From assembly GCF_022352215.1 (NCBI RefSeq), contig NZ_JAKRWF010000006.1:1-64000 (forward strand): 64,000 nucleotides of DNA, given 5' to 3'. Source of the stretch: Flavihumibacter cheonanensis. Its GTDB lineage: Bacteria > Bacteroidota > Bacteroidia > Chitinophagales > Chitinophagaceae. Made by a program: the position numbers and the translations under genes. The notes beneath the pieces were generated by a model. It ran no database searches and was not told the origin of the DNA. It saw only the letters and a list, made by a program, of their open reading frames with translations. Below are positions 1 to 64,000 of the stretch, piece by piece; positions within the stretch are counted from its first letter, which is position 1, and every line of letters begins with the position of its first letter.

Positions 1-112
1 TAGTAAGGAAAAAAACACACTTCTGAAGGCGAAGGGTGGTTGGAATTTCCCTTCTGGCTATCCTTTGCTTTCAAAAGAAAAAAGTTGATATTTTTTCACT
101 CCCTCTAAAGGC

Positions 113-2467
113 CTATATACATAGGAAACGCCAGTTGAAGCTGATTGTTGCTACCCTGCTGTCCCTGCTTTGATTGAATCTTTCCCGCACATTCTGGTAG
201 CGGATTTCACCCTGGATTTGTTGCGTAAAAAAGATATCTCTCATATTCAGACGGATCGTGCCTTTACCTTTCAGTACCTGTTTACCAATACCTGCTGCAA
301 CCTGGCCAAAGCCATAGATGGTAAATTGTGCATCCCTGCTTTTTGCATTGTAAAACCCGGATAATTCGGCGGACCATCCTTTGCCAAACTTAAACTGATT
401 GTTGATATTCCCGTTGCCGCTGAACATTTCACTGTCGAAATCACTGTTCATTCCAACGCCGTTAACCTTCTGGTAAGTGCCGGTAAGATTGATGGTAGCA
501 GACCACCATTTTGCCGGCTTAAGCTGTGCTGTCAGACTCAGGTTCAGGTTTTTCATATTAGCGAGGTTACCTTCCGTCAGAATAGTTACCCTGCCTTCGG
601 TTTTGAAGATTTGTGAGAAATATTGCTTGGTATCACCGTATTCCAATGAGGTAGTCAACCAACCCTTATAGGTATGCGAAAACTGAAAATTCCAGGTAAA
701 CTGTGGTTGTATGTAAGGGTTACCCACCTGGTATGTATATTCATTGATAAAGAAAAGGAAGGGGTTTAGTTGCTGATAGGCCGGACGATTGATTCTTCTT
801 CCGGTTTGTATTGTAAAAGTATGATTGGAATCCAGTTCATGTGTCAGGTAAATGCTTGGAAACAGGCTGGCATAACTGCGGCGAAAACTGGAGTCGTTTT
901 TTTCCGGATTTCCCAGTTGTTTGCCTTTATAACTGGTCTGTTCAAACCGGAGGCCACCTTGTGCAGACCATTTCCCGATTTTTTTATTGGTATTCAGGTA
1001 ACCTGCATAAATCGATTCTTCGTAGAGGAAATGATTGGTTTTACCATAATCCGGTATCCAGTTGCTGCCTGCGGAATTAAAATAATTGGCCTGGTTATTA
1101 GTTTTGACCCTGCTTGATTTAAGCCCGGCTTCCACCTTCCATTCGCCTTTCAGGATGGTGTTATAATCCGCTTTGGCTGTATATATTGAAATGGAAGCAG
1201 GTAAATCTCCTTTCAGGTATCCATCACTGACAACTGTTTCATCTGCAAGAGTAATAGTATTATGAAAAAGCTGGTTGTTCGTCATATCATAATGCATATA
1301 ATCCAGGTCAGCAGTCAACTCGGAGTTTTTATTGATCGTATGTCGCATATTCAGATTCAAAGTACCGTTGATCCATTTATTGGAGTTTTTACTGATAGTT
1401 TGAACCGTTGAATCCGTAATGCGATCGGTATCCATTAAATATCCGGTACTTATGCTGTTGTATTTTCGTGGAGATATAAAACCGGTGCCTGTAATTCCGA
1501 TAGTTGTTTTTTTATTCAGGGTATAATCAATGCCAGCCTTCAGCGAATTGTTATCTCCCTGCATGCGTAACATGGTTGGCTGATCAAAATAGCCGGTTGG
1601 GTTTCCGGCTGCATCCAGGTAGGTTCGTTTGATGTACAGGTTATTGAAATTCTTATTGGAGTTTTGAGTGTAGTTCAGAAACATATTGAACTTTTCGTTA
1701 CGATAATTGAGGTTCAATCCGTTATTGGTTTTGAAGTAAGCACCCTGACCATAAGAGAGATTAAGGCTTCCATTCCATCCGCGTTGTTTGTTCTTTTTGG
1801 TTTTGATATTAATGATGCCAGAGTTTCCTGCTGCATCATATTTAGCAGGTGGATTAGTCATAATTTCAATCTGATCCAGTTGGTTGGCCATCATATTATT
1901 GAGCAAGTTTACCAGGTCTGCACCAGTCAGATAACTGGGCTTGCCATCAATCAGAACGAGTACTCCCTGTCTGCCTTTGAGACTTATATTTCCATCCCTG
2001 TCTACTGAGATGCCAGGTGACTTTTCCAATACTTCCATGGCGGTTGCTCCTGCATTGGAAATACCTGCATCCACATTTACGATGGTTCTGTCAGGTTTCA
2101 CTTCAATCATCCGTTTACTGGCAGTAACTGTAACAGCTTTTAATTCATCAGAATTTTTGGAAAGAGGAACTACTTTCAGATCATAGTTCTCATTTTCAGT
2201 TTTCAGCGCAAACGCGGTGGTGTAATACGTTTGATATCCTACTGCTGACACCTGTAATAAATATTCACCTAGGTAAACCTGTTCCAGTTCGAACATCCCT
2301 GAGGCTCCGGCTACTGCCAGTTTCACCAGGCTGGAGTCGGAAGCATTCAACAGGCTTATCGTGGCTCCTTCCACAGCCTGCCCCTTTACCTTTCCGGTTT
2401 GTTGGGCAATTGCAGATAAGTTATTCATCAGTACGAATAAAACAAGTATAGAAAATCGATACAGCAT
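113..2467 (-). CDS. Outer membrane beta-barrel family protein (TonB-receptor-like)
   Basis: Predicted outer-membrane barrel of the Bacteroidota OMP_b-brl_3 family, related to TonB-dependent receptors; substrate unknown. Seen: signal peptide ending in SAIAQ, an N-terminal carboxypeptidase-regulatory-like beta-sandwich, a plug region with the motif VLIDGKPSY and PPAKYDAAGNSGIINIKT, then about 550 residues of alternating polar/aromatic strands. The open frame can be extended to a TTG at 2494, but ATG at 2467 directly starts the hydrophobic signal peptide, so I prefer 784 residues. The C-terminus ends in WRFLCI rather than the usual terminal aromatic strand plus short polar tail, so a small 3' end change is possible. 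It is divergent from an ECF sigma factor gene, which may control it (inference). Confidence 0.85.
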   Translation of the reverse strand: MLYRFSILVLFVLMNNLSAIAQQTGKVKGQAVEGATISLLNASDSSLVKLAVAGASGMFELEQVYLGEYLLQVSAVGYQTYYTTAFALKTENENYDLKVVPLSKNSDELKAVTVTASKRMIEVKPDRTIVNVDAGISNAGATAMEVLEKSPGISVDRDGNISLKGRQGVLVLIDGKPSYLTGADLVNLLNNMMANQLDQIEIMTNPPAKYDAAGNSGIINIKTKKNKQRGWNGSLNLSYGQGAYFKTNNGLNLNYRNEKFNMFLNYTQNSNKNFNNLYIKRTYLDAAGNPTGYFDQPTMLRMQGDNNSLKAGIDYTLNKKTTIGITGTGFISPRKYNSISTGYLMDTDRITDSTVQTISKNSNKWINGTLNLNMRHTINKNSELTADLDYMHYDMTNNQLFHNTITLADETVVSDGYLKGDLPASISIYTAKADYNTILKGEWKVEAGLKSSRVKTNNQANYFNSAGSNWIPDYGKTNHFLYEESIYAGYLNTNKKIGKWSAQGGLRFEQTSYKGKQLGNPEKNDSSFRRSYASLFPSIYLTHELDSNHTFTIQTGRRINRPAYQQLNPFLFFINEYTYQVGNPYIQPQFTWNFQFSHTYKGWLTTSLEYGDTKQYFSQIFKTEGRVTILTEGNLANMKNLNLSLTAQLKPAKWWSATINLTGTYQKVNGVGMNSDFDSEMFSGNGNINNQFKFGKGWSAELSGFYNAKSRDAQFTIYGFGQVAAGIGKQVLKGKGTIRLNMRDIFFTQQIQGEIRYQNVRERFNQSRDSRVATISFNWRFLCI

Positions 2468-2670
2468 GTCAGGTATTTGAAAACAAAATTTCAATTCCCT
2501 GGCGGTTACAAAAACCTAATTGGGATAACGGGTCAATAATTCCTGTCAATGCACAAGCGGTGAAAATCAAGTATGAAAGGCTTCGTATTTTATGAAAAAA
2601 AATTTGCCGGGAATGTAATTTCCGGGAGAGATTTGATACCTATTGAAAAATAGCTGAGATATACAGCACT

Positions 2671-3156
2671 ATGGAGGAAGCGTTTTTTTTATCAGAGATC
2701 AGGGCAAACCAGGGAATTATCTATAAGGTAGTATCTCTTTATGCTGCAGACCCCGAGGAGAAAAAGGATCTCTACCAGGAAATCCTGCTCCAATGTTGGA
2801 AGGGCCGGTTGCAATTCCGGGGGGATGCCAAATTCAGTACCTGGCTCTACAGGATCAGTTTGAATACGGTACTTACCAGTAACCGTAAGAAGACTATGAT
2901 TGAATACAAAGAAGTACTGCCTGAATCAGGCCAACTACCTCCCATTCAGTTTGAACAGGAAAATTCCAGGGCACTTCAGGAGGCTATTCGTCAGCTTACC
3001 GATTCAGACCGGGCTATCATTTTACTGCACCTGGAAGGTTATTCGAACCAGGAAATAGCCGACTGGATGGGGATTTCTTCCAATAGCCTGGCTGTAAAAC
3101 TGTATAGAATCCGTCAACGATTAACGAACCTCTTAAAAACACCGCATCATGACTGA
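2671..3156 (+). CDS. RNA polymerase sigma factor, ECF (sigma-70) family
   Basis: Extracytoplasmic-function sigma factor of 161 residues, the normal ECF length. Region 2 is seen at residues 10-75 (YQEILLQCWKG, FSTWLYRISLNTVL) and region 4 at about 105-155 with the helix-turn-helix GYSNQEIADWMGISSNSLAVKLYR. It redirects RNA polymerase to stress or envelope promoters; the targets cannot be read from the sequence. It overlaps the next gene by 8 bases, so the two are translationally coupled, the typical place for an anti-sigma factor. A short imperfect hairpin lies upstream at 2607-2625. Confidence 0.93.
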   Translation: MEEAFFLSEIRANQGIIYKVVSLYAADPEEKKDLYQEILLQCWKGRLQFRGDAKFSTWLYRISLNTVLTSNRKKTMIEYKEVLPESGQLPPIQFEQENSRALQEAIRQLTDSDRAIILLHLEGYSNQEIADWMGISSNSLAVKLYRIRQRLTNLLKTPHHD

Positions 3157-3760
3157 ACAAACTAAATGGCAGGATTGGAATCCGGAAGATGCGGATCTGT
3201 CCCGGCTCCTTAAGCCGGGCAGGATTCAGCGAATTCAGCCCGGCCACCCCTTAATGAAGCTAAAAAAGGCCTTGCTGATGAATATGATATGGGGTATCCT
3301 GATTTTTTTGTTTTACATCTATATCCTGATTGTTTTTCCCTTTTGGCCAATACTGATTACAATAGTTATTACCATGGCTTTTACAGCATATGTACTGTTG
3401 AAGGCGTGGAAACTGTACGCTTCCATTCAAACCACAGTTTCTGCTACAAGGCCGGTTTTGGAAGAATTACGCATGCATCATCGGGAAATCTCAGACTGGG
3501 GGAGTGTTCAACAAAAACTAGGTTTGCTGGTGTATCCTTTTGCGGCTGCCGGTGGTTACCTGAGCGGTGGAATTCTTGGTTCAGGCAAAACGATTGAAGA
3601 ACTGATGACGAAGCCGATTTTCGTTTACGCCCTGCCTGTTACTATGCTGGTATTGATTCCCATCTGTTACTGGCTGGCAAAATGGATGTTTAATAAGTCC
3701 TTTGGGAAACACCTTCGTTCATTGGAAGGTATCATACATTCACTGGAAGTGGACAATTAG
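3149..3760 (+). CDS. Membrane protein coupled to ECF sigma factor, possible anti-sigma factor
   Basis: I do not recognise a named family. The 203-residue protein has a soluble N-terminal segment of about 40 residues, two adjacent hydrophobic helices (about 43-90), a hydrophilic stretch, then hydrophobic segments near 128-148 and 160-180 and a basic/amphipathic tail. It overlaps the sigma gene by 8 bases. Position and membrane topology suggest that it binds the sigma factor at the inner membrane, but I see no zinc-binding anti-sigma motif (HxxxCxxC) and no FecR-like domain, so this is inference only. Tail sequence resembles that of other small proteins encoded next to Bacteroidota ECF factors. 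Confidence 0.7.
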   Translation: MTEQTKWQDWNPEDADLSRLLKPGRIQRIQPGHPLMKLKKALLMNMIWGILIFLFYIYILIVFPFWPILITIVITMAFTAYVLLKAWKLYASIQTTVSATRPVLEELRMHHREISDWGSVQQKLGLLVYPFAAAGGYLSGGILGSGKTIEELMTKPIFVYALPVTMLVLIPICYWLAKWMFNKSFGKHLRSLEGIIHSLEVDN

Positions 3761-3788
3761 TAGTAAATTCTCTTTTCAAAACCAAGTT

Positions 3789-4643
3789 ATGGATCAGAGA
3801 ATAATCCAGTTGTATGATGAATATACGCATCGCCCGCTTTCCCGAGAACAGTTTCTGAAAGGCCTGATAGCACTTACCGGTAGTGTTGCAGCAGCCCATA
3901 CCATTCTACCATTGCTGGAAGGAAATTACCGGGCAGCTGAGACGATATCTGAAAATGAACTGTATACAGAGCGGGTTGAATATGCAAGTCCGTTTGGTAC
4001 CATGAAAGCGTACCTGGCAAAGCCAAAAAAAGGCTCAAAATTTCCTGCTGTTGTAGTTATTCACGAGAACCGCGGATTAAATGCCCATATTGAAGATGTA
4101 GCCAGAAGAGCAGCTGCAGCAGGCTACCTTGCCCTGGCACCGGATGGTTTGTCGACTTTAGGTGGCACTCCTGCTGACGAAGATCAAGCTCGCCAATTGT
4201 TTTCAAAATTAATTCCAGAAGAAAATACTGCCCGGTTTGGTGCAGCAGTTCCCTATTTAAGTAAACGTGAAGATTGTACCGGCAGGGTTGGTGCGGTTGG
4301 TTTTTGCTGGGGTGGCGCGATGGCAAACCAACTTGCAGTCGCCGTTCCTGAATTGAATGCTGCGGTCGCTTTTTATGGAAGGCAACCAGCTGCTGAGCAG
4401 GTATCGGCCATAAAAGCTGCTGTACAATTGCATTACGCAGAGTTGGATGAACGGGTGAATGCAGGTATGGCCGACTATGAAACTGCATTAAAAGCAAATA
4501 ATATCCCCTATGAATTGTATCTCTACAAAGGAACTCAGCATGCTTTTCACAACGATACTTCCTCAGCCAGGTACAATAAAGAAGCCGCTACACTTGCCTG
4601 GTCAAGAACACTGGCATTTTTTGAAAAATACCTGCGTTCCTGA
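3789..4643 (+). CDS. Dienelactone hydrolase family protein
   Basis: Alpha/beta-hydrolase of 284 residues. Known family chemistry is ester/lactone hydrolysis with a Cys-Asp-His triad. Seen: the nucleophile elbow GFCWGGAMA, the catalytic His in QHAFHND, the conserved HENRGL loop after the first strand. The N-terminus RPLSREQFLKG followed by a hydrophobic stretch (LIALTGSVAAAHTI) resembles an export signal or membrane anchor typical of this subgroup. ATG at 3789 is chosen over an in-frame ATG at 3702 because the latter lies inside the upstream gene and would add 29 unrelated residues. Substrate unknown. It probably shares the sigma-factor transcript. Confidence 0.88.
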   Translation: MDQRIIQLYDEYTHRPLSREQFLKGLIALTGSVAAAHTILPLLEGNYRAAETISENELYTERVEYASPFGTMKAYLAKPKKGSKFPAVVVIHENRGLNAHIEDVARRAAAAGYLALAPDGLSTLGGTPADEDQARQLFSKLIPEENTARFGAAVPYLSKREDCTGRVGAVGFCWGGAMANQLAVAVPELNAAVAFYGRQPAAEQVSAIKAAVQLHYAELDERVNAGMADYETALKANNIPYELYLYKGTQHAFHNDTSSARYNKEAATLAWSRTLAFFEKYLRS

Positions 4644-4681
4644 TTTGGCAATTCAATAGCAGCTTCTGTTAATCGTCGTTT

Positions 4682-6937
4682 TTATTTAGCGATAGTCAGT
4701 TTCCTGGTTACAAGCTGATTGCCCTGCTGTATCTGCAGGAAGTATACACCAGGTGTAAGTCCGCCTACCTGCATCTGCAATTGGTTGATTCCATTCTGTA
4801 CTGCCATACGTTGTCCTTTTACCTGCCTTCCGTTCAGGTCAATAATCCGGATTTCGGCGGATCCGGCTTTTTGAGCAGGCCAGCTGATTAGCAAACGATC
4901 CTGTACTGGATTTGGGTAAATTTTAAACAATGGCATCAACTGGGCTCCTGATTCCATTTCGCTTGCAATTGCTGCGCCGCTACTTTCTTCCTCCTCATCA
5001 TCATCGTCGTCATCGTCATCATCGTCGTTATCGTCTTCTTTTTTAAAACTCAACTTCAGCGAATAACAATTTTTAGCATGGTAAGCTCCGTTTTTGCCCA
5101 CAACATAAATTGTATAACGCTCTTTCTTTTTGACATCGTCAAGCTCAATCAATTCATTGTTCTGACCGGTTTTAATGCTGCTTGAAATGAGTTTACCCCT
5201 TGAATCGTATAAATAAATATCGAAATCTGCAGGAAGGTTGGTCAATTCAACTTTTAATCCTCTGTTTGGATTTTTTGCATTGAAATAAAATCTGTCTGTA
5301 TCCAGCGGGTTTGATATCAGCGCTTTAATGGATGAATTCATTTTTAATTGAGTGCCAAGCAAACTGATTCGCTCATATGGATCAGAGCAGTTTTGAGAAA
5401 CCGGTCCTTCAGCAGGTTTGATGGCGAGATTGGAAAAATACAATAAGCCTATGCCCTGTTCATTTACAAGAATCGGAGCAGCCTGGTTATCGTGGCCAAT
5501 AAAACTAAGGCCGGTGGGGTTTCCCGCTGTTCCCGGACCACGAATAAAATCAATAATGATAGTATTCTTGTCAATCGAAATTCCGGTAATGGGGAAAACT
5601 CCTCCTTCAAGCCGGAAGGAACTGTTGAGATCACCTAAAGCACTATACGTAGCTTTATTATCTTCCAGGCTAAGGGTAACCTGGGTTGCCAGGTTTTCAT
5701 CACCTACTGCCGAAAAGGAGGCCTGCTTGGGCGCTGGTGCGTAAATAGAAGAGGGTAGATTTCTTACATTATAGATTTCTTTTTTAAGAAGATTTGTTAT
5801 CCAGTCTCCAAACAAGCCATACCCGTTTGGAAAATTGTAGTGACAATAATTAATTATACCGCCATCAAATAATTGTTGTGTAGCACCTGTTGATAGGATG
5901 CTGATATCTTTTTTCTCATCATCGAGCTGGCGTTGGGCCTCCTGGATCTGTAGTGCTCCGTCAACGGAGGCGATTCCACATCCAAAACGAATCTGAAAAA
6001 GGTAGACACCTGCGATGCCAGGAAAATCTTTTTTCCAGTCGTCATATAAATTAAGAAATGCCTGCTTGTATTGCTCAGTTGTTAACTGTATACCACTCAA
6101 AGCTCCCAACGCATCGGATTCACCCTGGTGCCATACAATAGCCCGGATATTTTTTTCAAATCCTGCTTCTTTTACCCGGCTAAGTAATCTGCCGTAGTTG
6201 GAACTAAGGTCATCTGGATTGGCATCATTGCGCTGGAAAAAATTAATCGGCTGCCCGGGGTCAGCTCCATTGAAGATGGCAATCGGTATTTTCAGATCAC
6301 CTGCCAGGTTGGATGCCATCCGCATGCCCCATTGCCCGGTGTTACCATTGTTTTCAAACCACACATTACCATCCCCAATAAACCATTCTTTGGAGAAACC
6401 GTAGGAACTGCTACCGCTGCCGTATACCCGAACAAAGTTCCGGTTGGGGGCATTAGCTGGAGCATTCGCATCGTTTTCAGGTGTGAAATTACCCCGAAGG
6501 TTGGCTACGGCATTAGATTGTCCCTGGATGATAAATGCATCTCCAGCTACTACCTGATCAGCTGATTGAAGCAAGGTTTGTGTCAGTCCCCTTACTCCAA
6601 AAAGATCGAACCGATATTCAGCCAGCTCGGCCTTAATTTCTTCTTTGATTTTAAAGTCAGCTTTTCCATTTCTGTATTTCAGCAGTAAAGAACGTTGTTC
6701 AACCAGCCGGTTGTTCCTGTATTTTTTCAGCAACAGGAAATTGTACCCGGTAACTGCATCTACACTGCCGGTAATGGGGATCTCTGCTTTATTGTTTTTT
6801 GGATTTCTTGGATATAGTTGTCTGTTCTGGGGATATTGGCTGATCTGAGCGATCGTCTGAAGCACAAAAACTGCAAAAAAGAGCGTAAGAGTTGGCCCCC
6901 GCCAATGGCGGAGAAAGGCCGGATAGCTGATTTTCAT
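4682..6937 (-). CDS. Secreted sialate O-acetylesterase-like (SGNH) protein with T9SS sorting domain
   Basis: Secreted carbohydrate-esterase-like protein of 751 residues. Order: signal peptide (1-31), a beta-sandwich (about 32-130), an SGNH/SASA hydrolase domain with GQSN (Ser141 as likely nucleophile) and WHQGESD (269-275), a second beta-rich region, a pre-peptidase C-terminal-like domain near 515-640, a run of Asp and Glu at about 633-652, and a C-terminal T9SS type A domain beginning YPNPV and ending in LTIAK. The tail predicts export through the type IX system and attachment to or release from the cell surface. Only 12 bases separate it from the upstream paralogue at 6950-9670, so they are probably co-transcribed. 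Likely role is deacetylation of a complex glycan; the substrate is not readable. Confidence 0.85.
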   Translation of the reverse strand: MKISYPAFLRHWRGPTLTLFFAVFVLQTIAQISQYPQNRQLYPRNPKNNKAEIPITGSVDAVTGYNFLLLKKYRNNRLVEQRSLLLKYRNGKADFKIKEEIKAELAEYRFDLFGVRGLTQTLLQSADQVVAGDAFIIQGQSNAVANLRGNFTPENDANAPANAPNRNFVRVYGSGSSSYGFSKEWFIGDGNVWFENNGNTGQWGMRMASNLAGDLKIPIAIFNGADPGQPINFFQRNDANPDDLSSNYGRLLSRVKEAGFEKNIRAIVWHQGESDALGALSGIQLTTEQYKQAFLNLYDDWKKDFPGIAGVYLFQIRFGCGIASVDGALQIQEAQRQLDDEKKDISILSTGATQQLFDGGIINYCHYNFPNGYGLFGDWITNLLKKEIYNVRNLPSSIYAPAPKQASFSAVGDENLATQVTLSLEDNKATYSALGDLNSSFRLEGGVFPITGISIDKNTIIIDFIRGPGTAGNPTGLSFIGHDNQAAPILVNEQGIGLLYFSNLAIKPAEGPVSQNCSDPYERISLLGTQLKMNSSIKALISNPLDTDRFYFNAKNPNRGLKVELTNLPADFDIYLYDSRGKLISSSIKTGQNNELIELDDVKKKERYTIYVVGKNGAYHAKNCYSLKLSFKKEDDNDDDDDDDDDDEEEESSGAAIASEMESGAQLMPLFKIYPNPVQDRLLISWPAQKAGSAEIRIIDLNGRQVKGQRMAVQNGINQLQMQVGGLTPGVYFLQIQQGNQLVTRKLTIAK

Positions 6938-6949
6938 AACTGCTAAGGT

Positions 6950-9670
6950 TTACTGATTAGTTGCAGTCAATTTACGGTTAATTATCATGTCTCCATGATT
7001 AATTTTTAACACATAATTACCTCTGGGGAGATTGGGTAGTGTTAGTCGATATTGTATTGGTCCGGTTGCCAGTTTTTCTTCTTTTACCACCCAGATTCGT
7101 CCCATCATATCAAGGATGCTGAAAGTAGTTTTTGAATTGGCAACTGCCTGGAATTCAACGATCAGGTAATTGCTCACCGGATTCGGATAAAGTCTTAATC
7201 CATGCATCGGAACTAAGTTGGCATCAGCAACTTCCACAGCGGTGCCTATTCCTAACTGATTGGTTCCTGAACCGAAAGACGGAGATCCGGCAGGCAGCGG
7301 ACTGGAAAATGCCTCGCCTCTTATTTGATAACAAACGGATGGTACTACGGTTCCCGTTTTACTGATCACTCTGATTCGATAGTTTGTATTCGATGGACCA
7401 AGGTTATAGTTGATTACTTCTGCAGTTGTACCACTGTTGGTAGAACTAGCCAATTCATTTCCGTTTACATCATAGAGATACAAATCATAATCTGCAGGTA
7501 AACTCCAAAGACTGATTTTAAAATACTGGAAATTCCAGGTTCTGAAACTGAACCAGTCAACATCGGAACTGCTTGCCAGAGAGGCAGACTGATTCGTATT
7601 ATGCGCTAATGTTTTTGATTCACTGATCGAATTGTTTGGTTCATAATTATCAGGGCAGGGGGGATCATTGGAAGGTGTCGGATCCGGATCTGGTGTTGGA
7701 TCTGGTGTTGGATCTGGAGTTGGATCAGTAGTGGGTGGTGGAGTTGGATTTGCAAGCGGACTGGAGAATGCTTCCAAAAGAAGTGAGTAACATCGGCTGG
7801 GATCATTTGCTCCGTTTTTGCCGACCACTCTCAACCGATAACTGGCATCAGCTAGCCCATCATTGTAAATAATGGTTTCATCTCCCGTTCCGCCGTTGGT
7901 AACTGATCGAATGAGTTCCCCGGTTGTTGAATAGAGATATAAATCATAATCTGCCGGAAGGTTACTTAATCGAACTCTGAAATACCTGAAACTCCAGATT
8001 CTGATATTAAACCAGTCCTCATCGTTACTGCTGCCAATGGAACCCTGAATTGTAGAGTTGTGTGGCAGAGTTTTTCCTGCAGAGATGGAATTGTTTGGTT
8101 CATAGTTATCCGGACAGATAGTGCCTCCTGTTGGAGGAGGTGTTCCAGCTCCTCCTGAGATGGGAAAATATTCGAAGTTGATAAGTCCCAACCCCTGGTT
8201 ATTAGTTATAATGGGAGAAGCTCCACCCTGGTGACTACGATATGACACACTGGTTGGGTTATTAAATGTGCCTGAGTTTCGTGAGAAACTGATATATATG
8301 GTATTCCCGTTTATGCTTACAGATTGAATGGAATAACTTCCGCCGTCAAGACGGAAATCCTGACTGATGTTTCCAGACAGATTGAAATTGGACTGCTGGT
8401 CTCTAAGTGTCAGTGCAATTTGAGTAGCAGCACCCGAACTGTTAAAGGAAGAAAAATTGGCTGATATTGGTTCAGGGGATTCTATTGATGCCGGCATGGA
8501 AGCTCCGTAAAGATCTCTGCGGACCAGGGAAGTCAGCCAATCGCCGATATTACGATATCCATCAACAAAATTGTAATGGCAAAATCCAAGGCCGTTATTT
8601 TCAAATAACTGACTGGTATTGGTACTTGCGATGGTTAGTATTTCAGTTGACTCTTTGTCAAGCTGTCTTTGTGCTTCCTGCACTTTGATGGTGTTATCAG
8701 GAGAACTGATCCCGCAACCATGTCTGATCTGTACAATATAAAACCGATTCAATCCCGGGTAATCCGATTTCCAATCCTGCTGCAGGCTGGTAAATCCGTT
8801 TTTGTATTGCTGGGTTGAAAGTTGTGTGCTGCTCAGCATTCCCTGGTTATCGGATTCTCCCTGGTACCAAAATAAGGCCCGAATATTATTTTTTAGTCCG
8901 GCCTCTTCTATCCTGCGAAGCAGTCTGCCGTAATTTGTATTGGTTGAAAAAGGGTTGGCGTCGTTACGCTGGAAATAATTAAGCGGCTCTCCTGGTATTG
9001 CGCCATTAATGATAGCCACAGGCACATTGGTGGCGCCCACAAGATTCGACCCCAAACGCATACCCCATTGACCAACATGGCCGTCTACATCATACCATAC
9101 ATTACCTCTTCCAATGAACCAGCTTTTGCTATAACTCATAGTTGTACTACCGCTGCCGTAAACCCGAACAAAGTTTCTGAATGGAGCATTACTCGGATCA
9201 TCAGCATTGTTCGCAGTATTCCCACTGCCACGCAAATTAGCAACAGCATTTGATTGCCCCTGTATTATATAGGCATCACCAGCAACTACATTATTGGCAG
9301 TTCGAATGTGATTTTCCGACCACCTGGTTGCTCCATAAAGTGCAAATCGATAGTTGTTACGCTCAGCCGGAATCTGAACACTAAAATTATAAGAGGCGGA
9401 ACCATTGAAATAGTTGAGTGTAAAAGAATAGCTGTTGATCCAGTTCCCGTCCCGGTATACATACAAACGTATTTGCCGGTAGTTGGAAGTTTGCGATACA
9501 TTACCTGAAACCGTTACTGTTGCTCTGTTGGTGTTCAGGTCTCTCGGGTATAACTGATTGTCGGATGGGAAAACGGATATCTGCGCATGGAGCGTTGATA
9601 CCAATAGCGTACACGAAAGCAGACATGCCAAAACAGTTGACATGTAATGCCAGGGGCGATGGGGTTTCAT
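6950..9670 (-). CDS. Secreted sialate O-acetylesterase-like (SGNH) protein with two PPC domains and T9SS sorting domain
   Basis: Paralogue of the next gene, 906 residues. Order: signal peptide (1-29), beta-sandwich (30-118), SGNH/SASA domain with GQSN (Ser140) and WYQGESD (268-274), beta-rich region, first pre-peptidase C-terminal (PPC) domain from about 518 (CPDNYEPNNSIS), a Pro/Thr/Asp linker made of PTPDP repeats, a second PPC domain starting with the same CPDNYEPNNSIS, and a T9SS type A tail (YPNPV, ending RKLTATNQ). The two PPC units are an obvious internal duplication that the sister gene lacks. Expected to be exported by T9SS and to deacetylate a glycan (family knowledge); catalytic His/Asp near residue 365 (CHYNF) fits the fold. 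Confidence 0.85.
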   Translation of the reverse strand: MKPHRPWHYMSTVLACLLSCTLLVSTLHAQISVFPSDNQLYPRDLNTNRATVTVSGNVSQTSNYRQIRLYVYRDGNWINSYSFTLNYFNGSASYNFSVQIPAERNNYRFALYGATRWSENHIRTANNVVAGDAYIIQGQSNAVANLRGSGNTANNADDPSNAPFRNFVRVYGSGSTTMSYSKSWFIGRGNVWYDVDGHVGQWGMRLGSNLVGATNVPVAIINGAIPGEPLNYFQRNDANPFSTNTNYGRLLRRIEEAGLKNNIRALFWYQGESDNQGMLSSTQLSTQQYKNGFTSLQQDWKSDYPGLNRFYIVQIRHGCGISSPDNTIKVQEAQRQLDKESTEILTIASTNTSQLFENNGLGFCHYNFVDGYRNIGDWLTSLVRRDLYGASMPASIESPEPISANFSSFNSSGAATQIALTLRDQQSNFNLSGNISQDFRLDGGSYSIQSVSINGNTIYISFSRNSGTFNNPTSVSYRSHQGGASPIITNNQGLGLINFEYFPISGGAGTPPPTGGTICPDNYEPNNSISAGKTLPHNSTIQGSIGSSNDEDWFNIRIWSFRYFRVRLSNLPADYDLYLYSTTGELIRSVTNGGTGDETIIYNDGLADASYRLRVVGKNGANDPSRCYSLLLEAFSSPLANPTPPPTTDPTPDPTPDPTPDPDPTPSNDPPCPDNYEPNNSISESKTLAHNTNQSASLASSSDVDWFSFRTWNFQYFKISLWSLPADYDLYLYDVNGNELASSTNSGTTAEVINYNLGPSNTNYRIRVISKTGTVVPSVCYQIRGEAFSSPLPAGSPSFGSGTNQLGIGTAVEVADANLVPMHGLRLYPNPVSNYLIVEFQAVANSKTTFSILDMMGRIWVVKEEKLATGPIQYRLTLPNLPRGNYVLKINHGDMIINRKLTATNQ

Positions 9671-9924
9671 GCCTAGAAGTTTCTACGGTTAAAAAAACAA
9701 ACGGTTTACGCTAATAATCGGAGACAGAAAAGAATCAATAAGGTAGGATTGCAGGCTGGTCGATTCGTGTAGTATTATAAAGATAATTTATTTTGAATAT
9801 AAGTTGGAGAGTAGTGATAAAAAATACTGTACAGAAGTTCAAAAATCAAAAATCAGGTAGTTTTACGATATGATATAACGGTGTGCTGTAAGCTTAATTT
9901 CTGAAATGTATAAGCATAAAAAAA

Positions 9925-9941
9925 GGCGCTCAAATAGCGCC
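9925..9941 (-). terminator. Bidirectional-looking rho-independent terminator after the OmpA-like gene
   Basis: Six-base stem GGCGCT/AGCGCC with loop CAAAT. It is flanked by A7 on the left (T7 on the minus strand) and a T-rich tract on the right, so it could stop transcription in both directions. It lies 24 bases past the stop of the minus-strand OmpA gene. Confidence 0.8.
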
Positions 9942-9964
9942 TCTTTTTTTATACTTGCCTGATA

Positions 9965-10834
9965 TTATTTCCTTTCCAGCAATTGGTAGAACTGATCAAG
10001 TTGAGGAAGAATTACAATCCTGGTACGACGGTTGGCCGCTTTCCCTGCTGCAGTTGAATTGTCAGCTACAGGTTTGTATTCACCACGACCGGCAGCCGCC
10101 ATCTTAGCAGGATCCAGTCCGTGTTTTTTCTGAAGCACTTTTACTACACTGGTAGCGCGCATTACACTTAGGTCCCAGTTGTCTTTAATAATACCAATAT
10201 TTCCACGAATTTCATTGTTGTCGGTATGGCCCTCCACCATGAATTCGATGTCAGGCTGGTTCTTCAGTACCAAAGCTACTTTACCAAGCACTTCTTCTGC
10301 TCTTGGAGTGATGGCATAGCTACCGCTTTTGAAGAGCAGTTTATCGGAAATATCAACATACACTACTCCTTTGTCAACTTTAATGTTGATGTCTTCGTCT
10401 TCCATGTTGCCAATGGCTCCTTTAAGGTTCATAACCAGGGCCATATTCAGTGAGTCTTTTTTAGCCATTTGGGTTTGCAGATCCTGAATGTAAGCATCTT
10501 TCAATCCCAGGTTTTCCATGGATTTTTTAATGCTTTCTGCCTGAGAAGCAGAAATCACAGAGAGATCCTGCAGTTGTTTCAAGGCGGTAGTGTTGTTTTC
10601 TTTCAGGAAATCCATCTGCTTGTTCAGATTCGCAATTTCAGACTCTAATCCGGCCCTTTTACGAGCTTCTTCTGCTTTAGCGTCTTCGCAGCTTTTCAGA
10701 TCGTTCTGCAATTGATTGTGCTTGTCGCTCAATTCCGCATAACGAGCCTGTTCAGCTTTGAATTTTTTGGAGCTTACACAGGAGATCATGGAAACTGATG
10801 TGAAAGCTGCAAGTACTAAGTAAGAAACTTTCAT
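9965..10834 (-). CDS. OmpA family outer membrane lipoprotein
   Basis: Peptidoglycan-anchoring protein of 289 residues. Seen: signal sequence with a lipobox-like end (SMISC, Cys19), a long coiled coil at about 25-125 (heptads rich in Glu, Lys, Gln), and a C-terminal OmpA domain at about 150-285 with VEGHTDN, LSVMRATSVVKVL and the ANRRTRI motif that binds diaminopimelate. The layout (lipoprotein, coiled coil, OmpA domain) suggests a tether from the outer membrane across the periplasm to the cell wall. It stands alone with its own terminator at 9925-9941. Confidence 0.9.
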   Translation of the reverse strand: MKVSYLVLAAFTSVSMISCVSSKKFKAEQARYAELSDKHNQLQNDLKSCEDAKAEEARKRAGLESEIANLNKQMDFLKENNTTALKQLQDLSVISASQAESIKKSMENLGLKDAYIQDLQTQMAKKDSLNMALVMNLKGAIGNMEDEDINIKVDKGVVYVDISDKLLFKSGSYAITPRAEEVLGKVALVLKNQPDIEFMVEGHTDNNEIRGNIGIIKDNWDLSVMRATSVVKVLQKKHGLDPAKMAAAGRGEYKPVADNSTAAGKAANRRTRIVILPQLDQFYQLLERK

Positions 10835-10956
10835 TTGGTTATAGTTTTTAGTTAAAATTTCGCATAAATGTACGTCTAACTATCAAGTTTTGTGCCTCAA
10901 ATCGGGGACTTTTAACAACACTTGAAAGTATACGTAAGAAACATAATGTGTTCTGC

Positions 10957-11529
10957 CTATTTGCCTTTCAAATCTTGCATTCCCAATTCGGGGTGTCTTC
11001 CTTTAACCGGAGCAAAAAATTCCACAATTTTCGGGAAATCTGCCTCCGGGCTTTCCCCGGGATAAAAGGGTTTTGATAGCTTCAATTCTCTTTTAGAAAA
11101 ATCCATGCCAGCCATTACAATAGGTACGCCTGCAAGTTTGGCAATATGCCAGAAACCGGTTTTGAGTCGTTCCACTTTTTTCCTGGTACCCTCCGGAGAT
11201 AAGGCCAGGACAAAATGCTTACGCCTGGCAAACTCCTGTACTACCTGATCAACAAGATTATTCTTGTTGTTTCTGTCTACAGGGACTCCTCCGGTTGCCT
11301 TGAAGAACCAGCCAAAAGGTCCGTCAAACAACTCTTTTTTACCAAGATAATGGGCATGCGGAATCGGAATGATACTTCGGGCAGCCATCCCTGTTACAAC
11401 ATCCCAGGCACTTGTGTGTGGGCCTACAATAATAATAGCCCGGGTGAGTCCGGAAGGCCATTCCCCATCCAGCTTCCAGTGATTCCAATTCCACCACCAT
11501 TTCCAGAATAGTCTGCCAGTTTTATTCAC
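10957..11529 (-). CDS. 1-acyl-sn-glycerol-3-phosphate acyltransferase-like (PlsC family)
   Basis: Acyltransferase of the PlsC superfamily, 190 residues from the GTG at 11529. Seen: the catalytic HX4D motif as PHTSAWD, the acceptor-binding PEGTRKK, and the block FKATGGVPVDR. It most likely transfers an acyl chain onto lysophosphatidate or a related lipid at the inner membrane. The open frame extends to an ATG at 11571, but that part overlaps the terminator hairpin of the preceding gene (11546-11565), which makes the GTG start more likely. The N-terminus is Trp-rich (FWKWWWNWNHW), consistent with membrane association. Confidence 0.82.
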   Translation of the reverse strand: MNKTGRLFWKWWWNWNHWKLDGEWPSGLTRAIIIVGPHTSAWDVVTGMAARSIIPIPHAHYLGKKELFDGPFGWFFKATGGVPVDRNNKNNLVDQVVQEFARRKHFVLALSPEGTRKKVERLKTGFWHIAKLAGVPIVMAGMDFSKRELKLSKPFYPGESPEADFPKIVEFFAPVKGRHPELGMQDLKGK

Positions 11530-11539
11530 TGGACAAATA

Positions 11540-11565
11540 TAAAAAAGGCTGCCACAAGGACAGCC
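11540..11565 (-). terminator. Rho-independent terminator after DUF4920 gene
   Basis: Minus-strand hairpin with stem GGCTG/CAGCC and a 9-base loop, followed directly by TTTTTTATA. It sits 24 bases past the DUF4920 stop codon at 11589 and overlaps the longest possible reading frame of the acyltransferase. Confidence 0.75.
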
Positions 11566-11588
11566 CGACAATTTTATTCAACCTCAGA

Positions 11589-12053
11589 TCAGAGTACCAA
11601 TACTCCTTTTGCTACGAATTGTACTTCTTTCTTTGGAGCCTTAATTTTTTCAATTTCATCAGCAGGTTTACCGGCATCTTTGGCATAGTGCTTCTGCTGC
11701 TTCACAGAAACTTCTTTAACTATGGCTTCTCCATCCAACACTACTTCTTTGCCCTGTATATCTTTTGGCATAAAAAAACCATAATCCTTAAATTTTACCA
11801 TTAGGGTTTCTCCGTTCTCTTTCTCTACTTTCATCCAGCAGCCCTTTTCCTGGCAAACCTCTACCACCTTGCCACTGATTTTTCCAGTAAATCCGGAATT
11901 TGACATTTTGGAGGACAACTCATTTACACTAATTGCTCCGTCTGCACTTGCTCCGGCACCATAAGTTACACCCTTGTTGGCGGATACAGGCGATTGAGCA
12001 ACAGCTGATCCCGTCAATACAAACAATCCTATGGCTAAACTGAGTATTCTCAT
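11589..12053 (-). CDS. DUF4920 domain-containing periplasmic protein
   Basis: Small exported protein of 154 residues with a signal peptide ending SAVAQ. The DUF4920 domain spans about 30-150, with the conserved core GKVVEVCQEKGCWMKV and DYGFFMPKDIQGK. The paired Cys in CQEKGCW could bind a metal or form a disulfide; function of the family is unknown. It is a single-gene unit: a TATCTTTG element reads toward it on the minus strand at 12073-12080 and a terminator follows. Confidence 0.85.
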   Translation of the reverse strand: MRILSLAIGLFVLTGSAVAQSPVSANKGVTYGAGASADGAISVNELSSKMSNSGFTGKISGKVVEVCQEKGCWMKVEKENGETLMVKFKDYGFFMPKDIQGKEVVLDGEAIVKEVSVKQQKHYAKDAGKPADEIEKIKAPKKEVQFVAKGVLVL

Positions 12054-12216
12054 GATTTTACTGATTTAAAGACAAAGATACAATTCCGAAACTACACCTG
12101 TCCAGGCGCTCTGGCTCCTTATGTGAAAAAAATATTAAAAGGTCAAGGGTGATTTAGCGGTAAAAAATTTAGTGAAAACTTGCTAAAAATATTAGTGTTG
12201 ATATTTATTTCTCATC

Positions 12217-12224
12217 TATCTTTG
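12217..12224 (+). promoter_or_regulatory. Candidate -7 element (TAnnTTTG) for recA
   Basis: TATCTTTG matches the Bacteroidota -7 consensus and lies 41 bases before the recA ATG. A TTG at 12198-12200 could be the -33 part, but its 16-base spacing is shorter than the usual 19-21, so the call is tentative. Confidence 0.45.
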
Positions 12225-12265
12225 CTGTACAAATAAATTTGAACAGTACTAAAAACAACAGCTAT

Positions 12266-13267
12266 ATGTCAAATGCAGAAAAATTGAAGGCGCTGAAGCT
12301 GACCATGGACAAAATCGATAAGGATTTTGGGAAAGGGTCTGTGATGATGATGAACGAACGATCATCAGAACCCCAGGAAGTTGTATCCACGGGATCTCTG
12401 GGCCTGGATGTGGCCCTTGGCATTGGTGGTTTCCCCAGAGGGAGGATCATTGAAATATACGGACCTGAATCATCCGGTAAAACCACCATTGCGATTCATG
12501 CCATCGCTGAAGCCCAGAAAAAAGGTGGAATGTGCGCCATAATTGACGCTGAACATGCTTTTGACAGTAGTTATGCTAAAAAATTAGGTGTGGATGTTGA
12601 TAATCTTTTGATTTCCCAGCCTGATTATGGTGAACAGGCACTTGAAATTGCAGACCGTTTGATTTTATCCGGAGCGCTGGATGTAGTTGTTATTGACTCA
12701 GTAGCTGCCCTGGTACCAAAAGGCGAACTGGAAGGGGAGATGGGCGACAGTAAAATGGGATTGCAGGCAAGATTGATGAGCCAGGCACTTCGGAAACTTA
12801 CCGCAACTATTAATAAAACCAATACCATCTGCATCTTTATCAACCAGTTGAGAGAAAAAATTGGTGTAATGTTCGGTAACCCCGAAACAACCACTGGTGG
12901 TAATGCGCTGAAGTTTTATGCATCTGTGAGGCTGGATATCCGCCGGATGAGCCAAATCAAGGATGGCGATGAAGCTGTTGGTAATCGGGTGAAGGTAAAG
13001 GTGGTGAAGAACAAAGTCGCTCCTCCTTTCCGGGCTGCAGAATTCGATATTATTTTTGGGGAAGGAATTTCCAAAGTAGGGGAGATTATTGATATGGGAG
13101 TGGATCTTGGTATCGTTCAAAAAAGCGGTAGCTGGTTCAGTTATAATTCGGACAAACTGGGCCAGGGAAGAGACGCCGTAAAACAATTGTTACGGGATAA
13201 CCCTGAATTGCAGGCAGAGATTGAAAAGAAAATAAGGGAAAAGATTGCTGAAATGCAGGCAGCATAA
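12266..13267 (+). CDS. recA: Recombinase RecA
   Basis: DNA strand-exchange protein and SOS co-protease. At 333 residues it has the typical length. Seen: Walker A GPESSGKT (66-73), the conserved EHAFD, the Walker B strand [12 protein letters not shown], the L2 loop with [10 protein letters not shown], and a C-terminus rich in Glu/Lys. ATG at 12266 is chosen over an upstream in-frame TTG at 12239, which would add nine residues unlike the family. The gene is single, with a strong terminator 10 bases after the stop. No LexA-type operator is recognisable upstream. Confidence 0.98.
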
Positions 13268-13273
13268 AAAATC

Positions 13274-13307
13274 AAAAGGCCTGAGATCTTTAGATCCGGC
13301 CTTTTTT
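13274..13307 (+). terminator. Rho-independent terminator after recA
   Basis: Outer stem GGCC/GGCC plus inner stem GATCT/AGATC around a two-base loop, followed by T6. It starts 7 bases after the recA stop codon. Confidence 0.85.
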
Positions 13308-13339
13308 GTTGGTCTTTTACGATTTCCTATTTTGCATCA

Positions 13340-14128
13340 ATGACCTTTTTAAACAGGTGCCTGTTCAGTGCCATTTTTTTTGTCTTTTGTCTACCGGTTT
13401 TTGGCCAGGAAGATAGTCTCCCAGCCAATTATTACCGGATTAATAAAACATATATCGGGAGTTATTTTACGGATTTTCCCAAGGTTGTTACTGCTCCTGC
13501 AAGATACTCCAGTAAAGACTGGAGAACTGTTGCAATTGTAGTAGCGGGTACCGGTGCGATGATGACACTGGACAGGAGCATCAAACAATGGGTCCAGGCT
13601 AACCGAAATAACTTCTTAAGCCAAACCTCCCGAATTATAGAGCCTTTTGGTAATGAATATTCCCCATATTTGGTGGGTGCCATGTATCTGACAGGCGTAT
13701 TAACGAAAGACAGAAGGATGGAACATGTTTCGCTTGTTTCTGCCAAATCCCTTGTTTTTACTACGTTGCTGACTGCCGGATCAAAACAATTGGTAAGACG
13801 CCGCCGCCCCGCTTATACAGATGATCCTTTTGAATTCAATAGCATGTTCCAGGGTGGACGTGAGTGGACTTCTTTTCCATCTGGTCATGCGAATACTGTA
13901 TTCACGGTAGCAACCGCAATTGCGCTACAATACAATGACAAAAAATGGGTGCCTTACGTGGCGTATGGTATTGCTGGTTTAACCGGGGTGTCCAGGATTT
14001 ATGATAACAGGCATTGGGCAACAGATGTAATAGTTGGAGCAGCGATGGGACATTTTATTACTAAAACACTGTATAGGATTGAAGAAGCAAAGGCAAGGAA
14101 GAAAGAATTGAGATCATTTTCGTTCTAG
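13340..14128 (+). CDS. Phosphatase PAP2 family protein
   Basis: Lipid or sugar-phosphate phosphatase, 262 residues. Seen: signal peptide (about 1-22, ending VFGQ), several hydrophobic helices, and the three PAP2 motifs: KQLVRRRRP, PSGH (in SFPSGHANTVF) and SRIYDNRHWATDV with the catalytic His. Likely substrates are phosphatidate, undecaprenyl pyrophosphate or another lipid phosphate handled on the periplasmic side; the sequence does not decide. It is convergent with the CNNM/CBS gene, with 9 bases between stop codons and no clear terminator. Confidence 0.9.
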   Translation: MTFLNRCLFSAIFFVFCLPVFGQEDSLPANYYRINKTYIGSYFTDFPKVVTAPARYSSKDWRTVAIVVAGTGAMMTLDRSIKQWVQANRNNFLSQTSRIIEPFGNEYSPYLVGAMYLTGVLTKDRRMEHVSLVSAKSLVFTTLLTAGSKQLVRRRRPAYTDDPFEFNSMFQGGREWTSFPSGHANTVFTVATAIALQYNDKKWVPYVAYGIAGLTGVSRIYDNRHWATDVIVGAAMGHFITKTLYRIEEAKARKKELRSFSF

Positions 14129-14137
14129 TTCGCGCTG

Positions 14138-15412
14138 TTATTTCAGCAATTTAAGTTTTACCATTTCAATTCGGGTATGACTAACTGATAGAATTTCAAA
14201 TTCAAAATTGTCAACAATAATCCTTTCCTTAACCTTGGGAATGGTTTCGTGATGCTGGATAATAAATCCTGAAAGAGTTTCGGCTTCCTCCCGGGAGAAT
14301 TCAAGATCATATTTTTCGCGCAGGTAATCCAGTTCCAGTCTTCCTGAAAAAATAAATTCCCGGTCATTTAATTTTTTCTCTTCCAGTTCTTCAGTGTCGT
14401 GTTCGTCCTGGATTTCTCCAAAAATTTCTTCCAGCAGGTCTTCCATAGTTACTATACCGGAAGTGCCGCCAAACTCATCCACCACCCAGGCCATACTTTT
14501 ACGTTCCCTTGTGAATTTGTTAATCAGATCCGTTGCATTCATACTTTCCGGAACAGCTGGAATGGGAAGCAGTACATCTGAAATGGTCGCTGGCTTTTCA
14601 AACATATCCAGTTGGTGTATATAGCCTACGATATGATCGATATTCCCTTCGTATACGACAAGTTTACTTAGTTTGGTTTCAATAAACCGCTCCAATGCCT
14701 TGTCAACCGAATTGTTTATTTCAATGCCCTCAATCTCCTTTCTCGGAATCAGACACTGCCTTACTCTTACTGTTGGTAGTGAAAGCGCATTTTCAATCAG
14801 GTGGGCATTCATGTCCTGTCCATCGCCTTCCGACTCATAACTGGCTTGCTGGTAGTAGCTGTCCAGGTCAACTCTGAAAAAACTTTCTTTCTTTTCATCA
14901 ATGCGGACGTTGAAAAAATACTTCAGGATCGCCTGTGATAAGGTAACCAGCATATCCGCCACGGGATGTGTGATCCAGAAGAAAAAATTGGCAAAAGAAG
15001 CTACTCCTGAATTGAGTAACCATTCATTTTTCGATCGCCAGATAGCCCTTGGCAGGAATTCGCCAAAAAAAATAAAAATGATTCCTGCAAGTGTTATTTC
15101 TACAAATAAATGAGTGAAATCGGCCGCCCCTTCCGGAAGAGTTTTTTCGAGATATAACCAGGCTGGCTCCAAAGCCTGGCCAATCATTAATCCATACGCA
15201 ACCAAACAGAAGGTTAGCCAAATTAAAACCACCCCGATAAAAAGTGAAGATCGTTCAAAAAAATAACTGACCAATGTGCCACCTGTTCTTCCCTGTTTTT
15301 TACGCAATTCAACAGAAAGGCGGTTAATGCTTCCAAAAGCAGCTTCTATGCCTACGAAAAAGCCTGCCAGTAAAAGGAAAAATACAATAAGGCCGATCGT
15401 GTTCCAATTCAT
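14138..15412 (-). CDS. CNNM/CBS-domain membrane protein (hemolysin C/CorC family, GldE-like)
   Basis: Inner-membrane protein of 424 residues. Order: CNNM transmembrane domain (about 1-190, four hydrophobic segments), a tandem CBS pair (about 205-335) that binds adenosine nucleotides, and a C-terminal CorC_HlyC domain (about 345-424). Family members act in Mg or Co efflux; in gliding Flavobacteria the member GldE supports gliding motility, and gldC and gldH in this window make that role plausible here (inference). It is read in the same direction as gmk and murA upstream, 52 bases after gmk, and may be the last gene of that unit. Confidence 0.85.
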   Translation of the reverse strand: MNWNTIGLIVFFLLLAGFFVGIEAAFGSINRLSVELRKKQGRTGGTLVSYFFERSSLFIGVVLIWLTFCLVAYGLMIGQALEPAWLYLEKTLPEGAADFTHLFVEITLAGIIFIFFGEFLPRAIWRSKNEWLLNSGVASFANFFFWITHPVADMLVTLSQAILKYFFNVRIDEKKESFFRVDLDSYYQQASYESEGDGQDMNAHLIENALSLPTVRVRQCLIPRKEIEGIEINNSVDKALERFIETKLSKLVVYEGNIDHIVGYIHQLDMFEKPATISDVLLPIPAVPESMNATDLINKFTRERKSMAWVVDEFGGTSGIVTMEDLLEEIFGEIQDEHDTEELEEKKLNDREFIFSGRLELDYLREKYDLEFSREEAETLSGFIIQHHETIPKVKERIIVDNFEFEILSVSHTRIEMVKLKLLK

Positions 15413-15464
15413 ACACTACGAATATAAGCATAGTTTTGGCATAGAAAGAACTGCTGCCTGCGCT

Positions 15465-16040
15465 TTATCGGTTAAGAAAAGAACCAATTAGTCCGGCAGC
15501 TTCCTGGCAGGCTTTCTCCAGTTGATCATTTACAATTACATGATCAAAATGATGTTTGAAGCCGATTTCATAGGACGCTTTATTTACCCTGGCGGCCAGG
15601 CTTTCTGCTGATTCTGTACCCCTGCTTACCAGGCGTTTTTTCAGTTCTTCTACTGAAGGAGGTTCGATAAACAGCGAAAGGGAATTGTGCGGGTATTGCT
15701 GTTGAATATGGATAGCCCCTTTTACATCTATGTCCAGCATGGGTACCTGGTGTAGTGACCAGATTCGTTCCATTTCAGACTTAAGCGTACCATAATATTT
15801 ACCTTCATAAACCATTTCCCATTCCATAAAATCATTTTGACGGATATGATTTTTGAATTCTTCTACCGACATGAAATAATAATCTTTTCCATGTTGCTCC
15901 ATGCCTCTCGGTGAACGGGTTGCAGCGGATATAGAAAAAGCCAATTGAGGGAACTTTTTCAGAAGATAACGGGTGATAGATGTTTTGCCTGCTCCCGAGG
16001 GAGCAGTTATGATGATAATTTTTTTATTGCTGTATTCCAT
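15465..16040 (-). CDS. gmk: Guanylate kinase
   Basis: Phosphorylates GMP to GDP. Length of 191 residues is usual. Seen: P-loop APSGAGKTS (13-21), GMP-binding block ATRSPRGMEQHGKDYYF, and the C-terminal RGTESAESLAARV. Its start codon overlaps the murA stop codon (TGATG arrangement at 16038-16042), so translation is coupled to murA. Confidence 0.97.
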   Translation of the reverse strand: MEYSNKKIIIITAPSGAGKTSITRYLLKKFPQLAFSISAATRSPRGMEQHGKDYYFMSVEEFKNHIRQNDFMEWEMVYEGKYYGTLKSEMERIWSLHQVPMLDIDVKGAIHIQQQYPHNSLSLFIEPPSVEELKKRLVSRGTESAESLAARVNKASYEIGFKHHFDHVIVNDQLEKACQEAAGLIGSFLNR

Positions 16041-17344
16041 CAGATCCTTTTAATATCCGCTCCTAATGCTTTTAGTCTGGTGTCCATATATTGATATCCG
16101 CGATCTATCTGTTCGATATTCTGAATGATACTTTTCCCTTCAGCACTCAAGGCTGCTATGAGCAGAGAAACTCCCGCACGAATGTCCGGACTGCTCATGG
16201 TAATTCCTCTCAGTTTTTGTTCGCGGCCATGCCCGATCACTGCAGCGCGGTGGGGGTCACATAAAATAATCTGGGCACCCATGTCAATCAGTTTGTCAAC
16301 AAAAAACAAACGACTCTCAAACATCTTTTGGTGAATCAATACAGACCCCTTGGCCTGTGTGGCTACTACCAGTACAATACTCAGGAGATCAGGTGTAAAT
16401 CCAGGCCAGGGATGATCTGAAATGGTAAGTACGGATCCATCCAGGAAGGATTGAATCTCATATACTTCCTGTTCTGGTATCAGGATGTCATCCCCCCGGA
16501 ATTCCATTTGAATTCCCAATTGCCGGAATTTTTCCGGGATGATGCCCAGGTGCTCAATGCCGGCACCCTTTATTTCAATCTGACTCTGAGTCATGGCTGC
16601 CAGACCAATAAAGGAACCAACTTCTATCATATCAGGCAGCATGCTGTGCTCCGTACCTCCCAAATAATCTACCCCTTCAATGGTCAAGAGATTACTTCCA
16701 ATACCCCTGATTTTCGCACCCATCCGATTCAGCATTTTACATAACTGCTGCAAATAGGGCTCACAAGCTGCATTGTAAATGGTTGTTTCTCCTTTGGCCA
16801 TCACGGCTGCCATCAAAATATTGGCTGTTCCTGTTACAGAGGGCTCATCCAGCAACATATAACAACCTTTCAGTTGAGAGGCATCAAGATGAAAAAAACC
16901 ATCCTCCGGATGGTATTCAAACCGGGTACCCAATTTTTCAAAACCGATAATATGTGTATCAAGGCGCCTGCGACCAATTTTATCACCACCGGGTTTTGGA
17001 ATGAATGCCGTTTTAAAACGTGCCAGCAGTGGTCCTGCCAACATTACAGATCCTCGAAGCCGGCCGCTTTTAGTACGGAATTCAATACTGTTCAGGTAAT
17101 CTATATTAATGTTATCTGCCTTGAAAACAGCAGTGTGCCTGTCGATCCGGTTTATTTTAACTCCGATATCTCCGAGTAATTCAATCAGTAAATTGACATC
17201 TAAAATGTCTGGTATGTTTTCAATGCGGACTTCTTCCGGTGTTAAGATAACAGCGCAAAGAATTTGAAGCGCTTCGTTTTTGGCACCCTGGGGAATAATA
17301 CTACCCGAGAGCTTTTTGCCTCCGGTTACTTCAAAACGATCCAT
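16040..17344 (-). CDS. murA: UDP-N-acetylglucosamine 1-carboxyvinyltransferase
   Basis: First committed step of peptidoglycan synthesis: adds enolpyruvate from PEP to UDP-GlcNAc. Length of 434 residues fits. Seen: GAKN (20-23) with the substrate-binding Lys, the catalytic loop PGGDKIGRRRLD at 118-129, FTPD with the general-base Asp, and RGYQYMDTRLKALGA at the end. The loop position that is Cys115 in E. coli (the fosfomycin target) is Asp121 here (codon 16982-16984), as in MurA proteins known to be naturally fosfomycin-insensitive. It is flanked by DUF4290 (34 bases upstream) and gmk in a conserved Bacteroidota order. Confidence 0.97.
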   Translation of the reverse strand: MDRFEVTGGKKLSGSIIPQGAKNEALQILCAVILTPEEVRIENIPDILDVNLLIELLGDIGVKINRIDRHTAVFKADNINIDYLNSIEFRTKSGRLRGSVMLAGPLLARFKTAFIPKPGGDKIGRRRLDTHIIGFEKLGTRFEYHPEDGFFHLDASQLKGCYMLLDEPSVTGTANILMAAVMAKGETTIYNAACEPYLQQLCKMLNRMGAKIRGIGSNLLTIEGVDYLGGTEHSMLPDMIEVGSFIGLAAMTQSQIEIKGAGIEHLGIIPEKFRQLGIQMEFRGDDILIPEQEVYEIQSFLDGSVLTISDHPWPGFTPDLLSIVLVVATQAKGSVLIHQKMFESRLFFVDKLIDMGAQIILCDPHRAAVIGHGREQKLRGITMSSPDIRAGVSLLIAALSAEGKSIIQNIEQIDRGYQYMDTRLKALGADIKRI

Positions 17345-17378
17345 GAAGTTGATGGATTAATGTGTAATGATTGGACAG

Positions 17379-18095
17379 TTATTTAAACCGCTTCTTGAAC
17401 TTTTGACCGCGGTTGCCGCCGTTGCGGTTGTCGCCGCCGCCACCACCCCGCGAATCACGTTGTTCATTCCGGCCCTGGTTTCCGCCACCCCGCTGCTGGA
17501 ACTTCTGAGGCCGTTTGCCTCCTCCGCCCCGATAATCACGCTGACCTTCATTGGCACGGTAAGCTTTCACAAAGGGTGTATTGGTGAATTCCAATTGGCC
17601 TCCTGTGATTGAGCTCAATTCACTTTGAATGGCATCGTCGTGCACATTTTCCTTATGCCAGTTGCTGTAAGCCAGCTTCATATAATAAGCAATAGCATTG
17701 GCGAATCCCTGTCTTTTTTCCGGATTTTCCTCCGCAAGCGCTTTTTGAATTACTACCTCTATGTTTTTTCCAATATGCGAATAGCGGGGGTATCCTTTGG
17801 GATAACGAAGTGGAGATGGCTTTGCTTTCAGTGTTTCTTTGGTTGGAATGGGGTAGGGAGATTCCACTTCCAGTTTAAAGTCAGATATAAGAAACAAGTG
17901 ATCCCACAGCTTATGACGGAAATCTTCTACGTTCTTAAGATGAGGGTTTAAAAAGCCCATCAGTTCGATCACCGCCTTGGCATTCTTCTGTCTTTTTTCT
18001 GTGTCTTCCAGCGACATCAGGTATTCAATCATGTTTTGAATATGCCTTCCATACTCGCGCATCACAAGGTGATTTCTGGTAGTGTTGTATTCCAT
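17379..18095 (-). CDS. DUF4290 domain-containing protein with RGG-rich tail
   Basis: Bacteroidota-specific protein of 238 residues whose function is unknown. Residues 1-175 form the DUF4290 domain (starts EYNTTRNHLVMREYGRH). Residues about 178-238 are a disordered tail of Gly, Arg, Gln and Asn with repeated RGGGG elements and a basic end (KFKKRFK), a composition typical of nucleic-acid-binding RGG tails. Position upstream of murA and gmk is conserved in the phylum, so co-expression with wall synthesis is likely. CAAATGTA at 18116-18123 reads as TACATTTG on the coding strand and is a plausible -7 element. Confidence 0.88.
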   Translation of the reverse strand: MEYNTTRNHLVMREYGRHIQNMIEYLMSLEDTEKRQKNAKAVIELMGFLNPHLKNVEDFRHKLWDHLFLISDFKLEVESPYPIPTKETLKAKPSPLRYPKGYPRYSHIGKNIEVVIQKALAEENPEKRQGFANAIAYYMKLAYSNWHKENVHDDAIQSELSSITGGQLEFTNTPFVKAYRANEGQRDYRGGGGKRPQKFQQRGGGNQGRNEQRDSRGGGGGDNRNGGNRGQKFKKRFK

Positions 18096-18171
18096 TCAGT
18101 CAAATTGTCGTATTGCAAATGTAAGTCTTGAGATTCAGGAAAATGAAGCAATTTGCAGCGTTTCTTTAAAT

Positions 18172-19296
18172 ATGAGCATGAAATCCATAGCCTGTTTTAT
18201 TGATCCCCTTGTTTCTGCCAGTCCGGACACTGCGGAAGCCGCATTCCAGGAAGCCCTGCCTTCACTTATTAGCAGGCTGCCGGAATACCGTTTTATCCTG
18301 TTAAGCAGCTTTCCGGATTTAACCTGGGAAGAAAACCTTGGTGGCCAGGTGGAACTCGTTCAGCTTCCCCTACCTAAAATTTTCCTGGCGAGTTATGAAA
18401 CCAGGTTGAAAAAAGGGCTGAAAACCTGGATAGATCAGTATCAGCCTTCGGTTTTTATCAGCTTTGATAAAGAAGCGGTGGTTGAGGGTGCTCGAAATAC
18501 CCTGTTATTTGGTACGGCATCTCATCTCCTTGTTGATTCGAAGGGAAAAAGAATGACAAAAACACCGGCAAAATTACCGGCCTGGACCGGCGCCAGCATT
18601 ATTTGCCTTCCGTTTACTTCAGATAAAGAGCAGGTCCTTCAGGTTTTTCCGACTATTGAAAACCAGCTAAAAGTACAATATCCGGCCCTTCAGCCTGATT
18701 GTCAGTCTATTTCATGGTCAGAGCAGGAAACTATTAAAATAAGGCATTCCGGGGGACGGGATTATTTTCTCTATGTAGGACCGCTACATGCCGGCAATCA
18801 AATCATAGAGTTGTTGAAATCCTATTCCCTGTTGAAAAAATGGCTGATGACCGGTATGCCGTTGATACTGGCCGGGCCGGCTACTGAAGAAACTTCACAG
18901 TTGGAAAGCCTTCTTAAGACTTACAAATACCGGGCAGACATAACCCTTTTGCCAGACCTGGATCCGGTTGAATTAGGTCCGCTTTTGGCAGGTGCTTACT
19001 TGATGGCCTATCCTTACCGGGAGGGCACTGCAACCTGGCCGCTGGAATGGGCAATGAGTGCAGGAACGCCATTGATTACGACCAGTCATCCGGATACGAA
19101 AGAAATTTGTGGGGAGGGAGCCTGGTATGCTGCGTCCGGCGATCTGGATGCATGGGCGCATCAGATGATGTTGCTGTATAAAGACGAACATCAACGCAGC
19201 CGGCTTATTGAAAAAGAGCAACAGCAGCACATAATCCTGAATCAGTCGCTCACACTAGACCAGTACACCCTTTTTATCCGTCAGCTTTCTGCCTGA
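18172..19296 (+). CDS. Glycosyltransferase family protein (GT-B, GT4-like)
   Basis: Glycosyltransferase of 374 residues. N-terminal half is divergent; the C-terminal half has the GT-B nucleotide-sugar signature region: FLYVGPLHAGNQ, a DLDPVELGPLLAGAYLMAYP block, and EWAMSAGTPLITT followed by HPDTKEICGEGA. Donor and acceptor are unknown; surface polysaccharide or protein glycosylation would fit. The frame is open back to 18082 but that would overlap the divergent DUF4290 start, so ATG at 18172 (or 18178) is preferred. It precedes gldC by 33 bases. Confidence 0.78.
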   Translation: MSMKSIACFIDPLVSASPDTAEAAFQEALPSLISRLPEYRFILLSSFPDLTWEENLGGQVELVQLPLPKIFLASYETRLKKGLKTWIDQYQPSVFISFDKEAVVEGARNTLLFGTASHLLVDSKGKRMTKTPAKLPAWTGASIICLPFTSDKEQVLQVFPTIENQLKVQYPALQPDCQSISWSEQETIKIRHSGGRDYFLYVGPLHAGNQIIELLKSYSLLKKWLMTGMPLILAGPATEETSQLESLLKTYKYRADITLLPDLDPVELGPLLAGAYLMAYPYREGTATWPLEWAMSAGTPLITTSHPDTKEICGEGAWYAASGDLDAWAHQMMLLYKDEHQRSRLIEKEQQQHIILNQSLTLDQYTLFIRQLSA

Positions 19297-19303
19297 TTAA
19301 TCC

Positions 19304-19311
19304 TAGTTTTG
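19304..19311 (+). promoter_or_regulatory. Candidate -7 element (TAnnTTTG) for gldC
   Basis: TAGTTTTG 18 bases before the gldC start codon. No -33 TTTG at the proper spacing is seen, so the element is tentative. Confidence 0.35.
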
Positions 19312-19329
19312 CAGCCATAAACAGCTTAT

Positions 19330-19680
19330 ATGCAGCAATCTACAATTACTATTGATGTTCAACTGGATCCCGATAAAGTTCCCGCTCAGATCAGCTGGAG
19401 TGCTACTGCAAGTACTGCCGAAGAAGCTCAAAAAGCAAAAGCAATGATGCTCGCTTTCTGGGATGGTGCAGAAAAAACCGCTCTCCGTATTGATTTATGG
19501 ACCAAGGATATGATGGTAGATGAAATGGCTGATTTTTTCTACCAGACCTTGTTGACAATGGCTGATACCTATCAGCGGGCCACCCGCAACGAAGAACAGG
19601 TAAATGATCTGCGAAATTTCGCAAAGGATTTTTATAAAAAATTCCAGGAGCAACAAATGAAGGAAAACCAATTGAAGTGA
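19330..19680 (+). CDS. gldC: Gliding motility protein GldC
   Basis: Small cytoplasmic protein of 116 residues, matching the GldC family in length and in the conserved blocks ITIDVQLDPDKVP, LRIDLWTKDMMVDEM and QTLLTMADTYQRAT. GldC accompanies gliding motility and T9SS in Bacteroidota; its biochemical role is unsettled. The gene is followed by a low-complexity purine/pyrimidine stretch (19681-19768) and then yqeY. Confidence 0.93.
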   Translation: MQQSTITIDVQLDPDKVPAQISWSATASTAEEAQKAKAMMLAFWDGAEKTALRIDLWTKDMMVDEMADFFYQTLLTMADTYQRATRNEEQVNDLRNFAKDFYKKFQEQQMKENQLK

Positions 19681-19768
19681 GAAGTATGAAGTTTGAAGTA
19701 TGAATTCACTGCTTCCCTCTTCCATTTTTCCTTCCTCCTTTCCTCCATTCTTCCATTCCTCCTCTTAA
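19681..19768. repeat. Low-complexity purine then pyrimidine tract between gldC and yqeY
   Basis: Directly after the gldC stop come three GAAGTATGAAG-type units, then about 60 bases of almost pure pyrimidine. Its complement contains GGAGGAATGGAAG (19750-19762), the same 13 bases found in the tract after yjjG at 54754-54766. No hairpin terminator is visible. The function is unknown. Confidence 0.6.
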
Positions 19769-19778
19769 ATTCCATACC

Positions 19779-20228
19779 ATGACATTAGAAGAAAAAATAA
19801 TGGCCGAAATGAAAGAGGCCATGAAAGCAAAAAACGAAGCTGCGTTAAGAGGCCTGCGCGCCATCAAAGCTGAAATTATCAAAGCCAAAACTGAACCTGG
19901 GGCGAATGGTCAGCTTTCTGAGGAAGGTGCTGCCAAAATGTTGCAAAAAATGGTAAAGCAGCGTCGGGATTCCCTGGAAATATTCAGACAACAAAACCGG
20001 GAAGACCTGGCTGCTAAAGAACAGGAAGAAATTGCTGTAATTGAACAGTTTCTTCCAAAACAATTGACCGAAGACGAACTCCGGGAAGCGTTGAAAGCCA
20101 TTATTGCCGAAGCAGGGGCCAGTTCGGTTGCGGATCTGGGTAAGGTAATGGGATTGGCAACTAAAAAGCTGGCCGGACAGGCGGATGGTAAAGCTATTTC
20201 TGCGCTTGTTAAATCACTTTTGTCATAA
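19779..20228 (+). CDS. GatB/YqeY domain-containing protein
   Basis: YqeY-type protein of 149 residues sharing the tail domain of aspartyl/glutamyl-tRNA amidotransferase subunit B. Seen: LEEKIMAEMKEAMKAKN at the start, LRAIKAEIIKAKTEPG, the central KQRRDSLEIFRQQNREDLA and the closing LGKVMGLATKKLAGQADGKAIS. Free-standing YqeY may bind tRNA; its exact role is not known. It is followed by cvpA after 46 bases. Confidence 0.93.
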   Translation: MTLEEKIMAEMKEAMKAKNEAALRGLRAIKAEIIKAKTEPGANGQLSEEGAAKMLQKMVKQRRDSLEIFRQQNREDLAAKEQEEIAVIEQFLPKQLTEDELREALKAIIAEAGASSVADLGKVMGLATKKLAGQADGKAISALVKSLLS

Positions 20229-20274
20229 TCATCAATTACCCGTCGGGTAACCGACAGGTAATAAATCTGCTGGT

Positions 20275-20826
20275 TTGATAGATATAGTAACATTATTGGT
20301 GTTGGCGCTGGCTGTATTCAAAGGAATCCGCAACGGATTGGTGATGGCTGTTTTTTCATGTATTGCCCTGTTTCTTGGCGTATTGGCAGCATTGAAACTA
20401 TCTGCCACAACCGCAATTTGGTTGGAAGATACTGTCCAGGTTTCCGCCCGTTGGCTGCCCTTATTGTCTTTTCTGTTGGTTTTTATTGTTGTAGTGCTCC
20501 TCATAAACATGATTGGGAAACTGTTGGAAAAAACAACCGAATGGGCTTTCTTAGGCTGGGTAAACAAGGCAGCAGGAATCGTTTTTTATGCAGTCATCTA
20601 CCTGCTGATATGGTCTTTGTTTATTTTTTACCTGGATAAATTATCACTGATCAGTCAGGAAGCAATGGAATCTTCTGTTACTTATCCTATAATTGCACCG
20701 TGGGGTCCTGATGCAGTTGACTGGATAGCCTCAGTAATTCCGGTTTTTAAGGATATTATGACTGAGATAGGTGGATTCCTGGAACGATTTTCCGAAGAAA
20801 AAAATCCATCTATACGTACTGTTTAG
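20275..20826 (+). CDS. CvpA family membrane protein
   Basis: Inner-membrane protein of 183 residues with four hydrophobic helices (about 3-22, 26-46, 62-84, 100-122). CvpA relatives are linked to colicin V production and envelope stress tolerance. The family N-terminus MIDIVTLLVLALAVFKGIRNG is matched only if translation begins at the TTG at 20275, so I take that unusual start. Next ATG in frame (20341) would delete the first helix. Confidence 0.85.
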   Translation: MIDIVTLLVLALAVFKGIRNGLVMAVFSCIALFLGVLAALKLSATTAIWLEDTVQVSARWLPLLSFLLVFIVVVLLINMIGKLLEKTTEWAFLGWVNKAAGIVFYAVIYLLIWSLFIFYLDKLSLISQEAMESSVTYPIIAPWGPDAVDWIASVIPVFKDIMTEIGGFLERFSEEKNPSIRTV

Positions 20827-20914
20827 CAACCTGGATGCAGATGTCGCTACTAGTAATTATTGAGCTAAATGGACTATTTTAGCAATTCATTGGAAGTATT
20901 ATTTTTACGAAGAG

Positions 20915-21691
20915 ATGCAATACGAGATCAAACAGCTGGATAAATTCAAGTACATCGAAGAAGGGGAAGGAGAACCTTTGGTCCTGCTCCATGGTCTTTT
21001 TGGGGCCCTGAGCAATTTCAGAGACCTGATCGAATACTTTCGAAATCACTATAAAGTAGTGGTTCCCATGCTGCCATTGTTTGAACTCGACATCCTGCAT
21101 ACTTCTGTTGGAGGTCTGCAGAAATTTGTTTACAAATTCATCGAAGCTAAAGATTACCGGAATATCCATTTACTTGGAAACTCACTCGGTGGGCATGTAG
21201 GCCTCGTTCACGTTTTAAAGCATCCGGAAAGAATTCGTAGCCTGATCCTGACCGGTAGCTCAGGTCTATTTGAGAATGGAATGGGGGATACTTATCCCAA
21301 ACGCGGCGACTACGAATACATCAAGAAAAAAACAGAAGTCACGTTTTATGACCCCAAAATGGCTACCAAAGAGTTGGTGGATGAAGTTTATGAAATCACT
21401 ACCAGTCGCCTGAAAGTCATAAAGATCATCGCCCTTGCAAAAAGCGCAATCCGCAACAATCTAGGTGAAGAACTTAGTCAGATTCAGCAACCAACCCTCC
21501 TGGTTTGGGGAAATAATGACACCATTACACCTCCCTTTGTTGGAAGAGAGTTTAATAGATTGATTCCCAATAGCGAACTGCACTTTATTGATAAATGCGG
21601 ACATGCGCCAATGATGGAGCGTCCCGAAGAATTCAACAAAATTCTTCATAAATTTTTGACGAAACTCAATGAGCCGGCAGCGGTTGCCTGA
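20915..21691 (+). CDS. Alpha/beta hydrolase
   Basis: Alpha/beta-hydrolase fold enzyme of 258 residues. Seen: oxyanion region LLHGLFGALSNF, nucleophile elbow GNSLGGHVG (Ser), acid in WGNNDTITP and catalytic His in CGHAPMMERPEEF. Substrate unknown; the fold covers esterases, lipases and C-C hydrolases. It is encoded 29 bases before a CBS-domain gene and in front of the envelope-assembly block, an arrangement I recall from other Bacteroidota. Confidence 0.9.
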   Translation: MQYEIKQLDKFKYIEEGEGEPLVLLHGLFGALSNFRDLIEYFRNHYKVVVPMLPLFELDILHTSVGGLQKFVYKFIEAKDYRNIHLLGNSLGGHVGLVHVLKHPERIRSLILTGSSGLFENGMGDTYPKRGDYEYIKKKTEVTFYDPKMATKELVDEVYEITTSRLKVIKIIALAKSAIRNNLGEELSQIQQPTLLVWGNNDTITPPFVGREFNRLIPNSELHFIDKCGHAPMMERPEEFNKILHKFLTKLNEPAAVA

Positions 21692-21720
21692 GAATTGTCG
21701 TCTATACATAAACGAAATAA

Positions 21721-22383
21721 GTGATCAATAAGGACCTGATATCGGTTTCACTCCCTGTATTGTCTGTAAAAGACCCGATTTACAGGGCTATGCAGTTGAT
21801 GGATGACTGCAATGTGATCCATTTGCCACTTGTTGAAGAAGACATTTTTCTGGGGCTTATTGCTGAATCGGACTTACTTAACAGTGAAGACGACAGTAAA
21901 ACACTCGAAACCATCAGCGGTGCTATTTCCAGAGTGAGGGTGAGTCCGAACGGACATTTTACGGAGGCGGTTCAGCTGGCAAACGAATATGGGTTGGCAG
22001 TAGTACCAGTTACGGAAACCAATTTTGAGTGGGTGGGGGCCATCGCGGCAGCCGATCTGCTTAAATTTACCGGCCATATGATAGGAGCCGATGAACCAGG
22101 AGGTATCATAGTCCTGGAAATGGATAAAAGAAATTTCGCCTTCTCTGAAATCTACAAATTGGTAGAAACAAACGATGCCCAAATCACCCAGCTGAACACT
22201 TACTTTGACAACAACCTGGGCGTTTTATATGTTACACTTAAATTGAATAAGTTCGAATTATCTGACATTGTTGCCACTTTTCAGCGCTATGAATACCAGG
22301 TTCGGTACTATTTCGGAGAAGAAATGTATGAAAATGAACTTAGAAACAACTACGACCATCTCATGAATTACCTTAATCTGTAA
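21721..22383 (+). CDS. CBS domain-containing protein
   Basis: Soluble protein of 220 residues with a tandem CBS pair over about 10-130 (MDDCNVIHLPLVEEDIFLGLI, YGLAVVPVTETN) and a C-terminal alpha/beta region (about 130-220), perhaps ACT-like. CBS pairs usually sense adenine nucleotides. Translation starts at GTG (21721); the next Met in frame is inside the first CBS motif, so the GTG is required. No partner enzyme domain is present. Confidence 0.87.
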   Translation: MINKDLISVSLPVLSVKDPIYRAMQLMDDCNVIHLPLVEEDIFLGLIAESDLLNSEDDSKTLETISGAISRVRVSPNGHFTEAVQLANEYGLAVVPVTETNFEWVGAIAAADLLKFTGHMIGADEPGGIIVLEMDKRNFAFSEIYKLVETNDAQITQLNTYFDNNLGVLYVTLKLNKFELSDIVATFQRYEYQVRYYFGEEMYENELRNNYDHLMNYLNL

Positions 22384-22442
22384 AAAAAATCAAATTTGAT
22401 TTCCAGTTTTGGCTGAATCCTGTATTTTCATAGGTACCGTGC

Positions 22443-23939
22443 ATGAAAGGAATGAATATTGTGTGGAAATATAGAATCTGTCTGTTAATGCTCTTCTGCT
22501 GTTTTGGAAGAGGCCTGTTTGCACAAACAAGTTTGCCGATTACCGATGAAGCTAAAACAGCGCCTGGCTTAAGCCCGCCGGGGGCAATGCCCGTTGAAAG
22601 CCCTCCTCAAAGAAGGTTATTCATGATTGATAAAATTTATATCAACGGGAACAAAAAAACCAAGGACTACATTATCAAAAGAGAGCTCCCTTTCAAAGAA
22701 GGTGATTCGGTCGCCCTCAATCAACTGGTTGCCCAATTCCGGCTGGGGAAACAGCAATTGGTGAATACACGCTTGTTTAATGATGTAGTAATTTCACTTC
22801 GGAGTTTCAGGGGCTACCTCGTTGATGTAGAAATTGATGTGAAAGAACGATGGTATATTTTTCCCATTCCTTACCTGAAACCAATTGACCGGAATTTGCA
22901 AACCTGGGCAGATAAGGGGTACAGCCTGGACCGGATTAATTACGGTGCTAAGCTCAATTATTATAATACTACGGGAAGAAACGATGTTTTGAAAGTTTGG
23001 TTGATTACCGGCTACTCACGGCAGGTCCAGGTTTCTTACAACCAGCCATTTATGGATGGATCTCTGAAAAGCGGTTATGGCATCAACTTCAACTATTCTG
23101 CAATGAAGGAGGTGAATCCTCGTACCGTGAATAACAAACAGTTTTTTTTAAGGGCGGATTCTCTTCCAAAAGCCGGACGGTTCCTGGAAGAAACCATGAC
23201 CGGCTCTGTTCAATGGAATTACAGACCCGGACTTAAAACCCGCCACGTAATAAGAGCTGGATTTGGGATGAGTAAAATTGATAGTGCGGTTTGGAATGTG
23301 AATAACAATTACATCAGTAAATCCGGCAGAACCCAGGTAGTTTACCCCGAGATAAGTTATACCATGAACTTTCTGGATGTGGATTATGCACCTTATCCTC
23401 TGAGAGGTTTCATGGCTGAGACTCAATTGATCCGTCGTGGTTTCGGATCAGATGTAGGCATGTGGCAGTTGAATGTGAAGGCTACAAAAGCCTGGGAGAT
23501 CGGGGCAAAAGGATCTTTCTCAACCCAACTGACAAGTACGGTGCGGCTTCCTTTCAAACAGCCTTTTAGCCAGCACCGACTGATGGGATATGGAGACTTT
23601 TACCTGCGGGGAATGGAAAAATATGTGATTGATGGTGTGTTGGGTGGGATGACCAGGAATACGCTTCGTCGGGAAATTCTAAATTTTTCAGTTCCCCTTC
23701 CGATCCGCAGCCAGAGTCATGACCGGGTACCTTTCAGAATCTATGCAAAAACCTATGCCGACCTGGGTTACTCCTATTCAAAGTATTTCCGGGAAAATTC
23801 ACTAAATAATAAATTGCTCACAACAGCCGGCTTCGGAATTGATGTTGTTTCACTGTACGATGTCGTATTGCGCTTTGAATACAGCTTCAATCAACTAGGG
23901 CAAAACGGCTTCTTTTTTCACGTCCGGAATGATTTTTAA
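22443..23939 (+). CDS. Omp85-family outer membrane protein (BamA/TamA-like, single POTRA)
   Basis: Short Omp85 protein of 498 residues. Seen: signal peptide (ending GLFAQ), a Pro-rich linker, one POTRA domain at about 60-135 (IDKIYINGNKKTKDYIIKRE, then VDVEIDVKERW), and a 16-strand-type barrel to the C-terminal aromatic residue (FFFHVRNDF). Known Omp85 proteins insert or translocate proteins at the outer membrane. It lies 2.7 kb before the full-length bamA, so the locus has two Omp85 proteins; this one may have a specialised client. Confidence 0.87.
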   Translation: MKGMNIVWKYRICLLMLFCCFGRGLFAQTSLPITDEAKTAPGLSPPGAMPVESPPQRRLFMIDKIYINGNKKTKDYIIKRELPFKEGDSVALNQLVAQFRLGKQQLVNTRLFNDVVISLRSFRGYLVDVEIDVKERWYIFPIPYLKPIDRNLQTWADKGYSLDRINYGAKLNYYNTTGRNDVLKVWLITGYSRQVQVSYNQPFMDGSLKSGYGINFNYSAMKEVNPRTVNNKQFFLRADSLPKAGRFLEETMTGSVQWNYRPGLKTRHVIRAGFGMSKIDSAVWNVNNNYISKSGRTQVVYPEISYTMNFLDVDYAPYPLRGFMAETQLIRRGFGSDVGMWQLNVKATKAWEIGAKGSFSTQLTSTVRLPFKQPFSQHRLMGYGDFYLRGMEKYVIDGVLGGMTRNTLRREILNFSVPLPIRSQSHDRVPFRIYAKTYADLGYSYSKYFRENSLNNKLLTTAGFGIDVVSLYDVVLRFEYSFNQLGQNGFFFHVRNDF

Positions 23940-23971
23940 TGCCCTATCTTTCCGGTGGCTAAAACAGATAC

Positions 23972-24853
23972 ATGAAAGTGGCGATTTACAGCCGGGTAAT
24001 CGACCAGGATGATTATTCGGAAATACAGAACTTATTCGATGAACTCAATAGCCTGCAGATAGAGCCGGTTATTTACCAGGCATTTTTTGAACAGATAGCC
24101 CCGGTTGTGCGCTTCCACCTCGATAAACTTACCACCTTCAGCAGTTCCGAAGACCTCGATGAGTCTATTGAATTTGTTATCAGTTTAGGTGGAGATGGAA
24201 CCCTGCTTGATACGGTAACCCTGGTTCGAAATAAAAAAATCCCAATCCTTGGAATTAATTTTGGCCGACTTGGATTTCTGGCAAGCATAGGCAAAGAAGA
24301 ACTTAAAACTGCTGTTGCTTCCATGGTAAACCGACAGTTTGTAATCGATCGTCGCTCTCTGATCCACCTGGATGCGGATAAGTTGCTGTTCGGCGAAACG
24401 CCTTACGCACTAAATGAGTTTGCTATCCATAAAACGGATATCTCTCCGATGATTAAGATTCACACCTATCTGAACGGCGAATTCTTAAACACTTACTGGT
24501 CGGATGGCCTCATCGTCAGTACACCTACCGGATCAACTGGCTATTCCCTCAGTTGCGGTGGACCGATTGTATTTCCGGATTCCGGAAGTTTTGTAATAAC
24601 CCCGGTAGCCCCTCATAACCTGAATGTTCGGCCTTTGATAGTACCGGATGATAACATTATATCCTTTGAAGTTGAATCCCGTTCGGATAATTTTATCTGT
24701 GCACTGGACAGTCGCCGCGAAATTGTTAGCAAAAACATACAATTAGCCGTAAAACGAGAGAAATTTGACGTAAGTATTGTACGTCTCAATGAAAATAATT
24801 TCCTTAGCACTTTAAGGAACAAACTTTCATGGGGGTTGGATACACGTAATTAG
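23972..24853 (+). CDS. nadK: NAD kinase
   Basis: Makes NADP from NAD and ATP. At 293 residues it is of standard length. Seen: SLGGDGTLLDTV (the GGDG motif), FGRLGFLASI, the NE-type region YALNEFAIHKTD, and PTGSTGYSLSCGGP. It is 32 bases after the Omp85 gene and 46 bases before the DUF6089 gene; the order is conserved in the phylum. Confidence 0.96.
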   Translation: MKVAIYSRVIDQDDYSEIQNLFDELNSLQIEPVIYQAFFEQIAPVVRFHLDKLTTFSSSEDLDESIEFVISLGGDGTLLDTVTLVRNKKIPILGINFGRLGFLASIGKEELKTAVASMVNRQFVIDRRSLIHLDADKLLFGETPYALNEFAIHKTDISPMIKIHTYLNGEFLNTYWSDGLIVSTPTGSTGYSLSCGGPIVFPDSGSFVITPVAPHNLNVRPLIVPDDNIISFEVESRSDNFICALDSRREIVSKNIQLAVKREKFDVSIVRLNENNFLSTLRNKLSWGLDTRN

Positions 24854-24899
24854 CATTTCCTTTATCTGCTCCTGATTTGATTATACGTTATATTGCAAT

Positions 24900-25754
24900 A
24901 TGAAGAAACTGATTCTGCCGGTATTGGCAGTACTTACCATGCATTCCGCTGTCCGGGCTCAGATGGAATCTGTAACCCAGGAAGGTGAGATTGGTGTATC
25001 TATAGGTGGCGCCCACTATTTTGGCGACCTCAATACAGCTGCCAAGGTGAACAGGGCCAAACTCGCATTTGGTGTATTTTTCCGCAAACAGTTTGGCAAC
25101 TATATAGCGGTTCGTGTAGGAGGGCAGTTTGCCCAGCTGGGTTATGCCGATAAATATTATGCTGATAATGAATTTCAGCGTCGAAGAAACCTAAGCTTTA
25201 ACAGTAATGTCTGGGAACTTGCCTTACAGGGCGATTTTAATTTCTTTAAATACGTTCCAGGTTCTTATGATTATCGGTTTACTCCCTATGTAACCATTGG
25301 GGCAAGTATATTCAGTTATGATCCCTATGCCTATCTGGGTGGACAAAAATATTTTCTTCGGCCACTGGGTACTGAAGGACAGGGTTCCGCTGCTTATCCC
25401 GACCGGAAACCCTACAGCAGCATGGCTTTTGCTATTCCCTTTGGGGTAGGGGTTAAATATTCGCTTAATGAGCGAATAAATGTTGGATTTGAAGTACTAC
25501 ATCGCTTTACCAATACGGATTACCTGGATGATGTCAGCACGACCTATGTTGGAGCAGATAAATTTCCACCCCTTCCGGATGGAACTTCCACTCCGGGTTT
25601 TTTGCTTCAGGACAGAAGTTATGAAGTAGGAGAAATCATTGGGATTGAAGGTCGCCAGCGGGGTTATGCAGGACAAAAAGACCAATTTATTACCGCCCAA
25701 TTCACCATTAGTTTCAACCTGACCAGTTATCGCTGTCCAACCGCAAAACTGTAG
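24900..25754 (+). CDS. DUF6089 family outer membrane beta-barrel protein
   Basis: Exported protein of 284 residues, signal peptide ending VRAQ. The body is strand-rich with GVSIGGAHYFGDLNTA near the start and repeated aromatic-flanked strands, typical of 8- to 12-strand barrels. DUF6089 members are found in Bacteroidota between NAD kinase and uppS, as here. Role unknown; the context suggests outer-membrane biogenesis. Confidence 0.88.
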   Translation: MKKLILPVLAVLTMHSAVRAQMESVTQEGEIGVSIGGAHYFGDLNTAAKVNRAKLAFGVFFRKQFGNYIAVRVGGQFAQLGYADKYYADNEFQRRRNLSFNSNVWELALQGDFNFFKYVPGSYDYRFTPYVTIGASIFSYDPYAYLGGQKYFLRPLGTEGQGSAAYPDRKPYSSMAFAIPFGVGVKYSLNERINVGFEVLHRFTNTDYLDDVSTTYVGADKFPPLPDGTSTPGFLLQDRSYEVGEIIGIEGRQRGYAGQKDQFITAQFTISFNLTSYRCPTAKL

Positions 25755-25818
25755 GTCAAATCCTGTTCTGCGTCGGGTTGATCAATTTCCGTACCTTCGC
25801 AGCCTGAAATTTGTTTAT

Positions 25819-26574
25819 ATGAGTTCGCTAGAGGCGAAAATTGACCGGCAAAAGCTCCCCCGTCACATAGCCATCATCATGGATGGAAATGGTCGTTGGG
25901 CCCAGGAAAAGGGTCACGACCGCCTTTACGGTCATTTTCATGGTGTTGAAAGTGTAAGAGATATTGTAGAAGGTTGCGCTGAACTGGGAGTTGGGTATCT
26001 TACCTTATACGCATTTAGTACAGAAAACTGGGATCGGCCGGCTAATGAAGTGAACGGTTTGATGGAGTTGCTGGTTGACACGATCCGCAAAGAAGTGGAA
26101 ACCCTTAACCGCAATAATATAAGGCTGCATGTAATCGGAGATACCGCCATGTTGCCCGAATATGCGCAGCAGGAATTACGGGAGGCACTGGATATGACGG
26201 CTGCGAATACCGGCCTCGGGCTGGTTATGGCGCTTAGCTACAGCAGCCGGTGGGAGATGGTGGAAGCTGTAAAAAAAATTGCAGTAGATGTGCAGCAAGG
26301 GCTCTTACAACCTACTGATATTGACCAGTCTATATTATCAAAGTACTTGTGCACCAGTGAGTTCCCTGATCCTGAATTGATGATTCGGACCAGTGGAGAA
26401 TACAGGATCAGCAATTTCCTCCTGTATCAGCTGGCCTATGCCGAACTTTATTTTACCAATGTCAGATGGCCTGATTTTCGAAAAGAAAACTTATATGAAG
26501 CAATTCTGGATTACCAGCAAAGAGAAAGACGTTTCGGAAAAACCAGCGCCCAGGTTCAGGAAGCACCCCTTTAA
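25819..26574 (+). CDS. uppS: Isoprenyl transferase (undecaprenyl diphosphate synthase)
   Basis: Cis-prenyltransferase making the C55 lipid carrier for peptidoglycan and polysaccharides; 251 residues. Seen: IIMDGNGRWA (catalytic Asp), LTLYAFSTENW, ALSYSSRWEMVEA, and the C-terminal RTSGEYRISNFLLYQLAYAEL. All positions needed for activity appear present. It lies between DUF6089 and bamA. Confidence 0.96.
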   Translation: MSSLEAKIDRQKLPRHIAIIMDGNGRWAQEKGHDRLYGHFHGVESVRDIVEGCAELGVGYLTLYAFSTENWDRPANEVNGLMELLVDTIRKEVETLNRNNIRLHVIGDTAMLPEYAQQELREALDMTAANTGLGLVMALSYSSRWEMVEAVKKIAVDVQQGLLQPTDIDQSILSKYLCTSEFPDPELMIRTSGEYRISNFLLYQLAYAELYFTNVRWPDFRKENLYEAILDYQQRERRFGKTSAQVQEAPL

Positions 26575-26628
26575 CAAAGCTTTTTTAAACAATCCTCTTA
26601 ATTTGCCTACTTTATTAAAACCAACTGG

Positions 26629-29355
26629 ATGCACTTACGAATAGTCGTTGTTGCTTTACTGCTTATGTTGATTGGACGAAATGCGATGGCGCAGCAACCC
26701 GATACTACCCGACCCACTGCAATTGATCCAGAATTGGAGGAATTAGCAAACACCAAAAGTCCCAAAGAATATATTATTGCGGGCATCACTGTTACTGGTA
26801 CTAAATACCGCGATGAAGCCCTTCTTTTATCCATATCCGGATTATCTGTCGGAGATCGTGTAGTCATCCCCGGTAGTGACAATATTAGTAAGGCTATACT
26901 TAACCTCTGGAAACAGAATTTGTTCTCCGATGTAGAAATTTATTACACAAAAGTTGAAGGACGTAATCTTTATATTGAAATAAATGTTACAGAAAGACCC
27001 AGTCTTTCAAATTTTTATTTCAAAGGGGTGAAAAAATCGGAACAGGAAGATCTTTCAGGCAAAACAGGTCTTGTAAAGGGACGCGTTATTACCGAAAACA
27101 TGAAAAAAACAGCTGTTGAAAATATCATCAAGTATTATGTTGAAAAAGGATTTCAGGGAGCAAAAGTTAGAATTGAAGAAACTCCCGATCCTGCTTTTGT
27201 CAATACCCAGCAGTTGACCTTTCGTATTGAAAAGGGAAATAAGGTACGCATTAACCAGGTGAGCTTTTTTGGCAATGAAGAAGTAAATGAACTCCGCCTG
27301 AAGAAAAAAATGAAGGGTACCAAGGAAACAACCCGACTGACTCTTTATCCTAAAGTTGATTCAAGTAGTTACGGTGTTCAGAAACCGGTTTCTTTTAAGG
27401 AATACGTAAAAGACTTAGGGTTTTTATCAGTAACTAAAACGGGTAATTTTCTCGATCCTTACTTCCGCTTTAAATTATTCAGCTCTGCCAAATACAATGA
27501 GACGAAATACCTGGAAGACAAGGAGAAAATTCTGGAGTATTACAACTCTTTGGGTTTTAGAGATGCCGCGATCATAGAAGATACGATGTATTACACCAAA
27601 AAAGGCAACCTGAACATCGACTTGAAAGTTGATGAAGGAAGGCGTTACTATTTTGGGAATATCGCCTGGAGAGGAAACACACAATATTCCGATTCCATCC
27701 TCAATGTGTTATTAGGAATTAAGAAGGGAGATATCTACAACCTGGAAACACTGAATAGCAAACTGGGAAAACAAATGTCTCCGGAAGGTGGTGATATCAG
27801 CGGACTGTATATGGACGATGGATACCTGTTTTTCCAGGTAGATCCTATTGAAACAGCCGTATATAATGACACCATCGATTTCGAAATCCGGATGAGAGAA
27901 GGCCCGCAAGCTACCATCAAGAATGTGAACATTGCAGGAAACGATAAAACCAAGGAGCATGTGGTTCGTCGTGAAATCAGAACAGTTCCGGGTGATAAAT
28001 TTAGTCGGGCTGCCCTGATCCGTTCCAACCGTGAAATTGCCAACCTGGGTTTCTTCAACCAGGAAAAAATTGATATTAACCCGGTACCCAATCCGGATGA
28101 TGGTACAGTGGATATTAATTATAAGGTAGAAGAAAAATCCAACGACCAGCTGGAATTATCTGCGGGCTGGGGTGGTAATATCGGTTTGACAGGTACACTG
28201 GGTGTTACCTTCAACAACTTCTCCATCAAAAATATTTTCAATAAAAAATCCTGGGATCCCCTGCCATCTGGCGATGGGCAAAAGCTAAGTCTCCGATTAC
28301 AGAGTAACGGACGCCAGTTTCGTTCGTATAATTTCAGCTTTACGGAACCCTGGCTGGGCGGTAAAAGAAGAAACTCCTTTACGGTAAGTTTTTATAGTAC
28401 CCGCTTTGCCAATTCTTTTAATCCCTTTAACGGTCTGTTTGATAGAAGAGCAGGTGACACATCTTATTTAAGAACGCTGGGTGTTTCTATTGCACTTGGA
28501 AAACAGTTGCGTTGGCCGGATGACTTCTTTACACTGGTTTACTCATTGAACTTCACACAATACAAGCTTAGAAATTATCCAAATCTATTCCCGGGTTTGA
28601 ATAATACTACAGCTCATAACCTGAGTTTAAAACTTGCATTAAGCAGGTCTTCCATCGATCAGCCGATCTTCCCCAAGAGCGGTTCCAATTTCATGGCAAG
28701 TGTACAGGCAACACCGCCCTATTCGCTTATTGATCCGGGGCGTGTAAAATCTGCAAACCCGTATGAATTGCCGGAGTTCCATAAATGGCGCTTTACGGGT
28801 GAATGGTATGTGCCTATCGGAAGACCGATGGGTGCGGACAAGAGCCGTCAATTTGTATTGAAGGCAGCAGCTAAATACGGCTTTATGGGCCGATACAATT
28901 CCAAACTGGATTATTCTCCGTTTGAGCGCTTCCAGGTGGGTGATGCGGGCCTAACCAATAACTTCGGTTTGCTTGGATATGATATCATCGCACACAGAGG
29001 TTATCCGGTTTATGATAATTCGGATCCAACCGTTAACCCGGATCGCTCGTCTGCCAGTCAGTTTTTTACGATTTTCAACAAATACACGCTGGAACTGCGT
29101 TATCCGTTTTCAACCAACCCGAACAGCACTATTTTTGGATTGGCATTTTTTGAAGCAGCAAACGGATGGTATAACTATAAGGATTATAACCCTTTCCAGC
29201 TCAGACGAAGTGCAGGTGTGGGCATGCGGTTTTTCCTGCCTATGTTTGGATTGCTTGGATTTGACTATGGTGTAGGATTTGATCGGTTAACGCCCAATGG
29301 CAAACTCCGCGACGCGGCCAGGTTTACCTTTATGCTTGGTTTCGAGCCGGAATAA
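26629..29355 (+). CDS. bamA: Outer membrane protein assembly factor BamA
   Basis: Central subunit that folds beta-barrel proteins into the outer membrane; 908 residues. Seen: signal peptide ending AMAQ, POTRA repeats across about 48-490 (for example ITVTGTKYRDEALLL, VSFFGNEEVNELRLKKKM, VNIAGNDKTKEHVVRREI), then the barrel with EPWLGGKRR matching the Omp85 lid-lock region and the GWGGNIGL strand start. Followed by two Skp-like chaperone genes, a classic assembly cluster. Confidence 0.96.
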   Translation: MHLRIVVVALLLMLIGRNAMAQQPDTTRPTAIDPELEELANTKSPKEYIIAGITVTGTKYRDEALLLSISGLSVGDRVVIPGSDNISKAILNLWKQNLFSDVEIYYTKVEGRNLYIEINVTERPSLSNFYFKGVKKSEQEDLSGKTGLVKGRVITENMKKTAVENIIKYYVEKGFQGAKVRIEETPDPAFVNTQQLTFRIEKGNKVRINQVSFFGNEEVNELRLKKKMKGTKETTRLTLYPKVDSSSYGVQKPVSFKEYVKDLGFLSVTKTGNFLDPYFRFKLFSSAKYNETKYLEDKEKILEYYNSLGFRDAAIIEDTMYYTKKGNLNIDLKVDEGRRYYFGNIAWRGNTQYSDSILNVLLGIKKGDIYNLETLNSKLGKQMSPEGGDISGLYMDDGYLFFQVDPIETAVYNDTIDFEIRMREGPQATIKNVNIAGNDKTKEHVVRREIRTVPGDKFSRAALIRSNREIANLGFFNQEKIDINPVPNPDDGTVDINYKVEEKSNDQLELSAGWGGNIGLTGTLGVTFNNFSIKNIFNKKSWDPLPSGDGQKLSLRLQSNGRQFRSYNFSFTEPWLGGKRRNSFTVSFYSTRFANSFNPFNGLFDRRAGDTSYLRTLGVSIALGKQLRWPDDFFTLVYSLNFTQYKLRNYPNLFPGLNNTTAHNLSLKLALSRSSIDQPIFPKSGSNFMASVQATPPYSLIDPGRVKSANPYELPEFHKWRFTGEWYVPIGRPMGADKSRQFVLKAAAKYGFMGRYNSKLDYSPFERFQVGDAGLTNNFGLLGYDIIAHRGYPVYDNSDPTVNPDRSSASQFFTIFNKYTLELRYPFSTNPNSTIFGLAFFEAANGWYNYKDYNPFQLRRSAGVGMRFFLPMFGLLGFDYGVGFDRLTPNGKLRDAARFTFMLGFEPE

Positions 29356-29383
29356 TTACATAATAACTGTAAAATAGATAGTT

Positions 29384-29896
29384 ATGAAAAAACTACTGAT
29401 TCTTGGTGTGGCTTTCCTGTTATCTGCAGTAGCAGTTCAGGCACAACGCTATGCAATTGTGGATACCCGTTATATACTGGATAAGTTGCCGGAATATAAA
29501 GAGGCTCAGGAAGCGCTGAACAAAACCAGTGAAATCTGGCAGGCTGAAATTGACTCAAAGCAACAGGCACTCAATAAATTATACAAGGATTATGAGGCTG
29601 AGAAAGTGATGTTGAGCCCTGAGCTGCTGAAGAAAAGAGAAGACGAAATCTTCAACCGGGAAAAAGAAGTTCGGGAACTCCAGCGGCAACGTTTTGGGTT
29701 TGAAGGAGATCTCTTCAAAAAACGCCAGGAACTGGTGAAACCCATACAGGATAAGGTTTACGCCGCCATTCAGAAAATCGCAGTGGCCCGGATGTACGAC
29801 TTTATTTTGGACAGAAGTGAAGGAATTACTGTTATATTTGCCGACCCCAAGCTCGATAAAAGTGAAGATGTGCTTAGGGAATTGGGTGTTAAATAA
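29384..29896 (+). CDS. OmpH family outer membrane chaperone (Skp-like), copy 1
   Basis: Periplasmic chaperone of 170 residues that holds unfolded barrel proteins. Seen: signal peptide ending VQAQ, the strand YAIVDTRYILDKLPEYKEAQ, a long alpha-helical hairpin rich in Lys/Glu (40-125), and a closing beta segment (YDFILDRSEGITVIFADP). It follows bamA by 28 bases and precedes a second copy. Confidence 0.93.
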   Translation: MKKLLILGVAFLLSAVAVQAQRYAIVDTRYILDKLPEYKEAQEALNKTSEIWQAEIDSKQQALNKLYKDYEAEKVMLSPELLKKREDEIFNREKEVRELQRQRFGFEGDLFKKRQELVKPIQDKVYAAIQKIAVARMYDFILDRSEGITVIFADPKLDKSEDVLRELGVK

Positions 29897-29964
29897 CGTT
29901 AAATTAGACGAATTAAGACAACTAAAACCAAAACGAAAACAACTTAAAGTAACAAAAACATCGC

Positions 29965-30471
29965 ATGAAAAAAGTTTTATCTGTTCTGATGGTGGCGCTT
30001 GGAATCGCAGCGTTCAGTCAGTCTGCACAGGCGCAGACCAAAATTGGTTATATCAGCTTTAATGAAATCGTGGCCCTAATGCCTGAAGCGAAAAAAGCTG
30101 ACTCTGCATTGGTTCAATTCCGGGATGCTTTAATTCAGAGCGCACAGGAAAAAGAAACTGCTTTGAATGAAGCTATTAATAAGTTCAACGCAGATTCTGC
30201 AAAAATGACACAAGCTGTGAAGGATGTTAAAAGAAAAGAATTACAACAAAAGCTGACTGAACTTCAGGGTGAAGAGCAGCGCATTCAGCAGGAATTGCAA
30301 AAGCGCCAGGAAGAACTGAGCGAGCCTATCCAGAAAAAAGCAATGGATGCGGTTCAGGCTGTTGCCAAAGAAAGTGGATATGCGTATGTATTACCAAAGG
30401 AGTACCTGATTGTTTCTCCTCCCGGTGATGATTTGCTCCCACTGGTAAAGAAAAAATTAGGTCTTAAATAA
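29965..30471 (+). CDS. OmpH family outer membrane chaperone (Skp-like), copy 2
   Basis: Second Skp-like chaperone, 168 residues. Signal peptide ends AQAQ; conserved strand IGYISFNEIVALMPEAKKAD; long charged helices (45-125) and a C-terminal segment ending PLVKKKLGLK. It differs strongly from copy 1, so the pair is an old duplication and the two may form heterotrimers or serve different clients (inference). A strong terminator at 30497-30521 closes the operon. Confidence 0.93.
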   Translation: MKKVLSVLMVALGIAAFSQSAQAQTKIGYISFNEIVALMPEAKKADSALVQFRDALIQSAQEKETALNEAINKFNADSAKMTQAVKDVKRKELQQKLTELQGEEQRIQQELQKRQEELSEPIQKKAMDAVQAVAKESGYAYVLPKEYLIVSPPGDDLLPLVKKKLGLK

Positions 30472-30496
30472 CGATACTTTTCACAGGCTCTGTATG

Positions 30497-30521
30497 AACG
30501 CCGGGATAGCATCCCGGCGTT
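30497..30521 (+). terminator. Rho-independent terminator after the bamA-ompH operon
   Basis: Eleven-base perfect stem, AACGCCGGGAT paired with ATCCCGGCGTT around the loop AGC, followed by a short T-rich run. It begins 26 bases after the second ompH stop and ends 19 bases before murI. Confidence 0.85.
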
Positions 30522-30524
30522 TGT

Positions 30525-30532
30525 TATATTTG
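30525..30532 (+). promoter_or_regulatory. Candidate -7 element (TAnnTTTG) for murI
   Basis: TATATTTG only 8 bases before the murI ATG and just after a terminator, which implies a new transcript with an almost absent leader. No -33 TTTG is seen because the hairpin occupies that place. Confidence 0.4.
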
Positions 30533-30540
30533 GCAAACTC

Positions 30541-31371
30541 ATGGAAAAGCAACTGGCACCCATTGGTGTATTTGATTCCGGTTATGGGGGATTGACGGTT
30601 CTGAAAAAAATCGTTGATATATTGCCTGCGTACGATTATCTCTACCTTGGAGATAACGCAAGAGCGCCTTATGGTACCCGTAGTTTTGAAACGGTCTATC
30701 GCTATACACTGGATTGTGTAAAGTGGTTTTTTGCGCAGGGGTGCCCACTCGTAATTCTTGCTTGTAATACAGCCTCTGCAAAGGCATTAAGAAGTATTCA
30801 ACAACAGGATTTGCCACAACTTGCGCCAACAAATCGCGTTTTGGGGGTTATCCGTCCTACAACCGAATTGATTGGGACCTTAACCAAAACGGGCAAAGTG
30901 GGTATTCTAGCCACCAAAGGAACGGTCAGTTCTGGGTCTTACCCGATTGAAATTGAAAAATTTTACCCCGGTATTTCGGTTTATCAGGAGGCCTGCCCAA
31001 TGTGGGTACCACTGGTTGAAAACAATGAACATGCCGGGATGGGTGCTGATTATTTTGTGAAAAAGCATCTTGATTCCTTATTGGAAAAGGACAACTCAAT
31101 AGATACCCTTTTACTGGCCTGTACTCATTACCCGCTGCTGATGGATAAGATAAAGCAGTTTCTTCCGGGGGGTATCCAGGTTATTTCGCAGGGAGAAATT
31201 GTCGCGAATAGCCTCTCGGATTATCTTCAAAGACACCCGGAAATGGAAAAGCGTTTGTCCAAAACCGGTAGTAGAAGGTTTTGTACGACGGATGATATAA
31301 CAGATTTTGAACAACATGCCAGCCTGTTTTACGGAGCAGCAATAAAGGCAGAAAAAATTAATCTCACATGA
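30541..31371 (+). CDS. murI: Glutamate racemase
   Basis: Makes D-glutamate for peptidoglycan; 276 residues. Seen: IGVFDSGYGGLTVL, YLGDNARAPYG, the first catalytic Cys in VILACNTASA and the second in LLLACTHYPLL. Its stop codon overlaps the start of the hexosaminidase gene (ATGA at 31368), coupling the two. Confidence 0.97.
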   Translation: MEKQLAPIGVFDSGYGGLTVLKKIVDILPAYDYLYLGDNARAPYGTRSFETVYRYTLDCVKWFFAQGCPLVILACNTASAKALRSIQQQDLPQLAPTNRVLGVIRPTTELIGTLTKTGKVGILATKGTVSSGSYPIEIEKFYPGISVYQEACPMWVPLVENNEHAGMGADYFVKKHLDSLLEKDNSIDTLLLACTHYPLLMDKIKQFLPGGIQVISQGEIVANSLSDYLQRHPEMEKRLSKTGSRRFCTTDDITDFEQHASLFYGAAIKAEKINLT

Positions 31372-33002
31372 TTCGGATGCTGTTAGCATTAATGGTAGTA
31401 TGTATAAGTTTTATTGCATCGGCACAAAGCAAACCAGCTATAGTGCCCGAACCTGTTCAGATGGAAATGCTACCAGGGAAGGGTTTCCAACTTACGGTAG
31501 CTACCAGTATTGTAACCGACAGTAGCTGGATGGTACAGGCGAATTATTTTCAGCAGGAAATAGCTAGGCAAACTGGTTTGACGCTTCCGGTTTGGGCGGC
31601 CAATGACATGAAAACACCTAAAAAGTCAGCAATATATTTGGTGAAAGACTCCGTATCGTTGAATCGCCCGGAAATGTACCTGCTGCAGGTTTATCAAGGG
31701 GCCGTTAAGCTGAGTGCTGCAGGTGTTCGTGGATTGGTAAACGGCATGCAAAGTTTTCTCCAGTTATTGCCATTAAGAGTTGTGACTTCCATCGAGCTGC
31801 CCGCTCTTTCAATGCTGGATTATCCGAGATTCACCTACCGGGGTATGCACCTGGATGTAGTTCGCCACATTTTTCCGGTTGACTATATCAAAAAATACAT
31901 TGACTATCTCACGTTTCATAAGCTTAATACGTTTCACTGGCACCTGACTGATGACCAGGGATGGCGGTGGGAGGTCAATTCCTACCCCAAATTGAATAGC
32001 ATCGGATCCTGGAGAGACTCCACCCTTATTGGACATTTTAAAGATCAGCCAGCCCGCTATGATGGAAAGCGCTATGGTGGGTTTTATACAAAGGCAGAAA
32101 TACGGGAGATCCTGGAATATGCAGCCGTAAGAGGCATTACCGTAATACCGGAACTTGATATTCCTGGTCATAGTCGGGCTACCATAGCCGCCTATCCTGA
32201 ATTCAGTACTCGTCCGGATACTACCTGGAACGTTGCAACTACCTGGGGAATGTACAACCGGCAGAACAATGTGCTGGCACCCAATGCCGCAAGTTTTTCC
32301 TTTTTAAGAACTGTCTTTCAGGAATTGACCGAGTTATTTCCTTCCACCTACATTCATTTGGGAGGAGACGAATGTTCCAAACTCTGGTGGAAACAGGACC
32401 CTGCCACACAGGTATTTATGAAAGAGAAAGGGCTAAAGGATGAAACGGCACTTCAGACTTATTTCATAGAACAGGTTGCCGGATATTTAAAAGAATCGGG
32501 CAGAAAAGCGATTGGTTGGCATGAAATTGCTGAAGGAGAACTGGATACGGCAACCCTCATTATGAACTGGGGAAATGAAAAGCAGGCACTGGCTGCCGCT
32601 CGTAAAGGCTTTTCACTGGTCATGTCGCCCGGAAAACCTTTTTATTTTGACCATTATCAATCAAAAGATCCGAAAGATAGCCTGGCGATTCACGGTTACA
32701 ATCCGTTAGAGGCAGTTTATAAATATGATCCTGTTCCTGCTGCGTTCAGCAAGGAGGGATTGGCACATAAAATCATTGGGGGACAGGCGAACGTCTGGAC
32801 GGAGTATATGGAATATTCAACCAAGGTAGACTATATGATCTTTCCAAGGATGTCTGCAGTTAGTGAGGCGCTTTGGACGCCGGCTGGCAGGAAAAATTAC
32901 CCGGATTTCCTGAACCGATTGGAAAAAACGATCATTCCCAGGTATCAGTTTTGGAATAGTTCCTGGTTTCCTCATTACCGGCAATGGGGAATGAGAGATT
33001 AA
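31368..33002 (+). CDS. Beta-N-acetylhexosaminidase (GH20)
   Basis: Exported glycoside hydrolase of 544 residues that removes terminal GlcNAc or GalNAc. Seen: signal peptide ending IASAQ, an N-terminal GH20b-type domain (about 25-150), and the catalytic barrel with HLTDDQGWRWE, PELDIPGHSRA and the Asp-Glu pair in HLGGDECSKLWW. Trp residues for substrate stacking (NVWTEYM) are present. No T9SS tail is seen, so the enzyme is probably periplasmic. Coupled to murI. Confidence 0.94.
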   Translation: MIRMLLALMVVCISFIASAQSKPAIVPEPVQMEMLPGKGFQLTVATSIVTDSSWMVQANYFQQEIARQTGLTLPVWAANDMKTPKKSAIYLVKDSVSLNRPEMYLLQVYQGAVKLSAAGVRGLVNGMQSFLQLLPLRVVTSIELPALSMLDYPRFTYRGMHLDVVRHIFPVDYIKKYIDYLTFHKLNTFHWHLTDDQGWRWEVNSYPKLNSIGSWRDSTLIGHFKDQPARYDGKRYGGFYTKAEIREILEYAAVRGITVIPELDIPGHSRATIAAYPEFSTRPDTTWNVATTWGMYNRQNNVLAPNAASFSFLRTVFQELTELFPSTYIHLGGDECSKLWWKQDPATQVFMKEKGLKDETALQTYFIEQVAGYLKESGRKAIGWHEIAEGELDTATLIMNWGNEKQALAAARKGFSLVMSPGKPFYFDHYQSKDPKDSLAIHGYNPLEAVYKYDPVPAAFSKEGLAHKIIGGQANVWTEYMEYSTKVDYMIFPRMSAVSEALWTPAGRKNYPDFLNRLEKTIIPRYQFWNSSWFPHYRQWGMRD

Positions 33003-33026
33003 GCCTTTTTTATTCCAATATTTTAT

Positions 33027-33034
33027 TACCTTTG
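33027..33034 (+). promoter_or_regulatory. Candidate -7 element (TAnnTTTG) for rpmH
   Basis: TACCTTTG lies 107 bases before the rpmH ATG, implying a long leader of about 100 bases that may hold a regulatory structure. A T-run at 33006-33010 could stand in for the -33 element. Confidence 0.45.
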
Positions 33035-33141
33035 CCGTCCCTTTCACGACACAAGCGGGTATGGTGGCCCGATGTGATTGGAAATCAGCTGACTGGCTCT
33101 CCACAGGAAGCGAATTTTTGAGTTGTAAAAACCATTGAAAA

Positions 33142-33297
33142 ATGAAAAGGACATTTCAACCACACCGTCGTCGTCGTAAAACCGTTCACGGTTTCCGTAA
33201 GCGCATGCAAACTGCTAATGGCCGTAAAGTGCTGGCCAGCCGTCGCGCAAAGGGTCGTAAGAAACTCACTGTTTCTTCTGAAAGCAAGCTGAAATAA
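33142..33297 (+). CDS. rpmH: 50S ribosomal protein L34
   Basis: Small basic ribosomal protein, 51 residues, [20 protein letters not shown] at the start and the conserved [16 protein letters not shown] core. It is followed by rnpA and yidD, the standard order. The gene is short and preceded by a leader of about 100 bases. Confidence 0.97.
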
Positions 33298-33403
33298 GCA
33301 GGCCGCCCTACGCGGTTTTCGATGATACGCATTAGCTCTGATCCGATTAGGACCAGAGCTAATTTTGTTTTCAGCCTTTCTGAGTAACTTACTCATCCGG
33401 AAC

Positions 33404-33802
33404 ATGCAGCAAAAAATACATTTGTATACACTTAAAGCAAGGGAACGGCTCAAACATCGAAAGAAAATAGATGCGCTGTTTACAACAGGACAAAAGTTTT
33501 CCCAGGGTGAAATCCGGGTGGTATTTACTACAAGCCCGGCTGAAGGCCGGATCCGGGTGCTTGTTGGGGTGGGGGTCAGTAAGCGTTATTTCAAAAAAGC
33601 GGTGGACCGAAATCTTATTAAAAGAAGGTTGAGGGAGGCTATCCGGCTGGCTAAGCCAGCTTTTGAAACAGAAATTGAGCAGGTGGGTATCCACCTGGAT
33701 CTCTTTTTTCTATTTACCGGCAAAGAGATTATCGGATTTGATGTATGCCAGGAACTGGTAACAGCAGCATTTAAAAAATTAGTCCGCAAAATGAAACCGT
33801 AA
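33404..33802 (+). CDS. rnpA: Ribonuclease P protein component
   Basis: Protein subunit of RNase P, 132 residues, that assists tRNA 5' maturation. Seen: [20 protein letters not shown], the RNR-type motif [16 protein letters not shown], and a basic C-terminus. ATG at 33404 is preferred over an upstream in-frame ATG at 33365 because the added residues are unlike the family. Confidence 0.93.
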
Positions 33803-33804
33803 AA

Positions 33805-34038
33805 ATGCCTCAACTCCTAAAAAAAATTGCCAGCTTCCCTTTTATCGCTCTTATCAAGCTATATCAATGGCTGATTTCTCCAATTCTGGGGCCCAAATGC
33901 CGTTTTACCCCTACCTGTTCCCAATATGGGTTGGAAGCGTTTAGAAAACACGGCCCGATCAAAGGTTTTTGGCTAACGCTGAAACGAATTTCCAGATGCC
34001 ATCCCTGGGGTGGTAGTGGGTATGATCCGGTGCCATAA
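33805..34038 (+). CDS. yidD: Membrane protein insertion efficiency factor YidD
   Basis: Short protein of 77 residues with an amphipathic N-terminal helix and the signature [15 protein letters not shown] followed by [14 protein letters not shown]. YidD aids YidC-dependent membrane insertion. Starts 2 bases after the rnpA stop. No yidC follows in this window. Confidence 0.95.
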
Positions 34039-34086
34039 AAGGTGAAAGGTGAAAGATGAAAGGTGATAGAGGGTGAAAGGTGAAAA
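34039..34086 (+). repeat. Purine-rich degenerate heptad repeat after yidD
   Basis: Directly after the yidD stop codon come about six units of the type GGTGAAA, GATGAAA or GGGTGAA. They are nearly complementary to the pyrimidine tract at 34186-34236 after the convergent lipoprotein gene. Confidence 0.65.
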
Positions 34087-34101
34087 TTACTGGAGTAAAA
34101 C

Positions 34102-34133
34102 AAAGTGGGTACCGGAAGTCCGGCACCCACTTT
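34102..34133. terminator. Bidirectional terminator between yidD and lipoprotein gene
   Basis: Nine-base stem AAAGTGGGT/ACCCACTTT plus CCGG/CCGG on top with one mismatch, loop AAGT. Flanked by TAAAAC on the left and TTATTTTAG on the right, so it can serve both convergent genes. Confidence 0.8.
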
Positions 34134-34185
34134 ATTTTAGGTTGAAATCCATCTAAAAACAGGTGAATTTTGGTTTCTTCATTTC

Positions 34186-34236
34186 ACCTTCCAATCGTTT
34201 CACCCTTTTTCACCTTTCACTTTTCACTTTTCACCC
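34186..34236 (-). repeat. Pyrimidine tract (purine heptads on minus strand) after lipoprotein gene
   Basis: Units of TTTCACC and TTTCACT. On the coding (minus) strand this reads as GTGAAA-type heptads immediately after the stop codon of the 34239-34832 gene, mirroring the tract after yidD. Confidence 0.65.
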
Positions 34237-34238
34237 TA

Positions 34239-34832
34239 TTATTGCTTCAACATATTCGTCAGCCGATCCAATGTTGCGCGGGCGTCTTTATTGGTGATGA
34301 ATTTGTAAACCTCAGGAACTTTTCCATCTTTATCGGGGCTAAGCGATGCAGGAATCCCTCTGTAAGGGCCAACAACTATAGCGTTGTCTTCAGCACTGAT
34401 TTTTTTGAGATCACCTGGAGCCAGAAAATGATTTTTCCGCTCAGGAGTAACATTGGTGCCCACCATCAATTGCTGTAGGCTGTCCATACGATTCATCAGT
34501 TCTACCTGCGTAATTCTGGACTCCCGGGTACTGGCATCCCCAAATGATTGAAGGGATCCAATTAATGTATCTTTTTTCAGATTCAATAAATAAACGCCAG
34601 GTTCTGTAACAGTCAGGTCTCTGCTACCGGTTCCGTCATTTAACGTGATTTTGTCTCCTTTGAGTGTAATAACTTCTTCATTATGCTGGGTACCAGGTTC
34701 AAATTGAATGGCATCACCAGTTTGAGAAACAGTAAATTTTCCGCTTGCCATCACCACCACTTTTTTCTGAGGAGGTGTGGAACAGGCTGCTAAAGCAAGT
34801 AAAGCAAGACTTCCAAAGATCAATTTTTTCAT
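34239..34832 (-). CDS. Hypothetical lipoprotein
   Basis: I do not recognise the family. The 197-residue protein has a clear lipoprotein signal with lipobox LAAC (Cys17), then about 95 residues of beta-type sequence (KKVVVMASGKFTVSQTGDAIQFEPG, KGDKITLNDGTGSRDLTVTEPG) and a C-terminal helical part (RMDSLQQLM and DARATLDRLTNML). It is convergent with yidD and shares the terminator at 34102-34133. Confidence 0.75.
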   Translation of the reverse strand: MKKLIFGSLALLALAACSTPPQKKVVVMASGKFTVSQTGDAIQFEPGTQHNEEVITLKGDKITLNDGTGSRDLTVTEPGVYLLNLKKDTLIGSLQSFGDASTRESRITQVELMNRMDSLQQLMVGTNVTPERKNHFLAPGDLKKISAEDNAIVVGPYRGIPASLSPDKDGKVPEVYKFITNKDARATLDRLTNMLKQ

Positions 34833-34850
34833 GGTATCGCTTTAAAATAA

Positions 34851-34873
34851 AGATCCCGCCCTTGGCGGGATCT
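34851..34873 (-). terminator. Rho-independent terminator after superoxide dismutase gene
   Basis: Ten-base perfect stem AGATCCCGCC/GGCGGGATCT with a 3-base loop, followed on the minus strand by TTATTTTAAA. It lies 21 bases after the SOD stop. Confidence 0.85.
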
Positions 34874-34893
34874 CTGGTTTGAAAAATCAGGTA

Positions 34894-35499
34894 TTATTTG
34901 GCAGCAGCGAAACGCTCAGCCACTTTTGACCAGTTGACAACATTCCAGAATGCTGACAGGTAATCAGCTCTTCTATTCTGGTATTTCAGATAGTAGGCAT
35001 GTTCCCAAACATCAACGCCCAGGAGAGGAGTTCCTTTCACTTCAGCAACATCCATCAATGGATTATCCTGATTTGGGGTTGAACTGATTTCCAGTTTTCC
35101 ATCTTTAACTATCAGCCATGCCCAACCGCTTCCAAAACGGGTCATGCCGGCAGTTGCAAATTTTTCCTTAAATGCGTCAAAGGAACCGAAGGCAGCGCTA
35201 ATGGAATCAGCCAAAGCGCCAGTCGGTTGGCCGCCTGCGTTAGGTGCCAGGCTTTCCCAGAAGAAAGTGTGGTTCCAGTGACCACCACCATTATTACGTA
35301 CTGCAGCAGAAATAGATCCCGCGGCAGCTACGAGTTCTTCAATTGATTTATTTTCATTCGGAGTGCCGGCAATAGCTTTATTAAGATTATCAACATAAGC
35401 CTGGTGGTGCTTTCCGTGGTGAATCTGCATGGTTTGTGTGTCAATATGAGGCTCCAGTGCATCATGAGCATATGGGAGCGCCGGTAATGTAAATGCCAT
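34894..35499 (-). CDS. Superoxide dismutase (Fe/Mn family)
   Basis: Converts superoxide to hydrogen peroxide and oxygen; 201 residues. Seen: the N-terminal [16 protein letters not shown], metal-ligand His in MQIHHGKHH, second His in [10 protein letters not shown], and [18 protein letters not shown] with the Asp and His ligands. No signal peptide, so cytoplasmic. ATG at 35499 starts the family sequence; the frame extends upstream to 35673 but that part is unrelated and overlaps the promoter. Fe versus Mn preference is not clear from sequence. Confidence 0.96.
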
Positions 35500-35547
35500 A
35501 GAATAACTATTTATGATGAATAAAAATGAGGCTACCGAAAGGAGTAA

Positions 35548-35578
35548 CAAATTTAATGGCTCAGGGCCAGAGCGCAAA
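35548..35578 (-). promoter_or_regulatory. Promoter for superoxide dismutase with full Bacteroidota consensus
   Basis: On the minus strand TTTG (35578-35575), exactly 19 bases, then TAAATTTG (35555-35548). This matches the known Bacteroidota consensus TTTG-N19-TAnnTTTG and lies 48 bases before the ATG. Confidence 0.72.
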
Positions 35579-35588
35579 ACAATAAAAA

Positions 35589-35612
35589 AGCCATCCCGGC
35601 GAGGAGATAGCT
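35589..35612 (-). terminator. Rho-independent terminator after the 35633-36004 gene
   Basis: Seven-base stem AGCTATC/GATGGCT on the minus strand (one G-T pair) followed by TTTTTATT, 20 bases after the stop codon. Confidence 0.65.
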
Positions 35613-35632
35613 TTCTATTCTGATACAATTTG

Positions 35633-36004
35633 TTAAAAAGGGTTACATTCAAAATCTGCCAGGTCGATGGCATCCCAGTATGTCAACCAGTAGTCAATTA
35701 CATTTCCCTGCTGAATCATGCCTTCCGATCTGTTGTAAAAAGACTGTACTCCAAAGCGACTGAAATTACCGTAAACAACGGCTCCTCTCAGCGGTGTAAA
35801 TCCGCCCCAGCTGCGGATCACAGTATATCCATAACGGGTTTCTACAACAAAAAAATCACAGTCGAATCCGCTATAAACAACCACCCCTCTTTCCTGGCTT
35901 AACCAGTAACGTTCATCAATAACCGGCCCTGGTTCAACATAAGTGCGTGTACAGGAAGCAAGTACCAGCACGAGAGGTAAAAAAAGGAGTAGCATTTTTT
36001 TCAT
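35633..36004 (-). CDS. Hypothetical lipoprotein
   Basis: Unrecognised small lipoprotein, 123 residues, lipobox LASC (Cys18). The body is rich in aromatic residues and Tyr-Val strands ([23 protein letters not shown]), with two further Cys (near residues 49 and 120) that might pair. It has its own terminator and lies between the SOD and tadA genes on the same strand. Confidence 0.72.
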
Positions 36005-36074
36005 GGCCTTGAGTTTTATACAACATAGACCATAAAGCAGGTTTGGGGCTTAACAAGGGATTGTTAAAATCAAT

Positions 36075-36515
36075 TCACCGCCTGGCTCTGAAAAAACGTT
36101 TCATCAGTTCCGCTGCTTCTTCCGCCAATACCCCATTGCGGATAATAGCTTTCGGGTGGAAAGGAGACTGGTCGCGTGTAAGACGTGCGAATCCGTTTTT
36201 TTCATCTGAAGCGCCCCATACAATTTTGCTAAGTTTACTCCAATAAAGGGCTCCTGCACACATCAGGCAGGGTTCTACAGTTACATAAAGAGCGGCATCA
36301 GGCAAGTATTTAGCACCAAGAAAACTGAATGCAGATGTGAGGGCAATCATTTCAGCATGTGCAGTTGGATCATTCAGCTGCTCCACCTGGTTATAACCCC
36401 GCGCAATAATCCGATCATTGATCACAACCACCGCACCCACCGGCACTTCTCCGGCATCATATGCCTGACGGGCAAGTACCAGTGCCTGTTTCATAAAATG
36501 TTCATCCGAAAGCAT
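36075..36515 (-). CDS. tadA: tRNA adenosine(34) deaminase / nucleoside deaminase
   Basis: Zinc-dependent deaminase of 146 residues that makes inosine at the tRNA wobble position (family knowledge; related nucleoside deaminases are possible). Seen: TAHAEMIAL (zinc His and catalytic Glu) and EPCLMCAGAL (two zinc Cys), followed by IVWGASDEKNGF. ATG at 36515 begins the usual MKQAL-type N-terminus; the frame open to 36605 overlaps the divergent aldehyde dehydrogenase gene. Confidence 0.9.
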   Translation of the reverse strand: MLSDEHFMKQALVLARQAYDAGEVPVGAVVVINDRIIARGYNQVEQLNDPTAHAEMIALTSAFSFLGAKYLPDAALYVTVEPCLMCAGALYWSKLSKIVWGASDEKNGFARLTRDQSPFHPKAIIRNGVLAEEAAELMKRFFRARR

Positions 36516-36578
36516 AGGATGAAGGTACAGAAAACAGGATTGAACCAGGATTGCATACAATTGTTGTATTTTGAAAGT

Positions 36579-37961
36579 ATGATACCAGATATTACCCAGG
36601 AACAATTGGATGGATTAAAGCAGCGCTTTCAATCCGGATTGCTGGCAGCTTATAAAGCTCGTATACAAATTCTCAAACAGCTGAAGCAGTCAGTTTTTCG
36701 GAACGAAGCGGCTATTTATGATGCCCTTAAAGCTGATTTGCATAAATCAAAAGAGGAATCATGGGTAACCGAAATTGGTATCACAATCGCCGAAATTGAT
36801 CATGCCATTCGACACCTGAAACAATGGATGCGTCCTCGGAGAGTGGCAACCAACCTGGTAAATCTTCCATCGGCCAGTTACCTCTATCCTGAACCACTGG
36901 GTGTAGTATTGATTATTGCTCCCTGGAATTATCCTTTTATGCTGTTGCTTGGTCCAATGGTGGGCGCATTGGCAGCAGGTAATCTGGTTGTAGTAAAGCC
37001 AAGTGAGTATGCTCCTGCTACTGAAAAAATCCTGGGAAAAATCATTCAGGAAACCGCTTTACAGCAGGAAATTTTGTTTGCACCAGGAGATGGAGCGGTA
37101 GTAGTTCCCGCCATGATGCAATCTTTCCGGTTTGACCATGTGTTTTTTACAGGAGGTACTAAAGTTGGAAAAAAAATATACGAAATGGCTGCCTCCAAAC
37201 TTGTGCCGGTTACCCTGGAGCTGGGCGGTAAGAGTCCCTGTATTGTGGAAGAGGACGCCAGGGTTGAAGTGGCTGCCAGAAGGATTGCTGTTGCCAAGTT
37301 TTCTAATGCCGGACAAATCTGTATCGCGCCTGATTACCTGCTCGTGCATGAGCGGATTCGTGAAAGACTGGTTGAAGCCATCAAGTTAAATATCCGGAAA
37401 TTTTATGGTGAAAATCCGCAGCAATCCGGGGATTATTGCCGCATCATCAACAAGTCTCAATTTGACCGGCTCAATTCATATTTAAAGGGAGGAGTTTTGC
37501 TGCATGGCGGAAACAGTGATGAAAGGGATCTCTATATTGAACCAACCCTGATTAAACCCGAATCGCTTTCAGTTCCAATTATGCAGGAAGAAATTTTTGG
37601 TCCCATTTTGCCGGTTTTCAGTTTCAGTACAAAGGAGGAGGCACTGGCGATTGTGCAGCAACATCCGAATCCGCTTGCTTTTTATGTTTTTACATCCAGC
37701 AGTAAAAAAGAGGAGGACTGGATTCAAGCCATACCAGCTGGAACCGGATGCATAAATAATGCTGCCTGGCAGTTTACCAATGCGGCGCTTCCCTTTGGTG
37801 GGCGGGGCGATAGTGGAATTGGGGCTGCACATGGAAAATTTAGTTTTGATCGCTTCACGCATTATAAAGCTGTTATGAAAACACCCGCCTGGTTTGACCC
37901 TGCCATCAAATATCCTCCTATGAAAGGAAAGCTTTCACTGTACAAAAAAGTAATTGGATGA
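36579..37961 (+). CDS. Aldehyde dehydrogenase family protein
   Basis: NAD(P)-dependent aldehyde oxidation, 460 residues, the length of the class-3/fatty-aldehyde type with a shorter N-terminus. Seen: IAPWNYPFMLLLGPMVGALAAGN, FFTGGTKVGKKI, the catalytic Glu in ELGGKSPCIV and Cys in AGQICIAPDYLLV, PFGGRGDSGIGAAHGK. ATG at 36579 is chosen; the frame extends 222 bases upstream through the divergent tadA and is not coding there. Its stop codon overlaps the next gene (ATGA). Confidence 0.95.
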   Translation: MIPDITQEQLDGLKQRFQSGLLAAYKARIQILKQLKQSVFRNEAAIYDALKADLHKSKEESWVTEIGITIAEIDHAIRHLKQWMRPRRVATNLVNLPSASYLYPEPLGVVLIIAPWNYPFMLLLGPMVGALAAGNLVVVKPSEYAPATEKILGKIIQETALQQEILFAPGDGAVVVPAMMQSFRFDHVFFTGGTKVGKKIYEMAASKLVPVTLELGGKSPCIVEEDARVEVAARRIAVAKFSNAGQICIAPDYLLVHERIRERLVEAIKLNIRKFYGENPQQSGDYCRIINKSQFDRLNSYLKGGVLLHGGNSDERDLYIEPTLIKPESLSVPIMQEEIFGPILPVFSFSTKEEALAIVQQHPNPLAFYVFTSSSKKEEDWIQAIPAGTGCINNAAWQFTNAALPFGGRGDSGIGAAHGKFSFDRFTHYKAVMKTPAWFDPAIKYPPMKGKLSLYKKVIG

Positions 37962-38572
37962 ATCATAAACACACAGTCCTGTCTGTCCGCCAACGCTTAT
38001 TAAAATTCATTTATCCACTCCTTATGAAATTGGGGAAATGGACGGGAATGAAGGCCGCAGTTCTTTCCAACAGGGATGAGAAAAAACCACTTACGTCAAT
38101 CTATAACCGAACTGTTTACCTGGCCAGTGGACAACAATTGCCGCTTGAACAATTCAAAGGGAAAAAAGTATTATTGGTTAATACTGCATCGGATTGCGGA
38201 TACACTGCACAATACGAAGAATTGCAGCAGTTGTATGAGCGATTCCCGGATCGGTTAAATATACTGGCCTTCCCGGCTAATGATTTCAAAGAACAGGAAA
38301 AGGGTGATGATGCCTCTATTGAACAATTCTGCAAATTAAATTATGGGGTTAGTTTTCCGGTTGCAAAAAAATCGAGTGTTATACCCGGTCCCTCCCAACA
38401 TCCGGTGTTTCACTGGTTGTCGAATCCTGCAGAAAATGGATGGTGCAACAAGTCTCCGGAATGGAATTTTTCCAAATATCTTTTAAATGAAGAAGGTGTG
38501 TTAATCAATTATTTTGCCCCTGGTGTGTCACCATTGGATGTATCGGTAATTGAAGCGGTAAACAACGGTTAG
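37958..38572 (+). CDS. Glutathione peroxidase-like protein
   Basis: Thiol peroxidase of the GPx family, 204 residues including an N-terminal extension of about 45. Seen: LVNTASDCGYT with peroxidatic Cys80, and the Trp-Asn pair in EWNFSKYL (169-170). The usual FPCNQF block is FPANDF here (105-110): the catalytic-tetrad Gln is Asp109 and the Cys is Ala107. It probably reduces peroxides with thioredoxin-like donors, but the altered block may change activity. Co-transcribed with the aldehyde dehydrogenase, suggesting detoxification of lipid peroxidation products. Confidence 0.88.
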   Translation: MNHKHTVLSVRQRLLKFIYPLLMKLGKWTGMKAAVLSNRDEKKPLTSIYNRTVYLASGQQLPLEQFKGKKVLLVNTASDCGYTAQYEELQQLYERFPDRLNILAFPANDFKEQEKGDDASIEQFCKLNYGVSFPVAKKSSVIPGPSQHPVFHWLSNPAENGWCNKSPEWNFSKYLLNEEGVLINYFAPGVSPLDVSVIEAVNNG

Positions 38573-38574
38573 GA

Positions 38575-39609
38575 TTAGTCGCAATTATAAGATAGATTAT
38601 CCATTTCTACCTGCCGGCGTTCAAACTGGAAGCCGGTGTATACACGAATGATTTCATCCAGCACAGCATCAATTTCTTCAACCGTTTTGAAAGTTACCAG
38701 TTTGAGGCGGTATTCCTTGATGTTGGGCAATCCTTTCAGGTAATTGTTGTAATGCCGTCTCATTTCATTAATGCCTGGAACCAGTCCTTTCCATTCAACT
38801 GATTTGTGAAGATGTCTGCGGATCACATCAACTCGTTGCTCTATAGTTGGAGGGGTCAGATGCTCACCTGTGGCAAAAAAATGTTTGATCTCATTGAAGA
38901 TCCAGGGATATCCGATAGCAGCTCTGCCGATCATAATACCATCTATACCGAATCGCTTTCTATAGTCAAGTGCTTTCTCCGGTGAGTCAATATCTCCGTT
39001 GCCGAAAATGGGAATCTGGATTCTGGGGTTATCTTTTACCCGGGCAATATACGTCCAGTCTGCTTCACCCTTATACAACTGACTGCGCGTTCTGCCGTGA
39101 ATGGCCAGGGCTTTGATGCCGGTATCCTGTAAGCGCTCTGCCACTTCACCAATATTAATGGAGTCGGCATCCCAACCCAGGCGGGTTTTGACTGTTACGG
39201 GTAGGTTGGTGGACCGCACACAGGCAGCAGTGAGCCGAACCATCAGGTCAATATCTTTCAATACAGCAGCTCCGGCTCCTTTAGTCACAACTTTTTTAAC
39301 CGGGCAACCGAAATTAATATCCAACAGGTCAGGTTGAACCGTGTCCACAATTCGTGCGCTCATCGCCATGGCTTCTTCATCGCCGCCGAAAATCTGGATT
39401 CCAATGGGGCGCTCCGCTTCGTAGATATCGAGCTTTTGGCGGCTTTTGATCGCATCCCGGATTAGCCCTTCGCTGCTGATGAATTCCGTATACATCATAT
39501 CAGCTCCGTTCAGTTTACAAACTGCCCGGAAGGGGGGATCACTCACATCCTCCATGGGAGCGAGTAGAAGTGGAAAATCCGGAAGTTCTATGGAGCCTAT
39601 CTTCACCAT
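38575..39609 (-). CDS. dusB: tRNA dihydrouridine synthase DusB
   Basis: FMN-dependent reduction of uridine in tRNA; 344 residues. Seen: LLLAPMEDVSDPPFR at the start, DINFGCPVKKVV with catalytic Cys, and VTVKTRLGWD, GRTRSQLYKG, GNGDIDSPE. ATG at 39609 (MVKIGSIELPDF) is preferred to 39630, because a TAACTTTG promoter element overlaps the latter (39628-39635). Convergent with the GPx gene, stop codons 2 bases apart. Confidence 0.95.
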   Translation of the reverse strand: MVKIGSIELPDFPLLLAPMEDVSDPPFRAVCKLNGADMMYTEFISSEGLIRDAIKSRQKLDIYEAERPIGIQIFGGDEEAMAMSARIVDTVQPDLLDINFGCPVKKVVTKGAGAAVLKDIDLMVRLTAACVRSTNLPVTVKTRLGWDADSINIGEVAERLQDTGIKALAIHGRTRSQLYKGEADWTYIARVKDNPRIQIPIFGNGDIDSPEKALDYRKRFGIDGIMIGRAAIGYPWIFNEIKHFFATGEHLTPPTIEQRVDVIRRHLHKSVEWKGLVPGINEMRRHYNNYLKGLPNIKEYRLKLVTFKTVEEIDAVLDEIIRVYTGFQFERRQVEMDNLSYNCD

Positions 39610-39627
39610 GCCGCTGTTTGAAAACGG

Positions 39628-39635
39628 CAAAGTTA
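39628..39635 (-). promoter_or_regulatory. Candidate -7 element (TAnnTTTG) for dusB
   Basis: TAACTTTG on the minus strand, 18 bases from the preferred ATG at 39609. A TTTG-like element lies 23 bases further upstream. The position excludes 39630 as a start codon if the promoter is used. Confidence 0.45.
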
Positions 39636-39685
39636 CGCCATAAAATGCCAGTTCTGCCCAAAAAAACGCATCTTGCAGGCATCGT

Positions 39686-40639
39686 ATGAATACTTATCTG
39701 AAGTATAAACCCGCCTGGTTGCAACTGGTCGTTTTTGGCAGCCTGACGTTCGGGATGTATTTGGCATTGGGCTTGGTAGCATTTTATGGAATTGCCCAGG
39801 GTATGGGAGTAACTCTGGAGGATATCCAGCAGATGAATCTCGAAAAGTCCGGAGTGGTTGCAGCACTGAAATGGTTGCAGGCCATTTTGAGTGTTGCCAT
39901 TTTTTTATTGCCGTCTATTGTTTTTGCCTACTTGAGTGATCGCCGTCCATTTGCCTATATTGGTCATAAAGCGCCCCAGCCCTCCAGTTTCTGGTGGATA
40001 GGAGTGGCACTTATGTTGCTGGCCTATCCGGCCGCCTCCTGGCTGAATATGGTAAATCAGCAAATCCACTTGCCTGCAGCTTTTAAGTCGATGGAAGCGT
40101 CCATGCGGCTGGCGGAAGACAATGCCATAAAACTGATGAAGGCTTTCCTGGATATGAAAAGCCCGACTGATCTGATCGCCATGCTTTTTCTCATAGCAGT
40201 ATTACCTGCAATCTGTGAAGAGTTTTTTTTCAGGGGAATACTGCAGCGCCTGTTTATCCAGATTAGTCGGCGTCCCTGGATTGGCATCCTTATTACTGCT
40301 GTCCTCTTTTCTGCATTTCATGGCCAGTTTTTTGGTTTTTTTCCCAGGCTTTTACTTGGCATTCTGTTAGGTGCGATTTACTGGTACAGTGGCAGTATCT
40401 GGCCGGCCGTGCTTGGCCATTTTGTGAACAATGCCGTACAGGTGATCCTGGTCTATCGTAATAAAAACTTCATAGAACAGGAGCCGGTAATAGAACCTGT
40501 TTATGTTATCCTGAGTGTATTGGCGATAATTGGAATTACCTGGTTTATGCAACGAATTTCACATACTCATTTCGGAGAGTTGTACGATACGGATGATGAT
40601 CTTATACTGCCTTCCCGAAGAACCAACAATGATGTATAA
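39686..40639 (+). CDS. CPBP family intramembrane glutamic endopeptidase
   Basis: Membrane protease of the CPBP/Abi family, 317 residues with about eight hydrophobic helices. Seen: the paired acidic motif CEEFFFRGIL (EExxxR), SAFHGQFFGFFPRLLLG, and GHFVNNAVQV with the third-motif His. Substrate unknown; relatives mature lipoproteins or act in bacteriocin self-immunity. It lies 14 bases before cdsA. Confidence 0.9.
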   Translation: MNTYLKYKPAWLQLVVFGSLTFGMYLALGLVAFYGIAQGMGVTLEDIQQMNLEKSGVVAALKWLQAILSVAIFLLPSIVFAYLSDRRPFAYIGHKAPQPSSFWWIGVALMLLAYPAASWLNMVNQQIHLPAAFKSMEASMRLAEDNAIKLMKAFLDMKSPTDLIAMLFLIAVLPAICEEFFFRGILQRLFIQISRRPWIGILITAVLFSAFHGQFFGFFPRLLLGILLGAIYWYSGSIWPAVLGHFVNNAVQVILVYRNKNFIEQEPVIEPVYVILSVLAIIGITWFMQRISHTHFGELYDTDDDLILPSRRTNNDV

Positions 40640-40653
40640 CCGAATGTACTGCC

Positions 40654-41502
40654 ATGGCGTTTAACTGGAAAACATTCTGGACCCGGGCATCCACCGCCCT
40701 GATTTTTGTTGCGGTAATGCTGACCGGCTTGTTCTGGAATCAGTATGCTTTTTTTCTGCTGTTCACTGTTATCCATTTTGGGTGCTGGTATGAGTATCAG
40801 CAACTGGTTGGGAAATTTGAACCCCGCTATACTAAAATCACACCGGTTCATCGTTGGGCTGTTCAACTAGCAGGCTGGTGTGTACTGCTTTATTTCACCG
40901 GTGATCAGTTTGTTTGGGGAGATCTGTCGCTGCATGCAGTCGGTTGGTGGTTGGGGCTATTGTTACTATTCATGCTGCCGATAACGGAACTTCTTTTTTC
41001 CCGGAATATTGAGTTGATAAACATCCGCTATTCCTTTTTGGGTGTCTTGTATATCTCCCTCAGCTTCGGCCTGCTCATGCATTTGCGTGCCTTGCCAGAA
41101 ATTGGCAAAATCGCACCACTTGCCATTATTTTTACCATCTGGATAAACGATACAATGGCTTATCTCGTAGGATCAATGATTGGCCGCACACCTTTGAGTG
41201 CCATTTCTCCCAAAAAAACCTGGGAAGGTACATTAGGGGGCATCCTGCTGGCCGTTGCTGCAATTTCAATTTGGGCATGGCTGATTGATTTGCCTGTGCC
41301 TCATGCCATCGCAATTTCCCTGATTGCCGCAATCAGCGGAACAGTTGGCGACCTGCTGGAAAGTAAACTGAAAAGAATGGCAGGTGTTAAGGACAGCGGA
41401 CAAATCATGCCCGGTCATGGTGGATTTCTCGACCGGTTTGATTCTTTATTGCTGGCTACACCCTTTGTATGGATCTATTTCCAGTTATTCATCCTTCGAT
41501 AA
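40654..41502 (+). CDS. cdsA: Phosphatidate cytidylyltransferase
   Basis: Makes CDP-diacylglycerol, the precursor of all phospholipids here; 282 residues, integral membrane. Seen: SPKKTWEGTLGG and the C-terminal CDP signature KLKRMAGVKDSGQIMPGHGG with FLDRFDS. The length and hydrophobicity match CdsA. Psd (54982-55644) in this window acts later in the same pathway. Confidence 0.95.
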   Translation: MAFNWKTFWTRASTALIFVAVMLTGLFWNQYAFFLLFTVIHFGCWYEYQQLVGKFEPRYTKITPVHRWAVQLAGWCVLLYFTGDQFVWGDLSLHAVGWWLGLLLLFMLPITELLFSRNIELINIRYSFLGVLYISLSFGLLMHLRALPEIGKIAPLAIIFTIWINDTMAYLVGSMIGRTPLSAISPKKTWEGTLGGILLAVAAISIWAWLIDLPVPHAIAISLIAAISGTVGDLLESKLKRMAGVKDSGQIMPGHGGFLDRFDSLLLATPFVWIYFQLFILR

Positions 41503-41540
41503 GCTGTTTCATTCCTGCGCTGCTTCTCAGCCTGGCTTCT

Positions 41541-41548
41541 TATCTTTG
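41541..41548 (+). promoter_or_regulatory. Candidate -7 element (TAnnTTTG) for pheS
   Basis: TATCTTTG just 5 bases before the pheS ATG. If used, transcription would start at or next to the start codon, giving a leaderless or nearly leaderless mRNA. Confidence 0.45.
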
Positions 41549-41553
41549 TTGAT

Positions 41554-42585
41554 ATGGAAATGATCGTTAAGCAAATTGAAGCATACCGGGAAGAGATCAA
41601 TGGCCTGGAAATGAACGGACCAGCCTCCCTGGAGGAATATCGCCTGAAATTCTTAAGTACTAAAGGAATTGTAAAGTCTTTGTTCGGAGAGATGAAAAAC
41701 ATTCCTGCTGACCAGAAAAAAGAATTCGGTGCTGTTCTCAATGCATTCAAACAGTTTGCTGAAGAAAAATATGAAACCTGGAAACAATTGCTCGAAAGCC
41801 AGTCTGACCAGGGGCCGGCGGGAATAGATTATACCCTTCCCGGCGATCCTCTGCCTGTTGGTTCACGTCATCCCATTAGTCTGGTACGAAACGAAATTCT
41901 GAGCATATTTCGCCGGCTTGGATTTTCTGTTGCGGAAGGACCGGAAATTGAAGACGACTGGCATAATTTCTCTGCATTGAACCTGCCGGAAAATCATCCT
42001 GCGAGGGATATGCAGGACACCTTTTATCTCAATCAGAATCCGGATTGGTTATTGCGTACGCATACCAGTAACGTGCAAATCCGCGAAATGGAAAAAGGCA
42101 AATTGCCGATACGCATTGTAAACCCCGGACGTGTATATCGAAACGAAACCATTTCTGCAAGAGCCCACTGTTTCTTCCACCAGGTAGAGGGATTGTATAT
42201 CGATGAACAGGTATCCTTTGCCGATCTGAAACAAACACTTTATTTTTTCGTGCAGGAATTGTTCGGGAAAGAAGTAAAGATCCGTTTCCGGCCTTCCTAT
42301 TTTCCTTTTACAGAACCCAGTGCGGAAATGGATATCAGTTGCCTGCTCTGCAATGGAAAAGGTTGTAATGTTTGCAAACATACCGGTTGGGTCGAGATTT
42401 TGGGGTGTGGAATGGTACATCCTCAGGTATTGGAGAACTGCGGCATTGATTCGAATAAATATACCGGCTATGCTTTCGGAATGGGCATTGAAAGAATCAC
42501 GATGTTGAAATATCAGATTAATGACCTTCGCCATTTCAGTGTGAATGATGTCCGGTTCCTTCAACAGTTTACGGCAAGTATCTAA
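41554..42585 (+). CDS. pheS: Phenylalanine--tRNA ligase alpha subunit
   Basis: Catalytic alpha subunit of PheRS, 343 residues. Seen: N-terminal coiled coil (1-85), motif-2 region with RAHCFFHQVEGLYID, FRPSYFPFTEPSAEMDI, and motif 3 with GMGIERITMLKY. A Cys cluster CLLCNGKGCNVC (residues about 266-277) forms a zinc-ribbon-like insert found in many bacterial PheS. No pheT is adjacent, which is common in Bacteroidota. Confidence 0.97.
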   Translation: MEMIVKQIEAYREEINGLEMNGPASLEEYRLKFLSTKGIVKSLFGEMKNIPADQKKEFGAVLNAFKQFAEEKYETWKQLLESQSDQGPAGIDYTLPGDPLPVGSRHPISLVRNEILSIFRRLGFSVAEGPEIEDDWHNFSALNLPENHPARDMQDTFYLNQNPDWLLRTHTSNVQIREMEKGKLPIRIVNPGRVYRNETISARAHCFFHQVEGLYIDEQVSFADLKQTLYFFVQELFGKEVKIRFRPSYFPFTEPSAEMDISCLLCNGKGCNVCKHTGWVEILGCGMVHPQVLENCGIDSNKYTGYAFGMGIERITMLKYQINDLRHFSVNDVRFLQQFTASI

Positions 42586-43446
42586 ATGGATGCAACCATG
42601 AAAAATCGCTCCCTGTTAGTTTGTGGTGCGGGTACAATGGGTGCTGGCATTGCTCAGACCGCCGCACAGCACGGCCTCTCTGTGCTATTGTTTGACCTTT
42701 CAGCGCCTGTTTTGAAAAAAGCGGAGGAGCAGATCAGGCAGCGGTTGGAAAATCTTGTCCAAAAGCAAAAAATCTCAGAATCAGCTTTTGATTCAATCCT
42801 GCAGTCCATAGAATATACTACAGACATCTCGCTCTGTAAAGCGCCTGTTTTGCTGGAGGCAATTGTTGAAAAACTTTCCGTTAAGACCAAACTGTTTGAA
42901 GAACTGGCGGCTCTTAATGGTCCTTCATCCATCTATGCCACCAATACTTCTTCTTTGTCCGTTGAAGAAATTGCAGATGCGCATCCCTATCCTTCCCAGG
43001 TAGCAGGAATGCATTTTTTTAATCCTGCTCCATTGATGAAACTGGTGGAAGTAGTAACAACATCTCACACCTCCCCTGCAGTAGTACGAAAAATAACAGA
43101 ACTGGCCACCAGTATGGGTAAGACGCCGGTAATCTGTAAAGACGCTCCCGGATTTATTGTTAACCGTGTTGCAAGACCCTTCTATATCGAAGCACTCAGA
43201 CTGGCGGAACAGGGTGTCTCTATTTCATTAATAGATGATTTGATGGAGGCAGCAGGGTTTAAAATGGGACCATTCCGGTTGATGGATCTTATCGGAAATG
43301 ATGTGAACTATGCTGTCAGTTGCAGTGTTTATGAACAACTCGGAAAACCCGAACGACTTCGTCCCTCATCGGTACAGGAACAAAAAGTAAAAGAAGGTAA
43401 GCTGGGCAGAAAAACCGGAGCCGGTTATTACACCTATAAATCATGA
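42586..43446 (+). CDS. 3-hydroxyacyl-CoA dehydrogenase (3-hydroxybutyryl-CoA dehydrogenase type)
   Basis: NAD(P)-dependent oxidation of 3-hydroxyacyl-CoA, 286 residues, the single-domain-pair type. Seen: Rossmann motif CGAGTMGAGIAQ near residue 15, NTSSLSVEEIA, the catalytic His region GMHFFNPAPLMKLVE, and the C-terminal RMDxxG-like FRLMDLIGNDVN. ATG at 42586 directly follows the pheS stop; a second ATG at 42598 is possible. The next gene overlaps by ATGA. Confidence 0.93.
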   Translation: MDATMKNRSLLVCGAGTMGAGIAQTAAQHGLSVLLFDLSAPVLKKAEEQIRQRLENLVQKQKISESAFDSILQSIEYTTDISLCKAPVLLEAIVEKLSVKTKLFEELAALNGPSSIYATNTSSLSVEEIADAHPYPSQVAGMHFFNPAPLMKLVEVVTTSHTSPAVVRKITELATSMGKTPVICKDAPGFIVNRVARPFYIEALRLAEQGVSISLIDDLMEAAGFKMGPFRLMDLIGNDVNYAVSCSVYEQLGKPERLRPSSVQEQKVKEGKLGRKTGAGYYTYKS

Positions 43447-44465
43447 TTGCAGTATCTCCTCATCCAACAATAAAATCCGTACTGGTAACTGGGGCAACCG
43501 GCTTTTTGGGCGCCTATATTTTGGAGGTTCTGATTCAGAAGGGATATAAGGTTAGGGGACTTTCGAGAAGTACTTCATCCATGCCTTTTTTTATTGCTCC
43601 AGACATCCTGCAACAGGTTGAATGGGTGGAAGGCGATGTGCTGGACCTCGGTTCATTGGAAGACGCACTGCAGGGAATGGATGCTGTAATTCATTCCGCA
43701 GCAATTGTATCCTTTCATCGTGCGGACCGGAAAAAAATGTATGCCACCAATATAAATGGCACTGCTAATATTGTTAACTTTTCTATCGAAGCAGGTATCA
43801 AACGTTTCGTTCATGTCAGCTCTGTAGCCGCCCTGGGCAGAACAGCAAATGGCGAATCCGTTACGGAAGAAAAAAAATGGGTGGACAGCAGGTTAAATAC
43901 GCACTATGCGTATACCAAATACCGGGCTGAGATGGAAGTTTGGAGAGGACTTGCAGAAGGGCTTGAAGGTGTTATTGTAAACCCGAGTACAATTCTTGGA
44001 TTTGGCAATTGGGATACTAGCAGTTGCGCCATATTTAAAAATGTATACCAGGAATTTCCCTGGTTCACCACCGGTGTAAACGGGTTCATTGATGTACAGG
44101 ATGCAGCCAGGGCAATTGTTGGCTTACTGGAGCATTCTGTAACAATGGAACGTTTTATATTAAATGGAGAGAGTTGGAGTTTTAAACAACTACTTGAAAC
44201 GATTGCAAAAGGGTTGAATAAAAACCCGCCCTATAGAGAAGCAGGTCCTTTTTTAAGCAGCCTTGCGTGGAGATTGGAAAAAATAAAAGCTGCTTTTACC
44301 GGAAAAAAACCATTGCTTAGCCGGGAAACTGCAAAAATAGCGCAGAGTAAAACCTATTTTGATAATAGTAAATTGCTGCAGTTCATTCCGGATTTTCACT
44401 ATACTCCCCTTGAAAAGGCGGTGCTTTCCGCTTCCGAACGGTACTTACTTCACTATTCAGGATAA
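43443..44465 (+). CDS. NAD-dependent epimerase/dehydratase family protein (extended SDR)
   Basis: Extended short-chain dehydrogenase, 340 residues. Seen: GATGFLGAYILE (NAD-binding), catalytic YAYTKYRAE (YxxxK), and HSAAIVSFHR; Ser is in HVSSVAALG. Relatives are dihydroflavonol-4-reductase-like and act on sugars or ketones; the substrate cannot be inferred. Coupled to the acyl-CoA dehydrogenase by a 4-base overlap. Confidence 0.9.
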   Translation: MIAVSPHPTIKSVLVTGATGFLGAYILEVLIQKGYKVRGLSRSTSSMPFFIAPDILQQVEWVEGDVLDLGSLEDALQGMDAVIHSAAIVSFHRADRKKMYATNINGTANIVNFSIEAGIKRFVHVSSVAALGRTANGESVTEEKKWVDSRLNTHYAYTKYRAEMEVWRGLAEGLEGVIVNPSTILGFGNWDTSSCAIFKNVYQEFPWFTTGVNGFIDVQDAARAIVGLLEHSVTMERFILNGESWSFKQLLETIAKGLNKNPPYREAGPFLSSLAWRLEKIKAAFTGKKPLLSRETAKIAQSKTYFDNSKLLQFIPDFHYTPLEKAVLSASERYLLHYSG

Positions 44466-44539
44466 ATGGCTTCTTTTTTGCATTCACTATATACCATCGA
44501 CTGCAAATTCACGTTCAAATTACCAGAAATCAATATCGC

Positions 44540-45628
44540 ATGAAAAGAATATGGCTTCTTACCGTTTTCATTTTTCTGTTTTCCTTGCCTGCAGTGTTGG
44601 CTCAGGAAAGATTTACTGTAACTGGAAAAGTGCTGGACTCAGCCAGTCAGCAACCTCTAAAAGGTGCATCTGTATTTTGCCAGAATACCACTTTTGGAGT
44701 TATTACCAATAATGATGGTGAATTCAGTATTTCACTACCTAAAGGCGGATACGATCTGGTAGTTTCATTTACCGGATATCAGTCGGGAGAACAGCGCATC
44801 AATGCTTCCAATACAGAACCTTTGTTCATTCAACTGATCCCAAAGGATAATAGTATGGAGTCAGTAACTGTTGCGGGCAGTAATGAAGTGCCTGATGGAT
44901 GGAATAAATACGGAAGTTTTTTTAAAGAGCAGTTTTTGGGCACAACTATCAATGCCAGGGAATGTGAACTGGAAAATCCGGAAGCACTGCGTTTTTTCTA
45001 CAGCAAAAAAAGAAATCGGTTAAAAGTGCTGGCAAAGGAAGAGCTCCGGATAGTGAACCGTGCACTGGGTTATAAAATCCGTTATGGACTTGATTCCCTG
45101 AGTTACGAATACGGCACTAAAGTCTCCACTTTCAGTGGGTACCCATTTTATGAAACTATGAATGGCACTCCGGAAGAAGAAGCTGTATGGGAAAAGAACC
45201 GGAATAAAGCATATAAGGGAAGTAAGTTGCATTTTATGCGCAGCTGGCATGCGAAAACCATAGAGGAAGAAGGGTTTGTGCTAGAGCAAGTTACCAATCA
45301 GGATGCGCGTGAATTTGAATCAGCCCGTCTGCCCGAATACTATGATACCAGTTTTTATTTTAAAGACAGTGGGGTAGTTGAAATTCTGTTACCTGGAAAA
45401 TTCCGGATCAAGTACTACAAAGAGATGCCAGATCCGGCTTTTGTAAAGTTTTATAAACTGCCTCCACATATCCGGGTACAGTTAACTGTATTGGATATCC
45501 TGGACGATTTTGTTATTGAAGAAAACGGTTACTGGTGGGAACAGGCAGACCTGATCAATACCGGTTACTGGAGTTATGAACGCATTGCAGATGCTGTGCC
45601 TTATGATTATAGCCCGCAAAGAGAATAG
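44540..45628 (+). CDS. Carboxypeptidase-like regulatory domain-containing protein
   Basis: Exported protein of 362 residues. Signal peptide ends VLAQ; residues about 25-110 are a carboxypeptidase-D-regulatory-like domain (GKVLDSASQQPLKGASV, FGVITNNDGEFSI). The remaining 250 residues match an uncharacterised Bacteroidota domain family often attached to this fold and carry no catalytic motif I can see. No barrel. It may bind to the envelope or to surface glycans (inference). Convergent with lpxD, stop codons 3 bases apart. Confidence 0.85.
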   Translation: MKRIWLLTVFIFLFSLPAVLAQERFTVTGKVLDSASQQPLKGASVFCQNTTFGVITNNDGEFSISLPKGGYDLVVSFTGYQSGEQRINASNTEPLFIQLIPKDNSMESVTVAGSNEVPDGWNKYGSFFKEQFLGTTINARECELENPEALRFFYSKKRNRLKVLAKEELRIVNRALGYKIRYGLDSLSYEYGTKVSTFSGYPFYETMNGTPEEEAVWEKNRNKAYKGSKLHFMRSWHAKTIEEEGFVLEQVTNQDAREFESARLPEYYDTSFYFKDSGVVEILLPGKFRIKYYKEMPDPAFVKFYKLPPHIRVQLTVLDILDDFVIEENGYWWEQADLINTGYWSYERIADAVPYDYSPQRE

Positions 45629-45631
45629 CAA

Positions 45632-46576
45632 TCAGGCATTCAGTTTCTTCCATATTTCGGGAATTCGTTTGATCCAAACGAGTTCCCTTTTTTTTGTGGA
45701 TGCATCTTCAGCGGGTGAGCCAAAATAAACCTTACCGGCTTCCAGATCTCCGCCTACACCAGACTGAGCCAGCACAATTGCATTTTTGCCGATCGTGAGT
45801 GTTTTACTCACGCCAACCTGTCCCCATAAAATCACACCATCTTCTATAGTGGTAGCACCTGCAATCCCCACCTGTGCAGCAAATAAACAGTTTTTTCCTA
45901 TGATGGTATCATGACCAATATGAACCATGTTGTCGAGTTTGGTTCCTTTTCCGATACGGGTATCGTGACTAACTCCACGATCTATAGTACAACCCGCACC
46001 AATTTCAACCTGGTCTTCAATGATTACTCTGCCACAACTTTCCATTTTTTTATACCAGACTTCACGGTCCTTTTTCCCGTTGTAGTAAAATGCATCAGAT
46101 CCGATAACGGAACCGGACTGAATGATGACGTTGTCGCCAATAATGCAATGATCCAGGATGGAAACATTTGGATGAATCCGGCAGTTTTTTCCTATCTCGA
46201 CCTGGTGACCAATGAAAACATTTGGCGCGATATAACTGCCTTCACCGATTTTTGCACTCTCTGCAACGGAACGAAGCGCAGGCTGAAAGGGTCTGAAATG
46301 AGCCACAATGGTAAGATAAGCTTCGAATGGATTTTCTACTACCAGTAAGGCTTTCCCATCAGGCACACTAACCTTGTCTGTATTGATGATGATAAAAGTT
46401 GCAGCAGACTGAATACATTTCTGATAATACTTGGGATGGTCAACAAAAACCAGGTCGCCCTTTTCTACGCGATGTATTTCGTTGATACCTGTTGCCTGTC
46501 CGTTTTTATTGCCAATTACAGTTGCATTAATCAGGTCGGCAATCCAGGTGATAGCAACAGGTGAAGGAAACTGCAT
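45632..46576 (-). CDS. lpxD: UDP-3-O-(3-hydroxymyristoyl)glucosamine N-acyltransferase
   Basis: Third step of lipid A synthesis; 314 residues. Seen: N-terminal uridine-binding domain (about 1-100) and a left-handed parallel beta helix of hexapeptide repeats (for example GENCRIHPN-type, [12 protein letters not shown]) with the catalytic His in [16 protein letters not shown]. The open helix ends with a short C-terminal helix (KKLNA). A TACCTTTG element on the minus strand at 46592-46599 probably drives it. Confidence 0.95.
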
Positions 46577-46591
46577 AGTTTAAAATTTGAA

Positions 46592-46599
46592 CAAAGGTA
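46592..46599 (-). promoter_or_regulatory. Candidate -7 element (TAnnTTTG) for lpxD
   Basis: TACCTTTG on the minus strand, 15 bases before the lpxD ATG. No matching -33 is seen. Confidence 0.4.
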
Positions 46600-46711
46600 A
46601 TTGCATTGAATTGGATTGATAAAGTCCATCCTTTTCCACAGACGGAAATAAAATGTGAATAAAATTTTTGTAAATATTTTTTTCAATAGAGAAAATTATT
46701 TTTAATATTGT

Positions 46712-46784
46712 GTAGGGAATTTCTGTTCCCTACTTACTAACCCATCATAATAATAAAGCTCGGTTTACTCCCGGGCTTTTTTTT
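46712..46784 (+). ncRNA. Candidate small RNA or attenuator leader before rluE
   Basis: Two hairpins in about 73 bases. First: 46712-46733, stem GTAGGGAA/TTCCCTAC (8 perfect pairs) with a 6-base loop. Second: 46756-46778, stem AAGCTCGG/CCGGGCTT (8 pairs, one G-T) followed by T8, a textbook terminator ending 5 bases before the rluE ATG. A TAATATTG near 46703 resembles a -7 element. The region lies between divergent lpxD and rluE. Either a short RNA ends here, or the terminator attenuates rluE. I cannot name a known RNA family. Confidence 0.5.
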
Positions 46785-46788
46785 ATAC

Positions 46789-47373
46789 ATGTTATTCTAC
46801 TTCGTACTATACAAACCTTACGAGGTTTTATCACAATTCAGCAGTGAAGGAGATAAGAAAACGCTGAAAGATATTTGCTCAGTGCCGACGGATGTTTATC
46901 CGGTTGGCAGGTTAGATTATGATAGCGAAGGATTGTTGTTGCTCACAAACGACCGGACAATGAATGCTGCACTTCTGCAACCTGCAAAGGGGCATTCCCG
47001 TACCTACCTGGTGCAAGTGGAAGGTGCAATAACCAGCCAGGCATTACAGCAATTACAGCATGGTGTTGAGATTTCAGTGAATGGAACAACCTATCTGACC
47101 AGGCCTGCAAAAGTGAGACTATTGGAAAAAGAGCCAGTCGTACCTGAACGAAATCCGCCAATCCGATATCGAAAAAACATACCGACCAGTTGGATTGAAT
47201 TGACCTTGACAGAAGGGAAGAATCGCCAGGTAAGAAAGATGACGGCTAAAACCGGTTTCCCAACGCTTCGGCTAATACGCTACCGGATTGGAAACTTAAG
47301 TGCCGATGGCTGGGAATCGGGCGAACTCAGAACCTATTCCAAAAAGGAACTAACGGCTCTGGTATTTGCGTAG
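46789..47373 (+). CDS. Pseudouridine synthase, RluE/RsuA family
   Basis: Isomerises a specific uridine in rRNA; 194 residues, the short RluE type without an S4 domain. Seen: ILYKP-like VLYKPYEVLSQF, the catalytic Asp in VGRLDYDSEGLLLLT, and LTEGKNRQVRKM. ATG at 46789 directly follows a terminator T-tract and no Shine-Dalgarno is present, so translation may depend on a leader structure. 23S rRNA U2457 is the target of E. coli RluE; the target here is assumed. Confidence 0.92.
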   Translation: MLFYFVLYKPYEVLSQFSSEGDKKTLKDICSVPTDVYPVGRLDYDSEGLLLLTNDRTMNAALLQPAKGHSRTYLVQVEGAITSQALQQLQHGVEISVNGTTYLTRPAKVRLLEKEPVVPERNPPIRYRKNIPTSWIELTLTEGKNRQVRKMTAKTGFPTLRLIRYRIGNLSADGWESGELRTYSKKELTALVFA

Positions 47374-47418
47374 CCATAGTCAATAGATTCCTTACCTTGC
47401 CCAATAAAACAGATTCTC

Positions 47419-48294
47419 ATGCTGAAATCAATGACCGGATTTGGAAGAGCTGAACGGAATGTCGGAGACAAAACATTTTTGATAGACATCAAATCATTGA
47501 ACGGGAAACAATTTGATTGTTCCCTGAAAATGCCTGCATTTATTAAACCTTTCGAGTTTGATATCCGTAAGCGCCTTTCTGAAAAACTGCAAAGAGGAAC
47601 CATCGATTGCACCATCAGCCTGAAGCAAACCGGAACTGCAAAACCCGTAAGTATTAATATCTCGCTGGCAAAAGCTTACTTTCAGCCGATTGCTGAACTT
47701 TCCAAAGAGTTGGGGTTGGACGATTCCCATATTCTGGGAAATATATTAAAGCTTCCCGAGGTTATTACTCCAACCTCTGATACATTGACAGAGGACGAAT
47801 GGCTGGTTTTTCAGTCGATCCTCGATGAAGCTGCAGATGACCTGAACCAGCATCGCCTGAAAGAAGGAAAAGTGCTGGAGGCTGATCTGCTGAACAGGAT
47901 TTCCAACATCGAAAAGCAGGAGGAACTGATTGCAGCGTTGGAACCGAAGCGGAAGTTGAAGATTCGGGAGGGGCTGGTAAAACTGCTGGAAGAAAATGTA
48001 GGCGCAGAACAGTATGACAAGAACCGATTGGAGCAGGAGATTATTTACTACATCGAGAAAATTGATATAAGTGAAGAACAGGTTCGGCTGAAGAACCATT
48101 GTGACTATTTCCGCACCCTCCTTCGTGATAACGATGCGGAAATCGGGAAAAAGCTTTCATTCCTGCTCCAGGAAATTGGCAGAGAAATTAATACCACCGG
48201 GGCCAAAGCCTATGACTCCACTATCCAGCAATCGGTAGTGCTGATGAAAGATGAGCTGGAAAAAGCAAAGGAGCAGGTTCTGAATGTCTTATAA
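47419..48294 (+). CDS. YicC family endoribonuclease-like protein
   Basis: YicC/YloC family, 291 residues. Seen: SMTGFGRAE at the start, DIKSLNGKQFDC (usual RSVNHR block altered), the DUF1732 part with EEQVRLKNHCDYF and the closing GREINTTGAKAYDSTIQQ. Some members cut RNA in vitro; the cellular role is not settled. It lies 15 bases before gldH. Confidence 0.93.
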   Translation: MLKSMTGFGRAERNVGDKTFLIDIKSLNGKQFDCSLKMPAFIKPFEFDIRKRLSEKLQRGTIDCTISLKQTGTAKPVSINISLAKAYFQPIAELSKELGLDDSHILGNILKLPEVITPTSDTLTEDEWLVFQSILDEAADDLNQHRLKEGKVLEADLLNRISNIEKQEELIAALEPKRKLKIREGLVKLLEENVGAEQYDKNRLEQEIIYYIEKIDISEEQVRLKNHCDYFRTLLRDNDAEIGKKLSFLLQEIGREINTTGAKAYDSTIQQSVVLMKDELEKAKEQVLNVL

Positions 48295-48309
48295 GCTATT
48301 TTTACGGAT

Positions 48310-48783
48310 ATGAAAAGATTCCATTTTGCATGGCTTCCGGTTTTGATGCTATTGTTTGTTTCCTGTCAAACCATTGACGTATTTGAACGCAACGCAACGC
48401 TGGAAAATCATAGCTGGCAGGTTGCTGATAAGCCATCTTTCGAATTCAATATTACAGATACTGTATCACGATATAATATTTTTGTAGTAGTGCGTCATGC
48501 AGATGCATACCGCTATAATAATTTGTGGTTGAATATCCATACCCGGGCGCCTGGTGATTCTGTATCACAGGTGCAGGCCCTTGATCTGCAATTGGCAACC
48601 AATGATAAAGGTTGGTTGGGTACAGGAATGGATGATATTTATGAACACCGGGTTCGAATTTCCCAGGCTCCTGTTTCATTGAAAGCTGGTACTTACCAAT
48701 TCAAGTTGGAACAGATCATGCGCGATGATCCGCTGGAACATATCTTAAATGTGGGAGTTCGGGTCGAAAAAGCTCCTGACTAA
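48310..48783 (+). CDS. gldH: Gliding motility lipoprotein GldH
   Basis: Lipoprotein of 157 residues, lipobox FVSC (Cys19). Seen: TIDVFERNATLENHSWQ, the central NIFVVVRHADAYRYNNLWLNIHT and HILNVGVRVEKAP at the end, all typical of GldH. It is required for gliding in Flavobacteria. Followed 2 bases later by a histidine kinase gene. Confidence 0.93.
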   Translation: MKRFHFAWLPVLMLLFVSCQTIDVFERNATLENHSWQVADKPSFEFNITDTVSRYNIFVVVRHADAYRYNNLWLNIHTRAPGDSVSQVQALDLQLATNDKGWLGTGMDDIYEHRVRISQAPVSLKAGTYQFKLEQIMRDDPLEHILNVGVRVEKAPD

Positions 48784-48785
48784 TT

Positions 48786-49769
48786 ATGCCTTTCCGCTTT
48801 TTACCCAAACAGAAACTGGCATTAGCTACCATTCTCTATTGGGTTTTGCTATTGTATATCATAGCTGCCTTGCTTTTCTGGTATATCCGGTTACAGGAGC
48901 AAAGCAACCAGATGGCTAATTACCGGCTAATGGAACTGGTTGCTGATGATCCGCAATACCTTAAAAAAGTGGAACAGATCAATGAAGAGTCCATTCGTAA
49001 AACACACCAGTACCGTGGAGAAGGGGCTACCTTTTTATTCATCATTCTCGTGGGAGCTGTTTTTGTTTTCAGGGCTGTACGGCGGCAGTTTAAAGTTGCC
49101 CAGCAGCAACAGAATTTCATGATGGCTATTACCCATGAACTGAAAACACCAATTGCAGTAGCCAAACTGAACCTGGAAACTCTTCAGAAACACAAACTGG
49201 ATGAAGCGAAAAAAGAGAAACTACTCCGGATGACCCTTCAGGAAACCAACCGGCTCAATACACTTACCAACAATATTCTTATTTCATCCCAACTGGAAGG
49301 AGGTGGTTACAAGCTCGTAAAGGAAGACCTGGATTTGTCTGCCTTGATTTCCCGGCTGGTTATGGATTTTAAACAACGGTTTCCAGACCGCAACTGGATC
49401 CTTGAGATACCTGATTCTATTTATCTCAAAGCCGATCCGTTACTTATCCAGATTCTGATCAATAACCTGCTGGACAATGCTGTTAAATATAGTCCCAGGT
49501 CAGCAGCAGTTCAGGTGAAGTTAGCACTGGGTACAACTAATATTGAAATGTCAATAGCAGACCAGGGACCCGGAATACCAGATGAAGAAAAAGGGAAAAT
49601 TTTTAAGCGGTTTTATCGAATCGGGAATGAATCCGTACGAACCACCCAGGGAACGGGATTGGGTCTCTATCTCTGCAAAAAAATAACGACAGATCACCGT
49701 GGCTCCATTCGGGTTTCAGACAATCATCCCGTTGGTGCTAACTTTATAGTTCAGTTACCCAACAATTAA
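48786..49769 (+). CDS. Sensor histidine kinase
   Basis: Two-component kinase of 327 residues. Two transmembrane helices (about 13-35 and 82-100) enclose a small periplasmic loop of about 45 residues. Then HisKA with the phospho-acceptor His117 in MAITHELKTPIA, N box NNLLDNAVKYS, G1 DQGPGIPD, F box and G2 GTGLGLYL. The short loop suggests that the signal is membrane-proximal. It is paired with the regulator 5 bases downstream and preceded by gldH. Confidence 0.95.
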   Translation: MPFRFLPKQKLALATILYWVLLLYIIAALLFWYIRLQEQSNQMANYRLMELVADDPQYLKKVEQINEESIRKTHQYRGEGATFLFIILVGAVFVFRAVRRQFKVAQQQQNFMMAITHELKTPIAVAKLNLETLQKHKLDEAKKEKLLRMTLQETNRLNTLTNNILISSQLEGGGYKLVKEDLDLSALISRLVMDFKQRFPDRNWILEIPDSIYLKADPLLIQILINNLLDNAVKYSPRSAAVQVKLALGTTNIEMSIADQGPGIPDEEKGKIFKRFYRIGNESVRTTQGTGLGLYLCKKITTDHRGSIRVSDNHPVGANFIVQLPNN

Positions 49770-49774
49770 ACAAC

Positions 49775-50482
49775 ATGGCAGACACTATATCCATATTGCT
49801 GGTTGAAGATGAAGAAAACCTGCATGAGGCATTAAAACTGAACCTTGAACTGGAAGGATATGAAGTAAGTTCAGCCTATGATGGTTTATCAGCTGTAAAG
49901 GCTGTTCAGCAGGAGTATTTCGATCTGGTTATATTGGATATCATGCTTCCGGGCATGGACGGACTCACCGTCCTGGAATCCATTCGCATTCAGCACAATG
50001 AAGTGCCCATATTAATTTTAAGTGCTAAAAACAGTAGTGCTGACCGGGTTACAGGTTTAAAAAAAGGAGCCGATGATTACCTGACCAAACCATTTAACCT
50101 GGAAGAATTAATGTTAAGGGTCCATAAACTGATTCAAAAAAATAAAAAATTAAAGGATAAGGATACCATTGGAGATACCTACCAGTTTGGACCCAATAAA
50201 ATTGATTTCAGGGCGCAGGAAGCTACCACTCAGGACGGACAAAAGATCCAGCTCAGTAAAAAGGAAGCTATGTTATTGAAACTGCTTATCGAAAACAAAA
50301 ACGAAGTGGTGCCGAGGGAGAAGATCCTACAGACTGTTTGGGGATACAATGTATACCCGACTACGCGTACCATTGATAATTTCATTCTTAGCTTCCGCAA
50401 ATATTTCGAAGAAGATAGCCGTAATCCTAAATATTTTCACTCCGTGAGAGGGGTGGGTTATAAATACGCGGAAAATGAATGA
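49775..50482 (+). CDS. Response regulator transcription factor (OmpR family)
   Basis: DNA-binding regulator of 235 residues. Receiver domain (1-120) with phospho-acceptor Asp55 in LVILDIMLPG, acidic pocket ED at 11-12 and conserved Lys in DYLTKPFN. C-terminal winged helix (about 135-232) with KEAMLLKLLIENKNEVVPRE and the GVGYKY end. Partner of the upstream kinase. Convergent with batD; 3 bases between stop codons. Confidence 0.96.
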   Translation: MADTISILLVEDEENLHEALKLNLELEGYEVSSAYDGLSAVKAVQQEYFDLVILDIMLPGMDGLTVLESIRIQHNEVPILILSAKNSSADRVTGLKKGADDYLTKPFNLEELMLRVHKLIQKNKKLKDKDTIGDTYQFGPNKIDFRAQEATTQDGQKIQLSKKEAMLLKLLIENKNEVVPREKILQTVWGYNVYPTTRTIDNFILSFRKYFEEDSRNPKYFHSVRGVGYKYAENE

Positions 50483-50485
50483 GCG

Positions 50486-52324
50486 TCAGGATTGCTGCAC
50501 TTTAGTTAGTAATCCTTCTACTTCAATCAAAATAGCTGCAGCATCCGCATCTGCTAATCCAGGTGCATACAAAGCCCACTCGCAACGATTCCAGATCGAA
50601 TCAAGCGCGGCCAGGTCAGCATCACTCCAACCCCTTGCTTTCAGCATCGGAATTACGGTTTCTTTCTTTCTTTCAGATGGAGTAAGTTCAAAATGATCGC
50701 CGATGCAATTCCAGATGCTTGTTTCCAATTCCTTGAAGAAAAGTACCGGATCCTCTTTTCCTGCTGCCCATCTGGGCGGTATCAGATAGTCCGATATTGT
50801 TCTATGTACAGGTTCCAGCTTAATAGATTCAGATTGAAGCGGGGCTGGATTTTCAAGAGGTTTGCCTGGTTTTTTTCTTGCCATTATGAGCCAGATCATG
50901 CCGCCAAAAACCAGCAAGCCTACACCTATGATTATGAGTTTATCTGGAGATAAAACCGGTTCTGAAATTTGTTGTGTCTTGGGTTTCCCTGGTATTCGGT
51001 TAAGGGAGGCTGTTACTGTAAGACGGATACTATCTGTTCTTTGTGTTTGGTATGATTTTGTAGCCGGATCAAAAAAGCTGAATTCAATACCTGGCAATTG
51101 GAAGGTGCCGGGTGTTGAACTGGTAATGGTATAGGTAATTGTTTTTTTACCCTCCATTGGACTAATGCTTTTGTTCAGCTCTTCGGTTATTTGCGGATCA
51201 AAGCTGGTGATGCTATCCGGTAAAAGCCATTCGGGTGCATTGATAAGGGGAAGGTTACCGCTACCTTCAATTTCCAGGATATAGGTCAGGTTTTCACCCG
51301 CTGCTATTTTGTTTGTGGAACTAGTTCCTTTGATGGTGAATTTGCCAACTGCGCCGGAGAAGCTGCCGGGGGCTCCTGGTGGAAGCGGAAGAATGGTTAC
51401 TTTACGAGCCGGACTTGCAACTGTTATCTGGTGTTCTTCCCAACTTCCGGATGCATCTCCCATAAGGTCATCAATCAGTCGTTGTAAGGAACTCCTGTTG
51501 GTTGAACCGGATGTCTGGTCGGTCCGAAGAAAGCGAACCTTGTTTTCCAGTTCAACCGGTTCCAGTTCAAAGGTTCCTTCCTGTAGAGGGATGAGTTGGG
51601 TTTTACGAATGATATGCGATTGGTATTCTTTACCATCCCGTTCCTCAATAGTAGGACCAGCACCGTCCAGTTCGATCATATCGTATACACTGAAGCCATT
51701 CATAGAGGGGCGTTTGCTGACTCTGGAATCGGAACGTAGTCTTGTCAGCAATTTATAGGTGGAAACGATGGATTCTCCAACATATGCAGTGGTCTTGTCG
51801 AGATCCAAAACTACTAGGAGTCCTTTTTTTATCTTCTCTGCAGGCGTTTCTCCAGGTTGAAGAATATAATCTTCCTGGATCTGGCGGCGGTAAGCGCTGA
51901 TGCCCGGATCAATCGGGTAAGGATTAGCCGACTGAGGAGTGGCACTACCAACGTCAATCCTCAACTGGTTTGACTTTGTTCGTTTTCCATTGATGAGTGC
52001 AGTAGCTCCCTGTATGATTAATTTACCGGTACGCTTAGGTCGCAGAATGAATGTCATCGCCTGGTACCTTGAAATTTCACCATTCACCAGGCTCATGCCA
52101 CTTGTTTCAATGGGTCCCTGCAATACATTGAAATCAGAAAACGCTGGTGCTTCAAAAGATTCAATCTGGCTGGCATTTTCGGCAATGAACTGCACTTGAA
52201 GAATATCGTTCAGTCCAATAGACTGCTTATCGGCAAGTGTAGTAAAGCTAACCTGTGCTGTTGAAAAAAATGGCAACAGTAAGAAGAATCCAAACGGAAG
52301 TATTGTAGAAAAACGAAGCTGCAT
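50486..52324 (-). CDS. BatD family protein
   Basis: Membrane-anchored periplasmic protein of 612 residues. Signal peptide ends FSTAQ; several immunoglobulin-like beta domains with QVQFIAENASQIESFEAP at the start and the oxygen-tolerance signature in the middle; one transmembrane helix near 465-485 (LIIIGVGLLVFGGMIWLIM) and a cytoplasmic tail. BatD belongs to the Bat (aerotolerance) system, normally encoded beside batA, batB and a MoxR ATPase; none is in this window. Confidence 0.88.
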   Translation of the reverse strand: MQLRFSTILPFGFFLLLPFFSTAQVSFTTLADKQSIGLNDILQVQFIAENASQIESFEAPAFSDFNVLQGPIETSGMSLVNGEISRYQAMTFILRPKRTGKLIIQGATALINGKRTKSNQLRIDVGSATPQSANPYPIDPGISAYRRQIQEDYILQPGETPAEKIKKGLLVVLDLDKTTAYVGESIVSTYKLLTRLRSDSRVSKRPSMNGFSVYDMIELDGAGPTIEERDGKEYQSHIIRKTQLIPLQEGTFELEPVELENKVRFLRTDQTSGSTNRSSLQRLIDDLMGDASGSWEEHQITVASPARKVTILPLPPGAPGSFSGAVGKFTIKGTSSTNKIAAGENLTYILEIEGSGNLPLINAPEWLLPDSITSFDPQITEELNKSISPMEGKKTITYTITSSTPGTFQLPGIEFSFFDPATKSYQTQRTDSIRLTVTASLNRIPGKPKTQQISEPVLSPDKLIIIGVGLLVFGGMIWLIMARKKPGKPLENPAPLQSESIKLEPVHRTISDYLIPPRWAAGKEDPVLFFKELETSIWNCIGDHFELTPSERKKETVIPMLKARGWSDADLAALDSIWNRCEWALYAPGLADADAAAILIEVEGLLTKVQQS

Positions 52325-52335
52325 GTAAGCACAAA

Positions 52336-53034
52336 TTACAAATCACCTAATTGAGGGCGAAGAATAATGTCTTCAACGCATGCCCTGCTTGACAAACGGC
52401 TGGTGGCAACAATCATCAGGGCAATATCCCGGGCTTCCATCATGCGATCCGGGTCTATTCCTGATCCGGACCAGCTATCTGTATAGGCAGCACCGGGTAG
52501 AACTGCAGTAACCTTTATTCCATGGGGTTTCATTTCTTCCCGAAGGTTTTTGCTAAATCCGAGCAGGGCATATTTGCTGATGCTGTAAGCGCCTCCGTTT
52601 GTGTAAGCGGCAATGGAAGCGATGGAACAGATATTGAAAATATGGCCCGACTTTCTGGCCATCATACCTGGTAAAAAATGACGGGTAAGATGGTAGGCAG
52701 ATAATAAGTTAACGGAAAGAGAAGTTTCTAGCGCACCCTCTTCTTCATTGTGGATGCTTCCTGGTATAAAAAGGCCAGCATTGTTAATCAAAATGTCGGG
52801 AACACCGTGAGATAATACCCATTCGGCAAAATCCCGAACTTCCTCCCGTTTGGAAAGGTCGGTTGGACGAGCTTTAAATTCACTTGCAGGAAACCTGGTC
52901 TGCAAGTCTTTCAGCGTTTCGTATAACTGGAAATCATTCCGGCTGCATAAAAAAAACTGATGTGCTTCTGAAGCAAACTCCTCGGCCACAGCTTTTCCAA
53001 TGCCCTTGCTGGAGCCTGTAATCACAATAATCAT
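52336..53034 (-). CDS. SDR family NAD(P)-dependent oxidoreductase
   Basis: Short-chain dehydrogenase of 232 residues. Seen: TGSSKGIGKAV (NAD(P) binding), NNAG in LINNAGLFIP, catalytic YSISKYALLGF (YxxxK), and Ser in CSIASIAAY. The closest named relatives are ketoacyl reductases, but the substrate is unknown. It lies 11 bases upstream of batD on the same strand. Confidence 0.93.
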   Translation of the reverse strand: MIIVITGSSKGIGKAVAEEFASEAHQFFLCSRNDFQLYETLKDLQTRFPASEFKARPTDLSKREEVRDFAEWVLSHGVPDILINNAGLFIPGSIHNEEEGALETSLSVNLLSAYHLTRHFLPGMMARKSGHIFNICSIASIAAYTNGGAYSISKYALLGFSKNLREEMKPHGIKVTAVLPGAAYTDSWSGSGIDPDRMMEARDIALMIVATSRLSSRACVEDIILRPQLGDL

Positions 53035-53052
53035 GCGTAAATGTACGCCATC

Positions 53053-53973
53053 TTATGCAGTTGTTTTACCGGGTTTTCTTTTAGAATTGCTAAAACGACG
53101 CATAAAGAAAAAGGTGCCGATCATCAACAGTGATCCGGCTGCAATAGGTTTAGGGAACGCAGACAACATACTCTTCTGCTGCTTTCCTGAAATAAGTTCC
53201 TCCAGTTGCCAGTTATCTTCGGAAGTAACCGGCTCTGCCTGATCGGAGTAACGAAATCCTTCCAGGAATTCACTTTGTGACAAGATAAAAGGTAATATCT
53301 TTTTTATAGCAGGTAACTGATCCATTGTACCAACAGCATTAATCTTTAGAACTCCGTTTTTACCGAGTAAGCGAAGGTTGTAATTAACCAGCGATTCATC
53401 GCTTCCATTTACATTGACTTCGGTAGCCCAATAAAGCGCTTTTTTATATTCATCGAAATAGGGGACCATTACCCAGTTTTCAACCTGTAGCGCATTGAAT
53501 CCCAGTTCCAGTCTTTTTTCATTGGCTTCCTGTAACTGTTCGCGAATATTATTAAGCAATTCAAGATGGTCAAATTCTTTCTGATTTTCACTTGAAACAT
53601 ATCCGATCGGAGCATAACTGATTACAAAACTATAATCGTTGTTAATGTTGGATGGCATAAAATCGGATCGAACAATCATGCCGAGAACCTCATCATCCGG
53701 AATATTTCCCCAGATATTTTCAAGAATATACCTGGCCTGATCTGGTTCAATAAAATAATGTCCGTCAGGAACTTTCATTCGAATCGACTGGTCTGAAAAC
53801 CGGAGTTTGCCAGAATGAAATTTCAAAACCTGGTTTATGGAATCTGCCTGTTTTTTGAAAGTCGCCTGAATTTGAATGGCTTCAGAGGATGCCAGCTGAA
53901 CACTGTCAATTGGTTCGGAATAGGCAGACATAGAAGCAATCAGAGCGCTGCCTGCGAGTAGAATTTTGGTCAT
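53053..53973 (-). CDS. DUF2167 domain-containing membrane protein
   Basis: Protein of 306 residues with a signal peptide (ATG at 53973), the DUF2167 domain over about 45-250 (IRMKVPDGHYFI near the start, VENWVMVPYFDEYKKALYWA central) and a transmembrane helix near 275-293 with a basic tail. A longer start at 54009 would be a TTG with unrelated residues. Function unknown; the family is inner-membrane in other bacteria. Confidence 0.87.
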   Translation of the reverse strand: MTKILLAGSALIASMSAYSEPIDSVQLASSEAIQIQATFKKQADSINQVLKFHSGKLRFSDQSIRMKVPDGHYFIEPDQARYILENIWGNIPDDEVLGMIVRSDFMPSNINNDYSFVISYAPIGYVSSENQKEFDHLELLNNIREQLQEANEKRLELGFNALQVENWVMVPYFDEYKKALYWATEVNVNGSDESLVNYNLRLLGKNGVLKINAVGTMDQLPAIKKILPFILSQSEFLEGFRYSDQAEPVTSEDNWQLEELISGKQQKSMLSAFPKPIAAGSLLMIGTFFFMRRFSNSKRKPGKTTA

Positions 53974-54035
53974 AGGGATCAGAATATTTAGGGTGCTACG
54001 GACTGCCAAGATAATAATTCTTTAGAATCATGCAA

Positions 54036-54043
54036 TACCTTTG
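54036..54043 (+). promoter_or_regulatory. Candidate -7 element (TAnnTTTG) for yjjG
   Basis: TACCTTTG 10 bases before the ATG at 54054. It lies inside the longer possible frame that begins at 54030, which argues for the later start. Confidence 0.45.
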
Positions 54044-54053
54044 TCCATCATAT

Positions 54054-54752
54054 ATGAAGCATTATTCACATTTATTCTTCGATTTGGATCATACACTGTG
54101 GGATTTTGAAGAAAACGCGAAAAAAACCCTGGAACATCTTTACAATGAAATGGATTTGTCTACAAAGGGCATAAGTGATTTTACGTATTTCCATAAACAG
54201 TACAGTGCGCACAATGACCGGTTATGGGAGCGTTATCGAAAGGGATTGATCAAGGTGGATGAGCTTCGCTGGAAGAGGATGTGGCATACCTTGCTGGACT
54301 TCAAAATCGGTGATGAACAATTGGCAAAAGAATTAAGTACGGCTTTCCTGGCTCATCTGCCACACCGGAATATATTATTTCCTCACACCCATGAATTACT
54401 GACATACCTGCGTGAAAAAGGGTATGAATTACACTTAATCACCAATGGATTTGAAGATGTTCAGCATGCCAAACTCAAGAATGCAGGAATAGCTCATTTT
54501 TTTGGGGAAGTTATTACATCCGAAGGCAGTAATAGCCTCAAACCCAATAAGGAAATCTTTGAATTTGCATTTCGGAAAACGGGTGCTGTTCCTCATACCA
54601 GTATTATGATCGGCGATCACCTGGAAGCGGATATTATGGGTGCGAAAAATGCCGGGATGGACCAGGTATTTGTGAACCATATCCGCGAAACAGCAAGTTT
54701 TGCACCAACTTATACTGTGTATAGTTTAAAGGAAATGATGGATATATTTTAA
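54054..54752 (+). CDS. yjjG: YjjG family noncanonical pyrimidine nucleotidase (HAD)
   Basis: HAD hydrolase of 232 residues that dephosphorylates unusual pyrimidine nucleotides (house-cleaning). Seen: FFDLDHTLWDFE (motif I), ITNGFEDVQHAKL (motif II), SLKPNKEIFEFAF (motif III Lys) and GDHLEADIMGAKNAGM (motif IV). ATG at 54054 is chosen because a promoter element overlaps the upstream candidate. A purine-rich tract follows the stop. Confidence 0.92.
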   Translation: MKHYSHLFFDLDHTLWDFEENAKKTLEHLYNEMDLSTKGISDFTYFHKQYSAHNDRLWERYRKGLIKVDELRWKRMWHTLLDFKIGDEQLAKELSTAFLAHLPHRNILFPHTHELLTYLREKGYELHLITNGFEDVQHAKLKNAGIAHFFGEVITSEGSNSLKPNKEIFEFAFRKTGAVPHTSIMIGDHLEADIMGAKNAGMDQVFVNHIRETASFAPTYTVYSLKEMMDIF

Positions 54753-54800
54753 GGGAGGAATGGAAGAGGGGAGAAAGGAAGAGGGAGGAATGGAGAAGGT
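54753..54800 (+). repeat. Purine-rich degenerate repeat after yjjG
   Basis: About 48 bases of almost pure purine in units such as GGGAGGAATGGAAG and GGGAGAAAGGAAG, starting right after the stop codon. GGAGGAATGGAAG recurs on the other strand between gldC and yqeY. Confidence 0.65.
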
Positions 54801-54878
54801 AACAACGGAAACTGGAGACAAAGGAGACAGGGGGTTCATTGATAGCAAAGGAGGTACTACCGTTCAATGCCAAAGAAA

Positions 54879-54904
54879 AACCGTGTGGTGGGTACCACAC
54901 GGTT
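54879..54904. terminator. Terminator hairpin between yjjG and psd
   Basis: Eleven-base perfect stem AACCGTGTGGT/ACCACACGGTT with a 4-base loop. On the minus strand it is followed by TTTTTCTTT, so it mainly ends psd, but it also lies downstream of yjjG. Confidence 0.8.
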
Positions 54905-54952
54905 CATACTATTTGCGCGTTTAGTTATGCCCGGGAATCCTTCTCAAGGTCT

Positions 54953-54990
54953 TTCACTTCTCACGTCTGACGTCTCACCTTTCACTTCTT
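54953..54990 (-). repeat. Pyrimidine tract (purine heptads on minus strand) after psd
   Basis: Units such as CTTTCAC, TCTCACG and CTCACC. On the coding strand it reads as GTGAAAG-type heptads right after the psd stop codon at 54982, mirroring the tract after yjjG and those at 34039-34236. Confidence 0.6.
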
Positions 54991-55644
54991 CATCGTCGCC
55001 AACACATCCACCCCACCCTTCACAGCCTGGCCGAGTTGTACATTTACCTCGGTTCCAACCGGAAGCAATACATCCACACGGCTACCGAATTTAATGAAAC
55101 CCAGTTCTTCATTCTGTTTCACTTTCATACCAGTTTTCAGGTAATTGACTATTCTTTTGGCAAGAGCACCAGCTATTTGTTTTACGAGAATTTCTGTATT
55201 ACCGGTTTTTAAGACAACGCTGTGGCGTTCATTTTCCGTGGATGATTTGGGATGCCAGGCCACCAGGTATTTACCTTTGTGGTATTTGCTGTATACAACT
55301 TCACCGGATATAGGATTGCGGTTGACATGCACATTAGCCGGACTCATAAAAATGCTTACCTGCAGGCGTTTGTCGTGAAAATATTCTTCATCAAATACTT
55401 CTTCAATAACCACCACTTTCCCATCGGCCGGGCAAATAACCTTATCATCTCCGAATGTATGTGTTCTTTTAGGTAATCTGAAAAAGGATATGATGAAAAG
55501 CAGCAGACCAAGTAATCCAACAAAAATAATCCAGCTGATCAGGGGTGCAGATGCACTGATAAAAAAGAATGACAACAGGTTGAGGATTACAAAAATCAGG
55601 GTGGCTATTGCGATGGATTTATAGCCTTCTTTGTGAATAGTCAT
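54982..55644 (-). CDS. psd: Phosphatidylserine decarboxylase (short, archaetidylserine type)
   Basis: Pyruvoyl enzyme making phosphatidylethanolamine; 220 residues, the compact class. Two hydrophobic helices at about 10-55, then the catalytic core with CPADGKVV, FMSPANVHVNR and the self-cleavage site FIKFGSRVD (Gly187-Ser188). The proenzyme is cut there to form the pyruvoyl group. Works with cdsA at 40654 and an unseen phosphatidylserine synthase. Confidence 0.93.
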   Translation of the reverse strand: MTIHKEGYKSIAIATLIFVILNLLSFFFISASAPLISWIIFVGLLGLLLFIISFFRLPKRTHTFGDDKVICPADGKVVVIEEVFDEEYFHDKRLQVSIFMSPANVHVNRNPISGEVVYSKYHKGKYLVAWHPKSSTENERHSVVLKTGNTEILVKQIAGALAKRIVNYLKTGMKVKQNEELGFIKFGSRVDVLLPVGTEVNVQLGQAVKGGVDVLATMKK

Positions 55645-55707
55645 GTTGGTTGATTAAACCATAAAATTAGGCATAACGCTAAAGAGTCCAATTATTATCT
55701 TGCAGCC

Positions 55708-56847
55708 ATGAGTGAAATGCAACATTTAATGGATTTTGTATTACCGGTTTCCTTGGCAGCCATCAGTGAAGACCAGGGTTTTCGCGCAGGTCAGATGGGA
55801 AAACAAATCCTGGTCTATGAAGAAGACACTTTCCCGGAATTGGAGGCTGTAGATCTGGTTTTAGTTGGTTGTGGAGAACAGAGAGGGCTGGGAATGGGCC
55901 GACCCTTTTGTAAGGGAACTGATCAGATTAGGAAAATGTTTTATAGAAGTTTTTACTGGCATACCGAGATCAGGATTGCAGATATCGGTAACATCAAACC
56001 CGGTGCATCACTCAGCGATACCTATGCAGCACTAAATCTTGTCATCCGGGAATTGACAGACGCAGGAAAAAGGGTATTGATCATTGGAGGATCACATGAT
56101 TTAACACTTGCGCAATACCATGCTTATGCGGGCAGACAGCAACTCATTGAAGCTGTTTGCATTGATGCAAAAATTGATCTGGACATGGAAGCGCTTCCCC
56201 AGGCAGATCATTTTTTAATGGAAATGCTGACCGGCGAACCCAATTTCATGAAACATTACAGTCACCTGGCTTTCCAAAGTTATTATGTACATCCCTATAT
56301 GCTGGAGAATATGGATAAACTCCGGTTTGATTGTTTCAGGGTTGGAACTGTTAAGGAGCAGATTGATGAAATGGAACCAGTCATACGGAACTGTCGCATG
56401 GTAAGTTTTGATTTGTCAGCAATGGCCCATGCCTATGCCCCGGGATCTGCTATTTCTCCCAACGGCCTGAATGGAGAAGAAGCCTGTGTACTCGCCCGCT
56501 ATGCAGGCATGAGCCCGGTTGTAAACAGTTTTGGCATTTACGGGTATCAACCGGCAAAAGACCCGGAAGAACTGACGGCTCAGCAGATCAGCCAGATGAT
56601 TTGGTATTATATTGATGGCATTAATAAAGGGAAAACGGAGGCTGTACTGAAGGAAAGGGATTCTTTTTATGAATACAATACAGCTTTTGCAGAAGTGGAA
56701 ACCCTTTTTCTGCAAAGTAAACGGACCGGCCGCTGGTGGATGCAATTGCCCGATACCCGCTTCATCGCCTGCTCCTATAAAGATTACCTGATCGCGAGTA
56801 ATAATGATATTCCCGAACGTTGGTTAAGGGCGCAGGAAAGAAACTGA
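55708..56847 (+). CDS. Arginase/formimidoylglutamase-family protein with degenerate metal site
   Basis: Ureohydrolase-fold protein of 379 residues. The fold is recognisable by IGGSHDLTLAQ (arginase GGDHS), CIDAKIDLD (arginase DAHxD) and VSFDLSAM (arginase SxDxDxxDP). Two metal ligands are lost: the His of DAHxD is Lys155 and the second Asp of the SxDxD block is Ser. A binuclear manganese site is therefore unlikely and the true activity is unknown; automatic annotation as formimidoylglutamase would be doubtful. It precedes a D,D-carboxypeptidase gene by 22 bases. Confidence 0.85.
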   Translation: MSEMQHLMDFVLPVSLAAISEDQGFRAGQMGKQILVYEEDTFPELEAVDLVLVGCGEQRGLGMGRPFCKGTDQIRKMFYRSFYWHTEIRIADIGNIKPGASLSDTYAALNLVIRELTDAGKRVLIIGGSHDLTLAQYHAYAGRQQLIEAVCIDAKIDLDMEALPQADHFLMEMLTGEPNFMKHYSHLAFQSYYVHPYMLENMDKLRFDCFRVGTVKEQIDEMEPVIRNCRMVSFDLSAMAHAYAPGSAISPNGLNGEEACVLARYAGMSPVVNSFGIYGYQPAKDPEELTAQQISQMIWYYIDGINKGKTEAVLKERDSFYEYNTAFAEVETLFLQSKRTGRWWMQLPDTRFIACSYKDYLIASNNDIPERWLRAQERN

Positions 56848-56869
56848 GTATTTTAGTTATTTTTAAACA

Positions 56870-58210
56870 ATGCGGTTACACACACATGTTGTACTTCCAG
56901 CTATGCTGGTGTTTGTTTTGTCGGCCTGTTCGGTATCCAGAAAATTGGATCAATCCGCACAACAACTTATCCTGAATGAAGACGGATTGAAGCAGGCACA
57001 TGTAGGCATCAGTATTTACGATCCTCAGAAAGCCGTTTATTTATACAACTACCAGGAAGATAAATACTTTATTCCGGCAAGTAATACCAAACTGTTCACG
57101 CTGTATTCAGGGATGCGTTACCTTGGCGACTCGCTTCCTGGCATCCGATATGCTGAAACTGCAGACAGTATCTACCTCTTACCAACCGGAGACCCCAGTT
57201 TGCTGCATCCTGATTTTGCTGTTCACCCGGTAATCGATTTTTTGAAATCAAATCAGAAAGAGCTGGTTATTCAGCAGGAGAACTGGCGGGAGAAGGAACT
57301 GGGTTATGGCTGGTCCTGGGACGATTACAACAGTTCTTATATGGCAGAGCGGAGTCCGCTACCGGTATATGGAAATATCATCCGCTGGACGCAGGTGCTG
57401 GAAAAATCCGAATCAGAAAATGGACAACTGCAAAACGAAGCCTTTGTATACTCTGAACCGGAAGTTTCCTGGAAAGTGAATTTTAATCCGGCCAAAACTT
57501 CCAGTTTTTCGGTTATTCGTGATCGGTACTCGAACCAATTTACTATTTCGGAAGGGAAGGAGATATTAAAAACACTGGAAATCCCCTTTGTAACAAATAG
57601 TCTTTTTTCGGCGCTTGATTTATTAAGAGATACGATCGGCCGTTCCATTCTTTTGGTGCCTGGTGAGAATACCAGGAAGGCTGACCGTGTTTTATATTCC
57701 CAGCCAACAGACAGTCTCTTAAAGCTGATGATGCTTCGCAGCGATAATTTTTATGCAGAACAGGTTTTATTGATGGCATCGCAACAGGTTTATGGCTACA
57801 TGAATACCCGGAAAATGATTGATACCATTTTAAAAGCCGATCTCAAAGGTTTGCCACAAGCACCAAATTGGGTTGATGGGTCGGGTTTGAGCCGTTATAA
57901 TTTATTTACGCCGGTTGATATGGTATGGTTATTGGAAAAAATGGAACGGGAGTTTGGACGCAATAGAGTGGATGCCATACTTGCATCTGGCGGAAAAGGA
58001 ACATTATCGAATTACTATTCTGATTTAGGTGATGCAATAAAGGCAAAAACAGGGACATTAAGCGGCCAGGTTGCATTGAGCGGCTATCTGACTACCAAAA
58101 AAGGGAAGCGATTGATTTTTTCGGTTTTAGTAAACAATCACCAGACCAGTGCAGTAAAAGTTCGAAGGGCCATGGAAGCATACCTTCGAAAAGTCTGGGA
58201 GCGGTATTAA
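56870..58210 (+). CDS. dacB: D-alanyl-D-alanine carboxypeptidase (PBP4, peptidase S13 family)
   Basis: Low-molecular-weight penicillin-binding protein of 446 residues that trims or cuts peptidoglycan peptides in the periplasm. Signal sequence with lipobox-like LSAC (Cys20). Catalytic motifs: SNTK (SxxK, in PASNTKLFTLYS), SDN in LRSDNFYAEQ (SxN), and KTGT. The 37 bases after it carry a TATCTTTG element and an AGGAG before mutL. Confidence 0.92.
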   Translation: MRLHTHVVLPAMLVFVLSACSVSRKLDQSAQQLILNEDGLKQAHVGISIYDPQKAVYLYNYQEDKYFIPASNTKLFTLYSGMRYLGDSLPGIRYAETADSIYLLPTGDPSLLHPDFAVHPVIDFLKSNQKELVIQQENWREKELGYGWSWDDYNSSYMAERSPLPVYGNIIRWTQVLEKSESENGQLQNEAFVYSEPEVSWKVNFNPAKTSSFSVIRDRYSNQFTISEGKEILKTLEIPFVTNSLFSALDLLRDTIGRSILLVPGENTRKADRVLYSQPTDSLLKLMMLRSDNFYAEQVLLMASQQVYGYMNTRKMIDTILKADLKGLPQAPNWVDGSGLSRYNLFTPVDMVWLLEKMEREFGRNRVDAILASGGKGTLSNYYSDLGDAIKAKTGTLSGQVALSGYLTTKKGKRLIFSVLVNNHQTSAVKVRRAMEAYLRKVWERY

Positions 58211-58220
58211 TAGCAGGTGT

Positions 58221-58228
58221 TATCTTTG
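58221..58228 (+). promoter_or_regulatory. Candidate -7 element (TAnnTTTG) for mutL
   Basis: TATCTTTG 18 bases before the mutL start codon, with a Shine-Dalgarno-like AGGAG at 58234-58238. No clear -33 at the right spacing. Confidence 0.4.
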
Positions 58229-58246
58229 CCGAAAGGAGTGTGAACA

Positions 58247-60157
58247 TTGGCAGATAGCATACAATTATTGCCCGATCATATAGCTAACCAGATCGCGGCA
58301 GGAGAAGTGATTCAACGTCCGGCTAGTGCAGTAAAGGAATTGTTGGAAAATGCAGTGGATGCAGGAGCAACCGAAATTCGACTACTGGTTAAAGAAGCTG
58401 GTAAATCCCTTATTCAGGTTATAGATAATGGAAAAGGGATGAATGAAACCGATGCGCGCCTTTGTTTTGAACGACATGCTACCTCCAAGATCCGTCAGAT
58501 CGACGATCTTTTTCATATCAATACAATGGGTTTTCGCGGGGAAGCGCTTGCTTCTATTGCGGCAGTTGCCCAGGTTGAATTAAAAACCAGAAGATCGCAG
58601 GATGAGCTGGGTACCTACCTGGAAATGGAGAACAGTATGGTCGTAAGGCAGGAGCCATGTGCTACTGCAGCAGGCACGAGCATCGCAATGAAAAACCTGT
58701 TTTTTAATGTCCCCGCCCGTAGAAACTTTTTGAAAAGTAATGCAGCCGAAATGCGGCATATCATTGATGAGTTTACAAGGGTAGCAATGGCTTTTCCCCA
58801 TATCTTTTTCTCGCTTTCCCATAATGACCAGCAGGTTTTTCACCTGGATAAAGGATCGCTCAAACAACGGATTGTTCAATTGCTTGGGAATTCCTATTTA
58901 TCCCGGTTGGTGCCTGTTCAGGAGCATACTGATTATCTCAATATCCAGGGCTTTATTGGTAAACCGGATGCAGCCAAGAAGACCCGGGGGGATCAATATT
59001 TTTTCGTTAACAACCGCTTTATCAGAAGCGCCTACCTGAATCATGCGGTAATGCAAGCTTTTCAGGATCTTATACCGTCAGATAGTTTTCCACTTTATGT
59101 ATTATTCATTGATTTAAATCCGGAACAGATCGATGTGAACGTGCATCCAACCAAGCAGGAAATCAAATTTGAAGACGAAAAGATTGTGTATGCATTTGTA
59201 CAGGCTGCAGTGAAACATGCGCTTGCACAATTCAGTATAACGCCTACCCTGGAATTTGATATAGATGCCGGCATTCAACAATCAGATGCGGTTACCAAAC
59301 CATTTACGGATGAACACCGGAAGGCTGCGAGCAGTTCTGAGCTCTACCAGGCATTCAGCAAGTCAAACCAGGCACATTTTATCGAGAAGGGAGGTTATTC
59401 AGGGATCGGTGGATCTGGTGGTTCAACAGGAGGAGCAGCACCTGACAAAGCGATGCCCTCCTGGAAAGATTTTTTTGAGAAACCAGCAACCGAAAAGCCG
59501 ACGAGTGGATTGCCGGCGGGCAAGCTGGGGGATGAAGAGGGTGAATTATACTTTGATTGGGAAAAGCCCAAAAAAAAATGGCAACTACTGGAACATACTG
59601 ATTTGCTTCAAATCCAGTTTCAATACCTGATCGCTCCAACACTCCAGGGCTTTTTGCTGATTCATCAGCAATTCGCACATGAGCGGGTTTTATATGAACG
59701 CTATGCTGCGGCCCTGGTAGGGAAAACAATTCCATCCCAGCAAAGCTTGTTTCCAGTGACACTGGAGCTCGCACCGGCTGATTCGGCCCTGCTTACCGAA
59801 CTGCTCTCGGATATGGTACTGCTTGGCTACCAGATTGAACCCTTTGGCAATAATAGTTTTGTGGTTCAGGGGAGTCCGGCCGATATTGTTCAGGGCAATG
59901 AGAAAGCCGCGATTGAGCAATTGCTGGATCAGTACAAGCATTTCAGCAGCGATGTCAAATTTTCCCGCCGGGAAAAACTGATCCGTTCACTGGCATCCCA
60001 ACATTCCATCAAAACCGGAACCGCACTTACCCAGGTGGAAATGCGCCGGCTGGCGGAAGACCTGCTGCGTTGTGCACAGCCCAACATTACAGCGAACAGC
60101 CGCCCCACCTTTATCGACTTCAACCAGGATTATCTTTCCCGTTCCTTCGGCCTCTAA
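58247..60157 (+). CDS. mutL: DNA mismatch repair protein MutL
   Basis: Mismatch-repair matchmaker of 636 residues. N-terminal GHKL ATPase: ELLENAVDAGATEI, DNGKGM, GFRGEALASI. A Gly/Ser/Pro-rich linker (about 345-440) and a C-terminal dimerisation domain follow. The usual endonuclease motif DQHAX2EX4E reads HQQFAHERVLYE (473-484), and the second motif (CPHGRP in active nucleases) is not preserved, so strand nicking may be weak or absent. Translation begins with TTG at 58247, supported by AGGAG 8 bases before it and by the family start LLPDHIANQIAAGEV. Confidence 0.95.
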   Translation: MADSIQLLPDHIANQIAAGEVIQRPASAVKELLENAVDAGATEIRLLVKEAGKSLIQVIDNGKGMNETDARLCFERHATSKIRQIDDLFHINTMGFRGEALASIAAVAQVELKTRRSQDELGTYLEMENSMVVRQEPCATAAGTSIAMKNLFFNVPARRNFLKSNAAEMRHIIDEFTRVAMAFPHIFFSLSHNDQQVFHLDKGSLKQRIVQLLGNSYLSRLVPVQEHTDYLNIQGFIGKPDAAKKTRGDQYFFVNNRFIRSAYLNHAVMQAFQDLIPSDSFPLYVLFIDLNPEQIDVNVHPTKQEIKFEDEKIVYAFVQAAVKHALAQFSITPTLEFDIDAGIQQSDAVTKPFTDEHRKAASSSELYQAFSKSNQAHFIEKGGYSGIGGSGGSTGGAAPDKAMPSWKDFFEKPATEKPTSGLPAGKLGDEEGELYFDWEKPKKKWQLLEHTDLLQIQFQYLIAPTLQGFLLIHQQFAHERVLYERYAAALVGKTIPSQQSLFPVTLELAPADSALLTELLSDMVLLGYQIEPFGNNSFVVQGSPADIVQGNEKAAIEQLLDQYKHFSSDVKFSRREKLIRSLASQHSIKTGTALTQVEMRRLAEDLLRCAQPNITANSRPTFIDFNQDYLSRSFGL

Positions 60158-60158
60158 T

Positions 60159-60189
60159 CTCACCGGACGGGTGGCACCCGTCCAGTGAG
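60159..60189. repeat. Extragenic palindrome copy 1
   Basis: Imperfect inverted repeat: CTCAC-C-GGACGGGT, loop GGC, ACCCGTCC-A-GTGAG. Begins 2 bases after the mutL stop. Nearly identical to the perfect copy at 62538-62566. No T-tract, so probably not a simple terminator. Confidence 0.8.
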
Positions 60190-60232
60190 TAATTGCGTGC
60201 CAGTTTCAAATAATTTGAAAAATATTTGCATA

Positions 60233-60274
60233 ACTAAAAATATAGTTTTAGATTGCTATGACTAAATTATTAGT
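60233..60274 (+). promoter_or_regulatory. Candidate BlaI-type operator pair
   Basis: Two 14-base palindromes of the form ACTA-N6-TAGT: ACTAAAAATATAGT (60233-60246) and ACTAAATTATTAGT (60261-60274). Starts are 28 bases apart, close to three helical turns, and the second ends 4 bases before the repressor ATG. The layout suits a dimeric winged-helix repressor acting on its own promoter. Confidence 0.6.
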
Positions 60275-60277
60275 TAT

Positions 60278-60640
60278 ATGAAATCGTTGACAAAAGCCGA
60301 AGAGGAAGTAATGCAGGTTTTGTGGGGAATTGGCCAGGGATTCTTAAAGGATATTATGGAAGCTACGGATCAACCCAAGCCGCACTCCAATACCATTGCC
60401 ACGATACTCAAAATTCTGATCGAAAAAGGATTTGTGGAAGCAATACAGCAGGGAAGGAATAACTTATATCGTCCTCTGATCAGTAAAGCGGATTATGGCA
60501 AGCGATCCGTTCAGCAACTGGTAAAAGGATATTTTGAAGGATCCGCTTCCAACCTGGTGAGCCAGTTTGTGAAGGATGAGAAAATATCTGTTGATGAACT
60601 GGAAGCACTTCTGAAACAGATTCGATCAGCTAAAAAATAA
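60278..60640 (+). CDS. BlaI/MecI/CopY family transcriptional regulator
   Basis: Winged-helix repressor of 120 residues. Seen: LTKAEEEVMQVLWGIGQGFLKD, TIATILKILIEKGFVEA (recognition part) and a C-terminal dimerisation helix. In the bla and mec systems the repressor is cut after a membrane M56 sensor detects beta-lactam; here the very next gene, 3 bases downstream, is an M56-type protein. It has two palindromes in its promoter and is likely autoregulated. Confidence 0.94.
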   Translation: MKSLTKAEEEVMQVLWGIGQGFLKDIMEATDQPKPHSNTIATILKILIEKGFVEAIQQGRNNLYRPLISKADYGKRSVQQLVKGYFEGSASNLVSQFVKDEKISVDELEALLKQIRSAKK

Positions 60641-60643
60641 GCT

Positions 60644-62530
60644 ATGCTCCCGTATTTATTATACATCTTCAAAATGCTTGTTTGCTCAGCTATCCTGCTG
60701 GGTTATTATTGGATCTTTCTACGAAATCAGCGTTTTCATCAGTATAACCGGTATTACCTTTTAGGAGTGCTGGTCATCTCAATAGTCCTTCCGTTGCTTC
60801 ATTTTGATTTGTCATTCTTTAATAAAGGCATTATCAGCCAGACTGTAATCCGGACTATCGAGGTAATCACTGTGTATGGGGAAGGAGAAAATGTAGATGT
60901 AAGTCCTATTGGGTCGATGCTGAAAACAATTACATTTTTAAAGCTGATTTATGCTGCAGGTATTGGTATTGGTTTTTGGGAATTGGGTATCGCGCTTCGA
61001 AGGATTCACAGAATGAGAAAAATCTATAGAGGTGAGCAACTGGATGATATTACAATTTATCATACCAGTGAAAAAGGTACACCCTTTTCATTTTTCCGAT
61101 CTGTTTTTTGGAACGACAAGGTTTCATTGAATAGCAGAGCCGGGCAACAGATTTTCAGGCATGAACTCTACCATATACGGCAATATCACAGCCTCGATAT
61201 CTTCTTTTGCCAGCTGGTTGTCCTGGTTTACTGGTTTAATCCTTTTTACTATCTGATAAGGCATGAATTAAAGGCTGTTCATGAGTATCTAGCGGATCAG
61301 CATGCTATAGGGAATGATGGTCCACTCGAATACGCAGAGATTTTGCTGGAACGCAGTATTCAGGAAAAGCAACTAGCCCTTACCCATCCATTTTTTCAGT
61401 CACAACTTAAACGTCGAATAACCATGTTAACCATTAAACCTTTCCAAAAATCCGGCTACCTTAGCCGGGTGATGGCCCTGCCTTTGGTTGCCAGCCTTTC
61501 CTTTCTGTTAGTTGCCTTTGTAGTTCGTAAACCATCCGAAACCGGTTTTGTTGCTAAAGAGCCGGTTACCATTGTAGTGGATGCGGGGCACGGCGGACCA
61601 GATCCTGGTGTTAAATTACCTGATGGACAGACAGAGCAGCAACTGGCATTAGCGATTAGCCGGCAAATTGCCAGTCTGGCTCCTGAGTACAATGTTAAGG
61701 TGCTACTCACCAGAACAGAGGAATCACTTCCTAATGATTTGGTAGATCCAGAGGTAGCAAACGCATGGCGCGTTACCTATTCCAATTCCATACAGCCAGA
61801 CTTGTTGTTGTCTATTCATTTAAACGCAAGTAACAATACAAATTTGAATGGGTACGAGATCTACGTTCCCCGGTCAAACGGGCCGCACCAACAATTAAAA
61901 GCCTCCCAAACGGCAGCTCAAATTCTGCAAAATCAGTTAGATGCAGTCGTCAAAGTAAATGGCATAAAAGAACGGAAGAACCAGGGCATCTGGGTGCTTG
62001 ACAAAGCTGAAAGTCCTGCTTTACTAATTGAGTGTGGTTTCCTCACCAACCCTGATGATTATACATTTATAAAGGAGTCTCATAACCAGGAAACTCTTGC
62101 ACGGAAAATTCTTGAGTCTGTCGTATTGTTTGCGGAATATCAACGAGGTAATAAGAATGTTCATTTAGATACAGTTCCGGTTAAAAAAACACCGATGAGA
62201 GAGGATATTACATTCACTCAGGCCGAACATATGCCATTCTACCCCGGTGGTAAAGAAGCCTGGCAAAAGTTTTTAAACACTACCCTTCGATATCCCCAGG
62301 AAGCCATTGATTCCGAAACAACAGGCACCGTATTACTTGGCTTTGTAGTTAGAGCAGACAGCACTTTAGCGGATATTTCGATTCTCAATGAACCCGGTAA
62401 AGGACTTGGACTGGAAGCCAAACGAGTATTGGAAGCCAGCGGTAAGTGGGCCCCGGCAAAGCAAAATGGCCAACCGGTCAACTGTTACTTTAAACAGCCC
62501 ATTACCTTTATGCTCGAACGGGAGTTTTGA
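60644..62530 (+). CDS. M56 metallopeptidase fused to N-acetylmuramoyl-L-alanine amidase and TonB C-terminal domain
   Basis: Fusion protein of 628 residues. Part 1 (1-295): BlaR1/MecR1-type M56 membrane peptidase with helices near 5-25, 36-55 and 97-117, zinc site HELYH (173-177) with Glu214 in HEYLAD, and a last helix at about 278-294. Part 2 (305-500): Amidase_3 domain with zinc ligands His316 (DAGHGG), Glu331 and His392 (SIHLNA), and catalytic Glu463 (ECGFLTN). Part 3 (about 530-628): TonB C-terminal-like domain (YPGGKEAWQKFL, YPQEAIDSETTGTVLLGFVV). The last helix places parts 2 and 3 in the periplasm. Predicted role: sense a wall signal, cleave the BlaI-type repressor, and act on peptidoglycan (inference). 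One continuous frame, 113 bases before GH3. Confidence 0.88.
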   Translation: MLPYLLYIFKMLVCSAILLGYYWIFLRNQRFHQYNRYYLLGVLVISIVLPLLHFDLSFFNKGIISQTVIRTIEVITVYGEGENVDVSPIGSMLKTITFLKLIYAAGIGIGFWELGIALRRIHRMRKIYRGEQLDDITIYHTSEKGTPFSFFRSVFWNDKVSLNSRAGQQIFRHELYHIRQYHSLDIFFCQLVVLVYWFNPFYYLIRHELKAVHEYLADQHAIGNDGPLEYAEILLERSIQEKQLALTHPFFQSQLKRRITMLTIKPFQKSGYLSRVMALPLVASLSFLLVAFVVRKPSETGFVAKEPVTIVVDAGHGGPDPGVKLPDGQTEQQLALAISRQIASLAPEYNVKVLLTRTEESLPNDLVDPEVANAWRVTYSNSIQPDLLLSIHLNASNNTNLNGYEIYVPRSNGPHQQLKASQTAAQILQNQLDAVVKVNGIKERKNQGIWVLDKAESPALLIECGFLTNPDDYTFIKESHNQETLARKILESVVLFAEYQRGNKNVHLDTVPVKKTPMREDITFTQAEHMPFYPGGKEAWQKFLNTTLRYPQEAIDSETTGTVLLGFVVRADSTLADISILNEPGKGLGLEAKRVLEASGKWAPAKQNGQPVNCYFKQPITFMLEREF

Positions 62531-62537
62531 TTTGATT

Positions 62538-62566
62538 CCACCGGACGGGTGGCACCCGTCCGGTGG
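62538..62566. repeat. Extragenic palindrome copy 2
   Basis: Perfect 13-base inverted repeat, left arm CCACCGGACGGGT, right arm ACCCGTCCGGTGG, loop GGC. Begins 7 bases after the stop of the fusion gene. Same element as at 60159-60189, so both flanks of the blaI-fusion pair carry it. Confidence 0.85.
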
Positions 62567-62614
62567 ATGCGGGAATTTGCTGAATTATGCGGCATTTTTC
62601 AATAACTTAGGCAG

Positions 62615-64000
62615 ATGAAACAAACCTGGTTATTGGCAGCTGCCCTGCTCGCAGCCGGCAGCCTTACGGCACAAAAGAAATCTGCCCTGAATGCAGATCA
62701 ATGGGTAGACAGTGTGTTCAAGACACTGAACAATGATCAAAAGATCGCCCAGTTAATGATTGTCCGAAGTTCCGGTATGAAAAACGGGATACCCGTTTTT
62801 TACGATAAGGAAGTGGAAGAGGCAATCAAAAAATACAATGTCGGTGGCATCTGTGTTTTCCAGGGCGGGCCTCTTCAGCATGCCCTACGCATCAATAATT
62901 TTCAGCAACTGGCTAAAACTCCCTTACTGGTAACCGTAGACGGAGAATGGGGATTGGGTATGCGTTTCGATAGCGTGATGAGTTTGCCTCGCCAGGTAAT
63001 GCTGGGCGCAACCAACGATCCTTCGCTAATGTATGATTATGGGAAGGCTGTGGCGGAACAGTGCAAGCGGGTGGGTATCCAGGTAAACTATGCACCGGTG
63101 GTGGATATCAATAACAATCCGGCGAATCCTGTAATCGGAGAACGTTCTGCAGGTGAGGATAAAATTAAAGTTACTGAGTTAGGTATCCAGTATATGAAAG
63201 GCCTGCAGGACCATGGAGTGATGGCCTGTGCCAAACATTTTCCCGGTCACGGTGATGTTGCCGTTGATTCGCATTATGACCTGCCGGTTATTGCTAAGTC
63301 GCGCCAGGAACTGGATTCCTTGGAACTCTATCCCTTTCGCAAAATGATCGAAGCCGGTGTAGGTAGCGTAATGGTTGGGCACCTGGCCGTTCCTGCCATT
63401 GATGATGCCAAAAACCGACCCAGCTCGGTATCAGCCAAACACATTAATGAACTCCTGAGAAAGGAGCTCGGTTTTAAAGGCCTGACCTTCACCGATGCCC
63501 TGGAAATGAAAGGTATCGCGAATTATTACCCCGATGGGGAAGCGTCGGCTCAATCATTAATAGCGGGAAACGACCTGCTTTGCCTGCCGGGTGATATAGC
63601 GGGAGGAATACAGGCAGTTAAAAAAGCCATCCGCAAAAAACAACTTACCTGGGCCAGTATTAATGAAAAAGTACGGAAAGTTCTGTATGCCAAGTACCAA
63701 TATGGCCTTGCCAATATAAATCCGATCGACCTTCACAACTTAACGGCGGACCTGAATAAAGATATTCCTGCTCTCCGCCGAAGAGTGGCGGAGGAAGCAA
63801 TTACTGTTTTACGCAATGAAAACAGGGCCATTTTTCCGCTTCAGCCGGGAACCAACCGCAGGGTTGCCTATGTAGCCATTGGAACCAACCAGGATAATGT
63901 GCTAGCTAACCGAATGCGTAAAGACTATGGTGCCCATACCTATTTTTTCAATAATAAGCTGGATGAAAATGCTGCCAATTCGCTCATTCAATTTATGATT
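62615..64000 (+). CDS. Glycoside hydrolase family 3 protein, NagZ-type (partial, cut by window end)
   Basis: The first 462 residues are in the window; the gene continues past the edge. Signal peptide ends LTAQ. The GH3 barrel has the NagZ-type motif KHFPGHGD (207-214) with DSH (218-220), whose Asp-His pair is the general acid/base, and the nucleophile Asp294 in TFTDALEMKG. This predicts a beta-N-acetylglucosaminidase acting on peptidoglycan or chitin-like sugars. In other Bacteroidota similar proteins carry a C-terminal beta-lactamase-like domain; whether this one does cannot be seen. Sited after the M56/amidase gene. Confidence 0.9.
   Translation, partial: MKQTWLLAAALLAAGSLTAQKKSALNADQWVDSVFKTLNNDQKIAQLMIVRSSGMKNGIPVFYDKEVEEAIKKYNVGGICVFQGGPLQHALRINNFQQLAKTPLLVTVDGEWGLGMRFDSVMSLPRQVMLGATNDPSLMYDYGKAVAEQCKRVGIQVNYAPVVDINNNPANPVIGERSAGEDKIKVTELGIQYMKGLQDHGVMACAKHFPGHGDVAVDSHYDLPVIAKSRQELDSLELYPFRKMIEAGVGSVMVGHLAVPAIDDAKNRPSSVSAKHINELLRKELGFKGLTFTDALEMKGIANYYPDGEASAQSLIAGNDLLCLPGDIAGGIQAVKKAIRKKQLTWASINEKVRKVLYAKYQYGLANINPIDLHNLTADLNKDIPALRRRVAEEAITVLRNENRAIFPLQPGTNRRVAYVAIGTNQDNVLANRMRKDYGAHTYFFNNKLDENAANSLIQFMI

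Follow-up and report, generated by a model that had tools for sequence, protein, structure and literature searches.

Membrane M56 proteases with a peptidoglycan amidase in the BlaR1 sensor position: an apparently undescribed variant of BlaR1/BlaI systems in Chitinophagaceae

The closest described counterparts of the locus analysed here are the BlaR1/BlaI and MecR1/MecI systems of S. aureus. As laid out in the parts of PMC9834060 on which we draw, these set an M56 gluzincin among membrane helices, with zinc residues H201, H205 and E242 in BlaR1, provide it with a self-cleavage loop, place a sensor behind the last membrane helix, couple that sensor to the outer loop EL1 and act through a partner repressor, S. 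aureus BlaI being cut between Asn101 and Phe102. In Bacteroidota there are also M56 proteins that end in a TonB_C or Plug tail and are partnered by BlaI; in Parabacteroides an M56 metallopeptidase, a BlaI regulator and an energy transducer TonB are annotated under one match. For the many M56-BlaI pairs of this phylum we know of no sensed signal.

In the window, by which we mean the whole 64,000-nucleotide stretch of DNA from the soil bacterium Flavihumibacter cheonanensis, a single open reading frame encodes one protein in which a Pfam scan recognises Peptidase_M56, Amidase_3 and TonB_C, the architecture that a sequence-only reading had proposed (Table 1). The receptor scores 46.6 bits with Peptidase_M56 (curated cut-off 31) and 23 bits with the NCBIfam BlaR1 model, far under the cut-off of 400; it has no Pfam match to a beta-lactamase or PBP sensor domain, and Amidase_3 occupies that position, unlike the class D beta-lactamase-like domain of BlaR1 and MecR1. 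The gene directly upstream encodes a BlaI-type repressor (Penicillinase_R, 105.7 bits, cut-off 22.6). In 24 of 25 loci blaI adjoins the fusion gene upstream, the exception (L009) starting at a contig end, which bears out the proposed pairing of a BlaR1-like sensor with such a repressor. An artefact, or two genes read as one, is rejected: all domains lie in the one frame, the nearest named relative found, Flavihumibacter fluminis, is 87% identical over the whole protein, and the fusion recurs in about 100 of 344 sampled genomes.

Table 1. Features of the blaI-receptor operon and its surroundings (positions in the window)
Feature	Position	Strand	Remarks
Left hairpin copy flanking the operon	60161..60187	.	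23-base pattern
Candidate operon promoter	60225..60255	+	TTTG 60225-60228 and TAGATTG 60249-60255; near the Bacteroidota -33/-7 pattern
Proposed BlaI operator box 1	60232..60247	.	AACTAAAAATATAGTT; tandem ACTA-N6-TAGT dyad
Proposed BlaI operator box 2	60260..60275	.	GACTAAATTATTAGTT; just ahead of the blaI start; dyad like box 1
blaI, BlaI/MecI-type repressor, 120 aa	60278..60640	+	Penicillinase_R 2.3e-30; Phe97 at the S. aureus BlaI cleavage position
M56-Amidase_3-TonB_C receptor, 628 aa	60644..62530	+	start three bases past the blaI end
M56 membrane protease module, aa 1-296	60644..61531	+	HELYH 173-177, third zinc ligand E214, loop LTHPF250
Amidase_3 module, aa 307-500	61562..62143	+	minimal type without regulatory insertion; H316, E331, H392, E463
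TonB_C module, aa 546-628	62279..62527	+	family-optional
Right hairpin copy flanking the operon	62539..62565	.	23-base pattern identical to the left copy

The protease module has the anatomy of BlaR1. Its zinc ligands H173, H177 and E214 are spaced as H201, H205 and E242 are in BlaR1 (HExxH...E), and in the alignment H173, E174, H177, E214 and D218 are invariant in all 48 distinct fusions; the M56 match of one member (L017) lies under the curated Pfam cut-off (25.2 against 31). In a HMMER profile match that is weak overall (E 6e-5), the BlaR1 self-cleavage loop LSHS/F284 aligns with LTHPF250 of the receptor, and the KRR preceding the last BlaR1 helix with KRR256-258; F250, the bulky P1' residue of this candidate self-cleavage loop, is kept in all 47 rows with a letter there. 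Hydropathy places hydrophobic segments at about residues 1-19, 39-57, 98-116 and 276-294, with basic residues flanking them on the presumed cytoplasmic sides; the peaks at 186-204, beside the zinc site, and 563-581, within TonB_C, are taken as not membrane-spanning. From this membrane layout, read by analogy with BlaR1, we infer that the amidase and the tail are periplasmic. The receptor, with an M56 module and about four hydrophobic segments, does not have the layout of a TonB energy transducer, in which TonB_C stands behind a single N-terminal helix. If EL1 plugged the amidase site as it plugs the sensor site in BlaR1, EL1 and the amidase should be coupled here; their partial distance correlation is no stronger than that of TM1-2 (0.22 vs 0.24) and gives no specific signal, and in the structure model EL1 has a pLDDT below 50.

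In the sections of PMC8496864 drawn on, the structure of CwlD has two His and one Glu holding zinc, with a further Glu taken as catalytic; the receptor has the same Amidase_3 fold and the same ligand set, all of the zinc and catalytic residues being present, and differs from CwlD and other minimal enzymes in being fused to a protease. H316 and E331 are invariant in the 48 distinct fusions and H392 in all 45 rows with a letter at its position; the catalytic E463 is kept in 42 of 45 such rows, two of the others having Gln and one His. The HELYH site and, in all but these three rows, the amidase site, both called intact from the letters of this one protein, are kept across the fusions. With repressors, we know of no pairing of CwlD or other minimal Amidase_3 enzymes. 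The exceptions at E463 (L010, L058 and L063; the Gln forms are from two genomes of one genus) retain the zinc ligands and may be natural variants, possibly non-catalytic. A degenerate amidase is rejected for most members by the retention of the Glu, and for this one by a dN/dS of 0.13 against F. fluminis, which indicates purifying selection on the module. Against L034, dS is 1.05 in the amidase module and 0.32 in the M56 module, a roughly threefold difference that might reflect exchange of the amidase part with a more distant copy.

The match to the 184-position Amidase_3 model is continuous in all seven fused amidases that were scanned alongside stand-alone enzymes; of 19 distinct stand-alone amidases, taken from 11 related genomes of which three have no detected fusion, 13 carry extra residues that break the match after the second His and before the catalytic Glu, and six do not. 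E. coli AmiA carries, after its second zinc ligand His133, a regulatory domain with a blocking helix at residues 151-194 (PMC10268282, in the part drawn on), and the fused amidases scanned have no insertion at the corresponding place, although membrane-linked control of a zinc amidase is what the receptor would have in common with AmiA and AmiB, which are controlled by FtsEX-EnvC.

The C-terminal tail is the variable part. TonB_C, which had been named as a component of the protein, is indeed present (it is over the Pfam cut-off, and the fold agrees) and is not a defining one: among 25 Pfam-scanned fusions, 14 have TonB_C, eight have a TonB-receptor Plug (three have both) and six have neither. 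Three of these six have a longer unrecognised tail and three (L020, L023, L032) stop directly after the amidase, at most 10 residues past the match, and so have little but the amidase and EL1 on the periplasmic side. The constant core is M56 plus Amidase_3, with TonB_C an option that the title of the sequence-only reading therefore overstates.

The repressor, aligned to MecI chains, has Gln96-Phe97 at the S. aureus cleavage position, and a cut near Phe97 is plausible. In 23 of 24 fusion-operon repressors (L021, which is incomplete, was left out), this position is Phe in six, Met or Leu with Phe one residue earlier in 16, and Tyr-Leu in one. Two ACTA-N6-TAGT dyads overlap the blaI promoter region, whose candidate elements can be compared with the Bacteroidota consensus TTTG / TAnnTTTG and recur in a similar layout upstream in several relatives. 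Dyads of this kind, either AACTAA-N4-TTAGTT or the looser ACTA-N6-TAGT, lie upstream of most fusion-operon blaI genes; in L015 and L018 the last 100 bases before blaI have none and the sites are further upstream. Of 30 fusion-bearing genomes, 29 have tandem dyads (the exception, G156, has its operon at a contig start), with 44 matches in 37 clusters against eight matches for a reversed-pattern control. A blaI-M56 operon follows 32 of the 37 clusters. Thirty have a BlaI frame at most about 200 nt away: 25 stand before fusion operons, four before M56-only operons (G197, G095, G710, G828) and one before an operon cut by a contig end (G130); those of G088 and G762 lie ahead of a MacB/FtsX-like permease gene, behind which come blaI and the fusion. 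(The string of G227 was placed via the identical string of another genome; its own locus, L013, has the same boxes before blaI.) The remaining five (G265, G223 twice, G095, G887) are near other genes or within a frame, and at these no wall enzyme or beta-lactamase was recognised, as judged from the first protein residues. Since M56-only relatives carry the same operator type, the amidase is dispensable for such regulation.

The F. cheonanensis genome has a single tandem site, at this operon; the reversed control pattern also has one match, so that the site is notable by its place and not by count. Unlike BlaR1 and MecR1, the system has no separate resistance gene found under the tandem operator in this genome. 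Single boxes with up to one mismatch occur at six places, two of them here, three in frames and one (L088) overlapping a frame end about 70 nt ahead of the next frame, against 46 places for the control; the box is therefore rare, not enriched. Exact single boxes in 12 genomes number 20 (control 9), of which three are not before blaI: one at a frame end (L149), one between converging frames (L151) and one before a gene (L150). By these counts the repressor's principal visible target would be the receptor gene of its own operon, and the BlaI regulon may include minor extra targets; with its operators mainly before its own operon, the system is probably self-regulating. Two loci (L137:694-5847 and L138:772-5606) have a tandem operator followed by a MacB/FtsX-like permease gene, blaI and the fusion, with an adjacent divergent gene for an ABC ATPase (Pfam ABC_tran only) that we take to resemble FtsE; a link to the FtsEX control of amidases is possible.

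The phylogenetic profile that had been called for describes a widespread family and no one-off. A 25-row profile search of sampled Chitinophagaceae matched 102 of 344 genomes at E 1e-130 or better, among them two with the M56 part only (G125, G193) and three spanning M56 and part of the amidase. A sample of 395 genomes from across the phylum, searched at E 1e-70, yielded eight matches that span both parts; five come from the same family, and the three from elsewhere (G511, G427, G372) are upheld by Pfam. Both thresholds would miss weaker fusions. The 25 aligned members are 27-87% identical to the F. cheonanensis receptor. In an amidase tree that takes in 45 of the 48 fusions (the other three are truncated where the locus ends) and, with 4 duplicates among them, 22 of 23 stand-alone rows, 44 of the 45 fused amidases form one clade (96/80), apart from the stand-alone amidases of related genomes, and independent fusion in each lineage is rejected. 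The amidase of L073 (G511) falls outside; a single clade is rejected neither for all 45 (p-AU 0.116) nor for the 42 in-family fused amidases (p-AU 0.222). The M56 tree was built from 48 fusions and, with short rows omitted, 19 of 23 M56-only rows; it holds no single clade of fused modules: fusions and M56-only proteins are mixed, with 14 amidase changes, nine of them forced by starred branches, a count slightly inflated by L098 (an M56-only row that is a cut-off fusion copy) in a tree that is uncertain in places owing to long branches. Both trees would be accounted for if the fused amidase had arisen once and then been lost repeatedly, or been exchanged.

The sampled genomes often have M56-BlaI pairs with other tails; the Bacteroidota proteins with TonB_C or Plug tails share with the receptor the M56 module, the repressor pairing, the optional tails and the operator type, and differ from it in having no amidase. 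At one locus (L152:1108-4673) a single blaI precedes two successive M56 genes, of which the first has a TonB_C tail and the second the amidase. In the F. cheonanensis genome two further M56 genes (L077:5079-6974 and L078:7390-9195, both on the minus strand) each lie beside a BlaI-type gene, and one has a Plug-like tail. Some NCBI protein names combine M56 with an M15 or M23 peptidase, and these would be parallel cases.

The operon is accessory and the system dispensable, since a close relative is without the operon at the same place and the fusion occurs in three of eight listed members of the genus (the copy of G279 being at another place). Beyond the two hairpin copies that flank the operon, there is none elsewhere in the window at up to three mismatches. 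F. fluminis has the same gene order, mutL, blaI, receptor and GH3; G119, with a MutL 94% identical, has mutL, one similar hairpin region and then GH3, for which loss of the operon between hairpins is the simplest reading. GH3 directly follows mutL also in G836, G902, G793, G927 and G279, and blaI follows mutL in G872, L034 and L035. At L182, the locus of a relative, a single such hairpin region stands where the operon is absent, as though lost between repeats. Against F. fluminis the receptor diverges faster than its neighbours (87% vs 93-98% identity; dN/dS 0.13 vs 0.03-0.08) and is still under purifying selection.

On these features of sequence (the anatomy, the conserved sites, the pairing with blaI and the dyads) can be built an explanation that, taken whole, we consider on balance probable. 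A zinc muramoyl-alanine amidase would stand in place of the beta-lactamase-like sensor of a BlaR1-type signalling protease, as its periplasmic module and sensing part. In the resting state BlaI would occupy the dyads and keep the operon low. On a wall change near the inner membrane the amidase module would engage, and probably cut, peptidoglycan stems; that engagement would make the M56 module across the membrane competent, BlaI would be cut near Phe97 and the operon would be induced. The main induced product would be more of the receptor-amidase itself, which would thereby be sensor and effector at once in an accessory loop of wall remodelling that amplifies itself, with the TonB_C tail a probable tether to outer-membrane partners or to the wall. 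Weighing against this explanation are the lack of a specific EL1-amidase signal, the Phe that stands one residue earlier in most of the repressors, the operator type shared with M56-only relatives and the single boxes away from blaI. The products of the amidase could also act by a second route, by binding BlaI: a peptidoglycan dipeptide is reported as a ligand of BlaI in B. licheniformis (in the part of PMC3305447 drawn on), which makes a wall-derived signal plausible in the BlaR1/BlaI class. Much more tentative is the strictest form of this mechanism, a closed one-operon loop in which the amidase active site reads peptidoglycan, M56 cuts BlaI and the sole substantial output is the same receptor-amidase. 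Were it true, enzyme, sensor and regulon would be one protein; we know of no earlier class of signalling proteases that is gated by a working peptidoglycan hydrolase.

By the operator search the repressor would act mainly on this operon, and the amidase may be as much an output as a sensor. It might even be output only, M56 sensing the membrane state, the TonB_C/Plug tail or an outer-membrane partner, and the fusion just keeping a wall enzyme membrane-bound and co-induced; we regard this as unlikely, if deserving of real weight. A catalytic site intact in 42 of 45 members, operators that stand mostly ahead of blaI-M56 operons, M56-only relatives that have these operators and a tail without amidase, and the 14 comings and goings of the amidase in the M56 tree would all suit an enzyme that is merely produced, but its place in the BlaR1 sensor position, right behind the last membrane helix, points to sensing, as do the three of 25 fusions that end at the amidase and leave little besides it and EL1 in the periplasm. 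That the amidase is a non-catalytic, ligand-binding sensor is improbable: BlaR1 senses through a beta-lactamase/PBP-like domain (PMC7593790, in the part drawn on), and in three of 45 relatives Gln or His replaces the catalytic Glu with the zinc ligands retained, but that Glu persists in the other 42, and the 25 aligned members are only 27-87% identical to this one. A true beta-lactam resistance regulator like BlaR1 or MecR1, which the M56-BlaI pairing and shared protease anatomy might suggest, is scarcely credible for a protein that has no beta-lactamase or PBP sensor domain in the Pfam scan, falls so far short of the NCBIfam BlaR1 cut-off and belongs to a genome whose one tandem operator serves the operon itself.

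Among the matches listed in a search of the open PMC literature, with subscription papers mostly outside its scope, no paper on an M56-amidase fusion was found, which agrees with the suggestion, made from the sequence, of an undescribed system. M56-amidase receptors are thus a sizeable, apparently undescribed variant of the BlaR1/BlaI systems. A wall enzyme with an intact site in the sensor position suggests that some M56-BlaI pairs read the state of the peptidoglycan and not a drug. If so, this would be another way of controlling an amidase, one that dispenses with the blocking helix of AmiA and AmiB, and a single molecule, the receptor, may serve the cell both to read its wall and to trim it.
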